From assembly GCA_017476605.1 (NCBI GenBank), contig JAFUZM010000154.1, positions 1 to 32,709 of the forward strand: a stretch of DNA of 32,709 nt. Direction: 5' to 3'. The notes under the pieces were generated by a model. The model made no database searches, was not told the origin of the DNA, and saw nothing but the letters and a program-made list of their open reading frames with translations. This stretch comes from Clostridia bacterium (GTDB lineage: Bacteria > Bacillota > Clostridia > Christensenellales > Aristaeellaceae). How positions within the stretch are numbered: the first letter of the stretch is position 1; the number at the start of each line of letters is the position of its first letter. Positions 1 to 32,709 of the stretch are shown in pieces. The translations under genes and the position numbers were made by a program.

Positions 1-2
1 CA

Positions 3-1118
3 TGGGAATACTTCTCCCTTTGCTTCTGCGCCATCACGCTGGTTGCCTCTCTTTCCAAGGGCAACATCTGGAAGGGCCTCATGGCTGCAGGCCTCGGCCT
101 CATGCTGGGCTGCATCGGAATGGATCCCATTAACGGCTCTCAGCGTTTCACCTTTAAAAACGTCTATCTCTCCGGCGGCATCAGCACCGTTGCTCAGATG
201 CTCGGTATGTTCGCCATGTGCCAGATCATTCGTGACTCCGCCCGCGGCGAGGCTAAAATGCCTGAGGTCAACTCCAAAGCAGAAAAGGGCTTTGGAATCA
301 CCATTAAAGACTACATCGACAACATCAAGGTTGTCCTCTTTGCTTTTGCCACCGGTCTTTGGATCGGCTTCCTGCCCGGCATGGGCTCCGGCATCAGCAA
401 CATGGTCGCCTATGGCTATGCAAAGAGCGCCAGCAAGGACAAGACGCCTTTTGGCGAGGGCAATCCCTCCGGTATCTGGGCTTCTGAGACCGCAAACAAT
501 GCCTCCATCGGCGGTGCACTGATCCCGATGATGGCTCTTGGTATCCCGGGTGATGGCATTACCGCCATGCTCATTTCCGGACTCACGATCCATGGTCTTC
601 AGGCAGGTCCTCTGTTCATGACGGAACAGCCGAATCTTGCCTACCTGATCTTTGCCTGCGTTCTTGTCTCTGCCGTTGTCACCTTTATCGTGCAGGCAGC
701 AACCAAGCGCTGGTTTGCCTACATTCTGAGGATCCCCTACCACTACCTCTATTCCGTCATTCTTGTGATTGCCTATATCGGCGGCTACGGCATTTCCAAT
801 ACCATGTTCAACATCTATGTCATGCTGGCACTGTGCCTGCTTTCCCTGTTCATGAGTATTGGCGGACTGCCAACCTCTCCGCTGGTTCTCTCCTTCATCC
901 TCTCCTCCAAGCTGGAGGGCTATTTCCGCCGCGGCATCTCATACGCACACGGTTCCTATGCACCGTTCTTTACGCGTCCGCTTTCCGCCATTCTCCTTCT
1001 GCTTGCTATCTTCTGCGTCATCTGGCCGTATCTTTCCGAGCATCTCAAGCGGAAAAAAGCGGCTGCTGCACAGGAAGCTGCAGAAAAAGCCAAAAAATAC
1101 AATGTGAACGACGACTGA
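3..1118 (+). CDS. Tripartite tricarboxylate transporter permease, TctA family (5' end outside window)
   Basis: This is the large membrane subunit of a TctABC-type secondary transporter, which imports carboxylates with a periplasmic/extracellular binding protein. The reading frame is open from the first complete codon at position 3, so the start lies upstream; about 371 residues of a roughly 500-residue family are present. The translation shows many hydrophobic segments, glycine-rich TctA stretches (LPGMGSGISNMVAYGYAKSA and GGALIPMMALGIPGDGITAM) and a charged, alanine- and lysine-rich cytoplasmic tail. TctB and TctC would be expected upstream, outside the window. The next genes are GH28 and GH105 enzymes, so uptake of a uronate-type carboxylate is a reasonable inference, but the substrate is not shown by the sequence. 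Confidence 0.9.
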   Translation, partial: WEYFSLCFCAITLVASLSKGNIWKGLMAAGLGLMLGCIGMDPINGSQRFTFKNVYLSGGISTVAQMLGMFAMCQIIRDSARGEAKMPEVNSKAEKGFGITIKDYIDNIKVVLFAFATGLWIGFLPGMGSGISNMVAYGYAKSASKDKTPFGEGNPSGIWASETANNASIGGALIPMMALGIPGDGITAMLISGLTIHGLQAGPLFMTEQPNLAYLIFACVLVSAVVTFIVQAATKRWFAYILRIPYHYLYSVILVIAYIGGYGISNTMFNIYVMLALCLLSLFMSIGGLPTSPLVLSFILSSKLEGYFRRGISYAHGSYAPFFTRPLSAILLLLAIFCVIWPYLSEHLKRKKAAAAQEAAEKAKKYNVNDD

Positions 1119-1132
1119 TTGTTTGCATGTGA

Positions 1133-1174
1133 AATATGCCCAGGAGCGCAAAATGGGCGTTTCCTGGGCATATT
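1133..1174 (+). terminator. Stem-loop after tctA, possible terminator
   Basis: A 13-bp perfect stem (1133-1145 with 1162-1174) starts 15 bases after the tctA stop. The following tract (CTGTTC) is only weakly T-rich, so termination may be partial. No convincing promoter lies between this hairpin and the GH28 gene, so read-through or RNA processing is plausible. Confidence 0.55.
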
Positions 1175-1189
1175 CTGTTCAAGGAGCAG

Positions 1190-1271
1190 TGCCAAGCCAA
1201 ATGGTCAGAAAGCAGGTGCCTGACAAATTGGCTTGGCAAATCAACAATTTCTAATGTACCTGCACAGGAGG
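1190..1271 (+). ncRNA. Candidate pseudoknotted leader RNA (riboswitch-like), copy 1
   Basis: The leader of the GH28 gene can form P1 (1190-1200 with 1228-1238, 11 bp), then P2 (1204-1208 with 1220-1224), closing an 11-nt loop. Loop bases 1212-1219 (GCAGGTGC) can pair with 1256-1263 (GTACCTGC) over 8 bp, including one G-U, which gives a pseudoknot. The 3' partner ends at 1263 and the Shine-Dalgarno AGGAGG is 1266-1271, so folding would affect ribosome access. Positions 1204-1272 match 31704-31772 without gaps at 60 of 69 bases. A named RNA family was not recognised; the regulatory role and any ligand are inference. Confidence 0.65.
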
Positions 1272-1282
1272 GACATCTGAAC

Positions 1283-3322
1283 ATGGAAACATTACGCGAT
1301 ACCATTCTTTCCACGATTTCACTCCCCCAGTTACCGGAGCGGATCATCATTGCCGAGGAGGTCGGCATTCGCGCAAATACCGGTGAAAATCAGCAGTCCG
1401 CCATTCAGCATGCGATTGATCAGCTTTCTCTTGAAGGCGGCGGGATTCTGCTCATTCCAAAGGGCATCTACGATACGGGTGCCATTGAAATGAAAAGTCA
1501 TGTTCATCTGCGTCTTGACAGCCCGGAAACCATTCTCCGCTTCATTCCGGATCCTGCGCTCTATCCGGTCCGTTATGCCCACTGGGAAGCGACACCCTGC
1601 ATGAATTACAGTGCTCTGCTCTATGCCTGCGATGCGCACGATATCGTCATTTCCGGCCCCGGCCATCTCTACGGTGGTGCAGACCGGGAGCACTGGTGGA
1701 ACTGGCATCATCAGGTGGAGAATGCCTGGTCAAGCGATGACCGTGATTACCAGCTGGAGGACCGCTCGCTGCTGAGGCAAATGAATGCTGAGGGCGTCCC
1801 TGTTGAGGCACGTGTTTTTGGAAGCGGACATTATCTCCGTCCGAATTTCATTCAGTTCGTGCGTTGCGAGCGCATCATGCTGAGCGATTTCTCCCTTCAT
1901 AACAGCCCGATGTGGCAGATCAACCCGGTGTTCTGTAAGAGCATCGTCGTAGACAATGTAACCCTGTCAAGCCATGGTCCGAACAACGACGGCTGTGACC
2001 CGGAGAGCTGTAACGGCGTTGTAATCCGGAACTGTCGGTTTGATACAGGCGATGACTGCATTTCTCTCAAGTCCGGACGCGACCTGGATGGCCGGCGGGC
2101 AAACACCCCCTGCCAGAATGTTCTGATCGAACACAACCATTTCCTGGATGGTCATGGCGGCGTCGCACTGGGCAGTGAAATGAGCGGTGGCATCTCCAAT
2201 GTACTTGCCGACCACAACCATTTTGAAAGTCCAAATCTGACCTATGCCCTTCGCTTTAAGACGAATGCCCGGCGCGGGGGATACATCGAAAATGTCACCC
2301 TGTCAAACAGCGAAATCGCAAAGGTCGGCGGTGCCGCCCTCCACGGGACCATGCTCTATGAAGACGGCCGAAACGGCGAGTACCTGCCTGTATTTCGCAA
2401 CATCACGGTGGAAAACATAACCGCCCACGGCGGAGATTACGGCATCTTCCTGGAAGCTTTTCCGGAGGTGCCGATCACCGGCCTCATTCTCCGCAATATC
2501 CATATAGATGGCGTCCGCCAGACCCTTCACAGTCTCAATTGGGAAAATCCCATCATTGATAATGTAACGATCAACGGAAAAACCTATCCTCGTCCGGTTC
2601 ATGTCCGCATTCCGGACATTCCGGTTCCGGGTGCTGTCATCCACGGCACAGCGGAAATGGATGGAACTCAGGACCGCCTTGAGTGGCAATGGGAAACCTC
2701 ACAGGATGGGGTCACCTGGCAGCGTCACGGCCTGTGGGAAGCGTTCACCGTTCCCGTGGATGCCATTTACGTTCGTGCCGTCGCCATGGATGCTGCAGGA
2801 CAGCTGGAAAGAAGCATTCCCTATCTGGTCCTTCCCAGGTTTACACGTCCTCTCAATGACCGCCTTGCCTGTCGTGGCATACTTTCCATTGACGGGAGTT
2901 TCCCGGAATCCTCTCCGGTGACGCGCATCCAGCTTGCGCGGATGCTCTCACCTCTTGGCGAGTCAAGCAGGACCATGCCTCTTCCCGCTTCTGAGGAAAA
3001 TGCTGCCGAAATCGCTGTCGGGAACAGCTTCCTCTCTCTTGCCCCGGATGGCCGTTTCCATCCGGAGGAGCATGTGACCCGGCAGGCCTTTGCCACCGTG
3101 CTGATGCAGGCCTGCGGCATCAACTACCGCAATGCCTCAAGCACCATGCCGGTATGTGCCGATGTCCATGAGGTCACAAACAATTATGGGACCAACGTGG
3201 CACGCGCCCTCTATTTCCGCTTCCTTTCCCTTGAGTCAGGATACTTCCATCCAAACCGCGAGGTCACCTTCCTTGAGGCCATGGAAGCCATCAATCGCGT
3301 GGCCGATTTTGCCGGTCTCTGA
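1283..3322 (+). CDS. GH28 polygalacturonase-like protein with C-terminal SLH-like repeats
   Basis: A 679-residue pectinase-family protein, expected to hydrolyse galacturonic acid linkages. GH28 signatures are in order: N-N-D at 234-236 (family NTD), G-D-D with Asp257 and Asp258, G-H-G around His291, and R-F-K at 324-326 (family RIK). The parallel beta-helix spans roughly 20-440. An Ig/Fn3-like segment follows, then about 520-679 resembles three degenerate S-layer homology repeats; the second and third carry the typical FHP..VTR and FHPN..VT patterns. The start is ATG 1283, 11 bases after AGGAGG; the frame is open further upstream, but only across the terminator and RNA leader. No N-terminal signal peptide is visible, so it is probably cytoplasmic, which is odd for an SLH protein. 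GH105 follows 35 bases later. Confidence 0.88.
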   Translation: METLRDTILSTISLPQLPERIIIAEEVGIRANTGENQQSAIQHAIDQLSLEGGGILLIPKGIYDTGAIEMKSHVHLRLDSPETILRFIPDPALYPVRYAHWEATPCMNYSALLYACDAHDIVISGPGHLYGGADREHWWNWHHQVENAWSSDDRDYQLEDRSLLRQMNAEGVPVEARVFGSGHYLRPNFIQFVRCERIMLSDFSLHNSPMWQINPVFCKSIVVDNVTLSSHGPNNDGCDPESCNGVVIRNCRFDTGDDCISLKSGRDLDGRRANTPCQNVLIEHNHFLDGHGGVALGSEMSGGISNVLADHNHFESPNLTYALRFKTNARRGGYIENVTLSNSEIAKVGGAALHGTMLYEDGRNGEYLPVFRNITVENITAHGGDYGIFLEAFPEVPITGLILRNIHIDGVRQTLHSLNWENPIIDNVTINGKTYPRPVHVRIPDIPVPGAVIHGTAEMDGTQDRLEWQWETSQDGVTWQRHGLWEAFTVPVDAIYVRAVAMDAAGQLERSIPYLVLPRFTRPLNDRLACRGILSIDGSFPESSPVTRIQLARMLSPLGESSRTMPLPASEENAAEIAVGNSFLSLAPDGRFHPEEHVTRQAFATVLMQACGINYRNASSTMPVCADVHEVTNNYGTNVARALYFRFLSLESGYFHPNREVTFLEAMEAINRVADFAGL

Positions 3323-3357
3323 TTCTCCCTTATCACCCTTTCACAAAGGAGGAACAC

Positions 3358-4461
3358 ATGATGTGGGTCACCTATTTCAAACATTATCTTACCGATGTAT
3401 TCCCCCGCTTCCTTAACGAAAAGCCCTGGAATTATAAGAACGACCTGTGCATCGTTGGTGCCAGGGATCTTACTGCCGCCTCCGGGGATAAGACCTATCT
3501 GGAATATGTCCGTCCCTATGCTGATCATTTGCTTGCAGCGGATGGCTCCATCCGGAACTTTCCCGAAGGCGAGCACAATATTGATAAGGTCAGCTTTGCC
3601 AAATCCCTTCGTATTTATCGCGATCTGACCGGTGATGACCGCTTTGAGAAGGCTCTCGGGAAATGCGAAAGTACCCTCTTTGATTACCCGAGAACGGAAA
3701 CCGGAAACTTCTGGCACAAGGACATCTATCCGAATCAGGTGTGGCTGGATGGTCTTTATATGGGGCTTCCGGTCTATGCCGCCTACTCTGTTGAGCACAA
3801 AGCCGACAAGCTGGAGGATATCCTGGGGCAGTTCAGGACAGCCCATTCCCTTCTCTACAATCCAGCGCTCGGTCTTTACATGCATGCAAACGACTGCTCC
3901 CGCAGGATGGACTGGGCAAATCCCGTAACCGGGCAGAGCCCAACGGTCTGGCTGCGCGCAGAGGGCTGGTTCCTCATGGCTCTTGTCGATGTTTACGAAA
4001 TCATCAAAGAACAGACACCCGCGGCAAAAGAACTTTGCGAGTTCCTTTCGAATGCACTCCTGGGACTTCTCCCCTATCAGCAGGCAGAGACTAAGATGTT
4101 CCTGCAGATTCCCAATCTTCCCGATGAACCTCTCAATTATCCGGAAACCAGCGGCTCCGCCATGGTTGCCTATGCGCTCATGAAAGGCGCCCGCCTCGGG
4201 ATGATCCCGGTTTCCTGCTGGCATCTGGGCGAAGAGATTCTCACAGGAATTGAAAAGACGTATTTGCGCAAGGACGGCGAAAACTATTATCTTTATGGTA
4301 CCTGCGCCTCAGCAGGTCTTGGCCCCGGCCCTGACCACCGGACGGATCGCGATGGAACCATTCGCTATTATCTGAGCGAAAAACAGATGGTTGACAATCA
4401 GCATGGCGCTGCCGCCTGCATGATGGCCTTCAGTGAATACCTCTACGGTGCTCCGAATTAA
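3358..4461 (+). CDS. GH105 unsaturated rhamnogalacturonyl / glucuronyl hydrolase
   Basis: A 367-residue (alpha/alpha)6-barrel enzyme of the YteR/YesR type. These hydrolases remove the 4,5-unsaturated uronic acid that pectate or rhamnogalacturonan lyases leave on oligosaccharides, normally in the cytoplasm. The family motif WLDGLYMG is present with candidate catalytic Asp131, followed by further barrel motifs (TVWLRAEGWFLMALVD, and SGSAMVAYALMKG near the end). There is no signal peptide. The start at 3358 sits five bases after AGGAGG; a second ATG follows at once. With the GH28 gene just upstream it makes a two-gene pectin-oligosaccharide unit, probably under the leader RNA at 1190-1271. Length agrees with the family. 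Confidence 0.9.
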   Translation: MMWVTYFKHYLTDVFPRFLNEKPWNYKNDLCIVGARDLTAASGDKTYLEYVRPYADHLLAADGSIRNFPEGEHNIDKVSFAKSLRIYRDLTGDDRFEKALGKCESTLFDYPRTETGNFWHKDIYPNQVWLDGLYMGLPVYAAYSVEHKADKLEDILGQFRTAHSLLYNPALGLYMHANDCSRRMDWANPVTGQSPTVWLRAEGWFLMALVDVYEIIKEQTPAAKELCEFLSNALLGLLPYQQAETKMFLQIPNLPDEPLNYPETSGSAMVAYALMKGARLGMIPVSCWHLGEEILTGIEKTYLRKDGENYYLYGTCASAGLGPGPDHRTDRDGTIRYYLSEKQMVDNQHGAAACMMAFSEYLYGAPN

Positions 4462-4462
4462 C

Positions 4463-4500
4463 AATCACCGGCATCCACACAGATGCCGGTGATTCTTTAT
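4463..4500 (+). terminator. Rho-independent terminator after the GH28-GH105 unit
   Basis: A 13-bp perfect stem (4463-4475 with 4482-4494), 6-nt loop, followed by CTTTAT. It starts one base after the GH105 stop codon. Confidence 0.85.
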
Positions 4501-4572
4501 CCTGGATCAAATTCTCTCCTCCCGTCGTAAGCTTCGTCTATTACCTGAATCAGCCGTCCATTGTGATAACAA

Positions 4573-4601
4573 TTGACCAATGAAGAGCGAAAGTATACAA
4601 T
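4573..4601 (+). promoter_or_regulatory. Sigma-A type promoter for the TIR-Sel1 gene
   Basis: TTGACC (4573-4578), a 17-bp spacer and TACAAT (4596-4601). Predicted transcription start is about 4608, giving a leader of about 140 nt. The bases just upstream (4561-4572, TTGTGATAACAA) form a short dyad that could be an operator. Confidence 0.7.
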
Positions 4602-4619
4602 AGTTTCATCGACATCACT

Positions 4620-4650
4620 TGCACAGGAATCTCAACGAGATTCCTGTGCA
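4620..4650 (+). repeat. Perfect 13-bp inverted repeat in the TIR-Sel1 leader
   Basis: Arms 4620-4632 and 4638-4650 are perfectly complementary with a 5-nt loop (CAACG). No T-tract follows, so it is not a typical terminator. It lies about 12 nt after the predicted transcription start and could stabilise the mRNA 5' end or bind a regulator. Confidence 0.7.
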
Positions 4651-4747
4651 CGCCCAAGGTTTCTGCAAAGAGCCTTTACGCCGGATGCACTCTAAGCATA
4701 GACATAGAGATGAACCACACAGAGAAGCACAGCGAAGGATAGATAAA

Positions 4748-6169
4748 ATGGAAAACTACGCATTTGACGCTTTTATCAGTTACAGCCACCGGGATATGAA
4801 ATGGGGCCGCTGGCTGCAGCGGCGCCTTGAGACCTTTTCGATTCCCCGGGAAAAAGGGCAACAGAAGCCACCACGGAGCAAGCTGCGTGTCTTTCGGGAT
4901 CAGACCGATCTGGCAGGCGCGGAGCTGCAGGCATCCCTGAACCGGGAGCTCGAAAACTCCCGCTTCCTGGTCGTCATATGCTCCCCATACAGTGCAGCTT
5001 CCCACTGGGTCAATGAGGAAATCCGCCACTTCTGCTCTCTTGGGCGCCGGGACCACATCATCCCCTTTATCGTTTCCGGCGAGCCAAACAGCGATCATCC
5101 TGAGCTGGAATGCTATCCGCCAGCTCTCCGCATTGAGGCAGAAGATGAACTTCTGGGCGCCAACATCCAGGAAATCGGCAAAAACAAAGCATTCCTCAAG
5201 GTTGTTTCCGTCGTCCTGGATCTCAGGCTGAACCGACTGGTAGACAGAGAAAAACAGCGTCGCCTTCGTGTAGGGCTTACCACGGGGTCCCTGATTGCCA
5301 TATCTCTCACGATTACCGGCATTCTGCTTTGGCGCAATGTAGTAATCAGCCGAAAGAATGAACAGTTGTCCTTTGACATTTACGGTGCTGCCATTGTGTC
5401 CTATGCGCAAAAAGATGCCATTGGACCTGCAGAGCTCTCTTTTCTTGAGGAATCGGCGGCGGCCGGAAACGTCGACGCCATGATGCTGCTTGCGGATTGC
5501 TATCAGAACGGCTGGGGCACAGAGGTAAGCCCCTCCGCCGCCTTAAACTGGTATTCTCAGGCAGCGGAAGCGGGCAGCACTCAGGGAATGGTCGCTGTCG
5601 CTAACTGCTATCTGAACGGTCTTGGCGTAGAGGAAGATCCTGAGCAGGTTTTTCTCTGGAACCTGCGAGCGGCTGAGATGGGCGATCCTGCCGGAATGGT
5701 CAATGTCGCCTCCTGCTTCGAAGAAGGCTACGGTGTGGCTCCTGATTCCGGGAAGACGTATACCTGGTATGCCCAGGCGGCAGAGGCCGGTTACGATCTC
5801 GGCATGTACCATCTGTCCCGCTGTTACCGCAGTGGCATTGGCACTGAAGCAGATCCATCTCAATCGTTTTTCTGGATGAAAAAGCTCGCGGAAACCGGCA
5901 ATCATGAAGGGATGTATAACCTTGCTCTCATGTATCAGTATGGTTACGGTACGGTTGAGGAGCCGCGGGAAGCCTATCTGTGGTATCGCAAAGCTGCGGA
6001 AGCCGGGTATGCGGATGCCATGCGTATGGTCGGATGGTGCATCGAAAACCGGTACGGTGTCTACAACCTGCCGCTTGAATGGTATATGAAGGCAGTGGAA
6101 AACGGAGATGCATCAGCCATGAAGGATGTAGAGAGAATTCTTTCAGCTGCGGAGCAGCCAGCGGAATAG
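4748..6169 (+). CDS. TIR domain protein with one transmembrane segment and Sel1-like repeats
   Basis: A 473-residue protein with three parts. Residues 5-145 form a TIR domain (FDAFISYSHRD start, FRD box, S..W...E motif). Trp87 and Glu91 fit the position of the catalytic glutamate of NAD-cleaving TIR domains (W+4, as in SARM1). One hydrophobic segment lies at about 175-197. From about 240 there are six full Sel1-like repeats and part of a seventh, with consensus A/G-M...A..Y..G.G and W...AAE.G. The start at 4748 places the TIR motif at the N-terminus, after GAAGGATAG; the upstream in-frame ATG at 4619 would lie in the hairpin leader. TIR-SLR proteins may sense a partner through the repeats and act through TIR; a signalling or antiphage role is inference. 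No cyclase or second defence gene is adjacent. Confidence 0.85.
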   Translation: MENYAFDAFISYSHRDMKWGRWLQRRLETFSIPREKGQQKPPRSKLRVFRDQTDLAGAELQASLNRELENSRFLVVICSPYSAASHWVNEEIRHFCSLGRRDHIIPFIVSGEPNSDHPELECYPPALRIEAEDELLGANIQEIGKNKAFLKVVSVVLDLRLNRLVDREKQRRLRVGLTTGSLIAISLTITGILLWRNVVISRKNEQLSFDIYGAAIVSYAQKDAIGPAELSFLEESAAAGNVDAMMLLADCYQNGWGTEVSPSAALNWYSQAAEAGSTQGMVAVANCYLNGLGVEEDPEQVFLWNLRAAEMGDPAGMVNVASCFEEGYGVAPDSGKTYTWYAQAAEAGYDLGMYHLSRCYRSGIGTEADPSQSFFWMKKLAETGNHEGMYNLALMYQYGYGTVEEPREAYLWYRKAAEAGYADAMRMVGWCIENRYGVYNLPLEWYMKAVENGDASAMKDVERILSAAEQPAE

Positions 6170-6251
6170 TACTCCTGGATCATCATGTTTTATCCAGTCA
6201 TATTCCCATCATCTCGGAAATGATCTCATTCTGCCTGTTCTACGTACATAT

Positions 6252-6285
6252 AAGGCAGCCCCGTTTGAAGGGCTGCCTTTATCTA
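6252..6285. terminator. Bidirectional terminator between convergent genes
   Basis: A 10-bp perfect stem (6252-6261 with 6270-6279) with an 8-nt loop and a short T-rich tail (TTATCTATC) on the + strand. It lies between the TIR-Sel1 gene and the convergent ATPase gene. Confidence 0.7.
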
Positions 6286-6289
6286 TCGT

Positions 6290-7525
6290 TCATTTACCTG
6301 ATTCAGTCGAGGTTCTGAACTCCTCCAGAATCTCCCGATTCGGAATAAACACTTCTCCCTGCTCCGAGTCAATCCTTCCCTGGCTCTCATTCCCTTCAAA
6401 CCCAAGATATCCCAGATGAATCAGCAACGCCAGAATGTCATCTCTTCCCCGAAAGGATGTCATGTCATTCTGATATCCTTTCAGATTTACCTTTATACGC
6501 GCGCCACTCATCAGAAGAGCAACTGTCTCCTTCAGCCCGTCACAGTCCATCCTGATAAAATCAGCCAACGCCTCATAGTTCTCTGTCTTGTTCCAGTAAT
6601 TGTCCACGATTCCGTTTCTCATCACACTGACGACAGACAGCGGGCTGTAGATGGAGATTTTATGATCCGTGTATTCCCCCAGCCGGAACTTTGCACGTTT
6701 GTCCACGGGAATGTAGTCAGTCATCCGATATCCATCATACCACGATGAGATATCGCTGTATTCCATGTTGTATCTGCTGCAGAGCTCTCTGACTTCTTCT
6801 TCCGTAAAACCAGTATAAGGTGCCAGCTGCATCGGCTGTATCATGGAATACTCATCAAACATATTCAGTGCAGAATGCTGGCCATGCTTTTTGATTGGAA
6901 GGATCCCTGTCATGTACGCCAGTGCGATATGAGAATGATTCTTTAGTAAATCCCGCAGAAAATTCAGAAACTGTACCTGCCCGTCAATGTCGTTCTGTCT
7001 GGTTCGAAAAACCACATCCCATTCGTCGATGACAATGACGACTTTTCTGTCATAGGTCGAATAGACATCATCAATCGACTGAATAAGATCCGTTTCATCG
7101 AAGAAGTCAACCTCAGGATAGGATTTCTTCAGTTCCCGCACTACTACCTGTTGCAGCTTGATCAGACCATTTTCGACCGAAGTCTTTTCCTTGATGAATT
7201 TTGTCATCACTATGCGTAAAACGTCAAACTTCCCCAAATAGGCGTCCCAGCGGATGGTTCCATATTCCGTCTCAATCGGTTCCGTTCCGGATAATTTCAA
7301 GCTTTCAAACAGTTCACGGCTTTCTGCTCCCCTTCCATAATATGCACAGATCATATCCGCGGCCATGGTCTTACCAAATCTGCGTGGCCGTGATACGCAG
7401 ACATATTTATGCCTGGTTTTTACGACTGAATTCAGATACCGAATCATCTCCGTCTTATCCACGAAGATCGAGGAGTGCACTGCTTCCTCAAAAGAACTCT
7501 TTCCTGGATTAAGATATGTTCCCAT
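6290..7525 (-). CDS. AAA-ATPase-like protein lacking the usual C-terminal PD-(D/E)XK nuclease domain
   Basis: A 411-residue member of the family often annotated AAA-ATPase_like plus DUF1703 (PD-(D/E)XK). The N-terminus has the typical pattern of a short lead-in, VDKT at 22-25, and a Walker A variant PRRFGKT with Lys52. A Walker B-like VVIVIDEWD follows at about 160. Family members usually run to about 520-560 residues with a nuclease domain at the end. Here the protein stops soon after IPNREILEEF, about where that domain would begin. No continuation is seen in other frames before the terminator at 6252-6285. The function of the family is unknown; links to mobile DNA or defence have been suggested. 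The start codon follows AAGGGG. Confidence 0.8.
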   Translation of the reverse strand: MGTYLNPGKSSFEEAVHSSIFVDKTEMIRYLNSVVKTRHKYVCVSRPRRFGKTMAADMICAYYGRGAESRELFESLKLSGTEPIETEYGTIRWDAYLGKFDVLRIVMTKFIKEKTSVENGLIKLQQVVVRELKKSYPEVDFFDETDLIQSIDDVYSTYDRKVVIVIDEWDVVFRTRQNDIDGQVQFLNFLRDLLKNHSHIALAYMTGILPIKKHGQHSALNMFDEYSMIQPMQLAPYTGFTEEEVRELCSRYNMEYSDISSWYDGYRMTDYIPVDKRAKFRLGEYTDHKISIYSPLSVVSVMRNGIVDNYWNKTENYEALADFIRMDCDGLKETVALLMSGARIKVNLKGYQNDMTSFRGRDDILALLIHLGYLGFEGNESQGRIDSEQGEVFIPNREILEEFRTSTESGK

Positions 7526-7583
7526 CCCATTCCCCTTACTGATTTTCTTTTCTTCAAAGCAATCGTTACGATCATCACTTCAT

Positions 7584-7612
7584 ATTTTACCAAACAAACA
7601 TGGACACGCCAA
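7584..7612 (-). promoter_or_regulatory. Promoter for the AAA-ATPase-like gene
   Basis: Read on the minus strand: TTGGCG (7612-7607), 17-bp spacer, TAAAAT (7589-7584). It lies about 60 bp before the start codon at 7525. Confidence 0.5.
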
Positions 7613-7712
7613 GAACTGTCTCGGGGTGAGCATCGTATTTTTAGCCAAACGCGAAATACCGGTTTGCCCCTCCAAGTGCATGAGCGTACCCGGCAAATTT
7701 CTTATTTGTCTA

Positions 7713-7741
7713 TTGACTTAATATACTTTTCGATGTAAGAT
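7713..7741 (+). promoter_or_regulatory. Promoter for tcdA
   Basis: TTGACT (7713-7718), 17-bp spacer, TAAGAT (7736-7741). It lies about 78 bp upstream of the tcdA start chosen here. Confidence 0.55.
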
Positions 7742-7818
7742 ACCCACACATTCGGCTTTTGCCGATGTTTTCCTTTTTTCTGTGCTCTGCACAAACTGAA
7801 CTGAAATGGCGAAAACCA

Positions 7819-8583
7819 ATGGATCAATTTTCTAGAACACAATTGCTTTTTGGGCCCGAGGCCATGGACGTACTGGCAAAAAGCAGAGTCGCTGTCTTTG
7901 GAATCGGCGGTGTCGGCGGATATGCCGTTGAAGCACTGGTCCGCTCCGGTGTGGGATACCTCGATCTCATTGATGATGACCGGGTATGTCTCACTAATCT
8001 GAACCGGCAGCTCCACGCCACACGGAAGACGGTCGGGGCGTACAAGGTGGACTGTGCCCTGGAGCGCATTCTTGAAATCAACCCCAACTGCCAGGTAAAC
8101 ACGTATAAGACGTTTTTTATGCCGGACACAAAGGACCAGTTCGACTTTTCTGCCTTTGACTATGTCATTGACGCCATTGATACGGTCACAGGAAAGCTGG
8201 CTCTGGTGGAGGAAGCCAGAGCAGCCGGGGTTCCCATCATCTCTGCCATGGGTGCAGGAAACAAGCTGGATCCCACGGCATTCAGAGTTGCGGACATCTA
8301 TGAAACGTCCATCTGTCCGCTGGCACGCGTCATGCGCCGGGAATGTAAGAAACGTGGGATCCCGCATCTTAAGGTTGTCTATTCAACAGAACCGCCGACG
8401 AGACCGCTGGAGGATCCCAGCATCAGCTGCCGACAGCACTGCATCTGCCCGCCGGGGACGAGGAAATGTACGGTCCGCAGAGACATTCCCGGATCCACAG
8501 CCTTTGTTCCCTCCGTTGCCGGTCTGATTCTGGCCGGTGAGGTTGTCAAGGATCTGACCGCCAGATCTGTCATCCCGACATAG
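7819..8583 (+). CDS. tcdA: tRNA threonylcarbamoyladenosine dehydratase (TcdA/CsdL)
   Basis: A 254-residue E1-like (ThiF/MoeB superfamily) enzyme that uses ATP to cyclise t6A37 of ANN-decoding tRNAs to ct6A. It has the Rossmann nucleotide-binding motif GIGGVGGYAVEALVRSG, the DDDRVCLTNLNRQ stretch, a DAIDTV segment, and a C-terminal region rich in cysteines (CICPPGTRKC) as in this family. The start at 7819 gives the family N-terminus MDQFSRTQLLFGPEAM; an in-frame ATG at 7759 would add 20 atypical residues. No strong ribosome binding site is visible at either start. lysE follows eight bases after the stop, so the two are probably co-transcribed. Confidence 0.92.
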   Translation: MDQFSRTQLLFGPEAMDVLAKSRVAVFGIGGVGGYAVEALVRSGVGYLDLIDDDRVCLTNLNRQLHATRKTVGAYKVDCALERILEINPNCQVNTYKTFFMPDTKDQFDFSAFDYVIDAIDTVTGKLALVEEARAAGVPIISAMGAGNKLDPTAFRVADIYETSICPLARVMRRECKKRGIPHLKVVYSTEPPTRPLEDPSISCRQHCICPPGTRKCTVRRDIPGSTAFVPSVAGLILAGEVVKDLTARSVIPT

Positions 8584-8591
8584 AGGTGCAT

Positions 8592-9191
8592 ATGCCACTG
8601 TCTCTTGTTCCTTCTTTTCTCATCTATTGCTTTACCTGCTCCATTACACCGGGACCGGCGAATCTCTGCTCGCTGAACACGGCCATGAGCAAGGGCAGAT
8701 CTGCCGCTCTGATTCAGTGGCGGGGATTGTTTATCGGATTTGCCATCGTCTCTTTTGTCACTGCATTCCTTTCCTATTTTCTTGGGAATGTGCTGGGAGA
8801 TGCCGTACGCTATCTTTCCTATATCGGTGCCGCCTATCTCTTGTATCTCGCGATTCAGACCCTGCTTCCTCTGTTTGGGGCAGGGCATGAAACTGCACAT
8901 GCAGCAGAAGGGCAGGGAACCTTTGTAAGAGGCCTGATCGTGCAGCTCACCAATGTGAAAATCATGATTTACTGCATGACCATCTTTTCCTCTTATGTCC
9001 TGCCATATTCCCGCAAGCTTTCCTCGCTTCTCCTGATGGCCGCCTTTTTACCTTTTACCGGGCCGGTTTGCAACCTGGTATGGCTCTTTGCCGGCGTCCG
9101 TCTTCAGCGCATCTTTCTCAAGTACCGCACGCCAGTCAGTCTCATGATGGCCCTCTCGCTTGCCTACTGTGCGATTTCACTCATTTTGTAA
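8592..9191 (+). CDS. LysE/RhtB family amino acid exporter
   Basis: A 199-residue polytopic membrane protein with the family N-terminus (hydrophobic segment, then TPGPANL) and about six predicted membrane segments. LysE/RhtB proteins export amino acids or derivatives by secondary transport; the substrate cannot be read from sequence. ATG 8592 is preceded by AGAGGTG; an in-frame GTG at 8586 is a less likely start. It is downstream of tcdA and upstream of an AhpD/CMD-like gene and a LysR regulator. LysR-LysE pairing is common, so the regulator at 9842 may control it, although the genes are not divergent. Confidence 0.88.
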   Translation: MPLSLVPSFLIYCFTCSITPGPANLCSLNTAMSKGRSAALIQWRGLFIGFAIVSFVTAFLSYFLGNVLGDAVRYLSYIGAAYLLYLAIQTLLPLFGAGHETAHAAEGQGTFVRGLIVQLTNVKIMIYCMTIFSSYVLPYSRKLSSLLLMAAFLPFTGPVCNLVWLFAGVRLQRIFLKYRTPVSLMMALSLAYCAISLIL

Positions 9192-9290
9192 CGCAGCCAA
9201 AGCCGCACATCCCAGGTATTCAATCTGGCACAGGAGATTGACCGAACTGTCCATCAGCAAACTCAACTCTACCTACACAGGAGGTCCCAT

Positions 9291-9809
9291 ATGGCACGCA
9301 TTTCCATGATTGATCCCGAAACTGCCTCCCCCGCCGTAAAGGAAGCGGTCAAAAAGCATCTGGCGGATGGATACCGCATCACAAATGAAAAGCGCACGCT
9401 CCTTCACAACGTTCCCTCCTTCGAAGCACTTGAGGTGCAGTCCTATGCCGTGGACCGGGAGCTGCAGCGTCTTGTTGGGGAACGGGCGGCCAATTTCTTT
9501 GAGTATGCCATCTCCATTGAAAATGAATGCATCGTCTGCACCACCTATTTTGCAAAGCTTCTGAGGAGCATGGGCATCACGGATTTTGATTCCTTTGACT
9601 TTACAGAGGAAGAGAAGCTCATGATTGAGTACGGACGGATCATCGCAAAGGATCCCAAGCAGGTCTCAGACGAACTTTTTGCACGTCTTCGCAGCACCTT
9701 CTCCGAGGAAGCCATCGTGGTCATGACGACCATGGCGGTATTCATGGTTGCAAACAACTACTTTAATGATGCCCTGCGTGTCGAGCCGGAGCCCCTTTCC
9801 CTCTCATAA
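9291..9809 (+). CDS. AhpD/carboxymuconolactone decarboxylase-like protein
   Basis: A 172-residue, mostly helical protein resembling the AhpD/CMD fold. The core motif E-C-I-V-C puts a redox-type CxxC at Cys80 and Cys83. In AhpD the second cysteine is followed four residues later by a histidine that relays protons; here that position is Phe87. The protein may therefore be a divergent thiol oxidoreductase or a non-peroxidase family member. The ribosome binding site AGGAGG is strong. The 99-bp gap before it holds no clear terminator, so transcription from lysE could continue into it. The LysR gene follows 32 bases later. Confidence 0.75.
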   Translation: MARISMIDPETASPAVKEAVKKHLADGYRITNEKRTLLHNVPSFEALEVQSYAVDRELQRLVGERAANFFEYAISIENECIVCTTYFAKLLRSMGITDFDSFDFTEEEKLMIEYGRIIAKDPKQVSDELFARLRSTFSEEAIVVMTTMAVFMVANNYFNDALRVEPEPLSLS

Positions 9810-9841
9810 TCCTCCCTGTGCCCTATTGAAAGTGAACACTC

Positions 9842-10768
9842 ATGACAATACAGCAGCTCATTGACGTCATTACCATCAGCGAATGCGGGTCCATCAACCG
9901 GGCGGCGGAAAAGCTGTTCATCTCGCAGCCCAGCCTGACCACAACCATAAAGGATCTTGAAAAAGAACTCGGTACCCTTCTGTTCAATCGAGGCGGCCGG
10001 GGCATTACCCTGACCCATGATGGTGAACGCTTTCTCCCCTATGCCCGTTCCGTCGTCTCCCAGTATCAGAATCTGGTAGATGCCTTCAGTGATCCGTCTT
10101 CCATCAAGCAGACGTTTGCCGTATCCACGCAGCACTACTCCTTTGCCGTCCGTGCCTTTGTCGAGCTCACCAAGGCCTATGATGTTGCCGAATACGAGTT
10201 CGCAATCCGTGAGACAAGAACCATGCAGGTCATTGAGGATGTCGCCAGCCGGCGCAGTGAGATCGGCATCCTCTATCTGTCCGATTTCAACAGAAGCGTT
10301 CTGCTCAAGCTGCTGAATTCACATGACCTCACCTTCACACCCCTCATCGACTGCAATGCGTATGTCTATCTGTGGCGAAAGCATCCACTGGCAGAGCGCT
10401 CTTCCATCCATTTTGAAGACCTTGCGCCCTATCCCTGCCTTTCCTTTGAGCAGGGCGGGGACAGCAACTTCTACCTTGCCGAGGAAATCCTTTCTACGAA
10501 TGAATATCCGAGGATCATCAAGTGCTGTGACCGTGCCACCATCTTAAACCTTATGGTCGGCCTGAACGGATATACGCTTTGCTCCGGCATCATCTGTGAG
10601 GAGCTGAACGGAGATGATTACATCGCCATCCCCTATGAAGAGGATGAAGAGAATCCAAACAGCACCATGGAGATCGGGTATATCACCGCAAAGAATTCCA
10701 TTCTCAGCAGCGTCGGCGAACGGTACATTGAAGAGCTCAACCGTTACCTGATAAAGAATAAGACGTGA
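9842..10768 (+). CDS. LysR family transcriptional regulator
   Basis: A 308-residue LysR-type regulator. Residues 1-60 form the winged helix-turn-helix (QQLIDVITISECGSINRAAE, then LFISQPSLTTTIKDLEKELG), and the rest is a periplasmic-binding-protein-like effector domain. The start ATG 9842 follows a weak GAAAGTGA site. It reads in the same direction as the CMD-like and LysE genes rather than divergently, so its target is uncertain; these neighbours are the obvious candidates. The gene ends just before a long perfect inverted repeat. Confidence 0.92.
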   Translation: MTIQQLIDVITISECGSINRAAEKLFISQPSLTTTIKDLEKELGTLLFNRGGRGITLTHDGERFLPYARSVVSQYQNLVDAFSDPSSIKQTFAVSTQHYSFAVRAFVELTKAYDVAEYEFAIRETRTMQVIEDVASRRSEIGILYLSDFNRSVLLKLLNSHDLTFTPLIDCNAYVYLWRKHPLAERSSIHFEDLAPYPCLSFEQGGDSNFYLAEEILSTNEYPRIIKCCDRATILNLMVGLNGYTLCSGIICEELNGDDYIAIPYEEDEENPNSTMEIGYITAKNSILSSVGERYIEELNRYLIKNKT

Positions 10769-10778
10769 TTCATCCATA

Positions 10779-10834
10779 CCGCATAATAGCAAAGCATCCG
10801 CTGAATTATCAGCGGATGCTTTGCTATTATGCGG
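10779..10834. terminator. 26-bp perfect inverted repeat, probable bidirectional terminator
   Basis: Arms 10779-10804 and 10809-10834 are perfect complements over 26 bp with a 4-nt loop (ATTA). It sits between the convergent LysR and Rrf2 genes. The stem is unusually long for a terminator and the T-tract after it (TTCCTT) is short. Confidence 0.75.
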
Positions 10835-10850
10835 TTCCTTGGATTCGGTT

Positions 10851-11300
10851 TCAGCCACCACACGGAAACTCCATCTGGTTCTCCGGCTGCTCCTTTGCCT
10901 GCTCAATGAGCTGCTGCAGTGTAATGGATTCAAGATATTCCCGAACCACCCGATCAAGCCCCTCCCAGGCAGGCAATGTAATGCAGAATTCTTTTCTTGC
11001 ACATTCATTAACCGGGCTTTCCAGGCAGGAAACTGCATGAAGCGAGGTTTCGGTATGGCTTAGAATATCCCAGAGCGTAATCTGAGAAGGCTCGCGCAAA
11101 AGACGATACCCACCCGTCTTTCCACGACGCATTCCGAGAATCCCGGCAGACGCCAGAGAGGCGGTCAGGGATTCCAGATACTTTTTCGAAATCTGCTGAC
11201 GCTCTGCAATCTCTCTCATTGCAGCATATCCGTCATCCTGATTCATGGCAATATCCAGAAGCATTCTGGTTGCATAGCGCCCCTTTGTTGAAATCAGCAT
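10851..11300 (-). CDS. Rrf2 family regulator with three Fe-S-type cysteines (paralogue 1)
   Basis: A 149-residue Rrf2 protein: N-terminal winged helix (MLISTKGRYATRMLLDIA, then ISKKYLESLTASL, GGYRL) and a cysteine loop with Cys92, Cys100 and Cys106. IscR uses Cys92, Cys98 and Cys104 for its [2Fe-2S] cluster, so the spacing here (x7 then x5) is close but not the same. A GAGGAG site precedes the start. A separate terminator lies between it and the second Rrf2 gene, so the two are likely transcribed independently. Control of the nearby suf operon or of cysteine metabolism is likely; which regulator does which is not shown. Confidence 0.88.
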   Translation of the reverse strand: MLISTKGRYATRMLLDIAMNQDDGYAAMREIAERQQISKKYLESLTASLASAGILGMRRGKTGGYRLLREPSQITLWDILSHTETSLHAVSCLESPVNECARKEFCITLPAWEGLDRVVREYLESITLQQLIEQAKEQPENQMEFPCGG

Positions 11301-11345
11301 ACCGCTTCTCCTCTCTGTTATGCATGTGCAATTGTCTTTATCATA

Positions 11346-11354
11346 ATTTTAGCA
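11346..11354 (-). promoter_or_regulatory. Possible extended -10 element for Rrf2 paralogue 1
   Basis: On the minus strand TGCTAAAAT occurs about 45 bp before the start codon. No good -35 element is seen, so this is tentative. Confidence 0.3.
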
Positions 11355-11400
11355 AAAAACAGCAAAAAAGAAAAGAGACAGTCGCATAAAAACTGTCTCT
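11355..11400 (-). terminator. Rho-independent terminator of Rrf2 paralogue 2
   Basis: A 9-bp stem (11374-11382 with 11392-11400) is followed, on the minus strand, by a long T-rich run (11373 down to 11355). It comes directly after the stop of the gene at 11404. Confidence 0.8.
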
Positions 11401-11403
11401 CTT

Positions 11404-11847
11404 TTATAAATTTTGCGATTCATCTTCCCGTTTCTGAACAGAATTCCCGGATTGTAACAAATCTCTCAGTGTACGCTGATAAAAGAAATCATGAACCATC
11501 TGATCAAACTCCGCCCACATGGGAAGCGTATGGCAGGAATTTGCCCGGGGGCATTCGCCCGAATTCTTTCCCACACAGGATACCGGGGCAATACTCCCCT
11601 CCATCTGCTCAAGAATCTCACCTACAGGGTACTCCTCCGGTTTCCTGCACAGCTTATACCCGCCACCTTTTCCGCTGGCACCCGTAATGAAGCCACCGGA
11701 TACAAGATCCCGTACAATAATCTCAAGGTACTTTTTTGAGATTTCCTGCCGCTCAGCAACATCCTTGAGAGGAATATAGCTGTCGCTGTCCTGCTCAGCA
11801 AGATCAATCATCACCCGGAGCGCATACCGTCCCCGCGTTGAAACCAT
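11404..11847 (-). CDS. Rrf2 family regulator, IscR/SufR-like (paralogue 2), divergent from sufC
   Basis: A 147-residue Rrf2 regulator with the winged helix (MVSTRGRYALRVMIDLA, ISKKYLEIIVRDL, GGGYKL) and cysteines Cys91, Cys99 and Cys105, spaced exactly as in the paralogue at 10851. These are candidate [Fe-S] ligands. The start at 11847 has an excellent AAAGGAGG site; the frame is open up to 11922 but that would cover the leader. It diverges from the suf operon with promoters about 50 bp apart, so it is the best candidate for the suf repressor and for its own regulator. Confidence 0.9.
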   Translation of the reverse strand: MVSTRGRYALRVMIDLAEQDSDSYIPLKDVAERQEISKKYLEIIVRDLVSGGFITGASGKGGGYKLCRKPEEYPVGEILEQMEGSIAPVSCVGKNSGECPRANSCHTLPMWAEFDQMVHDFFYQRTLRDLLQSGNSVQKREDESQNL

Positions 11848-11920
11848 CTGCTTTCCTCCTTTGCAGATACGCCATATGATATCAAGTCCTCTTCGTAAAC
11901 CAAGTATCTGCTTGCGTTTC

Positions 11921-11995
11921 ACCTATTATACCGCAAGGTGAATAGGTAAATCAAGCGTGAAATTTGCTTTTTACATATTGACATAGTAGGTAAAT
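11921..11995. promoter_or_regulatory. Candidate Rrf2 operator sites between the divergent promoters
   Basis: TAGGTAAAT occurs twice, at 11943-11951 (overlapping the -35 of the regulator promoter) and 11987-11995 (inside the suf promoter spacer). ACCTATT (11921-11927) and AATAGGT (11941-11947) form a 7-bp dyad across the regulator -10. Binding by either Rrf2 protein is inference. Confidence 0.45.
11925..11954 (-). promoter_or_regulatory. Promoter for Rrf2 paralogue 2
   Basis: On the minus strand: TTGATT (11954-11949), 18-bp spacer, TATAAT (11930-11925). Confidence 0.6.
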
Positions 11996-12006
11996 GCCGA
12001 TATACT
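11978..12006 (+). promoter_or_regulatory. suf operon promoter
   Basis: TTGACA (11978-11983), 17-bp spacer, TATACT (12001-12006), a near-consensus sigma-A promoter. Transcription should start near 12013, giving a leader of about 105 nt. Confidence 0.8.
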
Positions 12007-12034
12007 AGTCACATTTGGAACGTTCGGCCAATAT

Positions 12035-12104
12035 CTGACAGCTTTTGTCAGGTTCTGGATGAATGGTCCCTGATTTTCAACATCACACATGGACAGATGT
12101 CCAT
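12035..12104 (+). other. Two hairpins in the suf leader
   Basis: CTGACA/TGTCAG (12035-12040 with 12046-12051) and ATGGAC/GTCCAT (12089-12094 with 12099-12104). The second ends two bases before the AAGGAG of sufC. They may affect leader stability or translation. Confidence 0.4.
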
Positions 12105-12118
12105 CAGAAGGAGCACAC

Positions 12119-12883
12119 ATGTCAAATCGCATTCTGACCATTCGCGGCCTCAGTGCTGCTGTGGATACCACTGAAATCCTGCATGATATCAATCTGAATC
12201 TGAACTCCGGGGAAACCCATGTCCTTATGGGCCCTAACGGAGCTGGCAAGTCCACCCTCGCAGGTGTCCTTATGGGCAATCCCGGATATACCGTAACCAA
12301 AGGCAGCGCCGAGTTTGAAGGAGAGGATCTGCTTTCTCTTCCTGTCAACGAGCGTGCAAAGCGCGGACTGTTTCTCTCCTTCCAGAACCCCATTGAGGTT
12401 CCGGGCATCTCCCTTGAGAACTTCAGCCGGATGGCCATTGAGCAGAGAACCGGCGAAAAGGTCCGTCCCTGGGAGTTCCGCAAGCAGATTCGTCAGGTGC
12501 TTGACACCCTCCAGATGGACGCCAGCTATGCGGAGCGCGATCTCAATGTCGGCTTCTCTGGCGGCGAAAAAAAGAAGGCGGAAATTCTGCAGATGCTGCT
12601 TTTAAAGCCCTCCCTTGCAATCCTGGATGAGACGGATTCCGGCCTTGATGTGGATGCGGTGCATACCGTTTCCCGGGGCGTCAGTGAATTCCAGAAGGAC
12701 AAGAGCGCGGCCCTCCTGATCATCACCCACAATGCATCCATCCTCTCCTCCCTCCATGTGGATCATGTCCATATTCTGGTAAACGGCCGCATTGTCCACA
12801 GCGGCGGTGCCGAGCTGGTGGCGGAGATTGGCGAAAACGGCTTTGCAAATTACGAAAACGCTGTCCCGGAGGCAAATGAATGA
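12119..12883 (+). CDS. sufC: Fe-S cluster assembly ATPase SufC
   Basis: A 254-residue ABC-type ATPase of the SUF scaffold complex; it energises cluster assembly on SufB-SufD in the cytoplasm. Visible motifs are Walker A GPNGAGKST, the SufC-type signature FSGGEKKKAEILQML, Walker B LAILDETDSGLD and a late switch histidine (IITHN). It is the first gene of the operon. The start at 12119 follows AGAAGGAG; the frame is open for ten more codons upstream, but these fall in the leader hairpin. The gene overlaps sufB by four bases (ATGA). Confidence 0.96.
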   Translation: MSNRILTIRGLSAAVDTTEILHDINLNLNSGETHVLMGPNGAGKSTLAGVLMGNPGYTVTKGSAEFEGEDLLSLPVNERAKRGLFLSFQNPIEVPGISLENFSRMAIEQRTGEKVRPWEFRKQIRQVLDTLQMDASYAERDLNVGFSGGEKKKAEILQMLLLKPSLAILDETDSGLDVDAVHTVSRGVSEFQKDKSAALLIITHNASILSSLHVDHVHILVNGRIVHSGGAELVAEIGENGFANYENAVPEANE

Positions 12884-14292
12884 GCGGCGAAAAGACACAT
12901 ATCGAAGATGTAAATCGTGCATTTTACGATTTTCGATACGAGGATAAAGACAATTACAAGGTACGAAGCGGACTGACGCCTGAGATCATCCGGCAGATTT
13001 CCGCTGAGAAAGGCGATCCGGAGTGGATGCTCGAGTTCCGCCTCAAGTCCCTTGACATCTACAATCGGATGGAAATGCCCATCTGGGGTCCGCCTATTGA
13101 CGGCCTTGATATGGACCATATCGTCACCTACGTTCGCCCCAATACAGAAAGGATGCACGCCAACTGGGATGAGGTGCCCGAGGACATCAAGAATACCTTT
13201 GAGCGCCTCGGCATTCCGAAATCCGAACGTGAATCCCTTGCCGGTGTCGGTGCACAGTATGACTCCGAGCTGGTATATCACAATGTAAAGCAGGAAGTTG
13301 CCGAGCAGGGCGTCATCTATACGGATCTTGAAAGTGCCCTGCACGGGGACTATGCGGATATGATCCGGGACCATTTCATGCATCTGGTCCCTCCGACAGA
13401 TCATAAGTTTGCTGCCCTTCATGGTGCTGTCTGGTCCGGCGGTTCCTTTGTCTACGTTCCGCCGGGGGTGAGCGTTGAAATCCCGCTTCAGTCCTATTTC
13501 CGGCTGAACGCGCCAGGCGCAGGACAGTTTGAGCATACCCTGATCATCGTGGATGAGGGTGCCAATCTGCACTTTATTGAGGGATGTTCCGCGCCAAAAT
13601 ACAACGTGGCCAACCTCCATGCCGGCTGCGTCGAGCTCTTTGTGGGACGCAATGCAAAGCTTCGTTATTCGACCATTGAAAACTGGTCAAAGAACATGTA
13701 CAATCTGAACACCAAGAGAGCCCGTGTAGAGGAGGGCGGTAAGGTGGAATGGGTTTCCGGTTCCTTCGGTTCCCATGTCTCCTACCTCTACCCCATGAGC
13801 ATTCTGAACGGCGCCAATGCGCGCTGTGAGTTTACCGGTGTCACGTTTGCCGGTGCCGGACAGAACCTGGATACCGGCTGCAAAATCGTCCACAACGCAC
13901 CGGCAACCACCAGCTATGTCAACACCCGTTCCATCTCAAAGGACGGCGGAATCAGTACGTTCCGCAGCGCCGTCGTTGTCAATCCCAAAGCTGTTGACAG
14001 CAAATCCTCGGTCTCCTGTCAGTCCCTGATGCTGGATGACATTTCCCGCTCGGATACCATCCCCGCGATGGACATCCGCACCTCTAAGGCGGACATCGGC
14101 CACGAGGCAAAGATCGGGCGGATTTCAAACGAGGCGGTCTACTATCTCATGAGCCGCGGCCTCACCGAGGAGGATGCAAGGGCCATGATCGTAAGCGGAT
14201 TTGCAGAAAACGTATCGAAAGAACTACCGCTTGAATATGCGGTTGAAATGAACAATCTCATTCGAATCGAAATGAAAGGGGCCATCGGATAA
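12880..14292 (+). CDS. sufB: Fe-S cluster assembly scaffold protein SufB
   Basis: A 470-residue SufB protein, the main scaffold on which Fe-S clusters form in the SufBCD complex. Family blocks are clear: GAVWSGGSFVYVPPGVSVEI, the NAKLRYSTIENWSKN repeat of the beta-helix, and HEAKIGRISNEAVYYLMSRG near the C-terminus. Length is typical of Gram-positive SufB. Its start overlaps the sufC stop and its stop overlaps the sufD start by one base, so translation is coupled. Confidence 0.97.
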   Translation: MSGEKTHIEDVNRAFYDFRYEDKDNYKVRSGLTPEIIRQISAEKGDPEWMLEFRLKSLDIYNRMEMPIWGPPIDGLDMDHIVTYVRPNTERMHANWDEVPEDIKNTFERLGIPKSERESLAGVGAQYDSELVYHNVKQEVAEQGVIYTDLESALHGDYADMIRDHFMHLVPPTDHKFAALHGAVWSGGSFVYVPPGVSVEIPLQSYFRLNAPGAGQFEHTLIIVDEGANLHFIEGCSAPKYNVANLHAGCVELFVGRNAKLRYSTIENWSKNMYNLNTKRARVEEGGKVEWVSGSFGSHVSYLYPMSILNGANARCEFTGVTFAGAGQNLDTGCKIVHNAPATTSYVNTRSISKDGGISTFRSAVVVNPKAVDSKSSVSCQSLMLDDISRSDTIPAMDIRTSKADIGHEAKIGRISNEAVYYLMSRGLTEEDARAMIVSGFAENVSKELPLEYAVEMNNLIRIEMKGAIG

Positions 14293-15089
14293 TGGAGCAG
14301 ATCGTAAACAAACCGCTGGCCGAAACATTCAGCTGGCTGCACGCCGGCGGCACACGCATCTCCGTAGAGGAGGAAATCAAGCCTGTTTCCTATACCTTCA
14401 CTGCCGGAGAGGAGCACTTTCTCTCCCTTGAGGATACAGAAAACCGGCAGATCGATATCATCCTTGAAAAAGGTGCTGTCCTGCACCTCTGTCAGGTTCA
14501 CCGCAGCAGCTCCGCTGCTCTCCTTGATCTCCATGTCACCTGCAATGAGGATGCCCATTTTCACTGGTATCGGCTCATCCTGGGCGGCACATGCTATGAC
14601 AATTGCAGCGTTGACCTTACCGGGGCAAAGAGCACCTTCCATGCTGAAATCGGCTACCGCCTCGCCAAATCGGATCGTTATGACATCAACTGTGAGGCGA
14701 TCCATACCGGGAAAACCACCGAAAGCTCCATCTACGCCTCCGGTTCCCTTTCAGGCACGGCCCATAAGCTGATGCGTGGTACCATTGATTTCAGAAGAGG
14801 CTGTGCCGGTGCCGTCGGAAATGAATCCGAGGACGTCCTCCTGATTGATGAAACCGTCGAGAATCTGAGTCTCCCCGTCATCCTCTGTGCTGAGGAAGAC
14901 GTTGAGGGCAATCACGGTGCCAGCATCGGGCGGCCGGATGAGCAAGTCGTCTATTACATGGAAACCCGTGGATTGAACCCGGAACAGATCATAAAGATGA
15001 TGGCAAAGGCAAAGCTGGATGCCGTGATCCACAAGATTCCGGATAAAGAGCTGCGGGAAAGCCTTGAGAAGGAGGAAAGCGCACAGTGA
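14292..15089 (+). CDS. sufD: SufD-like Fe-S assembly protein (short form)
   Basis: A 265-residue SufB/SufD-family protein, the partner of SufB in the scaffold. The C-terminal half has the family pattern GTIDFRRGCAGAVGNESEDV, EDVEGNHGASIGRPDEQV and YYMETRGLNPEQI; the histidine in EGNHG fits the conserved SufD histidine. It is much shorter than the usual 370-440 residues because the N-terminal helical region is reduced, as also happens in some clostridial operons. The position between sufB and sufS supports the call. The start overlaps the sufB stop by one base and the stop overlaps the sufS GTG start. Confidence 0.9.
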   Translation: MEQIVNKPLAETFSWLHAGGTRISVEEEIKPVSYTFTAGEEHFLSLEDTENRQIDIILEKGAVLHLCQVHRSSSAALLDLHVTCNEDAHFHWYRLILGGTCYDNCSVDLTGAKSTFHAEIGYRLAKSDRYDINCEAIHTGKTTESSIYASGSLSGTAHKLMRGTIDFRRGCAGAVGNESEDVLLIDETVENLSLPVILCAEEDVEGNHGASIGRPDEQVVYYMETRGLNPEQIIKMMAKAKLDAVIHKIPDKELRESLEKEESAQ

Positions 15090-16303
15090 ACATCCTTGAC
15101 TGTCGCAGAGATTTTCCTCTCCTTGCCCGTTACCCGGAGATGGCCTACCTTGACAGCAGTGCGACGGAGCAAAAGCCACTTCCCGTCCTTGACGCCATTG
15201 AGACGTACTATCGGGAACATAATGCCAATCCCCTCCGAGGCCTTTACGCCCTGTCTCAGATGGCAACCGAGGCATACGAGGACGCACGCGAAACGGTGAG
15301 GCAGTTCATCAACGCCGCGGGTTCCGAGGAGATCATCTTTACAAGGAACGCCACGGAAAGTCTCAATCTCATCGCCTACAGCTACGGCCAGCGCCTTGGG
15401 CCCGGGGATGAAATCATCATTTCCGTGATGGAGCATCACAGCAATCTGATCCCCTGGCAGCAGCTGGCCTTGCGCAGCGGCGCCGTCATCAAATGGCTTG
15501 ACTGTGATGAGGATGGACAGCTGTCCCGTGAGAATCTTGCGAGTCTCCTGTCTTCCCATACAAAAATTGTTGCAATTACACATATTTCGAATGTGCTTGG
15601 CACAGAAAATGACATCCGCACCTTTGCCAAAATGGCACACGATGTCGGAGCCATCTTCGTCTGCGACGGTGCACAGAGTATCCCGCACATACCGGTGGAC
15701 GTGCAGGCCCTTGACGTCGATTTTCTTGCCTTCTCCGGTCACAAAATGCTGGGGCCCATGGGCATCGGCGTTCTCTATGGAAAACGTGATCTGCTAAATA
15801 GCATGCCGCCTTTCCTGTTCGGCGGCGAAATGATCGAATACGTCACACGGGAAAATGCCACATGGGCTGAGCTCCCGCATAAATTTGAGGCAGGTACCGT
15901 AAACGCCGGCGATGCCGTTGGTCTGAAAGCCGCGATCCAGTACTATAAGGCTCTCGGCTTTGACAATATTCAGAAGCGGGAACAGGAGCTTGGGCGCCTT
16001 GCCTACGATGCACTGAATGCCGTTCCTCACCTTCATATTCTTGGTGCCAGAAATGCAGATGCACATCATGGCATCTTCTCTTTCGTCCTGGATGGCGTCC
16101 ATCCCCACGACATTTCCGAAATTCTGAGTGCGGATAATGTCTGTGTCCGTGCCGGCCATCATTGTGCACAGGTTCTGATGCAGCACATGAGGACACCGAG
16201 CACCGTCCGGGTCAGCCTTGCCTTTTACAACACTGAATCGGAAATTCAGCGCCTTCAGGAAAGTCTCCTGAGTGTCAGAAGGAGGATGGGCTATGCAGAA
16301 TAG
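15086..16303 (+). CDS. sufS: Cysteine desulfurase SufS
   Basis: A 405-residue class V PLP enzyme that takes sulfur from L-cysteine for cluster assembly and passes it to SufU. The PLP lysine is Lys220 in SGHKMLGPMGIG, and the persulfide cysteine is Cys360 in RAGHHCAQ. The start codon is GTG at 15086 after GGAGG, overlapping the sufD stop. The gene overlaps sufU by 11 bases. Confidence 0.97.
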   Translation: MNILDCRRDFPLLARYPEMAYLDSSATEQKPLPVLDAIETYYREHNANPLRGLYALSQMATEAYEDARETVRQFINAAGSEEIIFTRNATESLNLIAYSYGQRLGPGDEIIISVMEHHSNLIPWQQLALRSGAVIKWLDCDEDGQLSRENLASLLSSHTKIVAITHISNVLGTENDIRTFAKMAHDVGAIFVCDGAQSIPHIPVDVQALDVDFLAFSGHKMLGPMGIGVLYGKRDLLNSMPPFLFGGEMIEYVTRENATWAELPHKFEAGTVNAGDAVGLKAAIQYYKALGFDNIQKREQELGRLAYDALNAVPHLHILGARNADAHHGIFSFVLDGVHPHDISEILSADNVCVRAGHHCAQVLMQHMRTPSTVRVSLAFYNTESEIQRLQESLLSVRRRMGYAE

Positions 16304-16724
16304 CTTTTACCGGGAAATCATCAACGACCATAACCTTCGCCCCGCACATAAGCATGACCTTCCGGATGCGGACTTTGATTTAAGGGGTGTCAATCCCAAC
16401 TGTGGAGACGACATCACGCTCCACGTAAAGCTGAAGGATGGCATCATCACAGAGGCCAGTTATACCGGTGATGGCTGTGCCATCTCCCAGGCAAGCGCAG
16501 ACATGATGATTGACCTCATTCTGGGTAAAACCGAGGCTGAGGCACTGCATCTTGCCGAGCTCTTCCTGCGCATGATCAAGGGAAAAATCTCCGATGCCGA
16601 GCTTGAAGAGCTTGAGGAAGCCGGTGCTCTGATTGATGTCTCCCATATGCCTGCCCGTGTCAAATGTGCGGTCCTTGCCTGGCATACCATGGAGGATCTG
16701 ATTGATAAAAGCAAGAATGCCTGA
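16293..16724 (+). CDS. sufU: Sulfur acceptor SufU
   Basis: A 143-residue SufU protein, the zinc-dependent sulfur acceptor of SufS in Gram-positive bacteria. Cys37, Asp39, Cys62 and Cys125 match the zinc ligands and acceptor cysteine of Bacillus SufU (Cys41, Asp43, Cys66, Cys128). The start at 16293 has AGGAGGA seven bases upstream. The in-frame codon at 16272 would add seven residues and is not supported by the family. No terminator separates it from cysK 46 bases later. Confidence 0.95.
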   Translation: MQNSFYREIINDHNLRPAHKHDLPDADFDLRGVNPNCGDDITLHVKLKDGIITEASYTGDGCAISQASADMMIDLILGKTEAEALHLAELFLRMIKGKISDAELEELEEAGALIDVSHMPARVKCAVLAWHTMEDLIDKSKNA

Positions 16725-16770
16725 TTCCCTTCGCAGCATTTCATCCACGACATAAGAAAGAAGGATGACC

Positions 16771-17703
16771 ATGTCAAAGATTTTTAAGAGCACCCTGGAG
16801 CTGATTGGCAACACGCCCCTTGTCGAGGTCACCAATATTGAAAAGGAACTGGGCCTCGAGGCAACCGTTTTGGTCAAGCTTGAATACTTCAATCCCGCCG
16901 GTTCCGTGAAGGATCGGATTGCCAAGGCCATGATTGAGGACGCCGAGGCAAAGGGACTGCTGACTCCCGGTTCCGTCATCATTGAGCCCACCAGCGGAAA
17001 TACCGGCATTGGTCTTGCCTCCATCGCCGCTGCGAAGGGCTACCGCATCATCCTCACCATGCCGGAAACCATGAGCGTGGAGCGCCGCAACATTTTAAAG
17101 GCCTATGGTGCTGAAATCGTTCTGACCGAAGGGCCCAAAGGAATGAAGGGCGCCATCGCCAAGGCGGAGGAACTTGCAAAGAGCATCCCCGGAAGCTTTA
17201 TTCCCGGCCAGTTTGTCAATCCGGCCAATCCTGCTGTCCACAAGGCCACCACAGGTCCTGAGATCTGGCGTGATACAGATGGAAAAGTTGACATCTTTAT
17301 CGCCGGTGTCGGAACAGGCGGTACCATTACCGGCACAGCCGAGTATCTGAAAGAACAGAATCCGGACATCCGTATTGTCGCCCTTGAGCCCAAGGATTCC
17401 CCCGTTCTCTTAAAAGGTCAGGCGGGTCCCCACAAGATTCAGGGCATCGGGGCCGGATTTGTCCCGGATGTACTCAATACCTCAATTTATGATGAAATCT
17501 TTGAGGCTGACGCTGAGGACGCCTTCAATGCCGCCCGTCTTCTTGCTAAACGGGAAGGCATCTCCGTCGGTATCTCCTCCGGAGCCGCCCTCCACGGAGC
17601 AATTGAGCTTGCCCGCCGTCCCGAGAATAAGGGTAAGGTCATTGTTGCCCTCCTCCCGGAGAGTGGTGATCGGTACTATTCCACACCTCTGTTTACGGAT
17701 TGA
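16771..17703 (+). CDS. cysK: Cysteine synthase (O-acetylserine sulfhydrylase)
   Basis: A 310-residue PLP enzyme that makes L-cysteine from O-acetylserine and sulfide. It has the PLP lysine Lys47 in NPAGSVKDR, the substrate loop TSGNTG at 74-79, the phosphate-binding glycine loop GTGGTITG, and the C-terminal [11 protein letters not shown]. The start at 16771 follows AAGAAGGA; an ATG two codons earlier overlaps that site. It closes the suf operon, so cysteine supply and its use by SufS may be regulated together. Family length is normal. Confidence 0.95.
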
Positions 17704-17720
17704 TTTTTGAACCTTAAAAA

Positions 17721-17755
17721 CGTCCCTGAGCCAGTCAGCTCAGGGACGATTCTTT
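17721..17755 (+). terminator. Terminator of the suf-cysK operon
   Basis: An 11-bp perfect stem (17721-17731 with 17738-17748), 6-nt loop, then ATTCTTT. It follows the cysK stop by 17 bases. Confidence 0.85.
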
Positions 17756-17820
17756 ATGCCACGCTCTAATTTACAATGCCTATCACTACTTCTAATCAGA
17801 ATTCGTCGGAAAAAGTAAAA

Positions 17821-17860
17821 AGCAAAACATTTTGCTATAACATCAAAATTGTGTTATCCT
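17821..17860 (+). promoter_or_regulatory. Promoter and operator-like dyads before the antitoxin gene
   Basis: A weak promoter, TTGCTA (17832-17837), 17-bp spacer, TATCCT (17855-17860). Two dyads overlap it: AGCAAAA/TTTTGCT (17821-17827 with 17830-17836) and ATAACA/TGTTAT (17837-17842 with 17852-17857). RelB/DinJ antitoxins usually repress their own promoter at such sites. Confidence 0.45.
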
Positions 17861-17882
17861 TTGCATTGAAGGGGGACTGTCT

Positions 17883-18176
17883 ATGTCCAATGCGATGGTA
17901 AAGAACACATATTTCAATATGCCAATAAATAGCGATAAGAAAAGTAATCTGGAAGCGCTATATGGCAGCTTGGGAATGTCATTGTCAGAAGCCGTAAATA
18001 TCTTTTTTGAGGCCTCACTTCTGGTTGGCGGTCTTCCTTTCAATGTGAGTCTTCCAAGGTTCAACCGGGAAACAGAGTCTGCCATACAGGAAGCAAGAGA
18101 TATCATGTCCGGGAAGGTAAAAGCAAAGTCCTACAATTCTGCCAAAGAACTGTTTGATGAGCTAGATGCAGAATAA
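17883..18176 (+). CDS. RelB/DinJ family antitoxin
   Basis: A 97-residue ribbon-helix-helix antitoxin. The N-terminal pattern (TYFNMPINSDKKSNLEALYG, then LGMSLSEAVNIFF and GGLPF) is that of RelB/DinJ proteins, and the C-terminal tail is charged, as expected for the toxin-binding arm. The start follows GAAGGGGGA; a second ATG four codons later is possible. Base use is more AT-rich than in the suf genes. Its stop is directly followed by ATG of a short frame that starts like a YafQ-type toxin but then breaks off, so this antitoxin appears to have lost its partner. Confidence 0.85.
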   Translation: MSNAMVKNTYFNMPINSDKKSNLEALYGSLGMSLSEAVNIFFEASLLVGGLPFNVSLPRFNRETESAIQEARDIMSGKVKAKSYNSAKELFDELDAE

Positions 18177-18299
18177 ATGCTTACTCTGAAACCGACCACA
18201 AAATTTTTAAGAAGATGTCAGCTTTTGCAGGTCCTGCTATTGTCATTCATCACTGCTCCCTTCCGTTTTCCAGCCACTCACGACATATTGTCTTTATAG
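18177..18299 (+). pseudogene. Remnant of a YafQ/RelE-type toxin gene
   Basis: The frame starts at the base after the antitoxin stop, the usual place for the toxin. Its first 13 residues, MLTLKPTTKFLRR, resemble the start of YafQ-type mRNA interferases. The remaining 27 residues do not look like the family, and the frame ends after 40 residues instead of about 90. I read it as a toxin gene cut off by deletion or replacement; the similarity is short and from memory, so it needs a profile search. Confidence 0.5.
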
Positions 18300-18309
18300 G
18301 AGCAACAAA

Positions 18310-19026
18310 ATGCAGTTAGATCAGACCTATCATTATTTTCACCTGTCGGTTGCTCAGCGTCAGATCTATCAACGCATTCTTACGATTCCCCCAGGGCACT
18401 CCGTTGATGCATCTGTTCCTGCGTTATGCACAAAAGATGAGTGCACAGCGGCAATCTTAGCGGCTCACTATGACCGCCCGGAGATTGTATGGCTATACTG
18501 GTGGAAACAATACAGGACCGTCAATCTGTTTGGTCGTGTAAAATCCTTTCATCTGGATGCATCCATTGGTGAGGCGGAAACGTTTCACTGCCTCTCTCTT
18601 CTTCGGGAAAAGAGGGATGCGCTGAGACAAACCATTTCGGAAAAATGGGACGAGGACCGAAAATACCGGAAAATCGCAGATACGATTGCAACACCATTCT
18701 CATATCGGTTTACGAATAATTACACCTATGATCATTCTCTTTTGGGGCCGCTTCTTCACAATACCGGTGTATGTGAAGGAGTATCCCTGTACTTCCATTA
18801 TCTATGTCTTTCCTGTAATCTTCCGTCTGTCGTCATCAGTGGAAAATACGGCAACACCAGTGATGAGCATGCGTGGAATATGATCCGAATTCAGGGGCAG
18901 AACTACTATCTGGATCTCACATCATTATCAAATCACGTCCACACATATCATCGCTATCCGTCACCCATGTTTTATACTCAAGAACAGATGATCGAGGCTG
19001 GCTACAGTTGGAAGATAAGCAAATAA
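18310..19026 (+). CDS. Transglutaminase-like protein
   Basis: A 238-residue protein whose C-terminal half has the transglutaminase-like triad: Cys155 in GVCEGVSLYFHYLC, His187 in EHAWNMI, and Asp202 in YYLDLT. In bacteria this fold often acts as a cysteine protease or amidase, more rarely as a crosslinking enzyme. No signal peptide or membrane segment is visible; residues 1-130 are helical and not recognised. AGGAGC precedes ATG 18310. It lies just after the toxin remnant, within the AT-rich stretch. Substrate and role are unknown. Confidence 0.75.
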   Translation: MQLDQTYHYFHLSVAQRQIYQRILTIPPGHSVDASVPALCTKDECTAAILAAHYDRPEIVWLYWWKQYRTVNLFGRVKSFHLDASIGEAETFHCLSLLREKRDALRQTISEKWDEDRKYRKIADTIATPFSYRFTNNYTYDHSLLGPLLHNTGVCEGVSLYFHYLCLSCNLPSVVISGKYGNTSDEHAWNMIRIQGQNYYLDLTSLSNHVHTYHRYPSPMFYTQEQMIEAGYSWKISK

Positions 19027-19075
19027 AAGAAACACCCATAATGTTCATTATACCCTAAATGATTGGGCAAGACTC

Positions 19076-19240
19076 TTAGTCTTTGAGTGAACGCCACCAA
19101 GAATAAGAGATAGAAGACGCTTTGGTGCTCAATCCCTGAGGATCTGTTCCTTCGTTTTCGCTGAATTTGGGGATGTACTCAACTCCAAACCCGACTCGGT
19201 TCAGGAATGCTTCTATTTCCTTTCCGGGATGCTCCTTCAT
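19076..19240 (-). CDS. Possible small protein of 54 residues
   Basis: A minus-strand frame of 54 codons in the 412-bp gap between 19027 and 19438. It starts MKEHPGKEIEAFLNRVGFGV and ends SYSWWRSLKD. AAAGGA lies only a few bases before the ATG, close but usable. The composition is protein-like and there is no homology I recognise. Otherwise this gap holds the promoter and hairpin listed for the next gene and nothing else I can name. Confidence 0.35.
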   Translation of the reverse strand: MKEHPGKEIEAFLNRVGFGVEYIPKFSENEGTDPQGLSTKASSISYSWWRSLKD

Positions 19241-19312
19241 CTATCCTTTACATCAATTGATCCTGCAATGAAATGAACAACCGAAAAGAAGTATCGCCCG
19301 TCAGCAAAAAAC

Positions 19313-19342
19313 TTGACAACGCTGTTGTACTTATGCTATTCT
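19313..19342 (+). promoter_or_regulatory. Promoter for the DUF234-type ATPase gene
   Basis: TTGACA (19313-19318), 18-bp spacer, TATTCT (19337-19342) with an upstream TGC extension. It leaves a leader of about 90 nt. Confidence 0.6.
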
Positions 19343-19349
19343 TCACACG

Positions 19350-19391
19350 TTTGGCGGAATTCGATATGTAAATTGTTTATATTTCGCCAAA
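19350..19391 (+). repeat. Inverted repeat in the leader of the ATPase gene
   Basis: Arms 19350-19360 and 19381-19391 pair over 11 positions (one G-U) around a 20-nt loop. It lies just after the predicted transcription start and could be an operator or an RNA hairpin. Confidence 0.5.
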
Positions 19392-19438
19392 TTCTGGTTT
19401 TTCAGCAATGATATGGCGATTTATAATGAGGAGTCATC

Positions 19439-20860
19439 ATGAAAATTGTAGGTAGAAACCGTGAAAAAGAGATTCTTTCAAATTGTCTTACCTCGAAGCG
19501 ACCTGAGTTCGTCGTCGTTTATGGGAGACGACGTGTAGGCAAAACATTTCTTATCAAAGAATACTTTAGTGGACAGTTTTCTTTTTATGCCACCGGACTC
19601 TCTGATGGGAAGATGAAAGGACAGCTAAAGGCCTTCCATACCAGTTTACAAATATACGGATGTCCTGAAAAAGAAGCTCCAAAGGACTGGTTTGATGCTT
19701 TTATGCGCCTGCGAACGCTTCTTGAAAAAGAAAATATTTATCGCGAACCAATTAGCAACAAGCGAGTCATCTTTTTAGATGAACTTCCATGGATGGATAC
19801 AGTCAGATCAGATTTTAAGATTGCCCTTGAGTATTTCTGGAACAGCTGGGCTTCTTCACAGGAAGATCTTTTACTAATTGTCTGCGGATCATCCACAGCA
19901 TGGATTATTAATCATATGTTGAAAGAACGGAAGGGCTTTCATAACCGTGTTACAAGGCGAATCCAACTTCTCCCATTTTCACTAAAGGGATGTGAAGAGC
20001 TTCTTCAAAATAATGATATCGTTATGACAAAAGATCAGCTGATCGAATGCTATATGATTTTCGGAGGTATTCCTTATTATCTGAATTTAATGAATTCACG
20101 CCTCTCTCTGGCACAAAATGTAGATGAACTTCTGTTCAAACCGTACGGTGATCTGAAAGACGAATATACTGAGTTGTTTCATTCCCTGTTCAAAAAGCCG
20201 GAAAAGCATATGGCGATTCTAACCGCTCTTGCAGAATCAAAAAGTGGTAAGACAAGAAAGCAATTATCTGAAATCAAAGCAATCGGCGGCGGTTCTGTTC
20301 TCACTGAGAATCTGCAGGAATTGGAGCAATGCGGTTTTATCCGGAAATATACGAATTATACCAAGCCATCTAATGAGGCGTATTTCCAACTTGTTGATCC
20401 GTTCGTATTGTTCGCACTGAAATTTCTGGATTCTCATAAAAGAAATTCATGGATGGACTACATACACTCTCCTTCCTATAATGCCTGGAGAGGAAACGCT
20501 TTTGAAATCTGTTGTATAAACCATATCTCTGAGATCAAAACAGCACTTGGAATTTCCGGTGTAGAAACAATGGAATTTACCTGGAGAAGTGAACTCTCTG
20601 ATTCAGGAGCACAGATTGACCTCTTAATTGATCGTAAAGATGGAGTCATAAACCTATGCGAAATGAAATACACCGATGACGCCTTTGAAATAGATAAAAC
20701 TGAGTATAATAAGCTTTTGAACAGGCTGAGTACATTTCAGAAAGAAACACATCCTAAGAAGGCAATACATATGACACTTATCTCAGCCAATGGCATTTCA
20801 CGAGGAAAATATAACTCTGTATTTCAAAACATAATAACCGGGGAACAATTGTTTGGCTGA
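19439..20860 (+). CDS. ATPase with C-terminal DUF234/PD-(D/E)XK-type domain
   Basis: A 473-residue protein of the archaeal-type ATPase (PF01637-like) plus DUF234 architecture. Walker A is GRRRVGKT with Lys35, Walker B is RVIFLDELPWMD at about 108-120, and a winged-helix-like part follows at about 260-310. The C-terminal domain has a nuclease-like core: an aspartate in AQIDLLIDR and the E-x-K motif in NLCEMKY. The cellular role of the family is unsettled. GAGGAG precedes the start, and a promoter with a hairpin leader is just upstream. It is visibly AT-richer than the suf and ABC genes, which fits horizontal gain. Confidence 0.85.
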   Translation: MKIVGRNREKEILSNCLTSKRPEFVVVYGRRRVGKTFLIKEYFSGQFSFYATGLSDGKMKGQLKAFHTSLQIYGCPEKEAPKDWFDAFMRLRTLLEKENIYREPISNKRVIFLDELPWMDTVRSDFKIALEYFWNSWASSQEDLLLIVCGSSTAWIINHMLKERKGFHNRVTRRIQLLPFSLKGCEELLQNNDIVMTKDQLIECYMIFGGIPYYLNLMNSRLSLAQNVDELLFKPYGDLKDEYTELFHSLFKKPEKHMAILTALAESKSGKTRKQLSEIKAIGGGSVLTENLQELEQCGFIRKYTNYTKPSNEAYFQLVDPFVLFALKFLDSHKRNSWMDYIHSPSYNAWRGNAFEICCINHISEIKTALGISGVETMEFTWRSELSDSGAQIDLLIDRKDGVINLCEMKYTDDAFEIDKTEYNKLLNRLSTFQKETHPKKAIHMTLISANGISRGKYNSVFQNIITGEQLFG

Positions 20861-21055
20861 TACACTTTCTCAGCAATATATGTCCTCCATCTATGAAACA
20901 AAGCTCTTTGAATCGAACTTGCGTCAGCATTTAGATCTATGCGGTACCCAAAGTTCCAGCAACTCAATAACGTCTCCGAGCCCTCCAGGTCATCATGTCC
21001 CAGGGAGCGTGGAATGTATTCCTGAGTCATTCAATAAGAACTGAGGAAGAAAAAT

Positions 21056-21742
21056 ATGTTTAAGCGCGAAAGAAATAATTATCCTGTCATCATCACCGCT
21101 CTTGCATTCTATGTTTTAATCCATCTTAACATCCGTTTCTATATTGACTTGTATCTTATATCTCACCTGTTTCTTTATAGTCCATTCATGATTATAGTAA
21201 CATTCGCTATAATTGGATACTTTCTCACAAAAGATCTCATAAAACCAAACAACCTCGACATAATATTATGTTCCTGTTCACAAATAGGAATTACTCTTCT
21301 GCCATATTCTGTTCTCGGAATCCTAAATGGTATTAATCTATTCACCGTAAAATTGGGATTTATCATTGTCCTTCCACTTTTGGGTATTATAGCAACCATT
21401 CTCTGCTTCATTCGATCTTCTAATAGAAATTTTCTCAATCTTATCAGTATTATTACTCTTGCCGGGCTAAGTGCACCAATTCATCTGGTAAGTAAGCTCC
21501 TCTCGTGGATGACATCTTTAAGGCGGCGCACTAAGAATAGGTTTAAACCGGGCTATGTGATCATCGCATCGCCAGATGAAACGCCCGTTCCAATATTTCA
21601 ATCGCCCTGGGCCACTAAAGAATGTGCCCACATTCCCGCAAAGTCCATTGTAAATGCCGTAAGTTGTAAAGGTAAATGGGTTGAGCTTGAAATAAAAAAC
21701 CATTCATTCTATATTGAATCAAAGTATGTGCTTCAGTTTTAA
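21056..21742 (+). CDS. Membrane protein with a C-terminal SH3-like cytoplasmic or outer tail
   Basis: A 228-residue protein not assigned to a named family. Residues 10-150 hold four or five hydrophobic segments; about 165-228 is a soluble tail (YVIIASPDETPVPIFQSPW, KGKWVELEI) that resembles a bacterial SH3 domain in pattern. GAGGAAG precedes the start. It is the most AT-rich gene in the window. The upstream 195 bp (20861-21055) contains no terminator I can see, so it may be co-transcribed with the ATPase gene. Function unknown. Confidence 0.65.
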   Translation: MFKRERNNYPVIITALAFYVLIHLNIRFYIDLYLISHLFLYSPFMIIVTFAIIGYFLTKDLIKPNNLDIILCSCSQIGITLLPYSVLGILNGINLFTVKLGFIIVLPLLGIIATILCFIRSSNRNFLNLISIITLAGLSAPIHLVSKLLSWMTSLRRRTKNRFKPGYVIIASPDETPVPIFQSPWATKECAHIPAKSIVNAVSCKGKWVELEIKNHSFYIESKYVLQF

Positions 21743-21760
21743 GATGAGATATAATGCAAG

Positions 21761-21780
21761 GCAAAGCAAAGCAAAGCAAA
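21761..21780 (+). repeat. Short tandem repeat, four copies of GCAAA
   Basis: Four perfect 5-bp units just after the membrane-protein gene. The rest of the gap 21743-22000 is AT-rich with no gene seen apart from a small hairpin. Confidence 0.8.
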
Positions 21781-21941
21781 GCCTCTTATGGCAAAATAAA
21801 ATTGATACACTCGTTATCAGAGCATTCAGGAATTAATGTGATGAGCATAATGGCGCACCTCATGAAGTCCAATATTATCGACGTTTCACCTCTTAATATC
21901 CATTGATTCGATAAACAGAAATACTTAACCGTCATTGAGAA

Positions 21942-21964
21942 AAAGCCGCAGGGCTTTCTGTTTT
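21942..21964 (+). terminator. Weak terminator-like hairpin
   Basis: AAAGCC (21942-21947) pairs with GGCTTT (21952-21957), followed by CTGTTTT. It may end transcripts from the AT-rich region before the phosphoesterase gene. Confidence 0.4.
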
Positions 21965-22000
21965 GGCTGGTTTATCATTGAGATTAAGGAAGTAACGCCC

Positions 22001-22720
22001 ATGATTTACGTTACAGGCGATACCCATGGCGATCTCAGACGTTTAGAGGACCGCTCCCCCATCTCGCGGCTTCTCACACCGGAGGACCTCATTATCGTAG
22101 CCGGGGACTTTGGCTATCTTTTGGATCGGCCTTCCCTGTCCGAGCATCTCGGGTTCTTTGCATCACGTCAATACACCATTGCCTTCATAGATGGCAATCA
22201 TGAGGTCTTTCCCCTTATCGGGTCTTTCCCGGAGGAATCCTGGTGCGGAGGACGGATCCACCGTATTCTTCCAAACCTGATTCATCTCATGCGGGGACAG
22301 GTGTATACCATCGAGAATATCCGCATCTTCACCATGGGCGGTGCACATAGTCCTGACCGGGCCATGAGATCACCCGGGGTAAACTGGTGGCCCGAGGAGC
22401 TGCCCTCTCAGAAGGAATACCAGGAGGGCCTCAAAAACCTTGAAGCCGTGGGTCATGACATTGACGCCATCATCAGCCATACAGCGCCATATGATACGCT
22501 TGAGTTTCTCAAAATGCGCGGATATCTTGACTCCATCTTTCCCGAGGATCAGCCCATTTGCCAGTATCTCCAGTACATAGATGAACTCACCGGGTTTCCG
22601 CTCCATCTGTTCGGGCACCTTCACCTGGATCTCCCCTTATGGCGGAATCAGTACGCTCTGCTAAATGACATTTTCTCGCTGAACAGCCGGGACTATGTAT
22701 TCCGATCCGAGACAGTATAG
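22001..22720 (+). CDS. Calcineurin-like metallophosphoesterase
   Basis: A 239-residue cytoplasmic phosphoesterase with the full metal-site set: GDTHGD near the N-terminus, GDFGY, GNHE, a histidine in SHTAP, and GHLHLD near the end. These bind two metal ions in the family; the substrate could be a phosphoprotein, nucleotide or other phosphoester. The start at 22001 puts the first motif at residue 6 and follows AAGGAAG; the frame is open 22 codons further but that part is not family-like. It stands alone, ending at a long bidirectional terminator. Confidence 0.88.
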   Translation: MIYVTGDTHGDLRRLEDRSPISRLLTPEDLIIVAGDFGYLLDRPSLSEHLGFFASRQYTIAFIDGNHEVFPLIGSFPEESWCGGRIHRILPNLIHLMRGQVYTIENIRIFTMGGAHSPDRAMRSPGVNWWPEELPSQKEYQEGLKNLEAVGHDIDAIISHTAPYDTLEFLKMRGYLDSIFPEDQPICQYLQYIDELTGFPLHLFGHLHLDLPLWRNQYALLNDIFSLNSRDYVFRSETV

Positions 22721-22745
22721 AAAATCACATTCTGACCAGTAAAGA

Positions 22746-22797
22746 CCATCCGGCTTCCCTTTGGAAAATGCCAAAGGGAAGCCGGATGGCCTTTTAT
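22746..22797. terminator. Bidirectional terminator, 19-bp perfect stem
   Basis: Arms 22746-22764 and 22771-22789 are perfect complements with a 6-nt loop. CCTTTTATT follows on the + strand and TCTTTACT on the - strand. It serves the phosphoesterase gene and the convergent regulator. Confidence 0.88.
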
Positions 22798-24662
22798 TGA
22801 ATGTTGTACTTGTTCATCTTCCGCCACAAGGTTGCCCGGGAAATGCCAAGCTGCTCTGCCGCCAGGTTTCGGTTGTTTCCGATCTCACGCAGTACGCGGC
22901 GAATGGCCAATTCCTCCTGATTTGCCACAATGTGAACCTGCTGCACCTGTTCTCCTTCCTCAAGGTCGGGCAGCAGCTTTTCACGCACAAAATCGAGTCC
23001 AATTTCCGGCTCCGGTGCCAGCATGATCGCCTTCATGGAGAAGTACTCAATATCCCGCAGGTTCGCAGGCCAGGGATAGCGGCAAAGGTGCTCCATGGCC
23101 TCATCCGTAAAGCGCACGTTCTTTTTGAACTTCTTTGACGCCAGCTTCATGTAGTCGGAGAGGAAGGCCGGAATATCCTCCGGGATTTCCCGAATGGGCG
23201 GAAGCGGAAGAGCAAGCCCCAGGAGGGTACTGGCCAGCTGCCACATGAACTGGTCCTCCCTGACCAGATCCATCAGGTCATAGAAGGTGGAGCAGATGAG
23301 CCGGACATCGACGGGGACCGGTTCTGCGGAATCCCGTCTCTGGAAGTGTCCGTTGCGCAGGATGCTGAGCAGCTGTCCCTGACAGTCCTTGGCAAGCATG
23401 TGGACATCCAGCAGGAACAGGGTTCCCCGGTTGGCCATGGAGACAAGGCCGGTATCCATGCCCCGGGCACGACCGAACAGAACCTCATACTGCCGCTCCG
23501 GTGAGATCGTGCTGAGATCAACATGGACAAAGGAATTGTTCCTGCGCAGGCTTGCATTGTGAATGCACTCGGCAAGCCGGGTTTTGGGAAGTCGAGGTTC
23601 ACCGGTCAGAAGAAGCGGAACATCATATTGGGCATAGGTTTCTGCATCCTCAAGAAGTGCACGCATCTTGGGTGAACGATTGGGAAATGTATCAAAGGTG
23701 TTGCTGGCAATGAAGCCCCGACGGCTTCTCTCCTGACAGATGCGCTCATCCATATCCTCAATGTCCGCAAATTCCTGCATGGACAGGATGAAGCCATCCG
23801 GCTTCCCTTCAAAGGAGATGGCGGAAATGGTCGCCACGTAGGAAGCATTGCCAAACTGCAGTACCGTCACGTATTCCGGCCGCCGTACCTCAAGGGCACG
23901 GATGAGCGCTGAGGCGTTGACCAGGCTGCTCACCTCCACAAGCTTGCACCCATAGAGGCTCTCCTCCGCCGCAATCGCCTGCTCTGCCCGGGGATTGGCA
24001 TAGAGAATCGTTCCCTCGTTGTTGAGTCGGATGATGGCATCTGCGGTATGCTGCAGCAGCATGTTCATCTCCTGAGAGTTTCGCTGTGCCTGCAGCCAGG
24101 TTTCCGTGATCTGGCTCGCCATCTGAAGTGCCGAAAGGAAGCTGTCCCGACTGAGGGTGAGACAGATGCTGGGAAGGCCCAGTTCATCCGCTGCCTGACA
24201 GATTCTTGCATCTCCCACGACCACACTGACCTTTTCCGTGAGTGCGCTTTGCACAGCCTGTCGGCGTTCCTGGGGCGTCGTGACCACATAGCGAAAGACC
24301 GGAACCGTAAGCAGACCGCTAAGAGGCACCAGCTCGCGAAAAAGACGTGTCGTTCCAATCAGAGCAATGCCGCCCTGGAATTCCCCGATTCGCCTTATGA
24401 CCTCTGCCATCAGGTTGGCCATATCCTGGCCGCGGAATGAAACATTGACCAGCGGTTCAATGCCCGCATTCATGCAGCTGTCTGCCAGCTGACCATAGGT
24501 GATCACCACACCGGTACTGCCGCCAAAGTATTTTCGGATTTCGGAAACGGCCGTCTGAGGTTCGAGAAGCAGGACATCGGCTGCAAAGCCGCTTTCCGCA
24601 ATGACGGTTTCCGCCATCTGCTGCTCCATCACGCTCTGAACCGCCACAAGCATGGATTTCAT
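22794..24662 (-). CDS. PrpR-type regulator with a degenerate sigma-54 AAA+ domain
   Basis: A 622-residue regulator in the order PrpR_N-like sensor (about 1-190), PAS (about 195-300), sigma-54-activator-type AAA+ (about 320-545) and Fis-type helix-turn-helix (585-622). The AAA+ domain has lost key motifs: Walker A reads GEPRLPKT (354-361, family GESGTGKE), the GAFTGA loop reads GMDTGL (401-406), Walker B ends LLDV instead of LLDE (416-421), and both arginines of the FRxDLYYRL motif are missing near 472-480. It therefore probably cannot remodel sigma-54 and may act as a classical DNA-binding regulator, as TyrR does. It diverges from the ABC operon, its likely target. Confidence 0.88.
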   Translation of the reverse strand: MKSMLVAVQSVMEQQMAETVIAESGFAADVLLLEPQTAVSEIRKYFGGSTGVVITYGQLADSCMNAGIEPLVNVSFRGQDMANLMAEVIRRIGEFQGGIALIGTTRLFRELVPLSGLLTVPVFRYVVTTPQERRQAVQSALTEKVSVVVGDARICQAADELGLPSICLTLSRDSFLSALQMASQITETWLQAQRNSQEMNMLLQHTADAIIRLNNEGTILYANPRAEQAIAAEESLYGCKLVEVSSLVNASALIRALEVRRPEYVTVLQFGNASYVATISAISFEGKPDGFILSMQEFADIEDMDERICQERSRRGFIASNTFDTFPNRSPKMRALLEDAETYAQYDVPLLLTGEPRLPKTRLAECIHNASLRRNNSFVHVDLSTISPERQYEVLFGRARGMDTGLVSMANRGTLFLLDVHMLAKDCQGQLLSILRNGHFQRRDSAEPVPVDVRLICSTFYDLMDLVREDQFMWQLASTLLGLALPLPPIREIPEDIPAFLSDYMKLASKKFKKNVRFTDEAMEHLCRYPWPANLRDIEYFSMKAIMLAPEPEIGLDFVREKLLPDLEEGEQVQQVHIVANQEELAIRRVLREIGNNRNLAAEQLGISRATLWRKMNKYNIQ

Positions 24663-24710
24663 GTGCTCACCCGCTTTCGTTTTTTAAGTATGTTGTCGTT
24701 CGTTTTCACC

Positions 24711-24740
24711 ATTGTATCAGATGTGAATCATAGATTTCAA
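24711..24740 (-). promoter_or_regulatory. Promoter for the PrpR-type regulator
   Basis: On the minus strand: TTGAAA (24740-24735), 18-bp spacer, TACAAT (24716-24711). The start codon is 49 bp downstream. Confidence 0.55.
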
Positions 24741-24757
24741 TACAATCTGTTTTACTT

Positions 24758-24806
24758 TGAAACAAATTTTGAAACAAATGAAACATGTTTTTCAAAGTTT
24801 GAAACA
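24758..24806. promoter_or_regulatory. Four TGAAACA repeats, candidate regulator sites
   Basis: TGAAACA occurs at 24758, 24770, 24779 and 24800. Copies 1, 3 and 4 are spaced exactly 21 bp, two helical turns. Copies 1, 2 and 4 sit in a longer TTTGAAACAA core. The array lies between the promoters of the regulator and of the ABC operon. Confidence 0.55.
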
Positions 24807-24864
24807 ATTCCAAAAAATAGTTTCGATTTTTATTGAAAATTATCAAAAAGGCTGCTGAGATTCG

Positions 24865-24894
24865 TTGACTTAGGGCAATTTGAGATGATATCGT
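24865..24894 (+). promoter_or_regulatory. Possible promoter of the ABC transporter operon
   Basis: TTGACT (24865-24870), 18-bp spacer, TATCGT (24889-24894). The -10 is weak, which would suit activation. No sigma-54 -24/-12 element (GG-N10-GC type) was found here. Confidence 0.4.
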
Positions 24895-24946
24895 ATGGTT
24901 AACGATGTTGATCAACCACATCATATAGTAAAAAGGAGGCATCCAG

Positions 24947-25891
24947 ATGGCAAGATATATCTTGCAGCGATTGGGCCAGACACTTTTGGTCCTTCTGATC
25001 GTGTCGTTTCTGACTTACATGCTGGTCGACTTTCTTCCGGGAGATCCCATTGCCGCCATGACTGGTGGCGAAATCTCAGGGGAAACGTATGATCGTCTCT
25101 ACCACGAGCTCAACATGGACAAGCCGGTTCTGATCCGGTACTTCCTCTGGCTCAAGGGCGCCTTTACCGGAAATCTCGGAACCTCCCAGTCCTATCACCG
25201 CAAGGTCGTGGACATCATCGGTGAGCGGATTCCGGTCACGATTTATTTCTCGCTTCTCGCCTTCTGCATCAGCGTCCCGCTGGGCATTCTCTTTGGCATC
25301 ATCAGCGCGGTTCGCCGGGGAACGGCTGCCGATACGGCGGTGACACTGACGGCAAACATATGCTGTTGTCTCCCACAGTTCTGGCTGGGCATTCTGTTCC
25401 TTTACGTCTTTGCCATGAAGCTCGGATGGCTTCCCTCCAGCGGATTTGTCTGGCCGCATCAGGATTTCCTTCTCAGCATCCGTCAGACCATCATGCCGCT
25501 TCTCTGTCTGGCCATCGGCGGCATTGCGAGCATTACGCGTCAGACCCGCTCCTCCATGCTTGAGGTCATCCGGCAGGATTACATTCGTACGGCCAGGTCC
25601 AAGGGTCTTAAGAGCAAGAAGGTCATTTATGTCCATGCGCTCAAGAACGCGCTGCTCCCCGTCATCACCCTGATGGGTCTTCGCCTTGGCGGCCTCATCG
25701 GCGGCTCCGTTTTCGTCGAGAATGTCTTTGTCATCCCCGGCATGGGCTCCCTGCTGGTCAATGCCATTACCAGCGTGGATATTCCCCTCATTCAGGGCTG
25801 CGTGCTCCTGATCGCCGTCTTCTCCTCGATCGTCAATCTGATCACCGATATCGTTTATGTCTACGTTGATCCCAGGATCAAGGTCGCATAA
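24947..25891 (+). CDS. Oligopeptide-family ABC transporter permease (DppB/OppB type)
   Basis: A 314-residue membrane protein with the family N-terminus (MARYILQRLGQTLLVLLIVS), about six membrane segments, and the cytoplasmic coupling loop (DYIRTARSKGLKSKKVIYVH) that contacts the ATPase. It forms the channel with the DppC-type partner 14 bases downstream. AAAGGAGG precedes the start. The family carries peptides but also nickel, glutathione and oligosaccharides; the last UxuA-family gene suggests a sugar-acid product, as inference. Confidence 0.93.
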   Translation: MARYILQRLGQTLLVLLIVSFLTYMLVDFLPGDPIAAMTGGEISGETYDRLYHELNMDKPVLIRYFLWLKGAFTGNLGTSQSYHRKVVDIIGERIPVTIYFSLLAFCISVPLGILFGIISAVRRGTAADTAVTLTANICCCLPQFWLGILFLYVFAMKLGWLPSSGFVWPHQDFLLSIRQTIMPLLCLAIGGIASITRQTRSSMLEVIRQDYIRTARSKGLKSKKVIYVHALKNALLPVITLMGLRLGGLIGGSVFVENVFVIPGMGSLLVNAITSVDIPLIQGCVLLIAVFSSIVNLITDIVYVYVDPRIKVA

Positions 25892-25905
25892 GGAAAGGAG
25901 CATCC

Positions 25906-26805
25906 ATGAGTCAGGCAAATGCAGCCACGGACACCGCCCGTGCGATTAAAGCCAGTAAGGCAAAAAAGCGGCAGCAGTTCATTCGGGCGCTCTTCTCCCG
26001 GAAGATCGTTCTGGTTTCTGCCATCATCGTAATCATCTTCATCCTGATGGCGATTTTCGCCAATCAGATCATGCCCTTTGACCCCAACAAGCCCGTCGTA
26101 AAGGACCGCAACCAGGGTCCCTCGGCCACCCATCTTCTCGGTACGGATGAATTCGGCCGTGACGTTCTCAGCCGAATCATCATCGGCAGCCGCGTCTCTC
26201 TCATCGTCGGCGTTCTCGCCGTCTTTATCGCCTGCATCATCGGCACGACTCTCGGCATGGTCGCCGGCTTTTTCGGTGGCTTTGTCGATGACGTCATCAG
26301 CCGAATTGCAGAAGCCATACGTGTCATCCCGCAGGTCGTTCTCGCCATTGCACTATGCGCCGTCTTTGGCGGCGGCATCGGCAACATGGCGATCATCCTC
26401 GGCATTTCCAACATGACCGTTTACATCCGCATGATGCGCTCTCAGGTCATGTCCATCAAGGAACGTGACTATATCATGGCCGGCCGCCTGCAGGGCAACA
26501 GCAATGCGCGCCTCATGCTCCGTCACATCCTGCCCAACAGCATTTCCCCCATCATCGTCACCATGACCCAGCAGATCGGCGGAACCATCCTTTCCGAAGC
26601 GGGCCTCAGCTTCCTCGGTCTTGGTATCTCCCTGCCCACTGCTTCCTGGGGAACACTCGTTGCCGGCGGACGCACCTATCTTCTGACCAATCCTGTCTAT
26701 TCTCTGGCCCCCGGATTCTGCATTGCCCTTCTGGTTATCTGCCTCAACTCCCTGGGTGATGGCGTCCGTGATGCCCTGGATCCGCGGCTTCGCGGTGAGC
26801 TGTAA
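25906..26805 (+). CDS. Oligopeptide-family ABC transporter permease (DppC/OppC type)
   Basis: A 299-residue permease with the N-terminal family segment (one helix, then DPNKP and HLLGTDEFGRDVLSRI), about six membrane helices, and the coupling loop (ERDYIMAGRLQGNSNARLML). It pairs with the DppB-type subunit. GAAAGGAG precedes the start, and the fused ATPase gene starts 14 bases after the stop. Confidence 0.93.
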   Translation: MSQANAATDTARAIKASKAKKRQQFIRALFSRKIVLVSAIIVIIFILMAIFANQIMPFDPNKPVVKDRNQGPSATHLLGTDEFGRDVLSRIIIGSRVSLIVGVLAVFIACIIGTTLGMVAGFFGGFVDDVISRIAEAIRVIPQVVLAIALCAVFGGGIGNMAIILGISNMTVYIRMMRSQVMSIKERDYIMAGRLQGNSNARLMLRHILPNSISPIIVTMTQQIGGTILSEAGLSFLGLGISLPTASWGTLVAGGRTYLLTNPVYSLAPGFCIALLVICLNSLGDGVRDALDPRLRGEL

Positions 26806-26819
26806 GGAGGCGACAAACG

Positions 26820-28847
26820 ATGGCAAATACTCATTTACTGGAAATCAAAAATCTGGTGACCACGTTCCGCTCCGACCGCAAGGAATTCAATGCCATTGAA
26901 GGCGTAAGCATGCATGTGGACCGCGGCGAAATCGTCGGCATCGTCGGCGAGAGCGGCTCCGGCAAATCCGTCACCATGCTCTCAAGCCTCCAGCTGATCG
27001 CCAGTCCTGGACGTGTTGCCGGCGGCGAGGTCTATCTCGAGGGTGTCAAGGACAATCTCCTCTCCTACGACAGCGACAGTGAGGAAATGCGCCAGATTCG
27101 TGGTGGCCGCATCTCCATGATCTTCCAGGAGCCCATGACCAGCCTCAATCCGGTTCTGACCGTTGGCTACCAGATTCAGGAAAACATCCTTCTCCACAAG
27201 AATGTCTCCCCTGAGGAAGCAAAGGCCCTGACCATCAAGGCGATGAAGATGGTCAATATTCCGGATGCTGAAACCCGATATGACTATTATCCGCAGCAGT
27301 TCTCCGGCGGTATGCGTCAGCGCATCATGATCGCCATGGCCATGGCACCTGACCCGGATATTCTCATTGCGGATGAAGCCACCACCGCCCTGGATGTCAC
27401 GACACAGGCACAGCTGCTTGAGATGATCCGGGACATCGCCAAGGCCACCAATACCGCAGTCATCATGGTCACGCACAACCTGGGCCTTGTTGCCCGGTAC
27501 GCCGAACGCATCTATGTCATGTACGGCGGCCATGTGATGGAAACCTCGGACTGCATGCAGATCTTCCATAACACCAAGCATCCCTATACCCGTGCGCTTC
27601 TGAGGGCCATTCCCCGTCTGGATGACCCCAAGGACCGCATCCTGATCCCCATAGACGGCCTTCCGCCGGTTCCCTCGCAGCGCCCCGATTACTGTCCCTT
27701 CTATGCCCGCTGCGAATACCGCTGTGACGCCTGCAAGGACAATAAGGACTACAGCCTGAAGCCGGTGGGTGAAAACCACTGGTCCAGCTGCATCCTGACA
27801 CAAAAGCAGCTGGATGAGAAGGCAGAGGAACTGCTCCATAAGAACTATGGTGAGTCCCCGGACCGCAAGCAGCATGAGGAATACTGCCTCAAGGTCAGTA
27901 ACATCCGCAAATACTTCCCCGTCTTTAAAGGCCTGCTTAAGAAGAAGGTCGGTGAGGTGAAGGCCATTGAGGACATCGCCTTTGATCTTCGTCAGGGCGA
28001 AACCCTGGGTGTTGTCGGTGAGTCCGGCTGCGGCAAAACCACCCTGGCCCGCTGCATCATGCGCATGTATGAGCCGGATGAGGGTGAAATCATTTTCGGC
28101 GGACGTGACATTGCCCACCTCAAGGACAGCGAACTGAAGCCCGTCCGGCCGAAGATTTCCATGATCTTCCAGGATCCGTTTTCCTCTCTTGACCCGCGTC
28201 AGAGTGCCGAATCCATCGTCGGTGAGAGTCTCCTCATCCACAAGCTGGTTTCCGGGCACGCCGAATATACAGAGAAGGTCGATGAGCTGTTCCGCAAGGT
28301 CGGCATGGATCCGGCCATGAAGGACCGCGTTGCCCATGAATTCTCCGGCGGTCAGCGCCAGAGAATCGGCATCGCCCGTGCTCTTTCCTCCAATCCGGAC
28401 CTCATCATCTGCGATGAGCCGATCTCCGCGCTGGATGTTTCCATTCAGGCACAGATCATCAACCTGCTTGAGAAGATTCAGGCCGAAATGGGCATCAGCT
28501 ACATCTTCATCGCCCACGACCTGGCGGTGGTCAAGCACATCAGTGACCGCATTCTCGTCATGTATCTGGGCCGCGTCATGGAGATCGCCACCTGTGATGA
28601 TCTTTATGAAAACCCGCTCCATCCCTATACGCAGGCGCTGCTCTCCGCCATCCCGGTCGCAGACCCCGAGGTTGAGGCAAAGCGCGAGGCCGTCCCGATT
28701 CAGGGCGAGGTTCCCAGCATTCTGAAGCGCCCCAGCGGCTGTCCTTTCCACAACCGCTGCCCGAAAGCCACGGAGCGCTGCAAGCAGGAAACCCCACAGC
28801 TCCATACCGTCAAAGGCAGTCACCAGGTTGCCTGCCATCTCTTCTGA
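26820..28847 (+). CDS. Fused double ABC ATPase (DppD-DppF type)
   Basis: A 675-residue protein with two complete ATPase modules that are separate DppD and DppF genes in many bacteria. Module 1 has Walker A GESGSGKS at 43-50, signature FSGGMRQR and Walker B ILIADEATTALD. Module 2, from about 360, has GESGCGKTT, FSGGQRQR and LIICDEPISALD. Each module ends with the oligopeptide/dipeptide C-terminal motif rich in cysteines (CPFYARCEYRC and CPFHNRCPKATERC), which may bind Fe-S. The layout is like that of GsiA. AAGGAGG precedes the start. It drives import through the two permeases. Confidence 0.94.
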   Translation: MANTHLLEIKNLVTTFRSDRKEFNAIEGVSMHVDRGEIVGIVGESGSGKSVTMLSSLQLIASPGRVAGGEVYLEGVKDNLLSYDSDSEEMRQIRGGRISMIFQEPMTSLNPVLTVGYQIQENILLHKNVSPEEAKALTIKAMKMVNIPDAETRYDYYPQQFSGGMRQRIMIAMAMAPDPDILIADEATTALDVTTQAQLLEMIRDIAKATNTAVIMVTHNLGLVARYAERIYVMYGGHVMETSDCMQIFHNTKHPYTRALLRAIPRLDDPKDRILIPIDGLPPVPSQRPDYCPFYARCEYRCDACKDNKDYSLKPVGENHWSSCILTQKQLDEKAEELLHKNYGESPDRKQHEEYCLKVSNIRKYFPVFKGLLKKKVGEVKAIEDIAFDLRQGETLGVVGESGCGKTTLARCIMRMYEPDEGEIIFGGRDIAHLKDSELKPVRPKISMIFQDPFSSLDPRQSAESIVGESLLIHKLVSGHAEYTEKVDELFRKVGMDPAMKDRVAHEFSGGQRQRIGIARALSSNPDLIICDEPISALDVSIQAQIINLLEKIQAEMGISYIFIAHDLAVVKHISDRILVMYLGRVMEIATCDDLYENPLHPYTQALLSAIPVADPEVEAKREAVPIQGEVPSILKRPSGCPFHNRCPKATERCKQETPQLHTVKGSHQVACHLF

Positions 28848-28858
28848 TCTTGGTGGTT

Positions 28859-28897
28859 ACCCGCACGTCGGGTTCACATACTTCCGCAATTTTGCGG
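28859..28897 (+). other. Two short hairpins between the ATPase and binding-protein genes
   Basis: ACCCG/CGGGT (28859-28863 with 28869-28873) and CCGCAA/TTGCGG (28884-28889 with 28892-28897). There is no clear T-tract after the first. Such intercistronic hairpins often stabilise the more abundant binding-protein mRNA. Confidence 0.45.
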
Positions 28898-28920
28898 TGA
28901 TATTTTAAGGAGGTTTACCC

Positions 28921-30450
28921 ATGAAAAAGATCCTTGCTCTGGTTCTTTGTGCCCTGATGGTTGCCGCTCTCATTCCTGCCCTGGCAGAGAGCACCCCGAC
29001 CAAAGGTGGAACTCTTACCGTTCTGGGATTTGAATTCAACACATTCTTCCCGGCACATTCCACCACGACGTCTGACCGTTACAACATGGCTCCTGCCATC
29101 GAGAGCCTTGGCCGCCGCAATCCTGAGACCGGCGACACCGAGGGCTGGCTCGTGGATGAGTTCATCACCGATCCGGACGCTCTGACCCTGACCCTGAAGC
29201 TCCATGAGGGCATCAAGTTCTCCGACGGCACCGACTTCAACGCGGATGCAGTCATCTGGAACTTCCAGCAGATGATCGACTTCGGCAAGCAGTCCGAGCT
29301 GGTCAATCCCGAGAGCTTTGAGAAGGCCGACGATTACACCGTTGTTCTCAAGTACAGCGAGTGGGCCAATACCTGGGCAGACACCGTTGGTGAGGTCCGC
29401 ATCTATTCCCCCGCTGCCTATGAAGCCAATGGCGATGACTGGGCCGCAATCTATCCTGTCGGAACCGGCGCTTTCGTCATGAAGGAAATGGTCGCCGATA
29501 GCCACATCTCCTTTGTCAAGAACGATAACTATTGGCGTGAGGGCGAACCCTACCTCGACGGCATTGAGGTTCTGTTCATGTCCGACTCCACCACTCAGAT
29601 GTCCGCTTTCCTGAACGGCGAACTGGACGTTCTGCGCAACCCCAACAGCGCCACCATCCAGCAGCTCAAGGATAAGTATGAGAACGTCGCCAACGACGCT
29701 CCTGACCTTGCCGGCATCACCTACATCATGTTCTGCTCCGGTGTTGAGGAATCCCCGTTCTACAACCTCGACGTCCGTCTTGCCGTTATGCATGCCATCG
29801 ACTGGGAAGAAATGTCCGACGCCATCTATGACGGTCTCGGCGGTGTAACTCCGGTCTTTGCAGTCCCCGGCGGCTGGGCCTATGATGAGGAACTCCCGAT
29901 GTATGAAAAGGATATCGACCTTGCCAAGAAGCTTCTTGCCGATGCCGGATATCCCAACGGATTTGACACGGTCATCACTCTGAACGGCGAGAATGCCGCC
30001 AACGAGCCCTGCGCCGTCATGCTCCAGTACTACATGAGCGAGATTGGCATCAATGCTGAAATCAAGTCCCTGACCAACTCTGACTTCAATGCTCAGAAGG
30101 CAGAGGGCAACTATGACCTCGGTGTCATGGTCAACAACGGCTCCTCCAAGCTCGACTTCACTGCCAACTATATCCGTCTCTACTCCTCCGAGGGTGTCAA
30201 CTACAAGGTCATGATGGCCAAGCCCGCCGACTATGAGGAAGCTCTGTTCGGTGCCCGCGCCGCCAAGACCCTTGAGGAGAAGAAAGAGCTCCTTAAGAAG
30301 GCCGCTCGCCTGTTCAGCCATGACTATGCTCTGGTTGTTGCTACCGGCTATCAGGGTGCCTACTGCTATGCACAGCCTGGCGTCCACGACACCGGCATCT
30401 GCTCCACCACCGCTGAGGCCTGGACACCGGAAAGCGCCTGGAAAGAGTAA
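28921..30450 (+). CDS. ABC transporter substrate-binding protein, family 5 (SBP_bac_5)
   Basis: A 509-residue extracellular binding protein of the oligopeptide/nickel family; it delivers the ligand to the permeases upstream. It has a signal peptide at 1-22 (MKKILALVLCALMVAALIPA, then ALA|ES as a probable signal peptidase I site). The family start KGGTLTVLG follows, then typical blocks (LHEGIKFSDGTDFNADAVIW, VGTGAFVMKE, NDNYWREGEPYLDGIEV). The only cysteine in the signal region is at position 10, within LVLC, not a lipobox, so the protein seems to lack a lipid anchor. AAGGAGG precedes the start. Confidence 0.93.
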   Translation: MKKILALVLCALMVAALIPALAESTPTKGGTLTVLGFEFNTFFPAHSTTTSDRYNMAPAIESLGRRNPETGDTEGWLVDEFITDPDALTLTLKLHEGIKFSDGTDFNADAVIWNFQQMIDFGKQSELVNPESFEKADDYTVVLKYSEWANTWADTVGEVRIYSPAAYEANGDDWAAIYPVGTGAFVMKEMVADSHISFVKNDNYWREGEPYLDGIEVLFMSDSTTQMSAFLNGELDVLRNPNSATIQQLKDKYENVANDAPDLAGITYIMFCSGVEESPFYNLDVRLAVMHAIDWEEMSDAIYDGLGGVTPVFAVPGGWAYDEELPMYEKDIDLAKKLLADAGYPNGFDTVITLNGENAANEPCAVMLQYYMSEIGINAEIKSLTNSDFNAQKAEGNYDLGVMVNNGSSKLDFTANYIRLYSSEGVNYKVMMAKPADYEEALFGARAAKTLEEKKELLKKAARLFSHDYALVVATGYQGAYCYAQPGVHDTGICSTTAEAWTPESAWKE

Positions 30451-30480
30451 GCACATTTTTTGAGTGAATCAAGCACAATC

Positions 30481-30517
30481 AAAGAGGAGCAATGCCTGCT
30501 CGGCATTGCTCCTCTTT
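30481..30517 (+). terminator. Terminator after the binding-protein gene
   Basis: A 16-bp perfect stem (30481-30496 with 30502-30517) with a 5-nt loop. The arms include A- and T-rich ends (AAAGAGG and CCTCTTT). A second small hairpin, ACCGACA/TGTCGGT (30522-30538), follows. Read-through into the next gene remains possible, since no promoter was seen after it. Confidence 0.7.
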
Positions 30518-30571
30518 AAAAACCGACAGCTTGTCGGTGATTCCTGATCATTGAAAGGTGAGATCAAACCT

Positions 30572-31540
30572 ATGATGAAACCGCAACTCGGAATCCGTTC
30601 CCATACCCTTACCGATGATTATCTTCAGTACATGCGGCAGATGAACCTTTCGCACTGCTTTGTCATGTTTGATAATGACCACTCCAACTATGAGGATGTC
30701 AACCGTACGCTTGACCGGGTACGCAAGGCCGGCTTAACCGTAGATGATGCCGGCAATGATGCCCTGTACAAGCACTGGTCCATCTATCTGGGACTTGAGG
30801 ATCGCGACCTGTGGATTGAAAAATACAACAATCTGAACCGCATCCTGGGACAGGCGGGTGTTCCCGTCGGATACATCGGCAACAGCCGCGTCGCCCACAC
30901 CGGATACTTCGCTTCTGACATTACCCATGGTGCAAAAGGCCGTACCATTGATATGAACGAAATTCTCACACGTCCTCCCCTCTATGACAAGGTCGTCGAG
31001 GAAGAGGAGCTCTGGGAGAACTTTGACTATCTGCTCAAGAATGCGCTCCCCGTTGCAAAGGAAGTCGGAATGCGTCTTTCTCTTCATCCCAGTGATCCGC
31101 CTTTCCCGATGTATCAGGGATGTGCCAGCCTCATCTACAACAGCGACTGCTATCGCAAGGCCATTTCCATGGCGGATGCCGTTGAGCCCGGAATTCTGGG
31201 CATCAAGTTCTGCTGCGGATGCTGGCTTGAGGGCGGTGAGAAATTCGGAAACCTGCTTGCAGATCTTCGTGAATTTGTACGTGCAAAGCGCGTCCTGACC
31301 GTCCACTTCCGGAACGTCAGCGCACCGATTCCCAACTGCGTCGAAACCCTCGCCGAGGACGGATATTTTGACATGATGAGCATCATGCGCGTTCTGGTTG
31401 AGGAGGGCTATGATCAGGCGATCTATCCGGATCATATCTTCCAGACCGATCCCGCCACCGGCGGCGACCTTGCTGCCTTTGCCTATGCCATCGGCTATAT
31501 GAAAGGCCTGATGAACGCTGCCTACAGCGAATTGTCCTGA
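30572..31540 (+). CDS. UxuA-family (mannonate dehydratase-like) protein
   Basis: A 322-residue TIM-barrel protein of the UxuA superfamily. UxuA converts D-mannonate to 2-keto-3-deoxygluconate in hexuronate breakdown. Recognisable parts are SLHPSDPP (metal histidine), FCCGCWLEGG (metal cysteine), VHFRNVS (histidine), DGYFDMMSIMRVLVEEGYDQ and YPDHIF (aspartate), as in the family's metal site. It is shorter than typical UxuA (about 350-390), so a related sugar-acid activity is possible. The start at 30572 follows AAAGGTGA; an ATG follows at once, and the TTG at 30551 is not favoured. Its place after the ABC operon suggests it uses the imported compound. Confidence 0.78.
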   Translation: MMKPQLGIRSHTLTDDYLQYMRQMNLSHCFVMFDNDHSNYEDVNRTLDRVRKAGLTVDDAGNDALYKHWSIYLGLEDRDLWIEKYNNLNRILGQAGVPVGYIGNSRVAHTGYFASDITHGAKGRTIDMNEILTRPPLYDKVVEEEELWENFDYLLKNALPVAKEVGMRLSLHPSDPPFPMYQGCASLIYNSDCYRKAISMADAVEPGILGIKFCCGCWLEGGEKFGNLLADLREFVRAKRVLTVHFRNVSAPIPNCVETLAEDGYFDMMSIMRVLVEEGYDQAIYPDHIFQTDPATGGDLAAFAYAIGYMKGLMNAAYSELS

Positions 31541-31547
31541 TCCTCAG

Positions 31548-31584
31548 AGGAAACAGTCCCATGGGCTGTTTCCTTTTTCTTTTC
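31548..31584 (+). terminator. Rho-independent terminator after the UxuA-family gene
   Basis: AGGAAACAG (31548-31556) pairs with CTGTTTCCT (31566-31574), followed by TTTTCTTTT. Confidence 0.85.
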
Positions 31585-31619
31585 CTCATGTCGATTCACC
31601 TCTCCGCCTTCATTCTTTC

Positions 31620-31648
31620 TTGACACTGACAGGGGAATCAACTACAAT
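31620..31648 (+). promoter_or_regulatory. Strong promoter for the CofE-like gene
   Basis: TTGACA (31620-31625), 17-bp spacer, TACAAT (31643-31648). Transcription should start near 31655, about 12 bases before the structured leader begins. Confidence 0.8.
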
Positions 31649-31666
31649 ATGCGCGAAATAAACGAA

Positions 31667-31771
31667 GCCAAGGAACGATGCCCATCGCGTACGTGATGGT
31701 TTTGTCAGGAAGCAGGTACTTGACAAATTAGCTTGGCAAATCAACAGGTTTTAATGTACCTGCAAAGGAGG
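31667..31771 (+). ncRNA. Candidate pseudoknotted leader RNA (riboswitch-like), copy 2
   Basis: P1 is GCCAAG (31667-31672) with CTTGGC (31732-31737); a variable hairpin (about 31674-31699) sits within it. P2 is 31701-31708 with 31720-31727 (8 bp, one G-U), closing an 11-nt loop. Loop bases 31712-31719 (GCAGGTAC) pair with 31756-31763 (GTACCTGC) over 8 Watson-Crick bp. The Shine-Dalgarno AGGAGG is 31766-31771. The whole element lies after the promoter at 31620-31648, so it is transcribed. Copy 1 is at 1190-1271. Regulation is inferred from position and structure. Confidence 0.7.
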
Positions 31772-31778
31772 CTGTACT

Positions 31779-32528
31779 ATGGGTGGTTTTCGAAATGTCG
31801 AAAGCGCACGTCGTGAAAAAGATGGCATTGTCTATTATGACCGTGGAATCCTGACCGGGAAGGATGGCACACGCTATCAGCGATATGCCATTCAGACACA
31901 CTTTGTTTCTCCGGGCGAGGACAAATGCGAGCTGGTTCGCCGCTATGTTCTCCCTCTTTACGAGCCCGGTGACTGTCTGTCTTTCACCGCGAAGGTCATG
32001 GGCATGTGCACCAATAACGTCAGAACCATGGAGGACACGCATCCCGGATTCTGGGCAAAGCGCCTGGCACCCTTTGCCGGTCACAATTCCACCGGAATCG
32101 GCATGCACCAGCCCTATAAAATGCAGCTGGTCATCGAAATCTGCGGTCTCCCCCGCGTCCTGTTTGCTGCCGTTGTCTCTGCCGTGACCCGTCCCTTTGG
32201 GGTTCACGGTCTGTTTTACAAAATCTGCGGACATGGGGTTGCCGGCATCGACGGATTCTATCCGGATTCTTCCTTTGAAATCTATCACAGCCTGGGCGTT
32301 ATCAATCCGGACCACCCCGTAGAAAACTGCGATGAAATCGAGAAGGCCACCGGTGTTCCCACCGTTGTCATGGATGCCAATGACTTTGACCAGAATCAGC
32401 TGGGTAAGGGAACGAATTTCCCGCTCACGGACAGCCAGATTCAGGATGCCATGGCTGACAATCCCTCCGGTCAGGGGGATGAGCTGACCCCCTTTATCCT
32501 CATCCGTCCGCTGCATGATCATCCCTGA
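31779..32528 (+). CDS. CofE-like protein (coenzyme F420-0:L-glutamate ligase family)
   Basis: A 249-residue protein resembling the F420-0:gamma-glutamyl ligase fold (RYVLPLYEPGDCLSFTAKVM, then GLPRVLFAAVVSAVTRPFG and YKICGHGVAGIDGFY). True CofE adds glutamate to F420-0, but no other F420 gene is seen and Firmicutes of this kind usually lack the cofactor, so this is likely an ATP-grasp-independent relative with another substrate. The call is by pattern only. The start at 31779 follows AGGAGG seven bases after the leader RNA. An AEC transporter gene starts 11 bases after the stop, so the two are probably coupled. Confidence 0.55.
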   Translation: MGGFRNVESARREKDGIVYYDRGILTGKDGTRYQRYAIQTHFVSPGEDKCELVRRYVLPLYEPGDCLSFTAKVMGMCTNNVRTMEDTHPGFWAKRLAPFAGHNSTGIGMHQPYKMQLVIEICGLPRVLFAAVVSAVTRPFGVHGLFYKICGHGVAGIDGFYPDSSFEIYHSLGVINPDHPVENCDEIEKATGVPTVVMDANDFDQNQLGKGTNFPLTDSQIQDAMADNPSGQGDELTPFILIRPLHDHP

Positions 32529-32539
32529 GGTGCCTCTGA

Positions 32540-32709
32540 ATGAATATTACCTTTCAAGTCATTACGCTGTTTCTTGTTGCCTCCGTCGGAATTCTCTGCC
32601 GGCGTCTTCGCTATTTTACCGACGAGACCGTTCACGGAGTCACGCAGCTTGTTGTCAATATCACGCTTCCCTGTCTCACCTACTACAACATGGAGCGGCC
32701 ATTTTCCAC
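32540..32709 (+). CDS. AEC family transporter (3' end outside window)
   Basis: The first 56 complete codons are present. The start (MNITFQVITLFLLVASVGIL, then RRLRYFTDETVHGVTQLVVN and ITLPCLTYYNM) has the pattern of auxin efflux carrier / AEC permeases, which move organic acids such as malate. GAGGTG precedes the ATG. It follows the CofE-like gene closely and shares its promoter and leader RNA. Confidence 0.75.
   Translation, partial: MNITFQVITLFLVASVGILCRRLRYFTDETVHGVTQLVVNITLPCLTYYNMERPFS

Follow-up and report, generated by a model that had tools for sequence, protein, structure and literature searches.

A repeated pseudoknot leader that ends in its own ribosome-binding site, probably a mobile cassette, in a Clostridia genome

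Two short folded leaders on one contig of a Clostridia bacterium belong to a large family of dispersed repeats which, with high probability, is a non-autonomous mobile element that targets GGAG sites resembling the Shine–Dalgarno sequence (SD) and restores an SD at its own end. This reading draws on the many copies of the unit, their sharp ends, their stacking and one pair of filled and empty sites. A mobile leader cassette, not a riboswitch, is the most likely identity of the units. Throughout, the window is the whole stretch of DNA analysed, 32,709 nucleotides long.

An earlier note on the window had described two copies, at 1204-1272 and 31704-31772, as identical at 60 of 69 bases without a gap and as folding into a pseudoknot beside AGGAGG. 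We recovered the same match, and the pseudoknot can be read from the sequence of both copies: the P1 loop is GCAGGUGC in copy 1 and GCAGGUAC in copy 2, each complementary to the GUACCUGC that stands just before AGGAG. The units and their parts are placed as follows.

1181..1186, plus strand: AAGGAG 5' of unit 1, presumed target site or former SD (sequence read)
1187..1270, plus strand: unit 1, family A (model R1, 84.5 bits at 1200-1270)
1190-1200/1228-1238, plus strand: long outer stem of unit 1, 11 bp; separate 5' hairpin absent (sequence read)
1204..1224, plus strand: P1 inner stem-loop of unit 1, 1204-1208 with 1220-1224 (sequence read, pair counts)
1212-1219, plus strand: 5' pseudoknot strand of unit 1, in the P1 loop (sequence read)
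1256..1263, plus strand: 3' pseudoknot strand of unit 1, GUACCUGC, partner of 1212-1219 (sequence read)
1266..1271, plus strand: AGGAGG, SD at the 3' end of unit 1 (AGGAG 1266-1270), with ATG at 1283
1283..3322, plus strand: ORF after unit 1, glycosyl hydrolase family 28 (GH28; PF00295, E 1.3e-23)
31676..31770, plus strand: unit 2, family A, with a 5' hairpin at 31682-31699 (model R1, 91.4 bits at 31700-31770)
31701..31727, plus strand: P1 of unit 2, 31701-31708 with 31720-31727 (sequence read)
31712-31719, plus strand: 5' pseudoknot strand of unit 2, in the P1 loop (sequence read)
31756..31763, plus strand: 3' pseudoknot strand of unit 2, pairing with 31712-31719
31766..31770, plus strand: AGGAG of unit 2, with ATG at 31779
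31779..32528, plus strand: ORF after unit 2, 249 aa, no Pfam family at E<=1e-5

The genes behind the two copies are unrelated, as had been claimed, one being GH28 and the other an ORF without a Pfam family at that threshold. As to the lengths given for P1, the 11-bp outer stem of copy 1 is present, and copy 2 has a short stem and a separate 5' hairpin, without a long outer stem. The two differences offered as compensatory (G against A at 1218, C against T at 1220) are there as described, but they are one-sided wobble changes and by themselves say little. The nested fold of copy 1 is better than that of its shuffles (z -3.6) and that of copy 2 is weak by the same comparison (z -1.8). Searching the window for the core pattern with <=3 mismatches gave three matches against 0.24 expected, namely copy 1, copy 2 and the 3' pseudoknot strand of copy 1 itself, read on the minus strand. 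Neither copy matches an Rfam 15 family, in keeping with the note, whose author did not know it as a named class; over the whole window at E<=5, Rfam 15 returned three chance-level matches, none at copy 1 or copy 2. Directly 5' of unit 1, at 1133-1175, lies a terminator-like inverted repeat (ATATGCCCAGGA..TCCTGGGCATAT), so that transcription of the GH28 gene may depend on a promoter close to the unit or within it.

A covariance-model search, which the note had proposed, makes the pair seen in the window part of a large repeat family. When the source genome (G000; 409 contigs, 5.04 Mb) was searched with model R1, built from 50 aligned core copies, at least 149 family A matches reached E<=0.01, counted among the best 150 of 1635 candidates scored. 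The first DNA search of this genome had given at least 44 matches, one of them the self-complementary reading of copy 1, with the best 40 of 75 candidates scored. The 3' end GTACNTGCANAGGAG occurs 42 times in the genome and its reversed control not once. Contigs C100-C139, picked by number and with two of the 40 truncated at 20 kb, make up a sample of 341,555 bases with 17 family A matches at E<=0.001, a density that scales to about 250 copies per genome. The same genome carries a second family, B, of the same build in other letters: P1 is TTTGTCAG/CTGACAAA, the pseudoknot pairing (P2) is ACGAGCA:TGCTCGT, the linker is CGCCGAAAGACCAAG and the end is CAGAGGAG. Model R2 finds at least 118 copies of it at E<=0.001 among the best 150 of 1911 candidates scored, eight of the family lying in the 40-contig sample. 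For the counts below, 147 of the 149 family A copies were fetched. Alignment A1 holds 51 of 54 places and A2 one fewer, A4 holds 30 of 32 family B matches, and A6 and A7 hold 24 of 26 and 21 of 26 copies of two further families, D and C.

Comparison of the copies gives the order of a unit as a GGAG-like site, a short lead, an optional 5' hairpin, P1, a linker, the 3' strand of P2 and AGAGGAG. The lead is commonly CCATGCC and the optional hairpin CATCGCG..CGCGATG; in family A, P1 reads TTGTCAG-loop-CTGACAA and the linker includes TTGGCTTGGCAAATC. Near-identical units sit with sharp ends in unrelated flanks. The 5' lead could be placed in 82 of the 147 copies; of these, 45 have a 5' flank ending in GGAG, and in 62 GGAG is the end of the unit itself. 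A and B units also stand in tandem, each beginning directly after the AGGAG of the preceding one.

Most units lie where an SD would be expected. Counting as an ORF any frame of >=60 aa, or of >=15 aa if it ran off the end of the stretch, 88 of 147 copies have an ORF start 3-13 nt after their AGGAG, and in 61 of those 88 the distance is 6-9 nt; the same rule is satisfied by 778 of 5538 random sites (14%) and by 175 of 803 other GAGGAG sites (22%). Another unit follows directly, by rule, in 21 of 147 copies, and 38 fall in neither class, some of which resemble further units by eye. Ten downstream genes scanned with Pfam are unrelated, some of them housekeeping, and share no theme: GH28, a class II tRNA synthetase, phosphoglucomutase, FtsY (SRP54 type), UvrB, a glutamate dehydrogenase family enzyme, sigma-54, a PALP enzyme, RapZ and the familyless ORF after copy 2. 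We take the synthetase to be the Asn type from the start of its protein, and the PALP enzyme to be TrpB from its sequence. When the nested folding of 40 leaders was set against mononucleotide shuffles, SD accessibility did not differ (0.48 vs 0.47, p 0.34).

The note had likened the layout to that of translational riboswitches and had named uronates and other organic acids as ligands to try. A metabolite riboswitch of that kind, for example for uronates, controlling carbohydrate genes through the pseudoknot by the SD, would suit the layout, which is like that of translational riboswitches, and the position of copy 1 upstream of a GH28 gene. The idea is nevertheless left unsupported by the at least 149 copies, by the unrelated genes behind those scanned, by a DNA search that found the unit in 0 of 28 other genomes of the same genus, by the lack of an Rfam match and by a unit that is present in one version of a locus and absent from another. 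We rejected it on copy number, unrelated downstream genes and the decay of P2 described below, and regard it as extremely improbable. A mobile repeat was the outcome that the note itself had named as speaking against its reading, and this is largely what we found, though we found no known repeat to match.

The clearest view of an insertion comes from two contigs of the assembly, C35 and C261, which are versions of one locus with flanks 89% and 96% identical. In C261 a whole young unit stands between AGAGAAG and AATGCCG, and in C35 AGAGAAG is followed directly by AACACCG, the gap being placed by eye. The left site of the filled version is thus the empty site, the right end is the unit's own AGAGGAG, and no target duplication is seen in this one pair. 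Therefore, unless C35 has excised its unit exactly, the unit was inserted 3' of the target and brought its own 3' site with it. Precise excision from C35 is the counterpoint to insertion here, and the two contigs may be strain variants or duplicates. Since the target in C261 is not a gene's own SD, the preference of the element seems to be for the letters, and selection beyond that preference probably does the rest in placing the copies that survive.

Comparison with related genomes likewise shows leaders without units. Before ftsY, no unit occurs within <=60 nt upstream in any of the 21 readable other genomes, which have a short leader instead (27 other genomes have FtsY, 25 were inspected, 21 had a recognised start and four did not). 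The leader is TTCGGAG-unit ending AGAGGAG-GCGTAT-ATG in G000 and AGGGAG-CCGGATC-ATG in G008. Within the same distance upstream of rapZ there is no unit in 26 of 26 other genomes; G028 has a short unit-like string, TTGGCTTGGCAACGTACC, before the SD, which resembles part of family A and is possibly an old remnant or chance. Before trpB no unit lies within <=60 nt upstream in the five genomes inspected, out of eight others with TrpB.

Two further pairs of loci differ in their leaders. Contigs C97 (L211) and C291 (L221) hold one locus in two versions, with a B-type unit in one and an A-type unit in the other, and the A-type unit differs more than the flanks do. Contigs C302 (L013) and C184 (L224) share a gene start at 96.7%; their leaders, as far as the unit's AGAGGAG, are entirely different, which reads as a leader switch with its border at the 3' end of the unit. 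This pair, with its shared downstream stretch, and the tandem stacks would suit a spread by exchange between repeated leaders, through recombination or template switching, in place of transposition. Against such a spread, near-identical copies lie in unrelated contexts with both ends sharp, the C35/C261 pair differs by a single unit, and homology at the junctions amounts to just a few nt; we consider it quite unlikely.

If the units acted as regulators for the host, P2 should be kept in gene leaders, and the copies allow this to be examined. P2 cells pair in 93.4% of cases across 51 family A copies and in 84.9% across 147. Changes were counted in the 132 of 147 aligned copies that are free of gaps in P2: one side has changed in 202 of 1056 pair cells, of which 67 still pair and 135 are broken, and there are 25 two-sided changes (seven that pair and 18 that do not) against 15 expected by independence. 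For P1 and P2 together, two-sided pairing cells number 63 in the 147 copies; shuffles give 35, and 0 of 500 reach the observed number. Two slid controls reach 67 and 71 two-sided cells; pairing and the covariation score are both far above those of all slides. One P1 pair holds 23 of the 63 cells, which probably marks a subfamily, and within family B no covariation beyond shuffles was found. The covariation of P1 and P2 above shuffles is a counterpoint to the mobile reading, as it would also fit selection on an RNA. Further counterpoints are the excess of two-sided P2 changes over independence, the 38 copies outside both rule classes and the C261 target, which is not an SD of the gene itself.

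Breakage of P2, on the other hand, rises with age alike in gene-leader and non-leader copies (127 copies). For leader against non-leader copies in four divergence strata, broken P2 pairs stand at 0.20 v 0.50, 0.87 v 0.56, 1.08 v 1.39 and 1.81 v 1.56. In the oldest stratum 15 of 16 leader copies still have AGGAG and 5 of 16 non-leader copies do; in the three younger strata leader and non-leader copies do not clearly differ (4/5 v 3/4, 24/30 v 7/9 and 15/24 v 14/23). We read this as the host tending to keep the SD and not the pseudoknot, the SD part coming from one stratum, and as the pseudoknot being kept where copies are made. The 'selected RNA fold' of the earlier note is in this way partly upheld: the fold is real and its pairing is compensated between families and species, but single A copies show 135 one-sided breaks against seven compensated double changes.

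These counts bear most directly on another possibility, that the unit is a cis-regulatory RNA with a very large regulon, in which a protein, a small RNA or a condition acting on the pseudoknot tunes some hundred or more genes and the unit has spread because it is useful. Most units are indeed spaced from a start as an SD would be, the pseudoknot remains paired in every family and species, and the TAACTGA repeats of Beggiatoaceae have been interpreted in such terms in the passages concerned (PMC4679880). The equal breakage of the pseudoknot in leader and non-leader copies, the stacking together with the present/absent pair, and scanned downstream genes without a theme all argue against a regulon, and we judge it unlikely.

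Related species carry units of their own. Model R2 gave weak matches in G003 (11), G008 (4) and G007 (1), and these led to family C in G003 and family D in G008, separate families of the same build whose best copies end in AAAGGAG; family D is often in tandem and has the linker GCCGAAAG. The P2 pairing is GCAGGUAC:GUACCUGC in family A, ACGAGCA:UGCUCGU in B, UAUGAGC:GCUCAUA in C and AAUGACA:UGUCAUU in D. Complementarity in P2 is held between families and species by compensating changes, the letters themselves differing. Across 24 copies of D, cells pair in 91.6% (5' hairpin), 89.5% (P2) and 86.2% (a short third stem), against 20-40% overall in slid controls. The 21 copies of C are more ragged, with 80.6% (5' hairpin) and 74.1% (P2) against 26-48% in slid controls, and contain 24 two-sided changes where shuffles give 12.5; the 5' hairpin accounts for most of the 24. 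Of the D copies 18 of 26, and of the C copies 13 of 26, precede a gene or a further unit, on contigs that are not a random sample. Clear families occur in three genomes, which are also the largest three among the 29, and by FtsY the closest named relatives are for the most part uncultured Clostridia of gut and rumen.

Farther afield little was found. Scoring the best 25 candidates per genome in 200 genomes of the family, model R1 matched G000 and gave two borderline single matches. One of these, when read, has no obvious unit; the other, in G086 of another genus (L081, ~1490-1575), is a weak R1 match with a hairpin, TTTGCAAATCAACAGGC and then GAGGAG, and is perhaps a distant relative of the unit. 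The gene start behind it is presumably gmk-like. The exact core pattern had no match in GTDB genome contigs and viral contigs, a search by which diverged families such as C and D are missed; two more exact viral scans gave no match, nor did distant BLAST searches of plasmid and phage collections.

The mobile element that we favour would be a non-autonomous unit of ~65-100 nt that enters in a single orientation, directly on the 3' side of a short GGAG/GAGRAG, and brings its own AGAGGAG at its 3' end. Surviving copies would come to lie between the old and the new SD of unrelated genes because SDs are common and tolerated GGAG-type sites, and later copies, landing behind the SD of earlier ones, would give stacks. 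The new SD would keep the downstream gene translated, so that an insertion would be nearly neutral. The 5' hairpin and the pseudoknot would serve propagation of the element, not regulation by the host, and recognition may be as a folded single strand of DNA or RNA, as for IS200/IS605 ends and REPs. We propose with low confidence that a Y1/HUH single-strand transposase moves the unit. A Y1 family search of G000 found no transposase with unit-like ends: one Y1 locus is intact, with its ends not defined, two are damaged, and none has recognisable unit ends. Using the intact Y1 protein, tblastn against the fetched loci from L009 onward returned only the genome's own three Y1 loci. An RNA route is possible too; recognition of the pseudoknot may take place at the RNA level, and this would imply an RNA intermediate. 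Downstream of the intact Y1 ORF (L075 ~1040-1660, contig C221) come a strong hairpin and, after another 10 nt, GGGAGG, the SD of the next gene, which we take to encode a MATE-type transporter. This locus would be another mobile gene ending at an SD.

Among known repeats, REP sequences and their TnpA_REP (RAYT) system share with the units a high copy number, an intergenic folded form, species-specific families, single or clustered occurrence and a hairpin with a short tetranucleotide tag or guide, and the passages concerned give REPs a length of 21-65 nt and a GTAG/GTGG tag at the foot of the hairpin (PMC6006769, PMC8266576). The units differ in being longer, in having a pseudoknot, in forming head-to-tail stacks of one orientation, in their GGAG-like bounds and in supplying an SD. 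No repeat was recognised at the ends of the G000 Y1 loci, and no RAYT gene was tied to the units. IS200/IS605 elements and the non-autonomous elements derived from them are described, in the part of the source concerned, with a short target retained 5' and subterminal hairpins, as in the units (PMC6006769). The absence of a target duplication in the one present/absent pair is a further likeness; no shared ends were recognised at the G000 Y1 loci, of which the one intact locus has ends that are not defined. To our knowledge, a GGAG-type target and a 3' SD are not known for the IS200/IS605 family.

BOX, RUP, SPRITE and other MITEs are likewise small repeats with structure, and mobilisation in trans is presumed for them, but descriptions of MITEs include terminal inverted repeats and target duplications, and SD replacement does not figure in the passages cited (PMC3049150). 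The units have no terminal inverted repeat in the alignment of copies and no target duplication in the one pair. The nearest precedent found is the TAACTGA repeats of Beggiatoaceae, many sets of which stand just upstream of start codons with no pattern of function downstream; these differ in being heptanucleotides, mostly without an SD (~10% of regions have one), and in lacking a pseudoknot unit, a word that the paper nowhere uses (PMC4679880). Full-text searches, with hits judged by title and the start of the abstract and with most subscription papers outside them, gave no report of repeats that target SDs, and the fold is undescribed as far as these searches reach.

We put forward, tentatively and as somewhat less than an even prospect, that the units represent a new class of mobile element, one that recognises GGAG-type sites, uses the SD site as a genomic safe harbour, inserts as a folded single strand (pseudoknot and 5' hairpin) and hides the insertion with a replacement SD, different species within a single genus of gut- or rumen-dwelling Clostridia evolving families of their own with rewired pseudoknots. 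If true, this would be, as far as the searched literature reaches, the first case of a dispersed repeat whose targets are ribosome-binding sites and which supplies a new one, and it would explain how well over 100 insertions are tolerated in 5' leaders, some of them of essential genes. It would also serve as a warning that a pseudoknot beside an SD can be mistaken for a riboswitch when few copies are known. If the unit can be moved, translation studies would gain a natural leader cassette, and the integration machinery would become easier to approach.

Elsewhere in the window, a long near-perfect hairpin at 22737-22799 lies near the ends of two convergent ORFs. It is the site of a chance Rfam match to a plant miRNA family and is probably a two-way terminator.
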